A DNA stretch of 64,000 bases from Citrus sinensis. Taxonomy: Eukaryota > Streptophyta > Magnoliopsida > Sapindales > Rutaceae. The stretch's first letter is position 1; the number at the start of each line of letters is the position of its first letter. Below are positions 1-64,000 of the stretch, piece by piece. Both the position numbers and the translations under genes were made by a program. The DNA lies in assembly GCF_022201045.2 (NCBI RefSeq), contig NC_068563.1, positions 3,100,001-3,164,000 of the forward strand, in the 5' to 3' direction. The notes below the pieces were generated by a model. That model was given only the letters and a program-made list of their open reading frames with translations, was not told where the DNA came from and searched no databases.

Positions 1-512
1 ATCAAATGAATGTTGTAGGTGTCACTTCACAATTGATTTAGTTCGTAAAATTTCTCGACGGACAAGGGGAAAAAGAAAATTAATTTTAAAACTAAACCCC
101 TTTTATTTATTTATTTATTTATTTTTGTTTTAATCTATTAGATTACGGTTAAAATTCGTTGTAATATTTTATAGAACCTACAGCCGCTTAGGCGGGGCCC
201 ACTTGGCCACGTGTCAAGAAAAAATTTGGGCTCACTATTTGGGGCCGCAAACCCTCTCTCCCTCTCTTTTCGCACCTTAAGCCTCGAAAATAATAAATTC
301 GGATTTCGTTTGTTAAATTTGTGAAACAACGGCTCAAAGAATCAAAATTCTCTTCTTTCTTTCTTCCCCTTTTTTTCAACAAATTAAACTCTTCTTTTGC
401 GCAAAATTAGCTCGAAAATTAAAATGCGGTTGTTTTCATTTTCGGCGACGATTAATTGGATTTGTTTTTAGTTTAACTTTTGTCGTTCTGAATATTGACT
501 CGAAAATCGCGC
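1..512 (+). promoter_or_regulatory. 5' flank and probable promoter of the LOH2-like gene
   Basis: Non-coding. Seen in the sequence: a G-box/ABRE-like core CACGTG inside GCCACGTGTC (206-215), a GGGCCCA block containing a site-II-like TGGGCC on the minus strand (196-201), and a telo-box AAACCCT (249-255), followed by a pyrimidine-rich leader. Site II plus telo-box is a combination known from plant housekeeping promoters. That these sites drive the downstream gene is inference from position. Short open frames here show no recognisable protein. Confidence 0.4.
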
Positions 513-3500
513 ATGGACCCGATCCGTAGTGAGAGTATACAGCCGGACGCGTGGCATTTCGTCGTCCCTTTACTCTTCGCTCCCGGCTTCCTCGTCGCCA
601 GGTTCTTTTTGGATAGATTCATCTTTCGAGTAAGATTTTGTTGCTTCTTTGTGTTGTTTTATTATATTAGATTTCTTGTAACAAATGTATATTTTAGGTT
701 TCGTTTGTTAATATTATTATCGTCATTTTTTGTTGATAATTTGACGTCAATTTGGCTTCGTGTTGCGTTAACTGCTATGATTTAGTATTTTGTCTGTTTG
801 GTTGCTGGAAAATCAAGAAGAATCGAAGGAAACTTTAGAACTTTATGTGGTTTTAGCTGGAAATTTGAGAACAATCAAGTAGATTTAGTATATGTTAGTT
901 GATGGATGTGCTTCGGCTTTTTATGCGCGTCAGCTAAAACGTGTTTGGTAAAAGTGTGGAAGCTAATCTCTACAACTTGCTCTCCAACTTACTGTTGACA
1001 TATGGTGATTCCATCCTACAATTGTGGGATTTGAAAGCCAATCGCACCTCAATTTCAAAGAGATTGAGGTTTTTTGGCATTTAGTTTACAGTTGCGATGT
1101 AGAATGGAATGACTGGCTTTCAAAGTAGGAGTGGTTAGATAGTTGGAGGTCATTAGCTTCCAAGTAAAATTGAGTAAAAGTGTGCATTTAACAAACACTT
1201 TAGCTATTTTCCTTTCAAAGTTTAGCAGAAAACAGCAGTTCCGAGCATCCCTTTAGTTATGTAGTTGTATTAGGTTATGTTTTATTGAATTCTTTGCAAT
1301 AAAAGGAAAAATAAAAAAAATTGACCTTTATGTTATTATTCTTTTTTGCATCTATACCAGCAATGAAGTGGGTTGTTTTGTGGCGGGTATTTTCATTGGA
1401 TTTTGTGCTTTTTTTTTGTGTATAAATGTGCAATAGGAAGCTTAGTGACAGGCCCTTGGATTTTAGTTGGTTTCCTCATGATTACGAAGAAATTTGTTAA
1501 AAAGTAGAAATAGGGAAAATTTGTTAAAGAGTAGAAATAGGGAAATTTTGTTAAAGAGTAGAAATAGGGAGAGGGAAAAAATAGGTGACACTTTGCAAAG
1601 GTTGGAGTTCTAGGATAAAGTGGATCTTTGGGCTATACATGGTAAATTGGCAGAAGAGTTGATTTTCTTCAAGATGTCACAGCTTAAATTTGATGATGAC
1701 ATCGTTTTTTTTTTTTTTTGAGTCGCGAGAAATTTGTATTGGTGCTGAAGAGCTTGTTGTAAGGGCTTGCAGTTGTTATATTTTGTATATTTTCACATAG
1801 ATATGATATCTGAAATTCATTGTATTAATTAGCTATTTCGGAATTGACTTCCCACATATTCCATGATGATGCCTACAAAAAGTCATGTTTCGATCATCAA
1901 AAGAAGCAATGATTCTGTGCACATATTGTTTCTGATAATTTATACCAAGTATTGCTTTTTTTTTTTTTGGGGTACCACTTCTGTTTTTTCTATGTGCGGT
2001 ATTTATGTTATAAAAAACACTCGATATTTTCTTTATAGTTGATTATTCTTTGCCTCTTTGTAGAGGCTAGCTCTCCGGTTGTTGAATAAAGGACGTCCCC
2101 AGTTGAAGATAAATGAAACTACAAGGGCAAAAATTAGCAAATGTTCAGAATCTATGTGGAAGCTGACATACTATGCTACTGTTGAGTTCTGTATTCTCAA
2201 AATTGCCTGCGATGAGCCATGGTTCACAGATACAAACTTGTACTTCAAAGGCTGGCCAAATCAAGAGTTGAAGTAAGTGCAAAATATGCCTGGAATTTTT
2301 CATCCAATTGCTGGACAAATGATCAATGTTACAGTCGCTTCTGTAGTTGTTCATAATTGGATTGAATGCATTTCTTTCGGTCTCATTTTGTGACTTTGGG
2401 ATGTGCCCTCATGTATTTATGTGGTCAACAAGAGTTGATCTGTTTTCTTTATTGTCTTAACTGACATGTGTCTTTTGTTTTTTTCCAGGCTTCCTATAAT
2501 GCTTTATTACATGTGCCAATGTGGATTCTATATCTATAGCATTGCTGCACTTCTTACATGGGAGACTCGAAGGAAGGATTTCGCTGTGATGATGGCTCAT
2601 CATGTAATTACTGTTCTCCTGATTGGATACTCATATTTTACTAGGTAATAAATCAGATATGTCTAGATACACTGAAATTAACGCAATATGTGGCCTGCAG
2701 TCACATGTTTTTAAACTGATTGTGTATCCTATTTATGTGGAATTCTATCCTATTATTTTTAATCCTTATTATTGGCCCTTGCCTGTCATCAGATCTTTGT
2801 TCATTATTCATTAATGAATAAGTACTATGGATTTTGCAAAAGTCTAACCTGAGCCAGGGGTGTGTACATATTTTATAGTGTTCATCTCGTCTTTGTTGTT
2901 AGTTATATGTTATTATTCTCTTATAATAACAGATCAAGGTTCAAATCCATTGGGAATATGTTTATTTTTGGGTGGGGTGGGGTGGGGTGTGTGGTAACTT
3001 AAAAATAAATTTGGTGACTTTGTACTTTGTGATGAGTTTATTGACATCTTGTTATTGTTTGTATTGTGTGCACATTTTCTCTTGAATTTTTGGGTTATTT
3101 GCTGATTGAACTTGAAAAGACCTAAAGACTTCTGGACAATACACTTTTGTTTCAGCTTCTTAAGCACAATCGTGGCTAAGATCATGGATACCAATATATC
3201 CTTTTACTGATGTTGATCTATGTAAACTATTTTCTGTAACTCGCTAGTCTTCATTTAATCATTTAAATTTGTGCCGTTGGGAAACTCTTTTCTAATTTGT
3301 GGCATTAAATATTCTGGGTTCATTTAATCATTTAAATCTCTAGTACTTTATAAGTTATGTTATGCGACATAGAATACAAATGTCGTTTCTTAAGCTATTT
3401 GGAATATTTTAATTGTTACTGTTTCACTGATATTATAAAGATGTTTACTTTAATTCTTCTTCATTGGGTGTATCATATTCATGACCCCTTATTCTGTTTT

Positions 3501-4974
3501 CAAGCTGCTAAATGATGAGAGGCGGCATGTTAAATGAAACATCCTTGTAAAGAGCTCCACTATCAGTTGGATTATATTTCTACTGATTATATTATGAGCA
3601 TGTGAACATTAAGTCATTAACATAGCATAGAACTTAGATCTTTTGTTATGGAATATTGGGCCCTTGAGAGTTTCAGATTTCTCAACCCTTATCAATTTTT
3701 GTTTTATAGTAGGATAACCTGATGAGCAAAAATGGTTGATATTTCACTCAATGATATATTGTGAGAGTAATTGTTTTTTCTTTTTTTTTTTCTTTCTTGT
3801 AGGTTTTTCCAGATTGGCTCTATTATTCTTGCTCTGCATGATGCAAGTGATGTTTTTATGGAAGCTGCCAAAGTTTTTAAATATTCTGAGAATGAACTTG
3901 GAGCAACCGTGATCTTTGGATTATTTGCAATATCTTGGGTCATTCTACGATTAATATTCTTCCCATTTTGGGTCATCAAATGTACAAGGTTTGCCTGCAT
4001 GATAAATGACTTGATGTCACCTTATTTGGTTATCTAGCAATTTCTTTGGCTTATTTGATTTTGTGGTTTGCACTTTCCAGCTATGACCTTCAGTTCTACT
4101 TGAACCTATCAGAGAGTTATGATATGTTCATTTACTACATGTTCAATACAATGTTGCTGATGCTGTTTGTGTTCCACATATACTGGTGGGTTCTCATATT
4201 CTCAATGATATGGAGACAGCTGAAAAGTGGTCAACTGGGGGAAGATATAAGATCTGGTAAGCATTTTGATGTTTCCGTTGTTAGTTTAATTCATTCAGTG
4301 TCATCAGTTATTCTCATTAGTCTTTCTCTCTTTGGAAATAATCAATGGTTGTGCTTTGATAGTCTGCAGGAAACTTGATCCCATATAATCATTTAGCTAG
4401 AAAATTCCTATTACCGTCATTTTTGTGTTGCAATTGCCACGTACATTAATGTCATAGTTTGGGGGAAAAGGGGACCAATTTCCTGCCTGCAAGTGAGAGT
4501 GCATCCATAATGATCCAATATATAAGTTGCTTATGCAATTTCACCCATGAACAACAATATCTCTGAAACTGAAACGATACTTCCCCCTCTCCCCACCTCA
4601 GGTCATGTTTTCTTTATAATTTAAGAAGGTTAATTTTTTCAAGTTCTTCTTCTATTCCTTTCAAGTAGAGTTTGTGGGGCCTACTTTTTGGAGAAAACTG
4701 GACTGACAGATTACAGATTGGACTTTCTTTTGGACTCTGAGAGTCCATGGGTGTGGTTGCCCGTGGTCCTTGTTCCTTCAACCCTTTGCATACACATAGT
4801 GCATACCAAATGTAATATATTCTCACAACCTTTTCTAGCATGTAATTTTTCGCATAGTGCCACATCATTTTTAACCTTGTTTGGCACCATTTCAATTGGC
4901 ATCTCGGATATTTTTCTAAGGCTTCTTGCTTAACTTGTCTACAACCAAATGCAGATTCTGAGGATGATGATTAG
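513..4974 (+). CDS. LOH2: Ceramide synthase, LAG1 homolog 2 type (TLC domain)
   Basis: Six exons: 513-629, 2064-2272, 2489-2644, 3803-3988, 4081-4256, 4955-4974. All junctions are GT-AG and the frame stays open for 287 aa. Ceramide synthases acylate sphinganine with acyl-CoA in the ER membrane; plant LOH2 is known for C16 acyl-CoA and dihydroxy bases. The N-terminus (MDPIRSES) leads into a hydrophobic segment around residues 17-38. The Lag1 motif is visible as His146-His147 in MMAHHVITVL and Asp174/Asp177 in LALHDASDVF, followed by several membrane spans. The last exon encodes only the acidic tail SEDDD. The ATG at 513 was chosen because the frame upstream has no other ATG and exon 1 ends exactly on codon 39. 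Intron 1 carries a MITE and a minisatellite. The subtype is from family similarity and gene order; ceramide synthase itself is near certain. Confidence 0.93.
903..1252. mobile_element. Foldback hAT-like MITE in LOH2 intron 1
   Basis: The two halves are imperfect inverted copies. The left end has GGATGTGCTTCGGC and the right end, reverse-complemented, has GGATGCTCGGAAC. Inside, AAGTGT..GGAAGCTAAT and TTTGAAAGCCA recur on both arms. Flanks TTAGTTGA (895-902) and TTAGTTAT (1253-1260) look like an aged 8-bp target duplication, matching at 6 of 8 bases, which suggests hAT. About 350 bp long with no coding capacity. The ends are placed by eye. Confidence 0.5.
1491..1570. repeat. Three-copy minisatellite, period 27 bp
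   Basis: Three nearly identical tandem copies built on TTTGTTAAAGAGTAGAAATA, differing at one or two positions, lie inside LOH2 intron 1. They are a simple local duplication with no coding meaning. Confidence 0.75.
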
Positions 4975-5509
4975 GTGGAAGATTTTGTTCCAACTTATTG
5001 GTTCTTGCTGATGATGCCAGCCATGGGGAGATTGATTACTTTGGTCGTCTGTAGATTAGTCTCTGCACTTAATTGGTATCATATCACGAGGCTGGTGAAA
5101 TTTTTGTTCCATAATAATTGTTCAGCGATTCATCTCCGGGTAGAGATAATCCCATACCATCAATCATATATCGTCTTCTTTTCTTTCAGCTGTACAAATA
5201 ATAGGCAGTTCCTGTATAATTTGTTTCTTCTGATAAACCGTTGTTTTAGTAGTAGCACTTTTATCAAGAAATGGAATAGAGATGAAAAAAGCTTCTGTTG
5301 TTGTTGGGGTTTTCTCACTAGTGGTTAGATTCTGCCATTCTGGCAGCTTGAAAGTGATTGCGAGTTCTGGATACACAAAATAGTTATAATTTGCTTGAGC
5401 ACATTTCATTCATTCCTTCCTCACAGTGTTTTGACACTTGTTTTTTCACATAATAACATTACATTTTGATACTATGAATGGAATTTTCAGATTTTCAATG
5501 AATGTTTTA
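4975..5509 (+). other. 3' flank of LOH2, no further gene
   Basis: AT-rich DNA holding the presumed 3' UTR of the ceramide synthase. Short open frames have no recognisable motifs. No clear poly(A) signal could be chosen over others. It ends at the Tourist MITE. Confidence 0.4.
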
Positions 5510-5781
5510 GTGTGCGATTGGTATTGAGGTTGGACAGTTATAACTTAAAAGTTACAGTAATAAAGTGATTGGTAAACACTAACTGTTGTAATTTGAAAGG
5601 TATGTTGATATGATTTTTCACTTATATAATGAAAAATTTATTGTATTATTAATAATTTTGTCAAAATTATTATTTAAAATTTATATTTATTATATATTAT
5701 TAATTTTTATTTCATAATTATAATTTTTTTTTACAGTAGCTGCAGTTTAAAAGGTACAGTACCTTAATTCCAAATGCACCC
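5510..5781. mobile_element. Tourist-like (PIF/Harbinger) MITE
   Basis: Terminal inverted repeats read GTGTGCGATTGGTATTGAGG on the left and, reverse-complemented, GGGTGCATTTGGAATTAAGG on the right. The element is flanked by TTA (5507-5509) and TTA (5782-5784), the 3-bp target duplication typical of PIF/Harbinger elements. 272 bp, AT-rich, no coding capacity. Confidence 0.7.
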
Positions 5782-5798
5782 TTAATCTTCAACTCACC

Positions 5799-6663
5799 TA
5801 AGGATGGCAATTGTACCCGTAAACCCGCAAACCCTGTCCAAACCCACTTGCCAAAACCCGCCCGTTGCGGGTAATTTTACCTGTTGCGGGCGAGTTTAGT
5901 ATTATAAATTAAAACCCGCACATGGATGCTGGTGGATTTGGTATTAACCTTATATCCGGTGGATACCCGCATGGATATCCACCAAACCCGCAATATTTTT
6001 AATTTAATTTTAATCTAAAAATGTATAAAGAAAATAATGTCATTAATTAAATTACCAAATAGCCAAATGCTCAAAGTTGTGTATGTGTGTATGTGGCCTA
6101 TATCCTATTCTAAAGTCATAATCTAAAGAAAACTAAAGGCATTTTCCTTCGAATTAGTATTTGAAAATATTAATCTTAATTATTATTATAGGTTTTGTGT
6201 TGGATGGGTGCTTATGGTGGTGAATGAAATGAATATCTTCTCTTGGAGCTTATTTTAAATGATAATATGAAATGTAATTATTATTTTTAGATACTAGTTT
6301 GTGTTTTTTAAATGGATTTGTGTAATTTATACTTAAATTTGAGAATTTGTATTGAATTGATGTGGAAATTTTAATTTTTTATTTACATTATTTAAATATA
6401 AAATTGAGTATGTTATATAGAATTTGAGGTTATTATTATAAATTTATATATTAAACATTTGTGATTTTAAATACAGAAACCCGCAAAAAATCCGCCGGAT
6501 ACCATTGCAGGTTTGGTAATTGTTAAAATCTGCTGCGGGTGGGTTTTTGTAAAAAAATTAAAACCCGCTACGGGTTGCGGGTGGGTTTGGTAATTTAAAT
6601 TTTGTGCGGGTTTGGATTTAGTAATGGCAAACCCGCTGCGGGCGGTGCCCATTACCATCCCTA
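5799..6663. mobile_element. Non-autonomous hAT element with clustered ACCCGC/GCGGGT subterminal repeats
   Basis: The exact 8-bp target duplication AACTCACC lies at 5791-5798 and 6664-6671. The left terminus TAAGGATGGCAATTG pairs with the right terminus read in reverse, TAGGGATGGTAATGG. Both ends carry many ACCCGC or GCGGGT hexamers, while the ~450-bp middle is AT-rich. Clustered subterminal hexamers are known transposase-binding sites in hAT elements such as Ac. At 865 bp with no transposase, it must move in trans. It sits 17 bp from the Tourist MITE. Confidence 0.88.
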
Positions 6664-6671
6664 AACTCACC

Positions 6672-7770
6672 TCATTATCATCAATGAAGAAGCTAGTTAA
6701 TTTGAGAATTTAGCAGATAATCAAACAAGTCACACAGAACTTGAGTTCGAATGTTACCTTTTTCTCATAATTTTTCTTTTTAATTATTCTTTAGCTTCGC
6801 CTGTGTTTGATATGGAAACAGCAAATTAACATAGGTGTTGGCTGAGGAATTATTATTAATTAATCTGCGCGAAACCTTAATAGCATTAGCAGCACAATCC
6901 AATGTGACGAAAGATTTCCCGAGTTCTGGTGACGTGTAGCGTAACATCACTATGAAATTTCTTAGAATTAGTGGTATATTGCCAGCGGACAATTAGTGTT
7001 GCATCAGCTTTTGATTGGTCTGGTCTGGTCTGGTCGGTTAAATAAAGCTTTCCCCACAAAAATTGTCGTATTTGGTTACGTAATTGCGCTTTGAGTTTCA
7101 GTGTTTGACACTAATCCAATGCCAACTGTATTTTTGTTTGGATGCCTCCCGCGTCCAACTACCTTAATTTCTTATTACTTTCCTTGTTTTGTGCAATTTG
7201 TTGTCTATTTATTTTAAGCCAGCAGTACGCATTTTAATTTTTTTTTTTATTTCAAATACTACCTTAGATAATATAGAATTCATCGATTAATTAATGAGAT
7301 AATACAATTAATTCAATTAGATATTACAAAAAAATATTAATCACTAAATAAATGATATATTATTTGAGATGAAATTTAGTATAAAAAAATTTTAGGTTAA
7401 CGTAATAGTTTGTGTAGTCTTAACATATATTAAGATTTTTTTTTTCATTTTTTCCCCCGATTTGAACAAAGTCTTTACTCACAAAGTTTAGTGGATCGAG
7501 AAGAGTCTAAGACTAGGTCAAATTAAAAAAAAAAAAAAATCTTTTTGTACAATCATTAAATTATAGTGGTGAAATAATTTTTTTTTTTAAGTTAAGAGGT
7601 TTTATTATTATTATTATTATTATTATTCAGTAAGCAGAGTTTGCAAAGTAAGTGAGGCATCGGTCCGACTTTAAAACTTATTGTAGTACTTAATTGACTC
7701 CCTCATTTTTATTATATTCGTGCCTATGTCACTATAATCTCATCATTTAAAAGAAAAGTCACGGTGTGCA

Positions 7771-7810
<40 letters not shown>

Positions 7811-8363
7811 CCGGGTCTGGCTCAAATTGGCATTCTATTGACTGTTTCGACGCCGTCCATTTAAGTGGTTTCGGTTTTAAGTAACATCCTAAGCTCCCCG
7901 TTGACCCTCCAATGCTTACGTTACAGGTGTTTCTTGATGCATGTGTTCATACTTATTATCTATTAGTTTGTTTCTCGTTGACCAAAATCCTGTTTTGACC
8001 TTCATGAAGTATTGTGAGTTGTCCCACGGTTTCTCCATAATATTTGGGATTTCAAATTCACACCCGTATCTGTCACCTTTCCGTATCGAAACAAACTCCA
8101 CTTTGTAAGTCTCAATCATCACAATGCCTCCTAAGGTCCTGAAGAAGCGGTCAAACGCCCTAAAATTGATTGATGATGGTGAGACTTTCATTCATCCAAA
8201 GTTATGTACGTACTTCCAACTTCTTTCAGCAACTAGTTCTTTTTTCTTTTTTTTTTCTTTTAAATTTGAAATTGAAATTTTCTTTAATAAATAAATAAAA
8301 GAATGTCCATCTCTCTCGTGCTCAATTGATTAGAATTTTGAAAGGAGAATACATATTGAAAAA
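6672..8363. other. Intergenic AT-rich stretch with a TA microsatellite
   Basis: No gene recognised. It contains a (TA)n run at about 7774-7808, a short (GGTCT)n run near 7018-7035, an ATT run near 7605-7627 and several poly-A/T tracts. An open frame on the minus strand at 7916-8191 (91 codons) has no motif I recognise and no splice partners. Confidence 0.4.
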
Positions 8364-9422
8364 GGGTTAATTTCTAAATGACAATCTTCAAAATATTTTT
8401 TAAATTATTGTAAATTTTAATTTATTCCTCATTTTCTTATAGAGAAGATGAAAAGATACTTCATAAATTCACTCCATTTTTCCTTTTCTTTTGAGTAAGG
8501 TTAATTTAGAATTACTTCTTTGGTGAAAACATCAATTTATTCTCCCCCCCCCCTTTTTTTTGTTAAGAAGACATTTAAAAAAAAAAAAATCAAACCACCC
8601 TCCATTTTTTTTCTCATCTTTTGGGGTTAAGCTATGTTGCAACAGTTGAAAGTACCTTACTTTTTATCTTTTGTGATTTAAAGGATGTCAAATTTGACAG
8701 AATACCTTTTACTCCATTTTATTCATAAGATATTAAGAAATATTATAATACTTTATATTTACATATATTATTAAAATTTTATTTAGCACCTTACACTCTT
8801 TTTATTTATTATTTTTATAAATGTTAAAGTACTTATTTGTTTACATCCAATACTAGCATTGATGGAAAGACAACAATACCCCTAAATTTATAAATTAAAA
8901 ATAAAATTTTAAAATTTTTTGCTTGTTCCTCTCACCTTCATCTCCATCATCATCAGTTAGTAACGATTAAAAAAGAAAGAAAGAAAAAATCTCAAAGACT
9001 CACCCATCACCTTTATTCTCTCAATGGTTCATGAACAATACAACAATACCAATACTAATACCAATAAAACATAAGAACACGACTCTGACTCTTTTGATTC
9101 TTGTTTCACCAACTCAGCAAATTCCGAGTTTAAAAGGCTTCATTCATATTCTTTCAAAACTTGACATTTCATCATGGTATGGTTTAAGTTAAAAGAGTTT
9201 ATTGTTAGTTTCTACAAACTCCTTAAAGTGATTACATTTGAACGATATCTTACATGGGGCTTCTTCTCCTTGATGTTGATAACTTACATATAAAATACTC
9301 TCTTCGTGTTGGGTACAAAACAAAACCAGTGCAGCAATCACAACTTCCAAAGGCTTTACTTCTTTATACCAAACATTCCAAACTATCATAATTATATCAA
9401 TTCTAACTTAACACCTTGTAAT

Positions 9423-9868
9423 TCATTTTACACAAAATGGATCTCCTGTAAGAATGTCGCAAAAGACAGCTTCAAACTGGCTAAGGGCAAGAAGAGCACT
9501 TGCAGCACCAGAAGTTTCTTTCCTAAGCTCATCAGCAAAACCAAAACTTTCAGAAACAGGCAAATAAGCATGAACCGTGAAAAGTGCAGAACCTTCCTGC
9601 ATTCCCTCCTTCAGCACCTGGGCCCGCCTTCAGGAAATCACTCCATACATTTTACTCAAAGAATCAACCGGTGTGTTCAACTCACAAAAATACATGGCTT
9701 CAACAAGTCGGGGTTTCTTCTTGAGCACAGCTTGTCTACATGCATCTTTAACAGCTGTCATAACTTGCCCAGAGAAGATGCCATGCTGCTCAGATTGTTG
9801 GGAAGTTTCAGAGTCAACATATTTCCCAGCCACAGGAGAGATGTAAGCCTCAACAATTGTCGAAGTTC
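9423..9868 (-). pseudogene. EFL1 (EF-Tu/EF-2-like GTPase) C-terminal fragment
   Basis: Reading the minus strand gives VEAYISPVAGKYVD, then GIFSGQVMTAVKDACRQAVL, KPRLVEAMYFCELNTP, MQEGSALFTVHAYLPVSES, FGFADELRKETSGAASALL and DPF. This is the domain IV-V region of EFL1/RIA1, the GTPase that releases eIF6 from 60S ribosomal subunits. About 150 codons of a roughly 1000-residue protein are present, and they need one frame change near 9620. No introns are visible. The fragment is joined directly to the cystatin piece inside the same transposon, so it is a captured piece rather than a gene. Function is lost. Confidence 0.8.
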
Positions 9869-10141
9869 CGTCCTTGACAACCAAGATCCGTCGGTAATTG
9901 GTGTCGGAAACCACCTCAGTCTCGCCCTACTCCGTGCTCCCAAACTCAACTCATTCTTTGACTATTTGTTGTACTTCGTCACCGCAAACTGCCCGATCTC
10001 TCTCACATGCGGCTCCTTGGGGTCTTCTATCGGCTTCCATCCCTCACCCAAGACTCCTTTACGGTCGACGACGGCCAGGAGAGGGATTGTTGCCACGGCT
10101 TTTCATGACCCCAAAATGCCTAACTCTTGCGCGTTATCCAT
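9869..10141 (-). pseudogene. Phytocystatin fragment fused to the EFL1 piece
   Basis: Minus-strand translation reads LLAVVDRKGVLGEGWKPIED, then PKEPHVREIGQFAVTKYNK, then after a frame change GETEVVSDTNYRRILVVKDG. These match plant cysteine-protease inhibitors of the CYS5 type: the N-terminal Gly region, the LARFAV-like helix signature (IGQFAVTKYN) and the QxVxG loop, here EVVSD with the Gly replaced. An in-frame stop replaces the Gln expected after YNK. The strand ending in the WEKPW loop is missing because the sequence switches to EFL1 after VVKDG. It cannot make a working inhibitor. Confidence 0.8.
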
Positions 10142-10486
10142 TTTCTTCAACCTTTGTCAAGAAGGGTAATTTTGTCTTTTTAAGATTTATGAATAAATTA
10201 TAAATGAAAGGAGTGCAGGGTGCTCAATGATATTTAAATCATAAAAAACAAAAGTTAGGATACGGTACAACTGTTGCAACGTAACTGCTGGACCCCATCT
10301 TTTGAACAAATATGATAATAACTTCAGGTTTTAAAAAATATGGGAGGTGATTTCATAATAGTCAATTCATGGAAAATAATTTAAAATTTACCTTTGAACA
10401 AAAGGGAGATAAGTTGAAGTTTACATAGTTTAGGGAGTATTTTGAAAATAATCATTTTATGAGAAGAAATTTAAAATTTATCCCAT

Positions 10487-11537
10487 TGAAATGGACGGTT
10501 ATGCATCCCTTACCGGTTTTCTAAGTGTAGTTTAAAATTTTTTTATTTCCTTGTATATTAAGAAATGTTACTAATTTAACTTAAAAAACAAAAACAAAAA
10601 ATATCCATTAGGCATAACTGATAGTTATCTGAATTTAAGGGACAACTAGGAGTAAGGATTGGCGTTTTATAGATTGAGACTTCCGTCTTATTAAAATCAT
10701 TTTTCCATTTTGTTGGTTGGTTAGTAATATATAATTTCGAGTAATAATGTTGTGTAAGTTGTTGAAATTATATATTATGTAACTTCACTTGATAGTTGTG
10801 AATGCCATCTCGTTAAAATGGTAAAATCTCTTGTGTTAAAAATAGAAAATTTAAATTCAAATTCTGTTAACATTTGTGGTAAGAGATCGAGTTGCGGTTA
10901 TGTTAAAATAATATAAAATTTATTTAATTAAAAAAAAGAGAGAAAGAAAAAAAAAATTTATTCAATACCTTAATCACATATATAAATTCAGTACTCAATT
11001 AAGTTTGGGCTGAATACTAAATCAACATGAAATTCACGTGGAATACATTTTAACTGTTGATTCGGTTATGGCACAAATTTAGCTGGATGCCTTATCCACA
11101 GTGTACGCCGTCAAAACCCCTGGGGCAAAGAAAGGGTAACAGTAAACCGTAAAAAAGGCCAAAAGTCAAACCTCCAAGGGCAGCTTACCCTACAAAAAGG
11201 TTATAAACAAAAGGGAAGGCTAGCCTACGGGTCGGCGGCTCGGAGGAAAGCGTCGCTATCAGCAAATCGAAAGAAAAGGATATAGACTTGTCGTCCATTG
11301 ACTCTGTGCAATCCAATCCTCCTGGAAGAAACTGAAAACTTCAGAATAAACTCTTGGGAAATCCCGCGGGTCACCAGCCATGTCAGCAATAAATGGCCCC
11401 AGCTGTGAATCACCTGGACCACACTTTCATCACAAAAGTGAAACCCCAAGAAATTTCCACGTGCGCTCAAAAAAGATCCCCCCAGTACTCCGTGTGTTAA
11501 CTGCGTACAGCTGGCGGTCCACGTCAACACTAACACG
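10487..11537 (+). promoter_or_regulatory. Intergenic region and probable promoter of the ERF109-like gene
   Basis: The first ~600 bp is AT-rich with nothing recognisable. The proximal part carries CACGTG cores (about 11036-11041 and 11459-11464) and W-box cores (AGTCAA near 11164, GTCAAC near 11523), the latter in keeping with the wound and stress induction known for RRTF1/ERF109. A minus-strand open frame at 11225-11554 overlaps this promoter and has no known motif. Regulatory use is inference. Confidence 0.4.
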
Positions 11538-11545
11538 TATATAAA
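11538..11545 (+). promoter_or_regulatory. TATA box of the ERF109-like gene
   Basis: TATATAAA lies about 145 bp upstream of the ATG and is followed by a C/T-rich then A-rich leader. Spacing suits a short 5' UTR beginning near 11570. A final GTCAAC core sits near 11570. Confidence 0.6.
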
Positions 11546-11690
11546 CGCGCGCACTCCCTCCCTCCCTCGTCAACTTTCAAAAAATTCAACTCTTTCAATT
11601 CCAGAGCCAACACGAACACACGAACAACTGAAACATAAGGAAAAAAAAAAAAAAAAAAAAAAGAAATAAGAAAATAAATCGACAACGAAG

Positions 11691-12602
11691 ATGCAAAGAT
11701 CCTCAAAGCGACAGAGATTCTGCGCCGTTTCCGCCGCCCACAACCCGCAGCCGTCGCCTCCGCCGCGTCGTCTCACCCAAGAGCAAGAACTCGCCATCAT
11801 GGTCGCAGCGCTCGAAAACGTCGTCGTCGGAAACACAGACAACGATTTCTCCACCGATATTTTTCGATTTCAAGATTGGACGGCGTCTAACGCAGCAGCC
11901 ATCGCCTCCACGTCCACGAGTTATAATAACCACAACACTAATTTTGGAAATGCGATGCTACCTCCTGCCGACACGTGTCAAGTGTGCAACATTCAAGGAT
12001 GTTTGGGATGCAATTATTTCCCGCCAAATAATAACCATTACCCCCACCAACAACAACAGCCTCAGCAGCAGCAGCACCAACGGCAAAAGAAAGCAGCAGC
12101 TGGTAGCAGCGGCGCGGGAAAGAGGAGAGGGAAGAAGAATTACAGAGGGGTGAGGCAGAGGCCGTGGGGAAAATGGGCGGCTGAGATTCGTGACCCGAGG
12201 AGGGCGACCCGTGTCTGGCTGGGGACGTTCAACACGGCGGAGGAGGCAGCGAGGGCGTACGATAAGGCCGCCGTTGAGTTCCGTGGGCCCAGGGCCAAGC
12301 TTAATTTCCCATTTCCCGATAGCACGACGGTGGCAACAGCATACGAGCAGCAGCAGCAGGGGGAGTCATCGCATTCACAGCAGCCACAACAAGTGGTGTC
12401 GCAAGACAGCAATCAAAGTGTTGCGAGAACTAATAATAATAATGGGAATTCGGCGGCGGCAACAGAAGCAATGGGGGATCAGATTCAGAGTGACTTTTGG
12501 GAGATGATTGGAGAAGACGAGATTCAACAGTGGATGACGATGATGGATTTTGGCACCGATTCCTCTGACTCTGCTAATACTGCCACTGGTCTTACTTCAT
12601 GA
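11691..12602 (+). CDS. ERF109: AP2/ERF transcription factor, ERF109/RRTF1 type (group X)
   Basis: Single-exon 303-aa nuclear transcription factor. The AP2 domain spans about residues 151-208 ([19 protein letters not shown], then VWLGTF, then AARAYDKAA), with the Ala and Asp typical of the ERF branch that binds GCC boxes. Upstream is a CX2CX4CX2C cluster (Cys96, 99, 104, 107 in [12 protein letters not shown]), the putative zinc finger of group X. The C-terminal [14 protein letters not shown] closely resembles the tail of Arabidopsis ERF109. Poly-Gln stretches occur around residues 119-133 and 225-245. Known roles of this family are redox, wound and jasmonate responses. The start is the first ATG after the A-rich leader, and the conserved [17 protein letters not shown] block near residue 28 supports it. 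Confidence 0.93.
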
Positions 12603-13711
12603 TTAGTTAATTAAGTAATTAGAATGTTTGTTTGTTTCCTTGTTTTTTTTTTTAAAAAAAAAAATTAGTTAATTACAGTGTTTAATCAATTAATTCAGCC
12701 AATTATTTGATTGTATCTGTAAAGAAGAGATAAGATCATCAATTTGGAGATCGATTATGTGAACAATAAATATATCTCTTACTAACTCAGTTCAACATCG
12801 GTCCCAATTATTTTATTGATTTGATTTTCCAAAATTTTATCCGGAGGTGCTGCTGCTGAACTGAGGATTGGCTTGCTGATTAGTGACTACCGAGAACTGA
12901 CGGGGGGTAAAGAAGAAGGATTAAAAGTGGGACCCACTAAGTATCCACGCTGGCTAAATCCCACGTTCTTGAGAAAAGAGCACTCAGCACTGGATGTAAA
13001 GGATCAAGTGGAGAGCGACACGTTGCCCACTAACTGCTGGGGAGCTGGTAACTCCAGTGTAACATGTGCGTCTCAGTAAAATAGTAATAATGATTAAACT
13101 ATTTTTTTTTTATCATGTTTATCACGTGCTTTAATTTAAGACATGTGGGAACCGATACATATATAAAGTAGCGTAATGGCAAAAGCAAAACGCAGACTCA
13201 TGAAAACGTGAGAGAAGGGAGGGAGAGAGAGATAAAAGAAGCAAAAAGACTAAAAGTTTTTTTTTAAAAAAAAAAGTAATTTAGTGGATAATCTTGTTTA
13301 TTGCTGCATTCACTGGACCAAACCCGTACGGCCTTCGCATTATTAAATTATGCTAAGCTTAGCTTAGCTTGGCTGGTTTAATAATTGATGCAATTACCAC
13401 ATGGTTTAATTATCTGTTAATATGAAACGAACCAAAAGGCATCACCAATCTTGTCGCGTCAAGTCAGCGTTTTGATTCTTTTTTCCGTCCATCGTATATT
13501 TGCTTAGAGCATCAATTAAAGGTTCAGTAACGTCATACAATATTATTATTATTTTAATATCAAACATATGATCATCTCAATCGCATTCCAAATTCACATG
13601 CAACTTATTGAAATCCCACAAGCCGCCCACCACATTCTTTCGGAAATCTAATAACATTACTCTTATGATAAATTAATTTTTTATTTTAATATTTTATAAT
13701 ATAATTTTTTA
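12603..13711. other. ERF109 3' flank and intergenic DNA
   Basis: Holds the presumed 3' UTR, then DNA with no recognised gene. Minor features are a short AGCTTA repeat near 13353-13370, a GA-rich tract near 13212-13235, and a CACGTG core near 13123. A 68-codon open frame at 12873-13079 has no recognisable motif. Confidence 0.35.
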
Positions 13712-14245
13712 AGGTAAAAACTCGTTTAGTCCTTCTATTTTAAGATTAGTATCTATTTAGTCCCTATATTTTTAAAAATATCTCGAAACATCCATAACGT
13801 TAAAGTATTGATACCCCTACCATTACTTTTTATTTTTTTTTGGCTTACTTTTACAATATTATCTTTTTATAATTTTTTATTTGGATATTAATAAAAAGAA
13901 AATAATTATATTATCAATTTAATCCTAAAAAATAAAAATAAAAAACTATATTAATTTTTAATTATAAAAAATTGTATGCAAACTACCAAGTGTGCAAATG
14001 GTGCTTGTAAAAAAAATAATATAATTTTTTTAAGGATTAAATTAGTAATTTAATTATTTTATTTTTATTAATGTCTAAAAAAATTATTATAAAAGGGTAA
14101 TATTGTAAACGTAAGCCAAAGAAAATAAAAAGTAATGGTATGGGTATCAATACTTTAACGGCAGGGATATTTTAAGGTATTTTAAAAAATAAAGGCACTA
14201 AATAGATACTAATCTTAAAAACATGAACTAAATGAGCTTTTATCT
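13712..14245. mobile_element. Long-arm foldback MITE, MULE type
   Basis: Almost the whole element is an inverted repeat. The left end AGGTAAAAACTCGTTTAGT pairs with AGATAAAAGCTCATTTAGT from the right end. Pairing continues through AAGATTAGTATCTATTTAGT, TTAAAGTATTGATACCC and GGCTTAC(T/G)TTTACAATATTA, giving arms of about 200-250 bp around a short centre. The exact 10-bp duplication TAATTTTTTA lies at 13702-13711 and 14246-14255. Arm length and duplication size fit Mutator-like MITEs. No coding capacity. Transcripts would form a long hairpin. Confidence 0.82.
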
Positions 14246-14542
14246 TAATTTTTTATACTAAAATAATATCTTTTGCAATAAATAATATAACTCCTCCCAC
14301 GTCACTACTTCGTTCGTCATCAATATGTCATTTGCCAATTATTGGCGTTCGTTGAAGTTAAAATCCATTAATGCCAGAATCCTTGTTTCTTGATTAATGC
14401 AGCTCTACATCATTTCCAACGACTAATTTTTTTTTTTTTAACCTTGGAAACGGGCCGGGGATTGAATTTTTAACTATGATTAAATAGTGGTAACGAGTGT
14501 GTGCAGTAATGTTCTAATAAGAAATTTCATATTTTCTAATAA

Positions 14543-14757
14543 AGTAATGGCTCTATTGGTAATAGAGTCCCTTTAAGTGATTTAATTGAGTTTGTTCTCC
14601 AGTTCGAATCACAGGGAAGTCGTCTTTGTTAGAAGAATATGTGCCTCCCGATTCGAGTGAGGACTTCTAATCTGAGTTGTGGTACGTGTTTAAAAGTACC
14701 TCCCACAGTTGGAACACTCCATAAAATACCTCGTGGTTATGAATTTTTTTTTCATAT
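14543..14757 (+). mobile_element. Probable tRNA-derived SINE
   Basis: A box-A-like stretch (TGGCTCTATTGGTAATAGAG) is followed about 45 bp later by a box-B-like AGTTCGAATCA, then an unrelated body ending in a T-run near 14749-14757, as in plant Au-type SINEs. I could not see a convincing target duplication, so the assignment rests on the polymerase III promoter layout alone. Confidence 0.45.
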
Positions 14758-16136
14758 TTTATCAAAATTAGGAGTTTTTTAAAAGAGAAAAAAAAACACA
14801 CGTACTATAATAAGAGAAAGTACATTATTTATATAGAAAATTTAAATTTATCCCTTAGTCCTTACTTTAATAAAACAAGAAATTGACTGTGATGGTGGAT
14901 ATACCACCATTTTTAGAGCAGTTTAAAGCTGTCCAATGAACGGTGGTGGTCACTTTTGTTGCTGGCCTGAACTTAGGAAAGGGGTTATTGGTAATCATTG
15001 CACACACAGATTAAACGGCAGTGATTCCAACACGCTACTGACTCCAATAACTACAACGACCAAAACCACCAACGAAAGAGTGGCGTAGCTTGGCCGACTG
15101 TGTCCACCATGGGAAATTCTAGTTACTTATTTTAAAAAATTACTTGATTACATTAAATTTAACTACACATATCATACAGATATTCATTAATTATATTATT
15201 TTTAATGTATTTTAAAAAATATTTTTATCAGTGATAATAAGGTAGCTATTAGTGATAATAAAGTGGCTGAAAAGATATGAACAATTTTTTTTTAAATTTT
15301 TTTATCTAATACTGTTCTCATTATTATTTATTTGTTTATTTTCAATGAAGTGCAATGTCGGCATGCTAAAAAACCCACAAAGCCCTTTTAAGTAGTTTAG
15401 CCTGTTTAGGGATGTAAGAATCACTTATCGATCTCATAATCACACAATAGTTAGTTCAATATTTGGTAATTAATTTACAATTAAAAGGAACAATGATACA
15501 AATTAAAAGATATTAAAATTAAAGATGGACTTAATTTGACTTCATTAGACAAAGTGTTTTGTTCCAACCATTAAAAGAATTGACAAACTTCAAAATACGG
15601 GTCAGCCTGAAGCAGAATGAATGCCGTTGCCACATCAAGTCAAGCTCAACAACATTTCCACCCAGGCCCCAGGGCAGGAAACTACCATGTTCCTTTTAAC
15701 TCCTTTAAGATTTCACAATTCCTACTTTTTATCGTCCGCATGAAGGTATCAGCAGATGGCTATCAAAATCAGCATCATGTCACAACTTGAGAGTCTATAT
15801 GGATGACGCAGCAAGTGATATAGAGAAATCAAATTCATTAAATTCAACAATTGATCACAACCAAACCAGCTTCTAATGCTAAAAGTGTAAAAAGCCTATT
15901 TACTGTTTGCAAGTATGGAAGAAGTTGATGACACTTGCAGTATGTACAAGCAGAAGAAAGCGAAAGTCAACACCAACACTGGAAAATCTGGTTTTTTTTT
16001 TTTTTTTTTTCCCTCAGAAAAAAAAGGATAACAAACTTGATTACAGGTTAGAAAAAGGTTTAGATGTAACGGCAGAAGCATTCCTACTAGACACCAACAT
16101 GGATGCCAAGATAGAAACAAAGATGGTTTGATGAAG
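14758..16136. other. Intergenic DNA and 3' flank of the VID27-like gene
   Basis: No gene recognised. Includes a T-run at about 15992-16010 close to the VID27 3' end. Open frames at 15896-16131 are low-complexity and lie in the expected 3' UTR of the minus-strand gene. Confidence 0.35.
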
Positions 16137-19100
16137 TCATCGCCTGCCAGAGAGACTGATAGAGCTGACTTTCATGGGTGTCGCCACCACCAGCGGAGCT
16201 TCAGGGGAGTCAGTCACAGCAAACTTGTCATGCATGAAACGACTTTCTACAATAGATTCATCCTTCAACACGATCTTATAACAGTAGCAGCTCTTGAGAC
16301 CTTGCTGATTCCGGTAGCATTCATGAGCACTGTTCTTCACCTGCTGGAAGTCCCATATCACACTGAACTTGCCAACCGTTGCAACTAAGTGGCGCTCTTG
16401 TTTACCATTCTCCGTTACCTGAAAGACCATATTAAACATATTAAAAATATGCATCACGCATCACAGTAACTAATATATCATATGAAGAAAAGAGATTAAG
16501 CATACATAATTAATGAACAACTACTCCAACCTTCAACAACAAAACCATGAAAGTAATAACCCCATTTAAGTGATCCCTCATATTATGCATATCTATCTCC
16601 CCATGGATCATAACCATGTAACTGTCAGGCCCTAGGCTGTTTCAGCTCTCAAGCCTTTAAAGGAACTCAATGTCTAAGCCAATCTGTTTTGTGTGGATTA
16701 GGCTTATATGATATCAACTTGGGTGCTTACCCACCATTAAGTAAGTTTCACTCTGACTCCAACTCAGTAATTTGGTCCATCATCATGGCCTCAACTACTT
16801 CTTTTCACTTAGTGGGAAACACTTTTGCATTTTAGAAGAGGTAGTTCCCAACCTCCATTCCTACTGCCTCCTTCAATGAGAACTGCCCTTCCCCTTTCTA
16901 ACATACCTGATTGGTCTGCCTCAGGAAATGTAGAAAGCGGACTGCTGTTTGGCTGACCCCTTTCTTCCCATTTGGGAAATCTGCAACTGTTCTTCTATAC
17001 TAATTTATGCCCCCTAAATTTAGGTTGGGACAAAATTTTATAATAACCTGAACTCTCCGTGACGATAATTCTGTCCAATAACTAGAAAGTTCACCATTGG
17101 CAGCCCATGCGACCACTACAGAATGGCCAATCAGCTGGAATGCAGGGCTGCGCAGATGATAAAAGAGGGAGAGGACCATTCCTAAGCAATAGACATGCAA
17201 GAATCAAATGGATCTATCTACTGCCACAAATGTTAAAATGCTGGCAGGGCATGCATCTCAAACTTTGAGAAAGCTAATCACACACTATATATGTATTTGT
17301 TTTTTCTGTTTTTGTAGGATTTTTGAAATCATAACTTGTATGGTAAATTATTAAAACCATATATGTTGCATCATTCAAATTTTCTCACAGAAAGAGGGTA
17401 GCAGAAACATGATTTCAATCTGATAAGATTAGATATTCACGCTACAATAAATGAGTAGGTCCACAAATCAACTACATTATCCAATTTGACAATCATCAAT
17501 GTGCTACCGCTATTTGATTCTTCCAGGGTGAAGAAAAACTAGACAATAGTAAAAGTGACAATCTGAAGGCTCTCTTTCAAGGCTCATTAATTAAGTTGTC
17601 ATATTTAACTCAAGCTAAAATTTAACAAGCATGCCAAATATACGGTAGCATTCAATAAGACATAACTACAAATAGAAGATGGGAAGCTTACCCATGAGAA
17701 ATGGCCACCATGAATCTTATTATCCGTCCCAGCCAAGTGTGAATCCAGAGGAGTCAACTTCAACAATCTTGGAGCTGGGATCTTGTTTCCCATGCGCCCA
17801 CCAAAACCCGTCTTTGTCTTCCCATCTTTATCAGTGAACAGGGTACAAATGAGTATCAAATATGTATCTGTAGTACCCAATATCCATTTCCCATCATATG
17901 TAACATCCACATGGGTAATGGGTGAACCAAGCCCCGGAAAAGCCGTTTTAGCCTGCCTCATTGATGTCTTTGAATATAACCTTATCTTCCCATCAAGCGA
18001 CCCAACAACAATTGATCCATCCCCAGTAGATGCAAAGCACTGAAAATTTGTTCCCCTAGAAAACTGGTGCCCCTGAGTCCAATGCAACACAGGTGAGTCA
18101 CCCTTCACCATATTCTGCACAATCCCACTCCTATCTCTCATATCCCATTGACATAATCTATTATCATCCAACCCAAGAAATGTAGACTCAGATGGATCCA
18201 GCTGCGAACTTTTAGTATCATTTGTGATATCTCTCATCGTAATATCAGTCCCGTCCTTCTCAAACTTCCATTCAGTCACAATCTTCCCTGTCTCTATATC
18301 AAGCTGTTGGACTCCTGGTGCCTGAGGCTTTCCGTCTTTCAATGGGCTCATTAGCATCATATTTGTCTCCCCCCTCATTAAAAGAGCCTTCTTGGGAGTC
18401 GAATTCGAACCGATTTTCGAACTTCCACCATCAAACCTCACAGAAACACCTTTATTATGAATCCCACGATTATAGTTTCTATAAACCTGTAATCCCAAAT
18501 CGCTAACCAAGAAACTATTATCCAGCGCACCTAATGTCAAGCTCTGCACGCCGCCATTCGCTAACTCCTCAAACTCCTCCAACAAATCTCGATTTCCCCT
18601 AACAGGTGTCACACTTTCAGGGGTTTTATCCAAACCATCATCTGCATCCTCCCACATAGAATCATCGGCCACCTCGGGCTTAACCCATCCGATAAACTCC
18701 TTCCCATAAACTTTCATTTTATTCTCTTCAGTAGCTTTTAGCCCATACACATTCTCAAATAAGCGATCTTGAAACTCAGTCACAAACTTTCTATACTCAG
18801 AATCACTAAAAAATTTCAACGCCCAAACACCCTTATCAACGAAATCAATTCTCCTCTGATCTCCAAACATTTTTAACTGCATTTCGGTGGAAACCTTAGC
18901 CCTAACTTTAGACCCAACTTTCAAAACCCAAAACCCATCACCAAGAACCCCTTCACTCTCTTCCTCATCATCATCAGAGTCATTTCCACCGTTGATTTTA
19001 TTTGTTCTTACAAAACTATAAGATGTTAACTTATCAGAAATAACCCACTTAGCTTTTGGTGTGTTGCCCCCGATGTGGAGGTAGAGCTTAACTGGGTTTT

Positions 19101-19311
19101 TAACATTAGGGCTTTGGGGAGTTGCGTATTTGAGTTTAAGCGATTTGAGCTTGGCGTCTACTTCGTCCAGAGAATTTAGGGTTTTGGTACCTGATTGTGA
19201 TGAAGAAGAACTTGTTTCCTGAGCGTCGTCGTATTGGGAAGATTCTCCTGATTCTGATTCTTCATAATCGGAGTCTGAGATGTAATCTTCGCGGCTTTGA
19301 GACGTGCCCAT
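16137..19311 (-). CDS. VID27-like protein (CYPRO4 family, WD40-type C-terminus)
   Basis: Two exons on the minus strand, 17692-19311 and 16137-16418, joined in phase 0, 633 aa. The N-terminus is acidic and serine-rich ([19 protein letters not shown]) and its MGTS start may be N-myristoylated, an inference from Gly2. A PH-like region follows ([20 protein letters not shown]) and then the Vid27 beta-propeller core ([66 protein letters not shown]). The last exon supplies [12 protein letters not shown]. Yeast Vid27 is linked to vacuolar import and degradation; the plant role is poorly known. The 1.27-kb intron contains no recognised feature. The start is the only ATG giving the full conserved N-terminus. 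Confidence 0.92.
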
Positions 19312-20256
19312 TATTCAAGCTTAACAAGGAATTTCAGAAATTCTATTCGGGTAATCGAATGATTGAGAGAGAATCGAGTTTTGATTTCCTCCAAAGTGCC
19401 AAACGCCGATTGGGAGGGCAGTTGTGGAATTTACAGGTATTTATAGACGATTTTGTTGTCACCGGCTATCACAGTTTACAACTTTATCCACTTTTATTTT
19501 GCAAAAATGACACTGGACCCCAAAATTTTCCCTTGATAGATATTTAGGCTACATTTGTTTAGAAATTGACAGCTATGCCTTCACCATTTAAAAAATAGAT
19601 ATTCAGACCCATCTTGTTAGTGAGGGGTTTATTTATTTGTATGGAAATAATTGCATGCACTTAATTAATCTTGAAAATATTTGAATATATTAATATTAGT
19701 AAGAATTATAACATAGTAATGTTTTTCTCAATTTAAATAGATAAAATTTACTAATAGGAAAAAAACTTAAATGTTTATTTCTAAAATGACGAGTTTTAAA
19801 TTTTGAATGTGAATTAGGATAAATTTATAAAAAAATTGAGTGTTCTTGTTCTTTATTTTTCGAGAAGAAAATACAATTTTTTTTCCCCTTAATCAACGGC
19901 AAGTACTGAGTTTTTTTTTTTATTTTTAAAAATAACTTCTATTAGTTATGTAGGGTGCATTAGAGCAGGACAAAAGGGAAGAGGCCTAATAAGAAATTAC
20001 AAAGATGTAGAGGCATAAATGCAAAATACCAATTTGTTTACTCTGACATTGGCCACCCGCAATTCCCAGTTAACGGCGTAGCGTTGATCTAACGTCCGCA
20101 TTTACTTCCTACTGAAGGAAATAAACGCAATCATACAGCCGAATACTCCGTATGCATTCCGTGTTTGGGTCCGGGTTTTAAAAGGTTCCACATCAGAATG
20201 AGGACATGATTAACTACCATATTGTATTTCTTTTATTTTGTTAATAAAATATAGCC
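19312..20256. other. 5' flank of VID27-like gene and AT-rich intergenic DNA
   Basis: Presumed minus-strand 5' UTR and promoter directly above 19311. Further right the DNA is AT-rich without recognised genes up to the LINE/MITE complex. Confidence 0.35.
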
Positions 20257-20257
20257 C

Positions 20258-21255
20258 AATGCTAAGTTACGTTTTTTTTTTTTTTGATGAGAAAGTAAAC
20301 CTTTCCATATATTAACTCGAATGCATATACAACACTTCGGCTGGAAATTCATCCAACCAAACAAACTCAACCATTTTTTGGAGAGCCAACTTAGCAAGGG
20401 AATGAGCTATACCATTACAAGATCTATGTGTGTGTTGAGCCTTAAAATTCTGAAAACTTTTCTTAATTTCCAGAATTTCAGAGATCACCCAAGAGATTTC
20501 CGCCATACTGCTGACTCTGTTATTTATCATCTCAACTACTTCCTGACAGTCCGATTCAAGCAACACAGAGGTTCCACCCCCCCCCCCCCCCCCCCGCTCT
20601 CAATGCAACCAGCAATCCCCATTTCACAGCTGCAGCTTCAGCCATTGCCACGTTGCCAAAGTAACGAGAAGTGTTTATGGCAGCAGTTATGCAATTTCGA
20701 TTCCCGTCCGTTATTACCACCCCCAGCCCAGCTACCTGCTTCTCAACATTCACTGCAGCATCTACATTTACCTTTAGCCACCCATTTGGAATAGAGTGCC
20801 CCTGGATATCCTTACCCTCCCTTTTCTGATTTGGCCTTGATCCATCATACTGGCTGACATTTTTAAAGGACTCCACTACTGATTCAGCTCTTGCTACTAA
20901 CATGGCTGGGGCCTCTTGTTTCCCTTCAAAAATCCACTTATTCCTAGCATTCCATATCACCCAAAGTAGGGCTGCTACTGATTCCTTCTCCACATTGTTC
21001 TGCTGCTTTGTCATATCTTCTATCAATCTAATTATATCATGGAATTGACAGTTTGGAATGCTCCCTTCAGCTTTGAAAAGATTCCACACTTTCTTTGCCA
21101 ACTTGCAACCTGACAGAGCATGAGCTATTGTTTCCACCGAATTGCAGCAAATTTGACACAATGCTAAGTTACGTTAAACGTAACTTAACACACATTCAGC
21201 AACAGTGGTGGATCCCATCAATAGATACTGTTATTGTATGTGGGTGTATCCTAAA
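20258..21255. mobile_element. Palindromic foldback MITE, split by a LINE
   Basis: Sequence right of the LINE (GCTAAGTTACGTTAAACGTA, then CAGCAACAG, then GTTATTGTATGTGGGTGTA) is a diverged relative of the foldback element at 46149-46257. Its first ~15 bp are also found left of the LINE as the target duplication, so the LINE landed almost at the MITE tip. The right arm is degraded or truncated. The outer limits are uncertain. Confidence 0.5.
20273..21158 (-). mobile_element. 5'-truncated L1-type LINE, 3' end with zf-RVT and RNase H-like domain
   Basis: Minus-strand translation gives a zinc-binding reverse-transcriptase tail (CQICCNSVETIAHALSGCKL, then ALLWVIWNARNKWIFEG) and an RNase H-like domain (WLKVNVDAAVNVEK, MAEAAAVKWGLLVALRAG, LLESDCQEVVEMINNR, CNGIAHSLAKLAL). 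The poly(A) tail is the T-run at 20272-20285. The duplication CAATGCTAAGTTACGT flanks it (20257-20272 and 21159-21174). Reverse transcriptase and endonuclease are absent, as expected from 5' truncation. The RNase H frame is broken at a 19-base C-run (20577-20595). Confidence 0.9.
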
Positions 21256-21854
21256 ATATAACTCTTAATTTTTTATTTTTTAAACATTAAAATTTAGATC
21301 ATAAAATCTAACATTAAAAAAATCCTCGTATTTCAAAGAGAATTTCAAGAACCAAGCACTTAAGATAATTAAATTTAACAAGGCTACATTCACCTTTCTC
21401 TCTCTTTTTTTTACGGACAGATAACACATGCATTTTATATCATTTTGCGGAGGATATTAATACACGGCCGGAAGGAAGCTCATAGATTTTCTGTAGCAAA
21501 GCAATAATTTGGCTATGAATGTTCTTTGGAACAAGTTATAACATGCTAGAAGTAGCGGGTAATGGTTAACAACTGACAACTAAATTGTAATATAACATTA
21601 ATGTACCAATTTTAAGTGTACATTCAGCCGACAAAATTGTTTATCAGAGTTACATATACGATATTTCCAACATTACGTTCTGTTTAACTAACTTTCGTTT
21701 CTTCCCTTGATAAGCTTACAGGCATGAGAACAAGAATGCTACTTGAAATCCCAGAATACCAATCCAAAACCATCAAACAACAAACAACGGTCAAAGAATG
21801 GAAATGATACAGAAAGACATGACAACGAAAAAAAAGAAGGATAAACCTTCCTTC
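21256..21854. other. Intergenic DNA and 3' flank of CGI121
   Basis: AT-rich, no gene recognised. The right portion is the probable 3' UTR of the minus-strand KEOPS gene. Confidence 0.35.
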
Positions 21855-23342
21855 TCACAAGGTGTCGCGTGCAGCAATCCGACATGTAATAGCATCCGCA
21901 AGCGAGGATATGCCTAGTTCCAGGCTGGAAATTTTGTAGTGCTGAAACAAAATAAAGCATGGATCAGCAATAGCTGAAAGCAGCATCAGGGCAAAGGATA
22001 ATACACACAATCAAACAGTACGGAATATCCTACAAACTAACTGACCTTTTGTATCTGGGCTTGATTCGCTCTCGATTCCAGCTCATCCAGATCAATTTCC
22101 TTACCATTGATGAGTTTCCCCACAGCTTCCATCTGACAGGATTTACAAAACAATATTACAAACTGCAAAGCTTATGTCTTAAGATATATTAATTTGCTGC
22201 TGTACCCAAGGTGCAGCCTCACCTCATCAGGAGAAGCATTGAAACGAGCTGCAAGGACATAATTTGAGCTGTCCGCAATGCCACATCTTTTCAAGGATTC
22301 TGTAATCTATAGAAGATTGAAGCCTAAAGTTACTTACAAACAGTGAAAAACTTGATGAATGAAAGGAATATTGAGGCAACGGTGAAAGAAGATTACATGT
22401 TTTGATCCTGAGTAATTGTAAACAAGCTCAGAATGCGGAGTGCGTGTTGTTAAGGATTCCCGCGACTTGGCTATAAGTGTCTTATGTGCAGCGGCAAGAA
22501 CAGGGAAAACATCTGGGATCTGTCTCAGTTGATAGAAGTAAAATAAACCCCAAAAAAGTGTACATAGAGAAAGTCGAATGGAGAACGAAAAATCAAGTAT
22601 AAATAAAATGTTGATTTCAATGAGATTTCATACAAGTGATGCATTGAGAAAAGCAGCTTCTGGTTCAAGTGTACCAGCTTGCATTGAATCTAAGAGTTCC
22701 CTGCATGATCATTATTAAATCATGAATTCCGGACCTCAAATAAATTCAACTTGAACCATTTTTTTAAACTATTATTAATTCTTTATGTAGCATCCAAAAT
22801 TCTGAGCCGTTAGATATCTCCTTCAGGCAAACGAAAGTTCCTTTCTCATTTCATTGCTCGAAAAAGGAGCTGCTGAGGTATAAATCATGGTAATGAATTA
22901 AACTATAATCTCTGAATGATTACAGAGGACCACTACAATGCTTACACCAAATATGAAAGGAAAATAAAAAATAAAAAATAAAAAATAAACCAACTATTTA
23001 AAAAATAATAATAATTAAAGCTTAATTACAAATTTATCTACCATAAAAAGAGCATATTTATACACATTGTTCAAAGCTAAAAGCTTAAACATGAAAACCC
23101 ATGACAAAAAACACGTTATAATCTTATGTATCTGTAAAAATAAATACGAAAGAGTTAATTAACTTAATGGGTACTTTTTATTTCCTAAGAAAAATATCAA
23201 AAATGACTCTTTCTTTTGTTTTTTTTTTCATTCACCCAAATTTGAAGTCACATAGAAATGAAAGAGTGTACTTAGAGTTGGTGACTTCGGTGAAGAGGGA
23301 AAGAGAGAGAGTATTTCCATTGCTCATCTCGAACACTTTCAT
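21855..23342 (-). CDS. CGI121: KEOPS/EKC complex subunit CGI121 (TPRKB homolog)
   Basis: Six exons on the minus strand: 23272-23342, 22634-22700, 22397-22519, 22223-22306, 22046-22132, 21855-21941. All junctions are GT-AG and they sum to 172 codons plus stop. The protein reads MKVFEMSNGNTLSLSLFTEV, then ELLDSMQAGTLEPEAAFLNA, VFPVLAAAHKTLIAKSRES, ELVYNYSGSKHITESLKRCG, SNYVLAARFNASPDEMEAV, and ends SLADAITCRIAARDTL. This is the full CGI-121 family fold at the usual length. KEOPS installs the t6A37 modification on tRNAs decoding ANN codons; CGI121 binds the Bud32/PRPK kinase and helps recruit tRNA. In Arabidopsis the homolog, as I recall At4g34412, lies next to ERF109 (At4g34410), and both are in this window. 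Exon-level certainty is high. Confidence 0.93.
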
Positions 23343-24286
23343 GGCTGCTGCTTTTGAATGATTCTTTGCCTCTACTATGCAAATAAGATAAAACCTTGAT
23401 TGAGTTTCAAAGGGAGCTAGGGTTTTAAGCTGGTAAACTTATCAGGGAAACAAAAATAAAACTCAACATTTTTGAACCCGGTCCGACCGGATTACCTGGG
23501 TTTAGTAAATAATAACATTCACTTTTTTATTAAAATTTTTTTAGAAATCCAGTCCTAAACTTATCACATGTGTACTTATTGATTACTATTCATATCATTA
23601 GATGGTTTTAAATATTTAAACTTATCTAATTTTTACATAAATACGCATATAACATGATGTTATTGATTTGTTGTACAACTAACGTGGCATTAAAACATAA
23701 AAGATTTTTCGCTAATAAATATATAATTATAAGTAGTATTTTATTTTTGGTAATTAAACTCTTCAATTTCAATTGAAATTCAAAGAACTTTCGAAAATCC
23801 TCATTGGAGTTGAAAGATAAATGAGAAAACAAATTGATGTTTTAAATTTTAAGAATAAATTAAATATTATCATTCTATACGAGAGTAATATGAAATTTAC
23901 TCAAAAAAAAAAATGTTGTGTCGATTACCACAACTATTTTTGTAAAACAACTTCATAACAAATTACAGCTTCAATTGCAAACATATGAACTTAAGAAATG
24001 ATTCCAAACATAGTGTTGATAACTGTAGACAATGAAAAAATAATTAAAACAGATATGTGACTTGTGACTTGGTCAAGCTTTTGTAACCCTTGCATGGGTT
24101 CTCAAGTGCATATTGATTAAGTCTACCTTCAAGATCTCCCTTTTACGTGTCAATTCCCTACATTCCCTTCTCTCTCAATTTCTTACCCAAAATAAAATAA
24201 TAATAATAATAATCAAACACAAAAGTTTTGCCATTTTGCTTTCCCTTCTTCTAGGGGGATTTCATTTTCCTCCCATTAATTAAACA
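23343..24286 (+). other. Divergent intergenic region between CGI121 and the malectin/LRR gene
   Basis: CGI121 reads left and the malectin-like gene reads right, so both promoters lie here. The DNA is AT-rich. A C/T-rich tract near 24160-24275 precedes the rightward gene. No other gene is recognised. Confidence 0.4.
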
Positions 24287-26923
24287 ATGTCTCTTGTGAT
24301 CATCTTCCTCCTATGGTTCTTTAGCAGCCCTTTCGTTGCCCTTTCTCAACCTACAACTTCACCTCAAGGTATGCAAAATTAATATCCATTCCTTATTTGG
24401 CATGCATGCTTGGATTTGTAATAAAAGCATACAAGCAATGTACTTGAGATATGTAACAAAAACTTTGGTAGTTATCTCCTTATACGGCCATTCTGTTATG
24501 AGTTTATATGTAGTGTTGATTGACCCCAATGGTTGTATGCAGATTTCCTGTTAAGCTGCGGTGACACGGTCGGGCTAACAACGGGGAGGCTGAAATTTCT
24601 TCCTGATAAGGATTTCCAATTTCTTGGAAACACAACAACTTTGAAACAACCAGGCTTATTGCCCATATTATCAACACTTAGATTTTTCACAGAATTACAA
24701 GCCAGAAAATACTGCTATGTGTTTAACGTGACCCAAGGGGACAAATATTTAGTGAGAACAACTTATTATTATGGGGGTTTTGATGGAGGGACTCAGCCTC
24801 CTGTATTTGACCAGATTATTGGAGGGACTAAATGGAGCATTGTTGATACCGCGGAGGATTTTGCTAATGGGTTAAGCTCGTATTATGAGGTTGTTGTGGC
24901 AGCCGTAGGAAATAGCCTAAGTGTGTGCCTTGCAAGGAATAATGACACGACTTCTCATCCGTTTATCTCAGCTATTGAACTGTCAAAGCTTGATGATTCT
25001 TTGTATAATACCACCGACTTGAATAAGTTTGCACTTAGTAGTATTGCAAGGAGTAGCTTTGGAGATGATGCCCGTATTAGGTATGGAAACTCATTGCTTT
25101 TTTTTTTTTCTTTTTTTTTGGGGGGGGGGGGGGGGGGGGTGGTTGGTGTGAGTAAATTTTAGTGTCTTCTCATATTGGCTTTGAAATTTGGATATGCAAA
25201 ATGATTAATCCTCATTATGGAATCAAATGGGAAGTAGAAAGAGGGAAAGGAAAATGATGGGCTGCAATTAGCTTGTGAGGATACTGATATATCAATGTTT
25301 AACCATTTGATCCTAGCTTTCCAGATGATTTATTCAACCGGAAGTGGAATTCATTTAAGGATTTGAACCCCGTTGAGGAGAACAAGAACAAAGTGAACCC
25401 TGAAGATTTTTGGAACAAACCGCCAGCAAAAGCGTTCTTGTCATCAATCACTACAACCAAGGGAAAGCCACTCCAAATCCAGTGGCCACCAGGGCCACTT
25501 CCTAATAGCAGATACTACATTGCACTCTATTTCCAGGAAAATAGAGCCCCGAGCCCTGAGAGCTGGAGAGTCTTCAATGTTTCTGTAAATGGGAATACTT
25601 TCTTCAAGGATCTTAATGTCACAACCAACGGGGTCGCTGTTTATGGAAACGAATGGCCGCTGTCGGGGCAGACAAACATCACCATGACTCCCAGAAATGA
25701 CATGCCTGTTGGACCTATAATCAGTGCTGGTGAAATTTTTCAGCTTCTGCCTCTTGCTGGAACGACTTTCCCTAGAGACGGTAGTCAATTTTTCCGTACA
25801 ATTCTGAACCATTCTGCAGATTTGTTAATAAACAAATCTTAACTCATTTGGTTGTTTTCTAAAACATAGTTGCGGCAATGGAAGAATTGGCAAAACATTT
25901 TAAAAATCCACCTATTGATTGGAATGGAGATCCATGCCTGCCTTGGGAGAACTCGTGGACTGGAGTTACATGCACTAAGAGTAAACATACAAGAGTTGTC
26001 TCGATGTAAGTTCATTAAATTGATATTTCATACTATGCAGCAGTTGGTATGGATCTGACCACAAATTGTTTCTTTGTGCTCATGAAATTACAAGTATTTT
26101 TCCCTTGAAAAAATTAAGAAGCATTCTGTTTTTTTGGGAATCAATTTTGATTAGTTCTGTTTCTCTTATTATATGTTAGTGATCTTAAAGGCTTTGAGAT
26201 AACAGGGACTCTACCTGAAAGCATAGGCAATTTAACTGCACTCAAGCATCTGTAAGTAACCAAGTCTTTTCAATAATTCTACCAAGGTTAGTGGTTGGTA
26301 TTATTTCTAAGTGACGACAATAGATGTTAACTGGAATTATTGACATGCAGTCGGCTAGGAGGGAACAAGCTCTGGGGTCAAATTCCCGAAATGAAAACAT
26401 TGACCGCTCTAGAAACTCTGTATGTTCTTGATTGAGTATTTTTCTCATTTCTTCATAGCTTATGCACAATGCACTGATCAATTTGTGTTTATAATATGAT
26501 GTAGACATTTGGAGAACAATCAGTTTGAAGGATGGATCCCTCAAACGTTGAGCCAACTTCCCATACTTCGTGAGATGTAAGTTATTCAACATTGAGAAGT
26601 TACCTAAAGGCTATTTCATATAAATTCCCATACATTTCAATTCTAGCTAACTGGTTAATTTCGATGACCTGACTTGATAAACAGATTCCTTCAGAACAAC
26701 AATCTTGATGGACAAATCCCTGATGGCCTGTGGAAACCTGGATTGAATATTCAGTAAGCACAATCCTTTACTTACTTTCAAGATTCTTATGTTAAGAAGC
26801 TTGTGTATGCGTATATTGCATAATCTGCTCGGTTTCTCTGCAGCTTTTATTATTTACCTTAAATGCTGATTATGCTTTTGTTTCAGGGTGTCTCCTGGAA
26901 ATCGTCTAACACAACCTGCATAA
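24287..26923 (+). CDS. Secreted malectin-like/LRR protein (di-glucose-binding type, no kinase)
   Basis: Nine exons: 24287-24368, 24543-25080, 25317-25780, 25870-26005, 26180-26251, 26351-26419, 26505-26576, 26685-26753, 26887-26923; 512 aa. A signal peptide (MSLVIIFLLLWFFSSPFVAL) is followed by a malectin-like domain (LLSCGD, then RYYIALYFQENRAPSP) of about 330 residues. Next come the LRR N-cap (WNGDPCLPWENSWTGVTC) and about four LRRs, each largely on its own 69-72 bp exon (LGGNKLWGQIPEMKTLTALE, LENNQFEGWIPQTLSQLP). It ends at PGNRLTQPA with no transmembrane helix or kinase, so it differs from malectin receptor kinases. As I recall, it resembles At3g19230, whose neighbours also flank it here. 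The ligand is unknown; a cell-wall glycan or peptide is inference. Confidence 0.92.
25098..25139. repeat. Homopolymer block T12-C-T9-G20 in an intron
   Basis: A 12-base and a 9-base T-run, separated by one C, are followed directly by 20 G, just inside intron 2 of the malectin/LRR gene. Long G-runs are rare in plant DNA and the length may be partly a sequencing artefact. Confidence 0.7.
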
Positions 26924-28526
26924 TGCTAATGAAGGATGAGAGATAGCAACGGTACTTTCAATATCAGTTTAGGATTTAATTGGGAATTTTTCGTACTTAA
27001 TGATATTGTACAAGTTCAATGAAGGAATTCATTCTTATGGAGAGACAGCAGAGAGATCTACTGTCATTTCACTTCTTTGGTTCGAAAAGATTCTGCTTAT
27101 TTCTGTACCTTCCATCTGAATCTATGATTGTACTTGAATCCTAACATTAAAATCAACAGACTGCAGCAAGTGAAGAATGTGGTCAAAGCACAACTGAAAT
27201 TGAAAGAACAATTGATTAGGCTTTTGTTAAGAGGCATGATGCAGATATATGTGTTCTAATATAGCTCTTTTTGTACAACTTATAGTTGCAAACTGTATTT
27301 AATTCTTTGCAATCTATTTGATATGTCCTTGTTAAAAACTAATATTAATCATCTGCAATCATCTGCTTGCTGACTACAGACATCAGATCGTTTATATATG
27401 CTACAATTTACCCTTTGTGACTCTTTAAGATGCTACATACCGACTTGACACACTCTACATTGTTTTGAAAATTGATTTTAGCTGGCTTTACAAAGACCAG
27501 TGTGGCTAGTAAAACTCGAGGCATTTTGTTGGCAATCTCTATCCAAATAGAATAGAAGGATGGAATCAGAATGATGGAAATTATGCTGTAGTTTCACTTC
27601 TTGACCGTGTTTTCTATCCACCCATTTGAGCATAGGTTCCCAGCAGTAAAAGGATATGAAAAAGAAGATCCTCACAGTCATGGGGGTTTGAAGAAATAGA
27701 ACGAGTGTGTTGCACAGGAACTGCCTGTAATTTTCCCTCACGTAACCACCACTCTGCTAATTGTTTTTGGCTACTTCCGCAAATTCTATCAAGCTACCTT
27801 CAGTCAAAAGTTTACCCTTTATGGTGGCAAAATTGCAGCAGCTTTCATCAGCACACCAATGGTGATGAAATTCGGATGTTCAGCATTAAATTTTTAATAT
27901 CCCCGATTTTATAGAAAAAATTAGTGTCAAGTCCTTATCTAGATTCCCAGAAGGCCCGCGTTGTGATCTATCAGTAGATTATAATCGTAAAGATGCTGGT
28001 ATCTTGGCTTGGACTTCATTTATTCCTAAATCAAATTCTCGTTGCTGAAAGCACCCTACAAATCTCTGAAAACGCCTGACAAATCTTAACAGCTTTACAA
28101 ATAATTAATGTGACTGCCCAAGTACTTGAAACAAGTTCCTCAGTCCAGGTTCTGTCTGAATCATCATTCGCCAACAACATTGTGCGTTGATCTTTTGATA
28201 CATGTTCGAATCAGAATGACGAGTCTCGTCACAAATTGTCACTGTTAATCAAAATGAATGAAAATAAACACAATACATCAGGTCAAGGGGAATGTGAAGT
28301 GAACAAGGTGTCGTTTGGATTTTAAAAAAAAAAAAGGGAAAACAGAACATAATTTTCAAAATGTGGGCCCCGTCTAATCCTCTGTGTAAAAATCTACATC
28401 CAAAGACCTTGGTGAAATTGAATGCTACTTCGAATCAAACCTCAGACGAACTGTTTAGATTTTTTCCCGAAGTTCCATTTTTTTTTTCCCCCTCTGTTTC
28501 ATTAGCACTTGCAGCTTGCATAATTT
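26924..28526. other. Intergenic DNA, malectin/LRR 3' flank to SCO2 promoter
   Basis: Presumed 3' UTR first. A minus-strand open frame at 27478-27741 and a plus-strand one at 27705-27914 have no motif I recognise and are probably not genes. The last ~150 bp before 28527 is the SCO2 leader. Confidence 0.35.
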
Positions 28527-31500
28527 ATGTACTCAATAAGCCATGCAAGCTCTATCTCCTTTCCTGCAAAACCCGCCACCACCTTCCGCTGCTTCGCCGC
28601 CAGCGACATCCCAGCTGGACCCAATTCCCTGAGATGGCCTCACTTCCCCTCTGCAGCTGACATCAGCATCCGGGTGGGCCCGGACGCTGAGGGAACCGCA
28701 GTCGGTGGCTCCCACGGCGGCGTGAAAGTGAATGCGAAGGAGAAGAAGTGGTCGAGAAACAGAGAAAGTTACTTGACTGATGACAGTGAACCGCTTCCAC
28801 TTCCCATGACTTATCCTGATTCATCCCCGGTCCCACGTGAGGAGATTGATAAACGGCTTAGATGTGACCCTGAAGTTCAGGTATTGTTCACTCATTTCAT
28901 TGTCTTTTTTTATTAATCTTGTGTTGAGATGCTTTGATGCTTTCGTTGTGTTTTGTGCTTTGTGTTTGTGCGTGTTAATGTGCTTTGCATTGAATTAATG
29001 ATGGTGGCTGAGTGGAAATTAGCATTTTTGTTGAGTTTGTGAGATGGATTTGATGTTTTAGGAGCTGAATGACTTGCATTAGCTTAACTGGAATTGATTC
29101 TTTCTTCATTTTTGGGTTCTTGTGAGTGCTAAAACGTGGGGAACCTTGATACGAGGGTCTTCATAGACTTGAGCTGGATGCAATCTTGAACCCAGAAACT
29201 GAAGCCCGTGCATTATGGCCCTAGCCTAGACAAGTTCTCTCCTTTCTCACACAATTGTAACTGGAATTGAAGAGCTGATCAAGCGTCAATTCAATTGGCA
29301 GTTTCGACTTCAAGTTCTTTGTGAACAGCTAAGGAATTGATATGTAAAAGTGACATAGTTAACAATTGTAAAGCATAGTTGGTTGAGAAAGGCATTTGTT
29401 TTGGCAACTGTTTTGTTTCTAATGATTAGTGTACATATCAACTGAAACAATTTAACAGCAATGGCCTAAGACGGTCATGTTGTTTGTTAGGCTGGGGCAC
29501 TGCCCAGTTGAAAGCCTGAAGTTGAGTTTAGATTGCATGTGAGCTCATGTGGGTGCATCCCCGTCTCAATGCATTGGTTATTCCTATTTATAACCATGCA
29601 TAACTAGTATAAGTATCTTTAATACTTTCTTTTTTAAGTGGTTCGATGGGCACTAATATCAGTGTCTTGTTTGTCAGTATTGTTGCTGGAATTTGTGTTT
29701 GATTTATTGCTGCATGTGTAGGATTGTAAGGAAGTCGTTTATGAATGGACTGGGAAGTGTCGAAGTTGTCAAGGGTCTGGATATGTCAGCTATTATAATA
29801 AAAGGGGGAAAGAGATTATCTGCAAATGCATACCTTGCCTTGGAATTGGTATTTTTCTTCTTCTTTATCACTGAAGTTCATTCAATTGGTAAACTAAAAG
29901 AAGAAACGTGACTGGCTTAATTTTATATGTCATTTGGACTTCACTTCCCATTTGTGGTTAATTCGGAGAGACATAAAGAGCTTTTCACAAACAAAATGTA
30001 ACTTAAAAAAAATAAAATAAAATAAAAGAAGGACAGGAGAAAGCCCAAATCTACTTTTAAGCTCCTACTTTCCTCAAGATTGGAATGCGGGTGGCCAACC
30101 AAAGAAAACTAGTTGTAAACCACTTAGTCAAGCCCCTGGGGCAAACAAATGTTATAGTTGTTAAACATATCAAAGAATTTGTTGCCAAAGCTCTTGAAAT
30201 TAAGGTATATTCATCAGAATTTTCTTTGTAAACACCTTTAGTTTTCATTCAGTAACTTATTAATAATATTGAATGCTGCAAAGGTAAGATTTCTTCCATC
30301 TAAATTCAACCAAAGAATCACTAAATAGTTTGTTAAACCAGTTCATATTGATAAAAAAATGTAAAAGACATTGTGTTGTAAATGGATATGGAAGAGGTTT
30401 ATTATTATTAAAAAATGTAAAAGACATTGTGTTGTCAAACATGAAACTTATATTAATAAGTGTTTGCTAGCAGTTTGAATGCTGACTGAAGGTCCATGTA
30501 TATTTTATTTGTTAATGTGCAAAATAATGTTTTATCTCTCTTTTGTGCACTCTTACTATGACTTCAGTCATGCATTTTTTTTCCTTTTTCAAATTTCTTC
30601 TACAGTATGGAAGTTGCGATTTAATTACTCTTTAATCTTAAGTTGACTTGGTTTATCCTTATTATGGAACGCAATCTATTATTGGTAAACAAGTATAGCT
30701 CTTATGCAAAGTCCTTGTTATTCTTTTTAGGAGAAATTTTCTTTCGCTTTATATTTACATTTTTGCTGTGTACACTGTTCTTGTACTAATATCGATATGC
30801 TTCCTTCCTCCGAAAATGTGTGATGATGTAGTGCATGTATGGAAATACAATGACCTTTAACATACCATAGCTGATTCAAGCTTTGTTGAAGGTGACTTAG
30901 ATATAGAGTGGACCACAATGGCCCAGTTTTGCCTTGAACTGTTATATTTACCTACCATATTTTTCCTTATCCTCAATACTTAACTTCTTAATCTTGAGGA
31001 GAGAATGCTATGAATGAATCTGCCATAACCTTATTCTGGATCAGTTAACCTCATCCTGGCATATGTTGATCACCCATTCAATGAATTATTGAGTATTTGA
31101 GTACTGCATGAGTAGCTCTTTACTTTTGCAGAATACATATTATGGCTTTTCATTGGTGAGTCTTGCAGGTTCTGCTTTTAAGAATTTTCTCTTCTAGTTG
31201 AACTACTGTCTTTTTAATAGTTATCCATAGACCCTGGTGGTCACAACATGCTTGGAGCAGAATAACGATGTACATGTTAAAGCCTTTTCAATTAATTGGA
31301 GGAACACTTCAAAATTTTGAGAAGCAGGTGTTCTACGAAACACTTAACCCGATTGAAACTATTCTTTTGAGGAGACAAGGTCGATGTCTTTAGAGCATTA
31401 AGAGTCTATTTCATTTACAGAATATTCAACATATTATTCTCCTCTTCACTTTTTCCTTCTCATTCAGTGAACAATCAATAGTGAAATTTTTACTGAGTTA

Positions 31501-32484
31501 AACTCATTTGTATCTGTACATAACTCTTACCTTGCATTCACAAGGGAAAACACGAAAAAGATTAACTTATATCTAATGTAAACCTCAAGTTGTTCAGTTT
31601 CAGAAGCTTTGGTTACTATGATGAAGTTAATTCATTGAGTCTATAAGTCAAAACTAACCCATGTTCTTGGTTTCTGATTGGGGAGCCTTTGATAGTTGGA
31701 TTTTTTTGATTTGTTGAATGATAAATTGACTATGGGGAATTAGTGGTTGAATTTGTTTATTTTTTATGTTGATGTGCTTGGGGGATATCTGTGGGTCTCC
31801 ATGTTGTCCAGTGGACTAATACGGATTCCTAATTATTAAATGTGAATATCTTAATTAATCTCAAGTAGCATAATAAATGTTTGACGAGAATCTGGTATTT
31901 GGTTTTTATGCTTTATTTGTCTGTTCTGTGTGTATGAAGGTTGTCTAGAATGTTATTGTGGATGCAATCACTTCTTCCTTTCCACATGTCTGAGAACTTC
32001 AGACTCGTGTATGAGAATATTAGATGATGTGGAAGTTCTGTTAGAAGTTGATCTTATCAAGACATCTTTTCTAGTGGTTTCTATGGAATGCTTAAGCATT
32101 GGATGATTATTCTTCAATCCTTGGATACCAAGTTTCTGGACTCTGGTATTTGGTTTTTATGCTCTATGCATCTATTCCGCATGTATGCAGGTTGTCTAGA
32201 ATGCTATTGTGGATGCAATTAATTCTTCCTTTCCATATGTCTGTGAAGTTCAGATCCTTCTAGACATGTTTGCTGCTTACTAAGTTGCTAGGAACAGTAT
32301 CTGTATGAACTATTAACTATCAATCCAGAATATGTACGTGCACTTTTTTGCCTGTTGCATCATGTGTTTGACAAACCTGTAGTTAAAACTTAATATTGTC
32401 ATTATTGCAGGATATGTGCAAAAGATAACAGCGCGTAAGGACATTGAAGTAATGGAGGATTTGGATAATGGAAAACCACCTTGA
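28527..32484 (+). CDS. SCO2: Plastid DnaJ-type zinc-finger protein, SCO2/CYO1-like
   Basis: Three exons: 28527-28880, 29722-29848, 32411-32484; 184 aa. The N-terminus ([20 protein letters not shown]) is Ser/Ala-rich with few acids, like a chloroplast transit peptide. The C-terminal zinc domain carries CRSCQGSG (Cys131, Cys134) and [10 protein letters not shown] (Cys154, Cys157), a single DnaJ-type knuckle without a J domain, ending [18 protein letters not shown]2/CYO1 proteins act at the thylakoid with thiol-disulfide activity and are needed for chloroplast formation in cotyledons. Family naming rests on the layout, the length and the position between the At3g19230-like gene and RAD54, the neighbours of At3g19220 in Arabidopsis as I remember. 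Intron 2 is 2.56 kb and holds duplicated segments. Confidence 0.85.
31890..32257. repeat. Direct duplication inside SCO2 intron 2
   Basis: About 115 bp at 31890-31995 (TCTGGTATTTGGTTTTTATG, then GGTTGTCTAGAATG, then TTCTTCCTTTCCA) recurs at 32140-32257 with scattered differences. The copies are in the same orientation and separated by about 140 bp. A second small direct repeat (AATGTAAAAGACATTGTGTT) lies near 30356-30380 and 30413-30437. No function is evident. Confidence 0.75.
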
Positions 32485-32914
32485 CCCACTTCCCCGCCGC
32501 CCCCCTAACTCGGGAATATTTTTCTTGGTAATTGAAGAGTTTCATTTTTTCACTATCTCTGATTCGTCATGTGCATTAGCCTTTTCGGCTATAGACTGCA
32601 AAAAGGCAACTTCCTTACAGTGGAGAATTTGAATGACACAAGCAAGGAATAGATTTGTAACTTGATTACAGAATGTATTCTTATCTTAATGTTCTTTTTT
32701 TGCAACCGTTTCTTTGTTTATCCTATCTGCTACTTGAGAATCTTCTGTTGAATTGATGCTTTTCAACTTTTTGGTTAAGGAATAAAAGGTTACCAATCAA
32801 ATTGCCTTTATTCCATACACTTGTATTATATAATCATCCTATATGTATCCTAACAAGTATACAGGGCGGACATTCATTTGATAGAATAAGGTTTTGAGCT
32901 TTCTTGGTTTAGAC

Positions 32915-33472
32915 ATGTCAAACTTGAGCTTTCTCGATTTCCAGTACAAGATATCGAAAAATAAGTTTTTGAGAAAGCCATCCCGGTTGTTTTCATCACG
33001 AGACAGGCAAAATTCTAGTTTGTTACCAACTTTCCAGGCAGATAGAAATGAGATGAAACGAGTCTTTGATAGATTTGATTCCAACAAAGATGGCAAGATA
33101 TCGCAGATGGAGTACAAGGCCATACTGAGAGCGATTGGGCAAGCGAGCATGATAAGTGAAGTGCCAAAAATCTTCCAAGTTGTTGATCTGGATGGAGATG
33201 GATTTATTGACTTCAAAGAGTTCATGGAAGCGCACAAAAAGGGAGGTGGGATCAGAACCATGGACATACAGAGTGCTTTCCGAACATTCGACAAAAATGA
33301 TGATGGCAAGATAAGTGCAGAAGAGATTTTGGAAATGTTAAGGAGGCTTGGAGAGAGTTGCAGCCTAGAGGATTGCCGGAAAATGGTGAGGGCAGTCGAC
33401 ACTGATGGTGATGGCATGGTTAACATGGATGAGTTCATGACCATGATGACTCGGTCCATGAAGCTTGGTTAG
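32915..33472 (+). CDS. CML30: Calmodulin-like protein with four EF-hands, CML30 type
   Basis: Intronless, 185 aa. Four canonical EF loops are visible: 55-66 (DSNKDGKISQME), 91-102 (DLDGDGFIDFKE), 126-137 (DKNDDGKISAEE) and 162-173 (DTDGDGMVNMDE). Each has Asp/Asn at the metal positions, Gly at 6 and Glu at 12, so all four should bind Ca2+. The basic N-terminal extension (MSNLSFLDFQYKISKNKFLR) is characteristic of CML30, which has been reported in mitochondria. The ATG at 32915 was chosen because that extension is conserved. It converges on the DYW2-like gene with about 700 bp between, the pairing I recall for At2g15680 and At2g15690. Downstream targets are unknown. Confidence 0.92.
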   Translation: MSNLSFLDFQYKISKNKFLRKPSRLFSSRDRQNSSLLPTFQADRNEMKRVFDRFDSNKDGKISQMEYKAILRAIGQASMISEVPKIFQVVDLDGDGFIDFKEFMEAHKKGGGIRTMDIQSAFRTFDKNDDGKISAEEILEMLRRLGESCSLEDCRKMVRAVDTDGDGMVNMDEFMTMMTRSMKLG

Positions 33473-33675
33473 AGAAGCTATTCTAGCTCTTCTGTTCGGG
33501 CAAAGTGGGGCTGCTCTTGTTATTAATTATTTACCAGAAATGTTACCGTGATCCAAGTATTTTTAAATGTATATTTTCGCTAGTTTTTCTGCTTTAAAGT
33601 AGACTGATGTAGCAGCGTGCAACATGCATGTTCTTTCAGCAGCAATTCTCAACATCTCCGCTTTATCTTTGAACA

Positions 33676-33861
33676 TCACATAACTCTAATCTTGAAAAAA
33701 ATGACTTTCCAAAGTTACATCACATAACTTGAAAAAAATGACTTTCCAGAGTTCCAATTGAAGTCGGAAGTGAAAAAACATGCATCAGACTGCATTTCAC
33801 ATATAGAGCTGGTGGAAGTGAAGAAACATGCATCAGACTGTATTTCACGTATAGAGCTGGT
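33676..33861. repeat. Two adjacent tandem duplications 3' of CML30
   Basis: First, a unit built on TTGAAAAAAATGACTTTCCA occurs twice at 33676-33754. Second, a 48-bp unit containing CATGCATCAGACTG and ATTTCAC(A/G)TATAGAGCTGG occurs twice at 33766-33861 with few differences. Both lie in the convergent space between CML30 and the DYW2-like gene. Confidence 0.85.
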
Positions 33862-34170
33862 GTACGCGGTTTGTGATTATTGTTTTAGTCCAAAAGCCAA
33901 AAATATCTCCACTTACAGCATAGATCATATAAAAAGGCTTAAAGAGAAAGGAGCAAGTCAACACTTCAGTAGAATTTCATAAAATATTAGCAAATAGAGC
34001 ATAAAAAAGGAGCACAGTATTAAGCCAGTGAACATTTCATTTCCAACTACCAATAACAGTTCCTCTGTTCACACCAGCCCATTTAACTTCTCACAGATTT
34101 GGCATTTACATATAAAGCCCTATTTAGAAGGAATCACAGTGAATATGTATCGCATGTTTAACAAAGACTT

Positions 34171-36042
34171 TCACCAGTAATCTCCACAGGAGCACTTGCC
34201 ATCCTTGAAATGATGGAACCGTTTGTTGTCCCTGACAATCAATTCCCTCCCAACAATTCTGGACATGATCTTGATGGCATTATGACAGTCACCGCAAACA
34301 CGGAGATTCTTAATGATCCTAAGAGGCGTCCTAGCCGGAGTACTGATCAGACCGTATGCTATTGCCAAACGTTCACTGTGATAAAGCAATGCCTGCTCTT
34401 TGGCCTCCTGATCAATGTCATGAAGCACATATCTTGTATCAGGCACATAGGTTGATTCCTTCATTTGATTCAATGCTTTCAATTTTTCATCATCCCTGTA
34501 AAGAGTTGGATTCCGAAACTCAACAAGTCTACTCTTCCCATCAAGTATGCTGATTGCAGTACGCTTCTTTGGTGGTGGTGTAGGGATCTTTTTAGGGTCA
34601 GCCTTTGATGGGTCAAGATCAACCATCAACTCCTCAGCATGATCTTCCAAGTCAATATCCCCATGAATTCGAGCATAATTTCTCAAAGCTTCCCAAAACT
34701 CTGCAGTAGGTTCAAAAGGCAGTTTCTGTTCAATAAACTGCTGAGCTTCAAAAAGATGTCCGCATTTTCCAAGAACACCAAGCAGCCCCAGATAATGCTC
34801 AGTTCCTGGACTGATGCCGAACTCACTTTTCATAGACTCAAAATGTATAAAAGCTTCTTCAATAGCATCAGCACTGCCACAAGCTGAAAAAACTTGAAGA
34901 AAAGTCTGCTCATTAGGTTGCAACCCCAATTTTCTCATCTGCTCAAACAACTGCAACCCCTCATCTCCCAAACCGTTATCTGCATACCCATTTATCATCA
35001 AATGCCATGAATCCATACTCCTATCCGCCATGTGATCAAAAACCCTCCGTGCATCAGTCATACTTCCACACTTGCCATACATTTCAATCACTTTATTGTT
35101 CAAAACCAAATCTCCCCTAATCGTCGATTGCAAAAAGTAATCATGAACCTTCTTCGCATTCTCATACCACTTAGGATTGCCACACAAATCAAACAAAGTA
35201 TAGAAACAACTAGCATCCGCTTTAACTCCTTTATCCATCAGCTCAATAGCTTCCTTAACCTTCCCTTCCTGACACAACCGTGCCAAGTCAGCAACTGAAG
35301 GAGGCAGCACTTGATCACCAGCAGGACACTGATTCATGTTATTCGGGACATTGTTAAGCTGATTAGGGATTTGGTGACCCGGGGAGACCTGCTGATAAGA
35401 ATTTCTAGCTTGTGGGTAGCCCTGATTTTGTTGGTTGTTCCACTGATTCGGGCTTCTAGGTTGCTGGAAGTTCTGATTACCAGGGTTTTGATACTGATTA
35501 CTGTGTGGTTGTTGTTGATGAGGATAAACCTGTCCTTGATTAGGAGATCTCTGGCCCTGATAATTTGAGCGCTGATACTCCTGATTATTACTAGGGTTTT
35601 GATACTGATGATTACCCGGTTGATGTTGCTGAGGATAAGCCTGTCCTTGAATAGGAAGCCTCTGACCCTGATTAGGATATCCCCTATTCGGATAATTACG
35701 ATCACTGCTATACTGATTAGTAGCATATCCATGCCCTTGATTAGGATAACTTAGATGGTTGTTCTGTTCTTGCTGTGAGGCCCACTGATTGTTATTAAAA
35801 TTACTCTGATCGGGAAAAGCCCTAGAATCAGACAATGGTGACTGCGGTGGTTGTGGTGGTGGGGTATTGTACTCTACGGCTGACGTACTTAAGGTCTTTG
35901 CTAAACTTAGGGTTAGGGTTTTGCCGATAATATTGTTTTGCGGATGGTTCAAATAAGAATACTGAAGCGATGTGAATCGTACCTTCGTGAGAGAAGAGTG
36001 TCTTCGGCTTCGCAAGCATCTTATCGCCATGAGAGACGCCAT
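34171..36042 (-). CDS. DYW2: PPR-DYW protein, DYW2 type (organelle RNA editing)
   Basis: Single exon, 623 aa. The ATG at 36042 ([17 protein letters not shown]) is preferred over one 41 codons upstream because the family begins there and this stretch looks like an organelle presequence. An Asn/Gln-rich linker of about 200 residues (many NQGQ, QYQNP) precedes a short set of PPR motifs ([49 protein letters not shown]). The DYW domain carries [10 protein letters not shown] (HxE), CGDCHNAIK (CxxC) and the terminal CSCGDYW. DYW2 is known to supply a deaminase-type DYW domain to editing factors that lack one, with NUWA, in mitochondria and plastids. The linker contains an imperfect repeat of about 36 residues. 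Confidence 0.93.
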
Positions 36043-37047
36043 TTCTTCTGGTTTTAGTGAAAACGAACGATTTCCTAAAACCCCTAGAAAACCCTGAACT
36101 GAAATGGAGTGTAACAATGTAACTGATTTTGGATGATGGGTTTTGGTCTGTGTTTTTGGGCTCATACAGCATCTACTAAGGCAGCATGTGGACCGGACCC
36201 GGTCCAGATCGGTTGAAGAATGATCAGTAGTAACACTTTGTTTGGGGATCTTCTTCGTAGGTGAGGGGAAAGTCAGGAAAACCTTGTAATTAATTTACGA
36301 GATTAAATGGATTTTGGTAATTATTTCAGGAAAATATATAAAATGGAAGTCCACCTATTATAATTTATAAACCATCGTATTTATTTTAAAAAAACTTATG
36401 ATAATAGAAAGTAACTTTTTAAATTTTTTTATTGAAAAATATTTTAATTTGTAAGGAGTAATGCTACAATTCTCAAATAATATTTTTTAAAAATAAAAAA
36501 TGACAATTTTTTATTAAGATTCAAATAAATACAGTACATGAAGAACCTCAACTATCAGCAGCAACGACACAAATCATATCACAGTGACCTACGCCATTAA
36601 TAATCGTACAAGTTGATGAGAGTGCTGAAGTAAAGAAAAAGAAAAGAAGAAAAGTAATTCACTAGAGAGAGTAAAAAAAAAAAGAGAGAGAGAATTTGAG
36701 TTGCAAATTTATTTTTGAGAGAGAGAAAGAGGAGTTATCAAAATCTCGCAAGAAAAAAATTAAATAGTATTTTTATGTTTAAAATTAAAAAAAAAATAAA
36801 GTGAGGTGAGGTGAGAACATTCTTCATTAGATGATGAAATGCAATTATAAGTAATTTGTTTTGGTGCAATTTAATATTTTTCATAATAATATAATATACT
36901 TCGGAAAACTAAGACTATAGGGGGGCCCTTATGTTATTATCCCATGTCCTAATTTAATGCAATATCGGAACACTCACTTGTATCATTTGTGGTTTAGCGC
37001 CACAAAGGTGATTTGAAAAAAAAGCGCAAAAATTCTCAGTGTTGCTA
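36043..37047. promoter_or_regulatory. Divergent promoter region of DYW2-like and RAD54
   Basis: About 1 kb between two divergent starts. Mostly AT-rich with GA tracts near 36676-36732. Just upstream of RAD54 is a dyad, TTTGTGG (36986-36992) and CCACAAA (37000-37006), around a 7-base centre TTTAGCG. It could be a protein site or a 5' UTR hairpin; either is inference. Confidence 0.4.
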
Positions 37048-40000
37048 ATGGAAGACGACGAAGAAATTCTCTCAGATTCCGATCCATCTGATTCAAGCGA
37101 CGGGTGCACCATTGATCGCGATGGCGCCGATTATAACGATGATAACGATGACGGTGACGATGAAGCATCCGCGGCAGATTCTGCGCCGTCCGATGAAGAT
37201 CGAAAGTCGAAGAACGTCGACGCTCTCGTGAGGTAAGGTTTTACAAACAAAAAATTAATTTCCTCTGTTAAATAAATGTTCAGAATATCACCTTATTTTT
37301 TGTTTGAAGTATTAACGTTTGTCTGTTTGTTCACGTTAATCGTATGAATTAATTCTGATTTAGGGTTTCTACGAGTTGAGAAAATTGATAATTTGAATTT
37401 CAGCTGCCTTTCCGAGAAAAAAATTCAGTCCTTGATTTAAGATTTTTGAGTGTTTGGCTAAAATTAACATGGATTAAAAATGTAAGCAGTTTTGTCTAAG
37501 GTTTCTTACTTTTGGAGGTTTTCTAAATAATTTATTGGATCTGGAGTAAGCAGGGGTGAATGATTCTAATTTCTTAGGCCTCAAATATGACTTTCTCATT
37601 TTTGTAATAATTCCTTTGTTTGTAATAACGAGTTTAAAGTTGATGATACTGGGCTTGTACTAGTTTGAGAAAAACATTTACAATGCCCATGGTTGAATGG
37701 AAGTTCACTTATAACTTTGATATTTCCTTTTCTGATTTATCAGAGGCAACCTTGTTGTAAAAAGACAATCACTGCTTCCAAGAGTTCTTTCAGTGACAGA
37801 AGGGGCGGCTGTTTGTAGGAAGCCTTTCAAACCTCCCTGCTCTAATGGCTATGACAATGGGAATGACCAGCTTGCTCGTCGTCTTTGTGCCCGCAAACGG
37901 TTTGTTCCCTGGGGCTCTTCTCGGCCAGTGTTGGTTACAATAACCAACCGATTAGATTTACCAAGGACTGTTGAGAACAATGTCATAGAGGAAAATTTCA
38001 CTTTGCCACCAGGAGTTGATCCTCTGGTGCTCTGGCAACCTGAGGAACCTCAAAATGATGGTGGTAACTTAGTGCCAATAACTGTTGATCCGTTGCTTGT
38101 TCGTTTCCTTCGACCCCATCAGAGGTATTGCTGATGATATAAATTCATATTTGGTTTCAATGGTTTGTCAGTTTTTGATATGTTGATTACTATATGATTT
38201 TTCAATGATATCAACATAAATGGAATTTATGTATTAAGAATGCATTCACCAATCTAAACCTAATTTACCGGTACGACCATTCTTCAATCTAAATCCATTG
38301 CCGGAGCCATTGATGAATATTGGCAGAGAAAAATATCCATAAAGGTAGAGATTTGAGGTTCGAGTATATATTATTAGATAAAAGATAAATGTAAAACAGC
38401 AATTATTTATTTCGTCTTTGTCATTTAGCTGTGCTTTTCAGTAATTGATATGATTTCTTTTTTCACATTGTAATGCAGAGAAGGTGTTCAGTTCATGTTT
38501 GAATGTGTTTCAGGGCTATTGAATGCTGCTGGTATACATGGATGCATTCTTGCTGATGATATGGGGTAAATGGATCATCTTTTCTGTGTAAATCCTGTCA
38601 GATCAAGTTCATAGGTTCCTTTTTTTTTTTATTACTATTGATTTATTTCACTGTTTAAGTCTTGTCTTCAAGGTGGTTATTGTACTTGCATTTGCAGGTT
38701 GGGAAAAACTTTGCAGTCAATCGCATTACTGTATACTCTTTTATGTCAAGGTTTCGATGGAAAGCCAATGGTTAAAAAGGCCATTATTGTCACACCAACC
38801 AGTCTTGTAAGTAATTGGGAGGCTGAAATCAAAAAGTGGGTTGGAGGAAGAGTTCAACTTATAGCTCTCTGTGAAAGCACAAGAGATGATGTTGTCTCTG
38901 GAATTGATAGTTTCACAGATCCCTGCAGCTCTCTACAGGTAAACTTTTGCTGCTATGTCTGATTATTTTCTTGATATATGCACTAATTTAGTTACCACGG
39001 CAGGTATTGATTGTTTCATATGAAACATTTCGGATGCATTCATCAAAATTTAGCTGCAGTGAGTCCTGCGACCTTCTTATATGTGATGAGGCTCACAGGC
39101 TGAAAAATGATCAGACACTAACAAATCGGGTATGACATGAAAAATACACTTATCCTTACTTTTGTTTATATATATATTCTTCATTTTTTTTTCACCTGAT
39201 ATTATTTATATACACTTTTGTGTAGGCATTGGCTGCTCTCTCATGCAAGCGTAGAATTTTGTTGTCTGGAACTCCTATGCAGGTAATACATAGTAGGCAT
39301 TTTAAAATGATTCTTTATGCTTATGATAGCAAGTCCTTTTATGCATTCTGGATTTACTCCTTGATTTGGGCCTTTGCAGAATGATCTTGAAGAGTTCTTT
39401 GCCATGGTTAACTTTACTAATCCTGGGATATTAGGTGATGCTGCATATTTTCGCCGTTATTATGAGGTGAGCTGCTGCCTTATATTTAAAAAACTATTTA
39501 TTGATGATAAACTAGAAATTCATTAGTTAAACTGCATTCATTTCTTTTTCATTTTTTAATTTTCGCCATGGGGTAGGATGGAGAAGAGTCTTGGTTCACA
39601 GGGAATGAGCACTTATTATGACCATTTCCATTCTTATTGTTCTATCAAACTGAACTCCGTCCTATGTGGCAGGGATGCTTTATATTACAGATTGCTGATA
39701 TAGAGTGGTAAATAAAGAATGATAGGTGTTTTTCCATGCTGCAAAATATTGTAAAATCCATCTCCATGCTTTATCATATCATTCAAGGAGTAACCTCCTA
39801 CTCCACAAAACAAAGCTTTGCTGATAGTATCATATAATAATCGAGCAATATGATTTTCCTTTTAATTTTTCAAAATATGCAGTTTAGGAATGTCTTCACC
39901 ACATGTTTCATATTTGGTGTTATGTTCTATCAGTAGTTAAATTATTTATTCTTTTTTATTCTATTTTGTTTCACTCTGTTGACATATCTTCACTCTGTAA

Positions 40001-43000
40001 ATGAACTGTGATTACATTTACAAAGACATCAATTATTTGTGGAAGAGAACCTACTGCTACTGAAGAAGAGAAGAAGCTAGGTATTGAGCGCTCTTCAGAA
40101 CTAAGTGCAAAAGTGAATCAGGTAATTTTATTTATTTATTTTTTGCTTAATTATATAATAGTTTAGCTTTCTCAAGACTTATAGTGGCTACACTGCATTT
40201 TTAACTGGTAGATTCTGATTCTGTGATAGTTCTTTCATAACAGAAAAATGCGTCATATCTGGAGGAACTGATTGGTTACTTTTATTGCTTTAATTTTTTT
40301 TTTCACATTTGACTCGTAATTATCTATTTGCAGTTTATATTGAGAAGGACTAATGCTTTGCTGTCAAATCACTTGCCACCAAAGGTACATTTATCTTGGT
40401 CCAAAAGCTCTCTGTTGTTGTAGTTGCTTATTGTTTAGTGCAACATTTCATTTCTATTTGTAAGATCTTACATTGCTTATTGTTCCGAACTGTGTAGTGC
40501 TTTTACGTAAAGATAACTTCTTGATGCTCCTACCAGTTCTTGTGGCTGGAATTTATTGTCCTTAGCTCAGTTTTCTTTTGGAAGTCTAAGTGACTTGGAT
40601 ACTTTGCTTGTTGCTCAAACAGATCATCTAAAGATTGTTTTTGTTCAGCGCTCATCAATGTCAGAGTCACTATTCAATTTCTAGTCATTAGTTTCTTAGC
40701 CTCTCTCATCATGCTCAAATTTATTCCTGCTAATCTTTGCAGAAGTTGCTTTCTTCAATGTAGAATTCTTAATATAATGAAGCATACTCTTACTAGTTTG
40801 TTTACTGGTTGTATAGGCTTACAACCACAACATTCCTATTAAGTATCTTAACATTACCAGAACAAGAGTTAAGACTTAAGACCATTCTTTGTTGCTTGTT
40901 TTCTCCATAATGATCTATTCATACCCTAAGGGGGCTCCAAGATTGTGTACTTGTAAAGAGGTTTGGGAAAATGGCTTTACCATTTATCTAACCTTGTTCT
41001 ATCACATCTGAAATTATTGGTATGGATCAAAATAAAGCAGATCTTTAATTTGATTTTTAAATTCCTTTTTATCAATCACTTTTTGATTTATCCCAACCTA
41101 TCTTGAGTTTAGGTTCTGTCACTTCTAATTCTTTGTTTCATCTGTAGATAATTGAAGTCGTATGCTGCAAGTTGACTCCTCTCCAGTCAGAGCTATATAA
41201 CCACTTTATACATTCCAAAAATGTGAGTTTCATTCTTATTTAGCTACCAAGTTTGATGAGAAATGTTCCCTAATATTGGCAATTAACCATACAGGTTTTG
41301 TGTTGTTGTCTTGAACGCAGGTTAAACGGGCTATTTCGGAAGAAACAAAGCAATCCAAGATTTTGGCTTATATCACAGCTCTTAAGAAGCTCTGTAATCA
41401 TCCCAAGGTAATTAAACATATGGGAAAATTGTGATTACTCTAATCTTTTCATGATTTATTGTTTTGTTGAGAACCTTTTGAATTAGTAGTTGCTTTTTTT
41501 GAATTGGATACAATTTTTAGGCTTTATGTCCTAAAAGGATTTTATGTTAAAATTGCATCAATGAGATTTTTCCTTGGAACAATTTTTTCGCTTGAAACTA
41601 CACTGAAGCTTGGTCAAAACTTCCTAGAATTGGACTTCATTTGGGTTTTGATGATCCTTTGGTTCTAGAAATGTTATAATCTCTAAAGAACCATCGATAA
41701 ATATTCTGTCAATGTCTCTGGCCTAGACAATACTGATTGGGACTACTATGGGATATCAAGGGTGCTTGGCCTAATTAATAAATTGAATGTGTACATATTG
41801 ACATTAGTACAATTCCTTTTTCAGTGATATGAATCAATTCGGTATGAAAATGAACGTATTGTGAAGATGCTGAACTTCTGCTTTGATGCATTAACTTGCT
41901 CTTGTCTAGTTTTGCTACCTTTCCCATCCTTTTAATTAACATCTGTTCTGTTATAAGAATAAATCCATTGTCTTACAGTCTGATCCTCGGTTAAGACTTT
42001 TTGTATGTGCAGCTTATCTACGATACTATAAAAAGTGGAAATCCAGGAACCACTGGATTTGAGGACTGTATACGTTTTTTCCCTCCAGAGATGTTCTCTG
42101 GAAGGTGAGCATTTGTTTGTATTATTTACAAATATTATGCTTAGCATATATGATCAATTAAGATGTCATTTGCTTCCCTTATAATTGTTAGATCTGGATC
42201 ATGGACTGGAGGTGATGGGGCTTGGGTTGAACTGTCTGGAAAAATGCATGTCTTAGCCCGGTTACTGGGCCATCTACGTCAGAGAACTGATGACCGAATT
42301 GTTCTGGTCTCAAATTATACTCAGGTACTGTTAGATAGTAATTCTGGTTAAATAAAGTGGTTCAGCACCATGCAATATGGATGGAGATCATGCTTGTTAT
42401 TCATAATGTGACTGTCAGTGTGCTATTGGTTTCCTAATCTATAGTCAGTATCTAGTTCCGAAAACACGGCATAGTTCTTTGCCACCCAGCATTTTTTATC
42501 ATCAGTAAGCTATTGATTCATTTCTGGATTTATTTGATAAGGAAATTTCGATGAAGTAATGTAAATAACAATTGACATTGTAAATGGGTAATTTTCTGTT
42601 TTTTGAATGAAATTTATTTCTGCTTGTCAAACTTGGTTGCAGCTATACAAGAACTAGCTGAAGCCACCATATGAAGCATTTATTAAGAAACTCTTCCTTG
42701 TGGAAGATATCTGATGCTATTCATTTATTTAATAAGTAAACCTTGCTATCATGTATCAGACACTGGATCTATTTGCTCAATTGTGTCGTGAAAGAAGGTA
42801 TCCATACTTGAGGCTGGATGGAACTACATCAATCAGCAAAAGACAGAAGTTAGTGAATCACTTTAATGACCCTTCAAAGGTGGAAATTTTTCTTATTTTG
42901 AATATAAAATTGGGGTCTTTTATGTTCTTCATGTTGTTGGGCATGTAGCCTTATTGCCAGTACTTAAGGTTTATTTCAATCATTTGCAGAATGAGTTTGT

Positions 43001-45770
43001 TTTTCTCTTAAGCAGCAAGGCTGGTGGCTGTGGCCTCAATTTAATTGGTGGTAATCGACTTGTGTTGTTTGATCCTGATTGGAATCCAGCCAATGATAAA
43101 CAAGTAATTAACTCATGCTAACTAGCGCACTAATTGTATGCCAATTGGAAGTAGAATGTATGTCTCGTCTATCATAATATTCTGATTATTTGGATACCTT
43201 GTTTTACTCATAACAGGCTGCTGCAAGAGTTTGGAGGGATGGACAAAAGAAGAGGGTATTCATCTACCGTTTTCTGAGTACTGGAACCATTGAAGAAAAG
43301 GTTTTTATGCGGCAACAATAACTGTTTTTTTTTTTTTTTTTTTTGAACTTGCAAGATAGTTTGAGCTTCCAATGAGCAACTATTCACAGTTTTATTTAAA
43401 GTATAAAAATTTTGCATATGTTTTCTTAGGTATACCAGCGTCAAATGTCTAAAGAAGGGCTTCAAAAAGTTATTCAGCAGGAGCAAACAGATAGCTCTGC
43501 AACTCAGGTTCTTGATTAGCTGTTTCTGTCATGATCTCTGCTTGGAATTTGAGCTTTAATGAATGAGATAGATAATAAGTTTAAATTGCAGGGAAACTTT
43601 CTTTCAACCGAAGATTTACGTGACCTGTTTACATTTCATGATGATGTGAGGTATGTTACGTCCCTGAAGTTGAAATTATTGTTATTTGAATTACAAAAAT
43701 GACATTTGTTGGTGCTGCAACTTGAAAGCAAAATAATTGGGGTGGTTGGAAAAGTTTTAAAGTTACAGGAACTATGGATGAATTTTTGCATACCATGAAT
43801 TTGCATCTTATTTTTAGCATGCAAAGTAGGATTCATGGTAACTCTAGGCTAGGATTTTAGAATGGGAAGGCAAAAAGTTTCATATTTTTAACTGTGAGAA
43901 ACAATTTGTTATATTTTTGCCTGTACAGTTGGCGACCATTTGTTTATTATTTCTGTATTGCAAAGCAGATCAAGTATATGCCATTCGACTTCAACATATC
44001 ATCATCAACAGAGGGTTTAAATAGAATGATCTACATATATGAACTGGATCTGTGAATTTTAGCCTATTGAAATATTGTCTAAAGTGAATTAATCGTTCTT
44101 GTTTGATGTAGTTAAAATTAAAATTTTAAGTCATGTTAATGCCTGTTGGCTATATAGCGGCCGTACTTCACTAAAAGAAAAAAAAAACATTAATAGAGAT
44201 GTTAGTACATTTTAGAGTGAATGCTATGAATTGATGCAACATATAGTCTGCAGAGTTCCCCTATTGTTTCTTGGAAGTCTGCCTGGCCACTAGAAGAAAC
44301 CACCATTTTGAGCTTATACTTTTTGATATTATCCAGACTTTAGGCCTCACTCCAAATGGTTTAACATAAAAGTGATGGTTTTATGTATTTTAACAGTTAT
44401 TGATCTGACTAGTAGCTGATATCTGGAATTAATGAATTTTTTTATACACTTTGACAAAAACCTTAGCTGTTCTGAGGATCAAATCTTTAGTGTAACAAAA
44501 TAGCATTGCAGCTCCGCCATCATGTATAAAAGTTTAGTTTAAAATGTACATGTAGGTCTGAAATTCATGAAAATATGCATTGCACTCGTTGCCAGAATTA
44601 TGATGATGGAGCTGAGAGCATAGGAGAGGGAGATGAAACCAACTCAGCAAACAAAAATGATCAGTCTGATCAAGAAGTTACCGACATAGGTGGTTTTGCA
44701 GGACTTGCTGGATGTTTGCACAAGTTGAAGAGCTCAGAAAAACAGGTTGATCACTGTATTATTTTGCTAACTAATTATTATTACAATTATTAGTATTTTA
44801 GTTTTTATATCATTTTTATCTTCTCTTCCAAATTATTTCAGTTAGGAACTCCTTTGGAAGAAGATTTAAATAACTGGGGGCACCATTTTTACTCCATGTC
44901 AGTGCCCGATGCTATACTTCAAGCCTCAGCTGGTGATGAGGTTTGTCATTAGTTTCCAATTTTGTATTTACTTTGATTGTCCTTTTTCAAAAGAAATAGA
45001 ATTCAAAAAGATAAGTTGCACACAAATCTATGTTCTATATAATCAAATCTCTTAGGTTCAGTATTGTTGTATCTAATCCAAATTCATCTATTTTAGACTT
45101 GATAATATAAATGAGTTTCCATAAAATACTGAAAAACTTGGTGAAGCACCTCCTGGTCTGATGATGTGTGCGGAGAGTGAATGGTTTGCATTCTAGGAGT
45201 ACTTTTTCAATCTACATGGATCATGCCTAATTATAAAAATTCTTTGGAACTTTTGCATTACCTAATGAGATTCTACTTATTATCTTCATGACTGTTCTCT
45301 GATGGAAGGTGAGCGTAAAAGATATGAAACATAACTCCAATAATCATTTACATCTATATGTTTTCATTATCTGCCATCAAATGAATATGCATAGTACTCA
45401 AATTTTAGTAATCTTACAGGTCACATTCGTTTTCACTAACCAAGTAGACGGGAAGCTTGTGCCAATTGAATCAAAAGTAAGCCCGAAGATGCAAGCGACA
45501 GAAGGAAACAAGAACCCGAATAATCATATTACTAATCCCAAGCCGAAGCTGGACCAAAGGTCCAAGTTATTATCTCAACATCATAAGCTACTAAAAGATG
45601 TTCCTTCACTCGAAAATTCGGCGAAATTCTCATTATCTGCCTCTTCCCAGCCGAAATCAATGAGAACTTCTCTAAAAGGTGCAATAAAGCCTAAACTCTC
45701 TTTTGGAAATCAATTGCCATTGAAAAGATTTTCTCCTGATAATGTAGAACATGATGATGACTTTGAGTAA
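37048..45770 (+). CDS. RAD54: RAD54 SNF2-family DNA-dependent ATPase
   Basis: Twenty-one exons: 37048-37232, 37744-38124, 38479-38565, 38698-38938, 39004-39129, 39226-39282, 39380-39466, 40026-40121, 40334-40384, 41148-41222, 41321-41407, 42013-42104, 42192-42324, 42760-42879, 42990-43103, 43217-43300, 43430-43507, 43592-43650, 44556-44745, 44842-44940, 45420-45770. They give an open 930-aa frame. RAD54 is a nuclear motor that works with RAD51 in homologous recombination. Motif I is ILADDMGLGKT (split by intron 3, near residue 218), motif II is DEAH (326-329), then [10 protein letters not shown] and [17 protein letters not shown]. The C-lobe has [20 protein letters not shown] and [12 protein letters not shown] (motif VI). 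The N-terminus is acidic and the tail basic then acidic (DDDFE). The length matches plant RAD54. Pieces of exons 10-11 and intron 18 recur inverted at 51-54 kb. Confidence 0.96.
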
Positions 45771-48265
45771 AGTTTTTGCGGCTCAAAAAATTAATTCTTA
45801 ATTTTTGTTTTTTTAACTCTTTGTTCATAGTTTCTCGACAATCTAAGTGCGCCATACATGACTTCAATAAAATTAAATGAATATGTGGTGCTTTAAGTAA
45901 TTCGCATGTGCATGGATACCTTAAGTTGGAGACCCGAGCAGTTTTTTGTTGGCTTCGGAGTGGAGTGGGAATAGATTCTGACCAGGACCAAGACCCAAAC
46001 CAAAGATCTAACAGACTTGATAAAGGATTAAATTAATGTTGATAAAAAAAAAAAAGACATATCAATAGGTCTCTATCACTTAAGCTAGTTAGCTTAGCTT
46101 ATAAAAGCTTGATCATAAAGTCCAATTGTGGTCTTTTTTTTGGATCCCGCTACGTTACGTCAAGCGTAACATACATCCATACACAGCAACAGTTCCCATG
46201 ATGGAACCTACTATTGTTGCTGTGTGTGGCGTACGTTACGCTTAACGTAACGTAGCACCAACCTTTTTTTTTTTTGTGGGAATGAAGGGCTTTCAACGAA
46301 TTAATGATTACCGACTTATGAAGTGTCTCTGTAGTCTGTAGGAAGTAATTCTAAACAGAAAGTACTTACTGCAAAACCATTTTAAAGCATTTTTTCAGCT
46401 GTGTTTGTCTAACAAAGTTTAAGCATTATGAATAATAACTTTTGATTTTCAACAACGAAAATTGCTTTCTAACACTGCCAAAATTACTTAATAAATTAGA
46501 TTAACAGCCACTAGAACGATTGTAATTTGTAATTTGGTATGTATTGCAATAAACTTAGAACAGAAACATATGATCAAACTGGTAGTAATTAGATACTATA
46601 GAACAGTTATAAAGAACTTTCTCCCATGACATGATTTTCGGTCAACTAAATTATTTTTCAATTACAGTCATAGATTAGCCTGCCTTTTGAAGAATAAATT
46701 CTCATAACACAATTTTCTTCTGTAACCATATAATAATAATCTTCTATAATCATGCTTCATTTATGCCCCCCTTAATATAGTATGGTGAGACAGGAACTAC
46801 TAGGAAAAAAATGGCAAAAATTTAGAGCGCAGTTGAAGAGGTTCCCACCACCCCCCCCCCCCCCACTTCTTCTTCTGCGCGGATCTGACATTGTAAATCG
46901 CGCCGCATAGCGTAATTGAGCACAAAATGGGATGAAAAAAAAAATTATTCTTCTTGATTAATTAAGAACAAAAACGACAAGTTCTGCTCACAAAATGGGA
47001 GACCGTAAGGGAGACAGTGTCCTCAGATTATGTTTTTCTCCACTTCCAATAAGGTAGGTACGCTGTCTCTTGCCTCTTCTGGGTTTATCTTTCAAAACTT
47101 GGGCAAGAAATGAGAATCAGCCACGTGGCAGAAACCCAGTTGGTGTGTGAATCGAAAATTGTATTGATTTTATATGGTCTTACAGATGAGGATGAGGATT
47201 AGTGCCATTCGGCCACTGCAATTTCAAACATGTGAAGGTCAATAAGCCAAAGTGGATCAGGAATTGCTTTTTCACACTCACATGGTGCTAATTAATAGTC
47301 AAATCAAAGGGCCTAAGACCAATCTTTCTTTTTTGGTAGTGTTGGTAAGATTTGAGAGAAATTCAATTTGTTTATTGATGAGTAATTCGATTAACAGCTA
47401 GACCAGCTCAAAGTCCACATGGGTCTTTGTTCTCAATATTATTGTTTTTGGTTTGATGGAAAAGTGAAGACCCAAATTTTTGAAGTGTAATGTTAGGAAT
47501 TTCAACAATTAAGTCTCAATTTTAATTTTAATTTATGTGTTACTAAGTAGGTGGTAAAATATTAATTTTATTAATTATAAAACTTATTATTCAATAGATA
47601 AATGTATAAAATAATTAAAATTCAAGTTAAGACTGAACATCTTAATTATTATTGTTGTTTAACAGTATTGTTTAAGAATAATAATAATAAATTCTATACA
47701 GAAAATAAATAAACAAGCAAAACTACTAAAACACTGTTATCAATTTTACAAAGAAGTTTGATTCAAATTATGTCAAAAATTTCCATTTTAAGTGTAAATT
47801 AAACTTAAAAAGAGATTAAAGAGAGAAGCAACAACGCCTACCTTAAGGGGTCTTGCCTACTAATCCAAATCATTATTATTATAAAATTTTTCTAATCCAA
47901 GGTTAAACAATGGTGATCAATTGCTCTTAAGAACATGATTTGGCCACATAAGGCTGAATATTCGGGTCAATAGGCCTTATCAGTTTGTCTAGCCTTTCAC
48001 TTAAATACTACAATTAAAAATGTTAATCATTTGCATCTCATGACAAACACAATTTATTTATTACAAAAACATTGAAGTATTACTATCTGTCAATCACAAG
48101 GTGACAAATCCAAGTAACGTGAGATGTCAAACTCATCATGTGCATAAACACAATTACACCAAACTTCCTCCTATATATAAATCCAAACATCTGTTCATGG
48201 ATTCTAACACTGTAAATAAGAGATAGCATAAACTTGTAACGCATCTAAATCTTTGCTAGTTTTGT
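45771..48265. other. Intergenic DNA between RAD54 and the DUF1645-like gene
   Basis: About 2.5 kb without a recognised gene apart from the foldback element. Includes a 14-base C-run at 46851-46864 and AT-rich stretches. The last ~150 bp is the probable promoter of the next gene, with TATATAAA near 48172-48179. Confidence 0.4.
46149..46257. mobile_element. Near-perfect palindromic foldback MITE
   Basis: The outer 26 bp on the left (GCTACGTTACGTCAAGCGTA and on) pairs with the outer 26 bp on the right at 24 positions. The inner parts, around ACACAGCAACAG, also pair, so the whole 109 bp folds into one hairpin. Each arm itself contains ACGTTACG/CGTAACGT steps. No clear target duplication is seen between T-runs on both sides. 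A relative lies at 20.3/21.2 kb, which supports a mobile family rather than a chance palindrome. Confidence 0.65.
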
Positions 48266-48868
48266 ATGTCCATGGCTTGCATGGACCCAAGAATCTCCTT
48301 CTCTACTGACTTTGTAGAAACAAAAAATGAAGAAAGCAACTACAGAGAGGCACCAGTTTCTGCAGACTTTGAATTTTCCGTAAGAAACTACAACATGAAA
48401 CCTGCTGACGAGATTTTCTTCAAGGGCATGTTGGTGCCTTTGAAGGATAATTGTGGCAACACGACGAGAAAGACGACTACCTTGCGAGAGGAACTGCTTG
48501 CTGATGATGATGAGTATGAACATGCACTGCCAAGAATGCCAAAGAGTACTGCAGCGTGGTGGAGGGAGAGACTGGGGCTTAAAAGGGCTCACATTCTATC
48601 TAAAAGAGGCGACACAAACGATGGGGTGCTTATGGAGGATATAATTGAAGAGAAGAAGTCGGTGTTTGTTAATGTCAATGAGGAAGCACCTGTTGGCAAG
48701 ACAATTCAGGTAAAATGGGAGTGCCTTTCTTTTTTTTTTTCTTTGGAGAGGCAAATGTGTTTTCATTTTTTTTTCCTCATCGTTGATTGTTCTTCACAAG
48801 TGGGTTAGATCTTAACTGGATGATTTCATTTGTTTCAGGAACTTCTGATTGAAGGAGGGTTAAATTGA
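48266..48868 (+). CDS. Small uncharacterised plant protein, DUF1645-like
   Basis: Two exons, 48266-48709 and 48839-48868, 157 aa. Motifs seen are ISFSTDF, DFEFSV, ADEIFFKGMLVPLK and an Arg/Lys/Trp-rich block PKSTAAWWRERLGLKRAHIL, ending ELLIEGGLN. The F(E/K)FSV...ADE(I/L)F..G.I.PL pattern is typical of plant DUF1645 proteins, whose biochemical role is unknown. A nuclear location is plausible from the basic block but is inference. It lies between RAD54 and ATG2, where Arabidopsis has At3g19200 as I recall. The second Met (48272) is an alternative start. Confidence 0.75.
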
Positions 48869-49234
48869 AGAGATGCTGTAGCAATATAAAACCTGCAACT
48901 ATGGTGAGTTAAAGCAAACGAAGATCGAAAGAAGAACAAGAAGCAGGGGAAGCTACTTGCAAAGCAATATTGACATTTGGTTTTACTTCCATTTTTTTTT
49001 ACTCTTTTTTTTTTTTTTTTAATATTATTATTACATAACAACAAAGCTGCTTCTGGATAGAGCTGAAGTAGAGAAGAATTTGCCTGTCTTGTTCTGTACA
49101 AATGTTTTGCAGCTGAAGAACTTTCATGAACTAGATGAATTGACCGTTGTAATTTATTTATTCTATTTTTCAACAACTATTTATGATTTTGCCCCTTTTC
49201 TTACACACACATATATATATATATATCAGATGCT
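48869..49234. other. 3' flank of the DUF1645-like gene
   Basis: Probable 3' UTR, with T-runs near 48991-49020 and a short (TA)n run at about 49209-49226 that marks the left edge of the duplicated ATG2 block. Confidence 0.4.
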
Positions 49235-51015
49235 GCACCAACCCCTCTCCCTCTTCATCAAATGTTAAGAAGAGAGTTAAAATGACACTCATCAATTGAC
49301 AGTCTTGATTGGAAACAAACTACAATGCACTTTCTCATTTAACATTTTTATCAAGATCAGTGCTGACTCAATAAAACATCCAGGATCTTCTCTTTTCATG
49401 AATTGCCATGTCACCATTCATCAGATGCGAAGAGAAAAGCATTTTAAGAAAAAAGGGGGGAAAAAAATTGAAGAGAGACGGGGCATCCCTCACCATTATT
49501 CAAAGGTTATTGGACATAAAGATTGTATCAACAATCAAGTACTTGAAGCTTCCGGACATTCTGCACTTTCCGCTAAGAAAATATCAATCAACCATCCCAT
49601 TCATTCACAATGATTTCTACTTAATTCTACAATTTAGCTGAAAAGCACCACCATTGCCCACAATTAACTCATGCCATAATTTGGCTAGTCACAAGGGTCG
49701 AATTAACCAATGCAACATGCACTAAACACTTTGAATATATCATACATCTCACAAGTCAGAAACCTTCAAAGAGATGTGAGGTATTGAATTTTTTACAACG
49801 AACAGGATTTATCTACAAACATGACAGAGGCTTTAAAAGAATACGATATACAACTTTTCTAAGTAAATCGAGTGGTCGCTCCAAATACCTGTACATCTGG
49901 CGTGGTTTTGTGGAGGATTTACGGCATTGTTTTAAATGAGTTTTCAGTAGACCCCAAACACCGTTAACAATATCCGTCCAAATTAATATTAATTCCTTAT
50001 TTTTCAATTACGGAAATGTAACTAGTTATATAAATATTCTATATGTCAAATTCAAAAGAAAAGAAAAATAATATTTTGATAAAATACAACAAAAATTTAT
50101 GTAAACCAGAGATTGTAGGGTTTTCACACATCATCATCCATTAGAACTAAATGTTGGGGAAGAACTATACTAATCCCAAAACCGAAAAATTTCAAGTCAT
50201 GTGCTCTAAAACACCAGACAGAAACAAAACATTACTCCTCCTCCTGGTAGATACATGTATTTTAAATAAACTGCAAAAGCTTTCAAAAGAGAGACTATAA
50301 TTCGCAGAAAAGGTTCAAATTTTCATGGGGGCTCCTGCATTGGCCTCACGTAGTATTCACCCTTCGAGTGCAATGATAGCAAAAGGTAAGTTATGATTTT
50401 TGCGGAGTAGATGAAGGTTGATGATATCGTAATCATTGACTGCATCATTAATTCCATTCTCGTGACCAAGTGGGACCCAAATATCTCTCCATGGATTCTC
50501 TTTTACGCTCAGGATCCAGGCTACAATACAAGCATAATTAAAACAGTCAATTTTTTTCTTTTAAGTTAGGATGTTCTTGTGATTGCAATTGATGAACTAA
50601 AAAAACTTACCTAATTCTGAGGCCACGAAGAGCATAATGCACAGCACTTGCGCAAGTATAAGCCGGAGCTATAGCAGCTGCAGGAACTCCCTGTACAACA
50701 GTTGCCAAAGCAGATCCAGGGCTGGCTCCACTCTGGTACATTTTCAGGGGTATTTGTTTGAACTAGAGCAGAAGCAGATCTCACGAGGCCATCACTGAGA
50801 CTCTCACAAGCCTATCAAAACTCTGCAGATCAGTACCTTATCTATAACAAATACAGTACTCAAAATTTTATTTGAGTAAACAAGATAAGGAACATTAGCA
50901 GCTTATATAAAAAAAGGAGATAATGTGACTTGGGACTCTTATCATCTTACTTTTGAAGCATCTACAATCATAAGTATAGTACAGACAACATTGATATATA
51001 TAAACATTTGAAAAT
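49235..51015. repeat. Segmental duplication copy A of the ATG2 3' region
   Basis: Matches 60955-63035 (copy B) in the same orientation with many substitutions and small indels. Landmarks include CTCTTCATCAA(A/C)TGTTAAGA, CATGAATTGCCAT, AATATCAATCAACCATC(C/T)CA, AGAGGTTGTAGGGTTTTC in B against AGATTGTAGGGTTTTC in A, and the ATG2 exons. Homology stops near 51015, where RAD54-derived sequence begins. The non-genic part holds no other feature. Confidence 0.82.
50448..50811 (-). pseudogene. Duplicate of the last two ATG2 exons, broken
   Basis: Exon equivalents at 50611-50811 and 50448-50520. The last exon is intact (LDPERKRESMERYLGPTWSR, stop). The penultimate one reads [19 protein letters not shown], then loses frame: it is 201 nt against 197 nt in the real gene, a 4-base gain after the Val-Gln-Thr codons. 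All more upstream exons are missing because the copy ends near 51015. Without them it cannot make ATG2. It is clearly a genomic copy, since intron and splice sites are retained. Confidence 0.88.
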
Positions 51016-51034
51016 GATGGTTTCTTTTAGCTGT

Positions 51035-53935
51035 TCAGCAGACATGCCGGGACACAATAAGGGAACTCTGCAGAGTGCAAACTATATGTTGCATCAATTC
51101 ATAGTTTAAAAAAATAAAAATTTACCCATATGTTTAATCACCTTAGGATAATTGCAGAGCTTCTTAAGATTGAAGTAATCAAAATTTTCCCATAGTTTAA
51201 TTACCTTTGGATGATGACAGAGCTTCTTATGAGCTGTGATATAAGCCAAAATATTGGATTGCTTAGTTTCTTTAGAGATACCTGTGGGGTTAATGACCAA
51301 TATGAATATAAATCTCCTGGTCCTGATGCGTACTCGTTGACAGTGTATCAAGACTGTTGTGATGTTCGTAAGCAGAACCTGCTAGAGGTATTTAAGGAAT
51401 TCTACAAGTTTGGTGTTGTGAACTCTTCTACCAACTCTGCCTTCATTTGCCTTATTCCAAAGAAGAAAGAGCCTTCAAAATTGAGTGAGTTCAGACCCAT
51501 CAGTTAAGTGACAAGTCTTTACAAGATCATTTCTAAGGTCCTCTCTCAGACTCAAGGAGGTGTTAGGGGAGACCATCTCTTACTCTCAAGGTGCTTTTGT
51601 GAGGGATAGACAGATTTTGGATGCAGTTATAGAAGCTAATGAAGCCATGGAGGAGTATGAAAAAGCAAAAGACCTGGTCTTGTTTACAAAATTGACTTTG
51701 AGAAAGCTTATGATCACGTCGATTGGGAACTTTTAGATTTTGTGTTGGAAGCTAAAGGTTTTGGGCAGAAGTGGAAAAGTTGGATGAATGGCTGTTTAAA
51801 TTCTGTCAGTTTTTCTACCTTCCTAAATGGTAGACCTAGAGGTAAGATTTATGTTCTAGAGGTCTTTGACAAGAGGACCCTCTCTCTCCCTTCCTATTGA
51901 CAATTGTGGTTGATGTACTCAGCAAATTAATGGACAAGACTCAAGAATCTAGAATGGTTGAGGGTTTCTCAATTGGTAAAGAGAAAATCCTGGTTTCTCA
52001 TCTTCAATTTGCTGATGACACAATTTTCTTCCATTTTGACGATATAGGGAAATTTCATAACCTTCCCAGTTGTGGATTTCTTTTGTGCATTTTCTAGCTT
52101 AAATATTAATTTGAGGAAGAGTTCAATTGTAGGCATAAATTTCCAGGAACAAAAGTAAATTGACTTGGTTTCTTCAGTCCCGTGTGAGATTGGGAATTGG
52201 CCTCTAAAGTACTTAGGATTACCTCTTGGGGGAACCCTTTGGAAAGCTAATTTATAGGCTCCAGTCTTAGGAAAAGTTGAGAGGAGATTGGATATATTTC
52301 AAATTCCTATCCAATCTGTCAGCTTGTCTTCCAAAGGAGGGAGACTAACTCCTATCCAATCTGTTCTTTCCAGCCTTCCTACTTATTTTATGTCTTTATT
52401 TCAAATTCCTGTTTCAGTGGCTAAAAGGATAGAAAAGGCTATGAGGGATTAATAGATGGAAGGCCTAGGGGAGGGTAAAAGTATCATTTGGTCAATTGGA
52501 GGGTAGTTTCTCAACCACAATCCAAGGGAGGTCTAGGGTTAGGAAATATTATTAACAGAAATAAGGCCTTGCTTGGGAAGTGGTTATGCAGGCTTCCTCC
52601 TGAAGTTAATTCTCATTGGTATAGTGTTATAAAAAGAATGGGTTGCATGAAAATGGTTCGGATGTAGCTGATGTAGTCAGGAGGAGTAGTAGATGCCCTT
52701 GGGTGTTTATTTCAAAAGGGAAAACAGATTTTTTATCCAATATTAAGCTGATAGTTGGTAATGGGCAGAGAGTTAGATTTTGGGAGGATTGTTGGATTAG
52801 GGAAGCTGCTCTTTGTGATCTTTTCCCTCGATTAAATAGGCTTTCTCCAGGTCGTGAGTGTTCCACAGCTAGCATGCTTAAGTACTCTGTTATGCAGTGG
52901 AGTTGGGATTTTAAGTTCTTTAGAAACTTGAATGATAGAGAAAATGAGCTATGTGCTGAGATGCTTCAGATTCTACATGAGGTTTATCTTAAAGATTTAA
53001 GAGGGGACATGAGAGCTTTGAATTTAGATAAATCAGGATGTTTTTCCACTAAATCTTACTTTATTAGACTCATAGATAACCCAATGCTCCCTCATTTTCT
53101 CCTTCTCACCTGATATGGAAAGCTAAAGTCTCCACCAAGGTGAAGATGATGGTTTGGTCTGTTGCTCATAGAAAAATCAACACAAATAACATGATTGAAA
53201 AAGAAGACCTAATATGGCAATGTTTCCAGATTGGTGAGTCATTTGTAAATATGCATCAGAGAATGTTGATTATTTGTTTCTTACTTTTTGTGGTCTAAGT
53301 TGTTTAAGATCTTTAATTTGAGAAAGCAGGGGTTCTATGGGACTGTGCAATCTTGGCTATTTTTTGGTTCTTGTGAAATAAAAGAAACTAGAGAATCTTT
53401 GATAACAAAGTTGGGGAAGATCCTTCACATCTATGGGACAAAGTGAAGTTCTGGACTTCCCTCTAGGCATCCATAACTGCTGAATTCAAAGATATCTCTT
53501 TCCTTTTTTTATTTTGCTTAATTGAGAAGCTTGTGTGTCCTAAGAGGGGGATGCATTCTTAGTGAGCTATGTTGTTTTCGGGTTTTGGAATATTTTTGGT
53601 CTACGTAGTTTTTCAAGTGTTTGTTTAGAATTGGACTTCTCATCCTTGCTTTTGTGGATTTGTAGTCCCACCAATCCTTGTACATATCTCAAATAGTTCT
53701 TTGGATATCTTTTGTTTCTTAGCAAAAAAATATGAATGAACATTTTTTTATCAAACTTGGTAACTAAATAAGAATGAAACTCACATTTTCATGTATAAGG
53801 TGGTTATATAGTTCTGACTGGAGTGGAGTCAACTTGCAGCAAACAACTTCACTATCTACAGGTGAAACATAGAATAAAAAGTGGCAGAAATTAAACTCAA
53901 GATAAGGTGAGATAAATAAAAAAGTGATTGGACCA
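51035..53935 (-). pseudogene. Inverted RAD54 genomic fragment (exons 10-11, part of intron 18), split by a LINE
   Basis: Read on the minus strand, 53935-53738 matches the end of RAD54 intron 9, exon 10 (GCAAGTTGACTCC, CCAGTCAGA(A)CTATATAACC) and the start of intron 10 (TGTGAGTTTCATTCTTATTT). After the LINE, 51307-51118 continues with the rest of intron 10, then exon 11 (ISKETKQSNILAYITAHKKL, CHHPK) with its donor and intron 11 start, plus a partial second copy of the exon end. Then 51108-51035 matches RAD54 intron 18 (CTATGAATTGATGCAACATA). About 2.8 kb of the parent is missing between. Retained introns show a DNA-level duplication. About 40 bp at the intron 10/exon 11 border is deleted. Confidence 0.88.
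51308..53728 (+). mobile_element. 5'-truncated L1-type LINE inside the RAD54 fragment
   Basis: Starts within the reverse-transcriptase domain (KSPGPDAYSL), followed by SAFICLIPKKKEPSKLSEFR and the catalytic FADD box (HLQFADDTIFF, near 52008). Downstream are the thumb region, WVFISKGKTDFLSN, VRFWEDCWIREAALCDLFP and a zf-RVT-like tail (IWKAKVSTKVKMMVW). Several stops and frame changes separate these blocks, so it is dead. The 3' end is an A-run at 53724-53730. The 9-bp duplication AATATGAAT (51299-51307 and 53729-53737) restores continuous RAD54 intron 10 when the LINE is removed, which fixes both ends. Confidence 0.87.
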
Positions 53936-54061
53936 AAAGAACTAAAAAAAAAAAAAACTTAGAGACCTGAAACAATTTCATCAACCGATCATAATTGGAA
54001 TTCCCCACGTGGCCAGCTTCCTAATGTGCTCTTTCAATTGATGAACCAGCGGATTTTATGT

Positions 54062-56248
54062 CTAGAAGTTCCAACTCTCCATATTAATTTCTTTCACAAG
54101 GTTCCGGACCAAGATATACCAGGTAGCATCATTAGGTACAAAGCCATTTGCTACTCCTTTATGAAGAATTAAAAAAGCATCATCAAAAAGACCCTCCTTG
54201 AAGTGCCAACTAATCAAAGTGTTATATGTAACAGCATCTGGATAGATTCCTTCAGCTTGTAGCTTATCAAAAAGATTTAAAGCCTCTCGAATGCAACCCA
54301 TCTTGCACAAACCATTTATCAAGCTGTTATAAGTAACTATATCTGGTGTCAAACCTCGATGAATCATATCCCTTAGAAACTCCAGTGCTGTATTTGCTTT
54401 CCGCGTTCTACAGAGCCCATTAATTAATATATTGCACGAGATACTACTAGGTTTAATTCCCTTTCTCATCATTTCTTCAAACAGCCCCAAACCTTTATCA
54501 ACGGCCCCTGCATTGCACAGTGCTTTTATTAGACCATTGTAAGTAATTTCATCAAGAGGACATCCCCTAAACAACATATCGTTTACAAGCTTATGTGCTT
54601 CATGGAGAGATCCTCTTCTTAGAAAAGCATGAATTAGTGTGTTGTAAGTTACTGTGTTGGCAGTTACACCCTCCAATAACATATCCTGATAAAGACCCAA
54701 AGCTTCTTCAATACGATCACCCTTGCACAGGCCAGATATTATAGAATTAAATGTATATATGTCACGCTTGCAGCCTTTGCTAGGCATTTCACCAAAAATT
54801 TCCATTGCCTCAAGGATCTTACCAGCACTACACAGAGCATGTATAAGGCAATTATATCCAACTGTATTCAAACTAAGCCCCTTGGACAACATCTCATTTA
54901 CGATTATATTAGCTTTTTCTAGTTGGCCTTCCTTGCAGAACCCGTCAACTAATATCGTGTAGGTGACGATGTTAGGCTCACAACCCTTCACTGCCATCGC
55001 ATTAACCAATTCAAGAGCTGAACCTAAACGCCTCTGCTTACACAGTCCATGAATCAATATGTTAAAAGTAAACACATCAGGGTTACAGCCAACGCTTAAC
55101 ATGCTATCATAAAAAATAGCCTTGGCTTCATCAAAACGTCCACTTATGACATACCCGTTAATCACGGTGTTGAGCAGCACAACATTTGCAGATGGTATCT
55201 TGTTCAACAATGCCCTTGCTTCATCAACTCGCCCAGTTCTACACAACCCATGCATCAAAACTCCATATGTTATATCATCAGGGGTGAATCCTCGGACAAG
55301 CATCCGGTCAACCAATTTTGCTGCCTCATGAATCCGGTTGACCTTGCACAGGCCATGGATAACATCATTGAAGGTCTGAACATCAGATGTGCAACCCATC
55401 AGAATCATTTCTTCCAAAAGCATTAGTGCTTCACTCACTCTATTACTCTTGGACAATGCATGTATCAAAGTCTGGTAAACCACAGAATTCGGCACACACC
55501 CATGTTTGGTCATATCCCTTAGTAGGGAGCATGCAGAATCCACTTCATTAACCATACAGAGTGCTTTCATCACAACCCCAAAAGTATAAACAGTCGGTGA
55601 AATACCCTTACTCAACATATCATAAAACAAATTTGGCGCAACCTTATGACAATTACCAGCCACTAAAACATCCAAGACAACATTATAAGACCTAAAAGTA
55701 GGTTGACAACCATAAACACTCTTCATATCCAATAACAACCGAGTAGCTTGCCCTGGCACTCCCCCTCTTCCGTAATATTTCATAATCAAAATGAAAAGGG
55801 ACTCCCTGAAAATAATACCCTCTTCTTTCATTTGCAGTAATACACTGTCTATAACTTTAAACTCCTTATTGGCACCAAGTTTATCTATGAACACATAGTA
55901 CACATCAAAAGTATGACAATAGCCCTCCTGGGAACCTGCCCAAGTGAAAAGCTCCATGGATGTGTCCACGTCAAGTGGCAATCGAAGTAATTTACATAGC
56001 TGAAAAGGTGTAATTTTATGGAGAGACTTTCTAAGCTCGTTGAGATCAAATGGTTTGAGCAATCTCTCCCACTCATTTTCAGATTCTGAGTCATTGCTTT
56101 GACAGATACTTCTAGCTGTACAATTTCTATAATCAATAGTACAACTGTTGCTAAACCCAAATGAGAAAAATACAAAAGAAGGTCTTTTGAAGAGAGATTT
56201 AAAGAGGGTTTTGCTCATATGTGAAGTGAGCTTTGGACTTTTTAACAT
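54062..56248 (-). CDS. MTL1: P-class PPR protein, At5g64320/MTL1-like (mitochondrial)
   Basis: Single exon, 728 aa. The N-terminus (MLKSPKLTSHMSKTLFKSLF) is basic and hydroxyl-rich, like a mitochondrial presequence; Met11 (56218) is an alternative start. After the conserved NEWERLLKPFDLNELRKSLH and ITPFQLCKLLRLPLDVDTSM come about 15-16 tandem 35-residue PPR motifs (for example VPNSVVYQTLIHALSKSNRV, ANTVTYNTLIHAFLRRG, PDIVTYNSLINGLCKMG). No E or DYW domain follows. PPR tracts bind organelle RNA by sequence. The Arabidopsis protein it most resembles, as I remember MTL1, is needed for nad7 mRNA translation and splicing. Its arrival between the two ATG2 copies is not explained by the syntenic block. 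Confidence 0.88.
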   Translation of the reverse strand: MLKSPKLTSHMSKTLFKSLFKRPSFVFFSFGFSNSCTIDYRNCTARSICQSNDSESENEWERLLKPFDLNELRKSLHKITPFQLCKLLRLPLDVDTSMELFTWAGSQEGYCHTFDVYYVFIDKLGANKEFKVIDSVLLQMKEEGIIFRESLFILIMKYYGRGGVPGQATRLLLDMKSVYGCQPTFRSYNVVLDVLVAGNCHKVAPNLFYDMLSKGISPTVYTFGVVMKALCMVNEVDSACSLLRDMTKHGCVPNSVVYQTLIHALSKSNRVSEALMLLEEMILMGCTSDVQTFNDVIHGLCKVNRIHEAAKLVDRMLVRGFTPDDITYGVLMHGLCRTGRVDEARALLNKIPSANVVLLNTVINGYVISGRFDEAKAIFYDSMLSVGCNPDVFTFNILIHGLCKQRRLGSALELVNAMAVKGCEPNIVTYTILVDGFCKEGQLEKANIIVNEMLSKGLSLNTVGYNCLIHALCSAGKILEAMEIFGEMPSKGCKRDIYTFNSIISGLCKGDRIEEALGLYQDMLLEGVTANTVTYNTLIHAFLRRGSLHEAHKLVNDMLFRGCPLDEITYNGLIKALCNAGAVDKGLGLFEEMMRKGIKPSSISCNILINGLCRTRKANTALEFLRDMIHRGLTPDIVTYNSLINGLCKMGCIREALNLFDKLQAEGIYPDAVTYNTLISWHFKEGLFDDAFLILHKGVANGFVPNDATWYILVRNLVKEINMESWNF

Positions 56249-56965
56249 GGAGTGTGTCAGTCAATATGTAGCCGAAGAGATAAGAAAGAAGACGGAAACT
56301 AACCATTCAACGACCATGCCTCTCCAGACAATATGCTGCGTAATTATATTCTGCAACAAAAGAATAATACTGTACTTATATTATACCAAAAAGAAACTTC
56401 ACAAAAGAAAATTACAAGAGGAACGTTCATGATATCATCTTATTTCCGGCGGATGGAGGATGAGACCGGTTAGACAAACGGCGATGGTATAACGGTCATT
56501 AGAGACGGTGGGCCTTTTTTTCTTTTTTCTTTTTTTTTCGAGAGAAAATTGAGATTAAGGAAATACTGTTGAGAGGAAAACACAAGGGAGGGAGCGTCTG
56601 GAGTTACGCCATGTTGGTGGCTTGTTGTTGTGTGTGCATGTGTGTGGTAATAAAATGTGTTCACCTATGACTTTAAGACATGTTAGGCCTCGCTTGATTT
56701 GCTCACGTGCCACGTTGGAAAAGAAAAAGGGCAAAAAGCAAAAAATAAAAAATAAGAGGATGCTGGTGTCAGCCCCGGGTCAAACTCCGAACTTGAAAAA
56801 ACGACGTTGTTTTAAGGACCAATTTTTTGTTAGGATACATGAGCCGCTTTCTTCAGGCAACGATGTCGTTTTCAGGACCATTTTTTGGTTTTACTCCATT
56901 CAATAGGTTAGAGGCAAAGAAAACATGAATAAGGGCATGACGCTTTAATTCAATAAACAAAAACA
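56249..56965. other. 5' flank of the PPR gene, intergenic
   Basis: Presumed minus-strand promoter and leader. A T-run near 56513-56538 and C/G-poor DNA follow. No other gene is recognised up to the Pack-MULE-like element. Confidence 0.35.
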
Positions 56966-57210
56966 ATAAAAATTGGGAAATTTACACAAATAACCAAAAA
57001 AAATTTGTTATTTTCACAACTAACCCCTCAACTTTTTTCCTATCAACATTAGTCAATAATCATCCCTAGTGCCGAAAATGCCCCTCCCATAACATTATCT
57101 TTTCGTCCTCTCCTTCCTCTCTCTCTCTCTCACCGCCGAATTCACTACAAGATCTACTTGATGCATTATCAAGATCATCATTTGTATATGCATCTGACTC
57201 TGGCGTTGTT

Positions 57211-58407
57211 TTATTTTAGGTGGTGTTTTATTTTAGATTTTTTACCAAATAATTGTAGAGTGATTTGAGCATGATTTGCTGCAGCTGCTGCTTGCAGAAG
57301 CCGAGTAAACTCTTGCTTCTCAGTCAAATCAACCTCATCACCATCCACAGCCTTCCACTCAAAATTCCAAACCAAATTAGCCACAAAATACTCTAAATAA
57401 AGCATAGCCAAACCAAAACCGGGACAGATCCTCCTGCCAGCACCAAATGGCATCATCTTAATTTCCCTACCCCCCGTTATGTCAAAATCTTGATCATGAT
57501 CATTCAAAAACCTCTCGAGCTTAAACGCCATCGGATCCTCCCAAACTTTCGGATCCCAACCCATGTCGGCCACCATGAAATTCACACTCCCGTCCTTTGG
57601 TATCACGTACTTATCATCAAGCACGAAATCCTCTGTCACGGCATGTGGCAACACGAAATGCCTAGGCGGGTGCCTCCTCAGTCCCTCTAAAATCACTGCT
57701 TTCAGATACGGCATCTCCTGCAACTCCTCATTTTTCACCTCTTCATTTTCACCAACAACTCCTCTGATTTCCGTATAAACCTTCTCTTGAACATGCGGGT
57801 GCTTCACCAGATTGGCCATGATCCACTGTAGCACCGTGGAGGTACTTTCAGTGCCCGTGCTGAGAAATTCTGAACACAAACTCACAATTTCCTCTTCGCT
57901 AAGCTTTCTTTTCTCTTCATGAAGCTGCAAATCTAACAGAGTATCCACATACGATAACACATACTCTTCCTTGTTGACACCGAGGCTCTCTTCTTCTTTC
58001 ATCTTCTTTCTTGCTCTTATCAAAGTAACCAATACGTTTTCTTGATCTCTACGCACCTGCAAGAACTGTATCCACTTCTTAAGAAAAACAATTTTTGTTA
58101 ATCTTGGCCAGAAATTCAGTATATTGAACTTGCCAACAGCCAACAGCAGTCTGCGCTGAACGTTCTCAATTTTTTTTATTTGGGATTCATCAAGCTTGTC
58201 TCCGAAACACATGAGCACCAACAAGCAAAACATGGCGTATAGAAAATGATCAAGAAGACGAACGGGGACAGGGCGGTCCACATTGAAATCAGTTTCAATC
58301 TCACATTCACCAGCTAGAAGGGGACGAAGAAGTAGAGGTGCCATGCAAGCCGCCACTGTTGAAGTGCTCATTCGATTTTGATTTTTAGAAGAAGCAACAG
58401 CTTGCAT
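57211..58407 (-). pseudogene. 5'-truncated CYP89A-type cytochrome P450 captured by the transposon
   Basis: P450 homology begins at about 58275 ([20 protein letters not shown]) and runs to the stop at 57211 without interruption. Seen are ARKKMKEEE, the I-helix [15 protein letters not shown], ExxR in [20 protein letters not shown], the PERF-region variant KLERFLND, and the haem loop [17 protein letters not shown] with its Cys ligand. The membrane anchor, proline hinge and first ~150 residues of a ~510-residue CYP89A are absent. Upstream codons to Met at 58407 look random. The C-terminus ([18 protein letters not shown]) also departs from the family. The long open frame (355 homologous codons) suggests recent capture or some constraint, but the protein should lack a complete fold and anchor. 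CYP89A9 acts in chlorophyll breakdown; that role should not be assumed here. Confidence 0.85.
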
Positions 58408-58416
58408 TATCATAAA

Positions 58417-58634
58417 TAGGTGCGACAGGCTGCCTGTCGCACCTACTCTTGGTGCGACAGGTGCCTGTCGCACGAAATCATGGTGCGACAGGCAGCCTGT
58501 CGCACGAAATCTTGGTGCGACAGGCTGCCTGTCGCACCTATTCTTGGTGCGACAGGTGCCTGTCGCACCTATTCTTGGTGCGACAGGCAGCCTGTCGCAC
58601 CTACTCTTGGTGCGACAGGCAGCCTGTCGCACCT
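58417..58634. repeat. Array of seven tandem palindromes, period 31-32 bp
   Basis: Units at 58419-58443, 58451-58474, 58482-58506, 58514-58538, 58546-58569, 58577-58601 and 58609-58633. Each is GGTGCGACAGGC facing GCCTGTCGCACC around a single A or T, or GGTGCGACAGG facing CCTGTCGCACC around TG. Units 2 and 3 end in CACG rather than CACC, losing the outermost base pair. Spacers are 7-8 bp and alike (TACTCTT, GAAATCTT, TATTCTT). Centres run T, TG, A, T, TG, A, A. Open frames through the array on both strands are artefacts of its 3-fold-indivisible period. It lies inside the Pack-MULE-like element, just upstream of the P450 fragment. Confidence 0.93.
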
Positions 58635-58982
58635 GTTTGTAATCGCACTAAATCAAGTTCGCAAGTTAAGAAAATATCTCTTACTGCTCGGTGATACGTA
58701 TTAGTGTTGGATCTGGATGGATTATGCTGTATTTGATCGGAGTTCATTTTTACCATTCGCCGTTGCCGTTGCCGTTTGTCGTCGCTGATGATAATTCAAG
58801 AGTACAAGACTATGTTTCGTTTGATCAAGGGGGAGAAGAAAAGTTGCTTTTGGTTTGTAAACAAGGGTAATTTGGGAAGAAAACATTGTGTTTGGCTAAT
58901 GTTGATAGAAAAAAGTTTGAATGGCTCATTGTAAAAATTACAAAAATTTTTAGGTTATTTTTGTACATTTCCCATAAAAATT

Positions 58983-60904
58983 AAAAAAGAATCTCTAACC
59001 AAATAATCAAAGAAGGTAAAACCAGCAACCTAGTTGAGAAGGATAGACACGAAAAAAAAGACTAATAAATAAATAAAAAAGACAAAACCTAAATCAGCCA
59101 AAGATTGAAGCATTACATCAGGTGCATAAGTGGCCGCCACTTTGTGAGTGGTTGTGGCTATCGCGTGATGGCTGTCGATGGTAGTGACAACAGCAGAGGG
59201 TACACATGATGTCTGATTTGTGGGTGATTTCAGAAGAATTGTGGCTGGAGATTTTGATCGATAACGGCGGATTTGTGGGGAGAATTTTGGCTAGAGATCT
59301 CCATCGATAATGGAAAGGAGAAAAACTTTGCAAATGGTGCGTTTTCGGCATAAGGCAAACGGTGCGTTTTTGACTTAATAAAATGGTGCATTAGTTTGGA
59401 GTTTGACCCGGTACAAATAGCTTTTTACCTAGTGGATACCTGATGCAGATGAAATATTGTAGTCAGATGGGAAAGCACTCATTTTTAATAATCAGAATCT
59501 TTTGGTGTAAAATATATACAATAAAAAACTTTTATTTTAGAGTGATTCTGTACACACTATTAATTAAAAAAAAAGATTATGATATTAGTTTGTACTACTT
59601 ATAAATAAAAATACATTTCATATTATATAAGTTATAGTTTTTTTTAGATTCCATCTTAAAAAATTTGCCTCCATATAGTAATAATTATTTGTATATTCCC
59701 AACAAAATATGTTGTGTCACATTAAATGTTTAAGATAAAATAAAATAAAAATTCAAAATTGTTTAGGACTAAGATTTATTCTTTAGAGGTTAGACTTTTA
59801 TGATTAATTTACATATTCCCAACACTATATAGATTTATGTACTAATTTTTTCAAAACATGTCTATCTCTTTTACAATATCTGTACATTAGATTTGACATG
59901 CTGCATTAACTAATTACTAACGAAGTGCATATTTTACCTTTATATCACTTGCACTAAATACAACTAAGTTAAAATAATAATTTTTATAATTACATTCTAT
60001 TAAATTATACCCTCCTTACAGTAATAAATTAGTTTGGTACCCAAAAAAAGATATGTTGAGGGGGCTTGGTTCAAGTTGCAACTAGATGTACAATCGTAAT
60101 CTTTTAAAGTGAGAATATGATTTTGTTATTACGGCAAGGGCGCAGATTCGAGTTACAACTTGATGTATAATCATTATCATTTAGAGTAAGAATATATTTC
60201 GGTTGTTGAGAGCACATGCTTGAATGACAATTTAAGACTGAACTTTTTATCTCCCTTCTAATTTGGTAGGAACCAATAATCTCACAGATACATGATATCA
60301 AATATTAACAGGTATATAAAGCCGACTATTGGAGAAACAATGTCACCTGAAACTGATGTACGCTCGTCTCAGTAACTAATAAATTTTAAGTTGGAACAAC
60401 TATGAGTGCAGGAGACTTTGGACTTACCGTTCTGTACATCTCAAAAATTGCACACAGGCAGTAAAATAACGTCCCCTTGCTCATGATTTCTTAGACTATG
60501 TGACCTTGTACTATGTTAATTGACATTGTAATTTTGAACAAATATGTTAAATATAATAATAGTGGGGTTATTTAAACTTACTAAATTTCTCTCTGCACTC
60601 ATCTAAGAAAATTTATTAATTATAAGAATTAAAAATCTCCAAACTGCACTTTATTCATTTCCTCCCTGCTTCCCTATTTGTGTTTTCTCTTTACAAACAG
60701 AATTTGTTACAGATCTATGGAAAAGTAAAAAACGACTCACACAGAAAAACATCATTTCATTGTGAATTTGTGATTGCTGGTGTCGTTTTCATTCAAATTT
60801 TTATCATCTACGAAAGGCTAAACTCACTTGATTTGGCCACTGGTAGGGCTGAATTTTAGGGTCAGTTTCATCACCATTGTAATCTATATGTTCCTTTTTT
60901 CAAT

Positions 60905-60954
<50 letters not shown>
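58983..60954. other. Intergenic AT-rich DNA
   Basis: No gene recognised over almost 2 kb. It contains an imperfect tandem duplication near 60070-60205 (AGTTGCAACTAGATGTACAA against AGTTACAACTTGATGTATAA, spaced about 80 bp) and ends with a GA microsatellite. Confidence 0.4.
60908..60952. repeat. (GA)n microsatellite
   Basis: About 22 uninterrupted GA units, ending in GAGCGAG, immediately left of the copy B duplication boundary. Copy A has a (TA)n run at the matching place. Confidence 0.9.
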
Positions 60955-60958
<4 letters not shown>

Positions 60959-63035
60959 TACAATAATCCCTCTTCCTCTTCATCAACTGTTAAGAAAAGA
61001 GAGAAAAATTACACTAATCAATTGACATTCTTCGTTGACAACAAGCTGCCGCACTTTTCTCAGTTAACATTTCATCAAGATCAGTCCAGAATCAATAGAA
61101 CATCCAAGACCTTCGCTTCTCATGAATTGCCATATCACACCACTCATTAGATATGGACAAAAAGGCCTTTGAAGAAACCCCACCCCCCTAAAAAAAAATA
61201 AAAATTCAGGGCATCACCATTCAAAAGTTATTGGATGAATATTGTACCAGCACTCAAATACTTCAAGCTTTCTGACACACTGCATTTTCCGCTAAGAATA
61301 TATCAATCAACCATCTCATTCCTTCACAATAATCTCTCCTTAAATCTACAATTAAGCTGAAAAGCATCACTATTGCCAACCATTACATTGTGCCTCGTTT
61401 AGCTCAAACGGGTCTAATTAACCAATGCAACGTTACACTGAAATTGGTTATAATTCCATAGAGACGATCATAAACGCTTTGAATAAATTATACATCTCAC
61501 AAGCCAGAAACCTTACAGTGATATAAGATATTGAATTATTTACAACAAAGAGGGCTTATATACATCGTGACTGAGGCATTAAAAGAATATAATGTACAAA
61601 CTAACGTACTAAGTGAATCGGGTAACTATAATTATCAAACTCACTCGTGTGGGTAAAATTTGTAAGCTGCACCAGTTATGTACATTTTGCACAAAATTCT
61701 GTCAATTCTGCGCTAAGGATATTTACATTTTGTACAAAAATTCAGTCAGTTCTGATGCTAAGAATCTGATTGGTGATTCCAATACCTGTACACCTGCAAG
61801 CAGATTATATGTTGAACATCATTTTTTAAAAATGTTAAAAAGGCGATTTTTAAATAAGTCCAGTAGACAAGCCAAAACCTCAGAGCCCATTAAGAATATC
61901 TGTCAAAATTAATAATAATCCCTTAATTTGCAACTGCAGGAATATAACCCAGTTGAAGAATTATTCAACATGCAAGTTAAAAAGAAAAGAAAATTAATAT
62001 TTGATGAAAGATGAAACCATGTATTGTGTACAACAAAAAACTAAGTAAACTAGAGGTTGTAGGGTTTTCAGACATCATCATCCATCAAAACTAAATGTTG
62101 GAGCTATATTAATACAAAACCAAAAAAAATTAAGTCATACGTACTAAAACAACAGACAGCAGAAACAAAACATTACTCCTCTTCCTAGTAGATATATGTA
62201 TTTAAATTAACTTCAAAAGCCTGTGAAACAGCAAGTAATTTTCAGAAATGTTTTAACTTACGTGTTTCATGGGGCCTCCAGTGCGTGGAGTGCTCTTAGA
62301 AATCTCCTTTAGCCGGTGGCAACTTGCCATAGTCATAACGCATCATTTAACACTCGGAAGTGCAATGATAGCAACAGGTAGGTTACGAAATGCCAGAGTA
62401 GACGAAGGTTGATGATATCATAATTATTGACTGAACCATTAATCCCCTCCTCGTGACTGAGTGGGACCCAAATATTTCTCCATAGATTCTTTTTTACGCT
62501 CAGGATCCAGACTGCAATACAAGCATAATTACAATAGTTAATTTCTCCTTTGATGTTAGGATGTTATTATGATTGCAATTTATGAACTAAAATACTGACC
62601 TAATTTGGATGCCAAGAAGAGCATAATGCATGTCATTATGATTGCAATTGATGAACTGAAAAAAAACTAAAAATACTGACCTATTTCGAATCCCAAGAAA
62701 AGTATAATGAGCAGCACTTGCACAAGCAGAGGCCGGAGCTATAGCAGCTGCAGGAACTCCCCGTACAGCAGTTGCCAAAGCAGATCCAGCACTGGCTCCA
62801 CGTTGGTACTTTTTCAAGGGTGTCTGAACTAGAGCAGATGCAGATCTCCCCAGTCCATCACTGAGACTCTCATAAGCCTATAAAAACTATGAAGATTATT
62901 ACCTTTTCTAGAACTATTACACTGCTCAAAATTTTATTTGATATACTGGAACTTGGGACTCTAATCATCTTATATTTGCAGTATCTACACGCATGGTATA
63001 TTACAAACAATATCAAAGATCTATATAAACATCTC
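60955..63035. repeat. Segmental duplication copy B (parent) of the ATG2 3' region
   Basis: Direct-orientation counterpart of 49235-51015, about 12 kb away. It carries the intact ATG2 terminal exons, so it is probably the source. The part left of 62439 is the ATG2 3' UTR and flank with no other recognised gene. Confidence 0.8.
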
Positions 63036-63324
63036 ATCAATGTTGTCATTCTTGCATGCAAAATTCCAATCTAACAATTTAATTATGTTTTACGCGCAAG
63101 ATATGAGGTATATTGAAATATCACCTGTTCAATTCCTTGTTGGGCACCTTTAGGCTGATTACGCCTTACATTTGTCACTGTATTTTCTTGTACGGGCCAT
63201 GACACATGAGGGATGCTTGTAAGAATATACTCTGCTTGAAGCAAAATATCATGAGCTCCTGCTGCCAAATGTACCCCAAGTCCAACAGCTTCAAGGGATA
63301 TACTTCTAAGAAACGCAATTGTAC
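62439..63324 (-). CDS. ATG2: Autophagy-related protein 2, C-terminal exons (gene continues beyond the window)
   Basis: Three last exons on the minus strand: 63125-63324, 62681-62877 and 62439-62511, with GT-AG junctions. They read [106 protein letters not shown], and finish [20 protein letters not shown] then GGD and stop. This is the conserved ATG2 C-terminus. ATG2 is a rod-like lipid-transfer protein that bridges the ER to the growing phagophore, with ATG18 and ATG9. Only about 155 residues of roughly 1900 lie here. The exon at 63324 needs one base from an upstream exon, which I could not find before the window ends. Confidence 0.93.
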
Positions 63325-64000
63325 CTGAAAACAAAATTGCTCTGCTGTTATCACAAGGCAAGAACAGAAGTTCAAAATAAAAATCATAATAATAAAAATA
63401 ACGACGACGACGATAATGAAGAGGCAAAAAGATTGAACGCATGGTGCAATAATATAACAAAATAATATGCAATTATCTAAGGCGTCTACATATTCAGAAT
63501 TAACATTTCAAAACCAGAATGTTCTCCAAACGATGAAAAAGAAAAACTCAGGGTTACTAATCTATTCACCAAACCAAGTGGACCTTGGGAACACAATGAA
63601 TGATTTCAGCTATATTATAGTCAATCTATTTGAAACTATGAAAACTAATAACATAAAATAGTGTCTAAGACAGAAACATAACTCTTTGATAGGAAAGAGA
63701 AAATATTCCTATAAAGAAGATGAACAAAGAACAATTAGAATAAACCACATGTTACAAAACCATCCTGCCATGGTGAAACCAAAAGAAGGAAAAAAAAAAA
63801 AAAACTGAATGAAACCCAGCCAGCAGCACCTGTACTTATATTTCTATTAATCCTTAGCTAAAAAGAATACATATCTGACCCCCAATTGTTGCAAACACCA
63901 AATGGATCAACCAAACAAAACTATTAATCAGGCCATTTAGATCAATGGTTAACACAGCAGTGAGAGCTTGGTTTTAAAGTAATATTTCCATGCATCGATA
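63325..64000 (-). other. ATG2 intron (partial)
   Basis: Immediately upstream (minus-strand sense) of an ATG2 acceptor site. No further exon was recognised, so this is probably the 3' part of an intron running past the window. Contains an A-run near 63788-63804. Confidence 0.6.

Follow-up and report, generated by a model that had tools for sequence, protein, structure and literature searches.

How a row of near-perfect palindromes comes to lie beside captured host-gene fragments inside a plant transposon, and what it might do there, is the question raised by a short array in the 64-kb stretch of plant DNA analysed here, the whole of which we call the window. The features on which our answer draws are collected in Table 1.

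Table 1. Features of the array, of the element that carries it and of the captured cargo (window coordinates).
Feature	Position	Strand	Details
Target site duplication, left copy	56966-56974	.	ATAAAAATT; identical 9-mers outside the inverted ends
Left terminal inverted repeat	56975-57056	+	starts GGGAAATTTACACAAATAACC
Stop-free frame through array, RhoGAP-like and P450 pieces	57211-58632	-	frame only
Possible RhoGAP-like continuation past the P450 piece	57265-57303	-	13 residues
Cytochrome P450 captured fragment	57313-58257	-	Pfam p450, profile 141-448/462, E 1.3e-68
RhoGAP-like captured fragment	58321-58419	-	Pfam RhoGAP, profile 114-146/148, E 1.5e-4
Seven-palindrome array	58419-58633		units 58419-58443, 58451-58474, 58482-58506, 58514-58538, 58546-58569, 58577-58601, 58609-58633
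Best stretch like the rice MIR439 precursor model (RF01902)	58430-58527	-	48.1 bits vs gathering 90
Possible decayed or founder half-unit	58643-58655	+	TCGCACTAAATCA vs TCGCACGAAATCA of the array
Right terminal inverted repeat	58892-58973	-	starts (minus strand) GGGAAATGTACAAAAATAACC
Target site duplication, right copy	58974-58982	.	ATAAAAATT

Structure of the palindrome array

The original prediction of seven tandem palindromes with a period of 31-32 bp was confirmed: seven units lie between 58419 and 58633, their starts 31 or 32 bp apart (32, 31, 32, 32, 31 and 32 bp in order), and each has the form GGTGCGACAGG-(CTG/TG/CAG)-CCTGTCGCACC. The arms, which had been described as identical, are very nearly so, agreeing over 11 bp at 152 of 154 positions; units 2 and 3 have one mismatch each, at the outermost right-arm base, beside a spacer of the second of two types. 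A single type of spacer, as first supposed, does not describe the array. The spacers, all of 7 bp (in order TACTCTT, AAATCAT, AAATCTT, TATTCTT, TATTCTT and TACTCTT), comprise TA[C/T]TCTT in four of six cases and AAATC[A/T]T in the remaining two. Deviating positions amount to 2 of 154 in the arms as against 7 of 42 in the spacers (Fisher 3.4e-4, for positions that are not independent of one another).

The centres, which read CTG, TG, CAG, CTG, TG, CAG and CAG in order, vary as had been noticed, not by plain alternation but in a partial three-unit pattern. Three of four comparisons at a lag of three units agree, a result equalled or bettered by 10 of the 210 possible orders, so that the pattern taken alone is only mildly unusual. 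Tandem Repeats Finder (TRF) scores for the array are 334 at a period of 32, 334 at 63 and 369 at 95, the last being the highest. Inversion of the centres, offered earlier as one source of their variation, is not needed, because one A/T change together with duplication of a triplet accounts for them; neither of the two TG centres has been flipped to CA. Recent amplification, named as the other source, may have taken place.

With up to two mismatches, the arm 12-mer GGTGCGACAGGC has 18 matches in the window, of which 14 fall within the array and four outside the element, and hence none in either terminal inverted repeat; shuffled controls gave a mean of 0.85, and none of 100 reached 18. In regard to a possible satellite nature, the repeat occupies, in the 64 kb of this window alone, a single place with seven units. 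Other perfect inverted repeats (arms of at least 10 bp, centre of at most 4) occur at five places in the window, two of these being simple runs, one of AT and one of T/A. The GC content of the DNA under study is low (36%), which together with the genes present suggests a flowering plant, probably a eudicot. Observed/expected CpG stands at 0.79 for the array and at 0.53 for the window, and the parts of the element to the left and right of the array give 0.67 and 1.2, respectively; as a gauge of age, CpG decay is uninformative here, the sites being too few.

To the right of the array, a possible half-unit was matched by 8 of 2000 shuffles when the first 60 bp were considered and by 17 of 500 for the whole right flank; the same procedure gave no half-unit signal in the left flank (1680/2000 and 365/500). 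Because four flank stretches were tested, this half-unit is only suggestive.

The Pack-MULE and its captured cargo

The array had been placed within a MULE-type transposon, and this assignment stands on terminal inverted repeats, a 9-bp target site duplication and captured gene pieces. The element spans 56975-58973 (1,999 bp). Its left end and the reverse complement of its right end are 80.5% identical over 82 bp, and the flanking 9-mers match perfectly, the base-frequency product of the 9-mer being 3.3e-5. Mutator-like elements produce target site duplications of about 9 bp (9-11 bp), and we take the GGGAAA at the start of the ends to be a feature familiar from plant MULEs. The only open reading frame of at least 120 aa within the element matches P450 and RhoGAP alone, in a scan that included few shorter frames. 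Judged by its ends, target site duplication and cargo, the element is an ordinary Pack-MULE; no second copy of it was found in the 64-kb window. The array it carries is one-sided, separated from the right terminal inverted repeat by 258 bp of element DNA (58634-58891).

The P450 piece, presumably a CYP89A, is without roughly the N-terminal third of its domain (about the first 140 profile positions). The RhoGAP-like piece scores 22.1 bits, slightly below the Pfam cut-off of 24.5, and its only match among solved structures is Rho GTPase-activating protein 20 (E 0.12). The two fragments share a frame. On the minus strand of 57211-58419, the P450 fragment is in frame with, and perhaps nested in, the RhoGAP-like fragment; 12 residues (57265-57300) of the possible continuation beyond the P450 piece resemble, as we assume, plant REN1-type RhoGAPs, and a Pfam scan of the 30 residues from that point onward gave no match. 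If the P450 piece is indeed nested in frame within a captured RhoGAP, the element therefore took its cargo in steps, suggesting successive captures during which the frame was kept open. At the edge of this cargo, the array adjoins the RhoGAP-like piece to within one codon.

A coding function for the array itself was considered and rejected. Stop-free frames cross it once on the minus strand and in all three frames of the plus strand, which is unremarkable because the 31/32 period puts the stop present in the spacer into different frames, and the minus frame lacks an ATG both ahead of the array and within it, the first one in frame being at 58413, past it. A match of the translated array to Pfam 4PPT_N (E 0.0088) lies under the cut-off and was taken as repeat noise.

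Several further structures in the window are recorded here in their own right. A diverged direct duplication (49232-50875 and 60957-62941, 73-81% identical in DNA pieces) flanks both a PPR-like ORF, named by eye (54062-56248), and the Pack-MULE. One conserved frame on the minus strand putatively resembles the C-terminus of plant ATG2. Outside the Pack-MULE, 95% matching inverted 19-mers (CCGGGTCAAACTCCGAACT) at 56775-56793 and 59393-59411 may mark the termini of an older element that encloses it, and by eye no target duplication matches them. The 581-bp stretch at 13689-14269, which is 78% identical to its own reverse complement, is probably an old element of foldback or MITE-like type, and the dispersed inverted repeat pairs at 41054-41277/53729-53949 (84%) and 41332-41447/51166-51280 (90%) are probably transposon remnants.

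Comparison with known elements and repeats

The rice Pack-MULEs described in the accessible text of PMC8903248 resemble the present element in having terminal inverted repeats, a 9-bp target site duplication and captured gene fragments, and in that, among the frames scanned here, no transposase domain was found; our element differs from them in having a P450 beside or within a RhoGAP-like piece and in the palindrome array that borders its captured DNA. A second point of reference is provided by Tm1 (PMC3169594), Tetris (PMC4079207), and MuTAnT and FARE1 (PMC4486113), foldback elements that their authors assign to Mutator. According to the available portions of these reports, they share with our element the placement in Mutator and the possession of tandem repeats or modular foldback ends; however, their repeats or modules build both terminal inverted repeats, whereas the array found here is single, internal and made of units that are themselves palindromic. 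A foldback element by structure was therefore rejected, as the array lies 258 bp inside the right terminal inverted repeat and not at both ends.

Transposon-borne minisatellites, as presented in the accessible parts of PMC9659126 and of a report on a Porphyromonas MITE (PMC4596501), are likewise short tandem arrays within transposons, but differ from the present array, in which every unit is itself palindromic; the main text of PMC4596501 does not contain the string "palindrom". Among literature surveyed by title and the start of the abstract, in a collection whose coverage leaves most subscription journals outside, no tandem palindromes in a Pack-MULE were described, and matches to the arm strings included, among those listed, no plant-repeat paper as judged by title. 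The pattern TGCGACAGG-N(1-3)-CCTGTCGCA was found 0 times in a set of viral contigs and in 9 stretches of a set of genome contigs, neither collection being meant for plants; the 9 stretches, each a single palindrome, came from bacteria of different genera and are regarded as noise, because in 257 billion bases chance alone should, by our own estimate, produce about 11.

Predicted folding

For the 237 bases around the array that served as folding input, the predicted RNA energies are -197.0 kcal/mol (plus strand) and -185.3 kcal/mol (minus strand), in both cases mainly as one long hairpin, with one unit of the minus strand forming a hairpin of its own. When the plus strand was shuffled 200 times by mononucleotides, the mean was -81.8 and the lowest value -100.8 kcal/mol. 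A form with seven separate hairpins, evaluated for the plus strand only, has an energy of -139.1 kcal/mol. The string of RNA hairpins that had been anticipated is thus upheld as to the formation of hairpins, by prediction, but not as to their arrangement, the predicted optimum being one long hairpin; small hairpins could be favoured instead if folding proceeds along with transcription. The long hairpin is likewise favoured when either single strand is folded with DNA parameters (-119.6 and -116.0). On the strength of these models, a transcript of either strand is predicted to form mostly a single long interrupted hairpin, which could plausibly serve as a substrate for Dicer-like enzymes.

Resemblance to rice MIR439

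At gathering scores no Rfam family was reached anywhere in the window, MIR439 included. Loose-threshold scans of the array returned 27 rows in one case and, in another, 19 rows representing 14 families, the top score belonging to MIR807 (64.3 bits, E 7.8e-13), yet with only 30% identical letters; mir-3937 had a similar E-value. Because covariance scores reward any long hairpin, as these two families illustrate, only comparison letter by letter was taken to count. Such comparison covered 7 of the 14 families (mir-552, MIR6297, rliI, isrG, mir-2032, mir-341 and mir-4524 were left out), and MIR807, mir-3937, MIR5387, MIR7125, MIR4371 and MIR1144, at 30-54% identity, were set aside as matches of structure only. 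For MIR439, aligned letters are identical at 66 of 91 positions on the minus strand and at 59 of 87 on the plus strand. Since the score lies below the cut-off (48.1 vs 90 bits), we speak of resemblance, not of membership.

This resemblance extends to architecture. The MIR439 consensus, CCTGTCGAAC-TGACGCA-GTTCGACATG-TA-CCTGTCGAAC-TGTGGTT-GTTCGACAGG-TACC-CCTGTCGAAC-CGCGGTT-GTTCGACAGG, is itself a row of palindromes, with three CCTGTCGAAC arms, three of GTTCGACAGG type (one ending in TG) and 7-nt spacers, and its core arm GTTCGACAGG agrees with GTGCGACAGG of the array at 9 of 10 positions. Both are near-perfect palindrome rows with short centres and spacers, modelled as a single long hairpin. They differ in the sequences of spacers and centres, and when the core arms are aligned, the spacers measure 9 bp in the array vs 7 in MIR439. 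Among arrays of the same layout with permuted arms, 3 of 4000 matched the consensus as well (best 76 vs 64 for the real array); corrected for the post hoc choice among 14 families, the chance is nearer 1 in 100.

MIR439 was chosen as a match after the fact; the reported Mutator origin of miR439 is an independent point. The accessible parts of two reports place that origin in Mutator-type transposons, as in the present case: miR439 is said to be derived from MuDR elements across Oryza (PMC5594537), and Osa-miR439 is classed under the Mutator MITE superfamily (PMC10004981). The two may share one underlying analysis. Among the literature matches listed for MIR439 arm and mature strings, only PMC2292181 was relevant by title; a table in the part available gives the mature form of osa-miR439a-j as UGUCGAACCGCGGUUGUUCGA, with counts of 4, 1 and 0. 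Counts in that table are low, and rice MIR439 may be an siRNA locus and not a true miRNA. In the consensus, the mature 21-mer consists of one spacer and parts of both neighbouring arms. Neither it nor its reverse complement is present in the window, the best ungapped match in the array being 12/21, and the equivalent place in the array would read TGTCGCACCTATTCTTGGTGCGA or kin. The early suggestion that the array is a source of small RNAs gains indirect support through the likeness to rice MIR439, with its reported Mutator origin.

Origin and possible role of the array

We favour, at a probability of about one half, the view that the array is a MIR439-like tandem-palindrome module of a Pack-MULE, capable of giving rise to double-stranded RNA, with arms kept alike by template switching. 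Such an array would have started as a palindromic seed in the subterminal DNA of the element and lengthened through slippage or through template switching. The arms would stay alike because any of the fourteen can be templated by any of the rest, whether directly or in inverted orientation, and spacers can be templated only from spacers. A precedent comes from yeast, where, according to the accessible text of PMC3820800, imperfect palindromes become perfect by mutation, a change ascribed to template switching. Read-through transcription of the array would yield the long hairpin, which may be cut by Dicer-like enzymes into small RNAs; these in turn could be directed against the element and related elements and, if transcripts run through the cargo, perhaps also against the parent genes of the P450 and RhoGAP fragments.

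The principal alternative, which we regard as a real possibility though short of an even chance, is that of a neutral palindromic minisatellite, in which a palindrome that had arisen by chance at the capture junction was multiplied through slippage and through template switching driven by hairpins, without serving any role. This explanation is simple and stays strong. It agrees with the small number of units and their confinement to one place in the window, with a three-unit, 95-bp pattern of the sort expected from tandem duplication, with what may be a decayed half-unit bordering the array on the right, and with the capacity of transposons to seed tandem repeats (PMC9659126, in its available portion). 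It is less easily reconciled with arms that are less variable than the spacers, or with the agreement of MIR439 arms at 9/10 core positions, in a similar arrangement and in a family reported, in the parts of those papers at hand, from the same superfamily.

A wider proposal, which we think rather unlikely, is that palindromes with GT(G/T)CGACAGG arms form an old cis module in the Mutator-like elements of plants, maintained between distant plants through binding of transposase or host factors, of which rice MIR439 represents one lineage. The annotated miRNA family would therefore be a transposon control array, and the hairpin RNA of MIR439 a by-product or second function. The narrower notion that the arms of the present array serve a MULE transposase or some host factor as binding sites, their number raised for affinity as proposed for the repeats of foldback elements, with small RNAs as a by-product, is in our judgement unlikely. 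Arm sequence is kept while spacers and centres change, both within the array and in comparison with rice MIR439, and the tandem repeats at the ends of Galileo hold extra transposase binding sites, according to the accessible text of PMC4079207. On the other hand, the array lies on one side only, well inside the right terminal inverted repeat (258 bp), the terminal repeats themselves are without the 12-bp arm, and the array adjoins captured gene DNA. That the array pre-existed in captured host DNA, for example in a RhoGAP intron, and was carried along as cargo is very doubtful, for although it abuts the RhoGAP-like piece to within one codon, the possible half-unit lies on the opposite, element side and the resemblance to MIR439 points towards MULE DNA.

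For the interpretation as a MIR439-like module of the element, a motif can be defined for plant genomes, namely GTKCGACAGG-N(2-4)-CCTGTCGMAC in tandem. Should the resemblance to MIR439 hold, Mutator-type elements of rice and of the present plant would have a palindromic arm in common, and an odd transposon repeat would be linked to a named small-RNA locus. The link would also suggest a way in which gene-capturing transposons arrive at double-stranded RNA beside the host sequences that they have captured.
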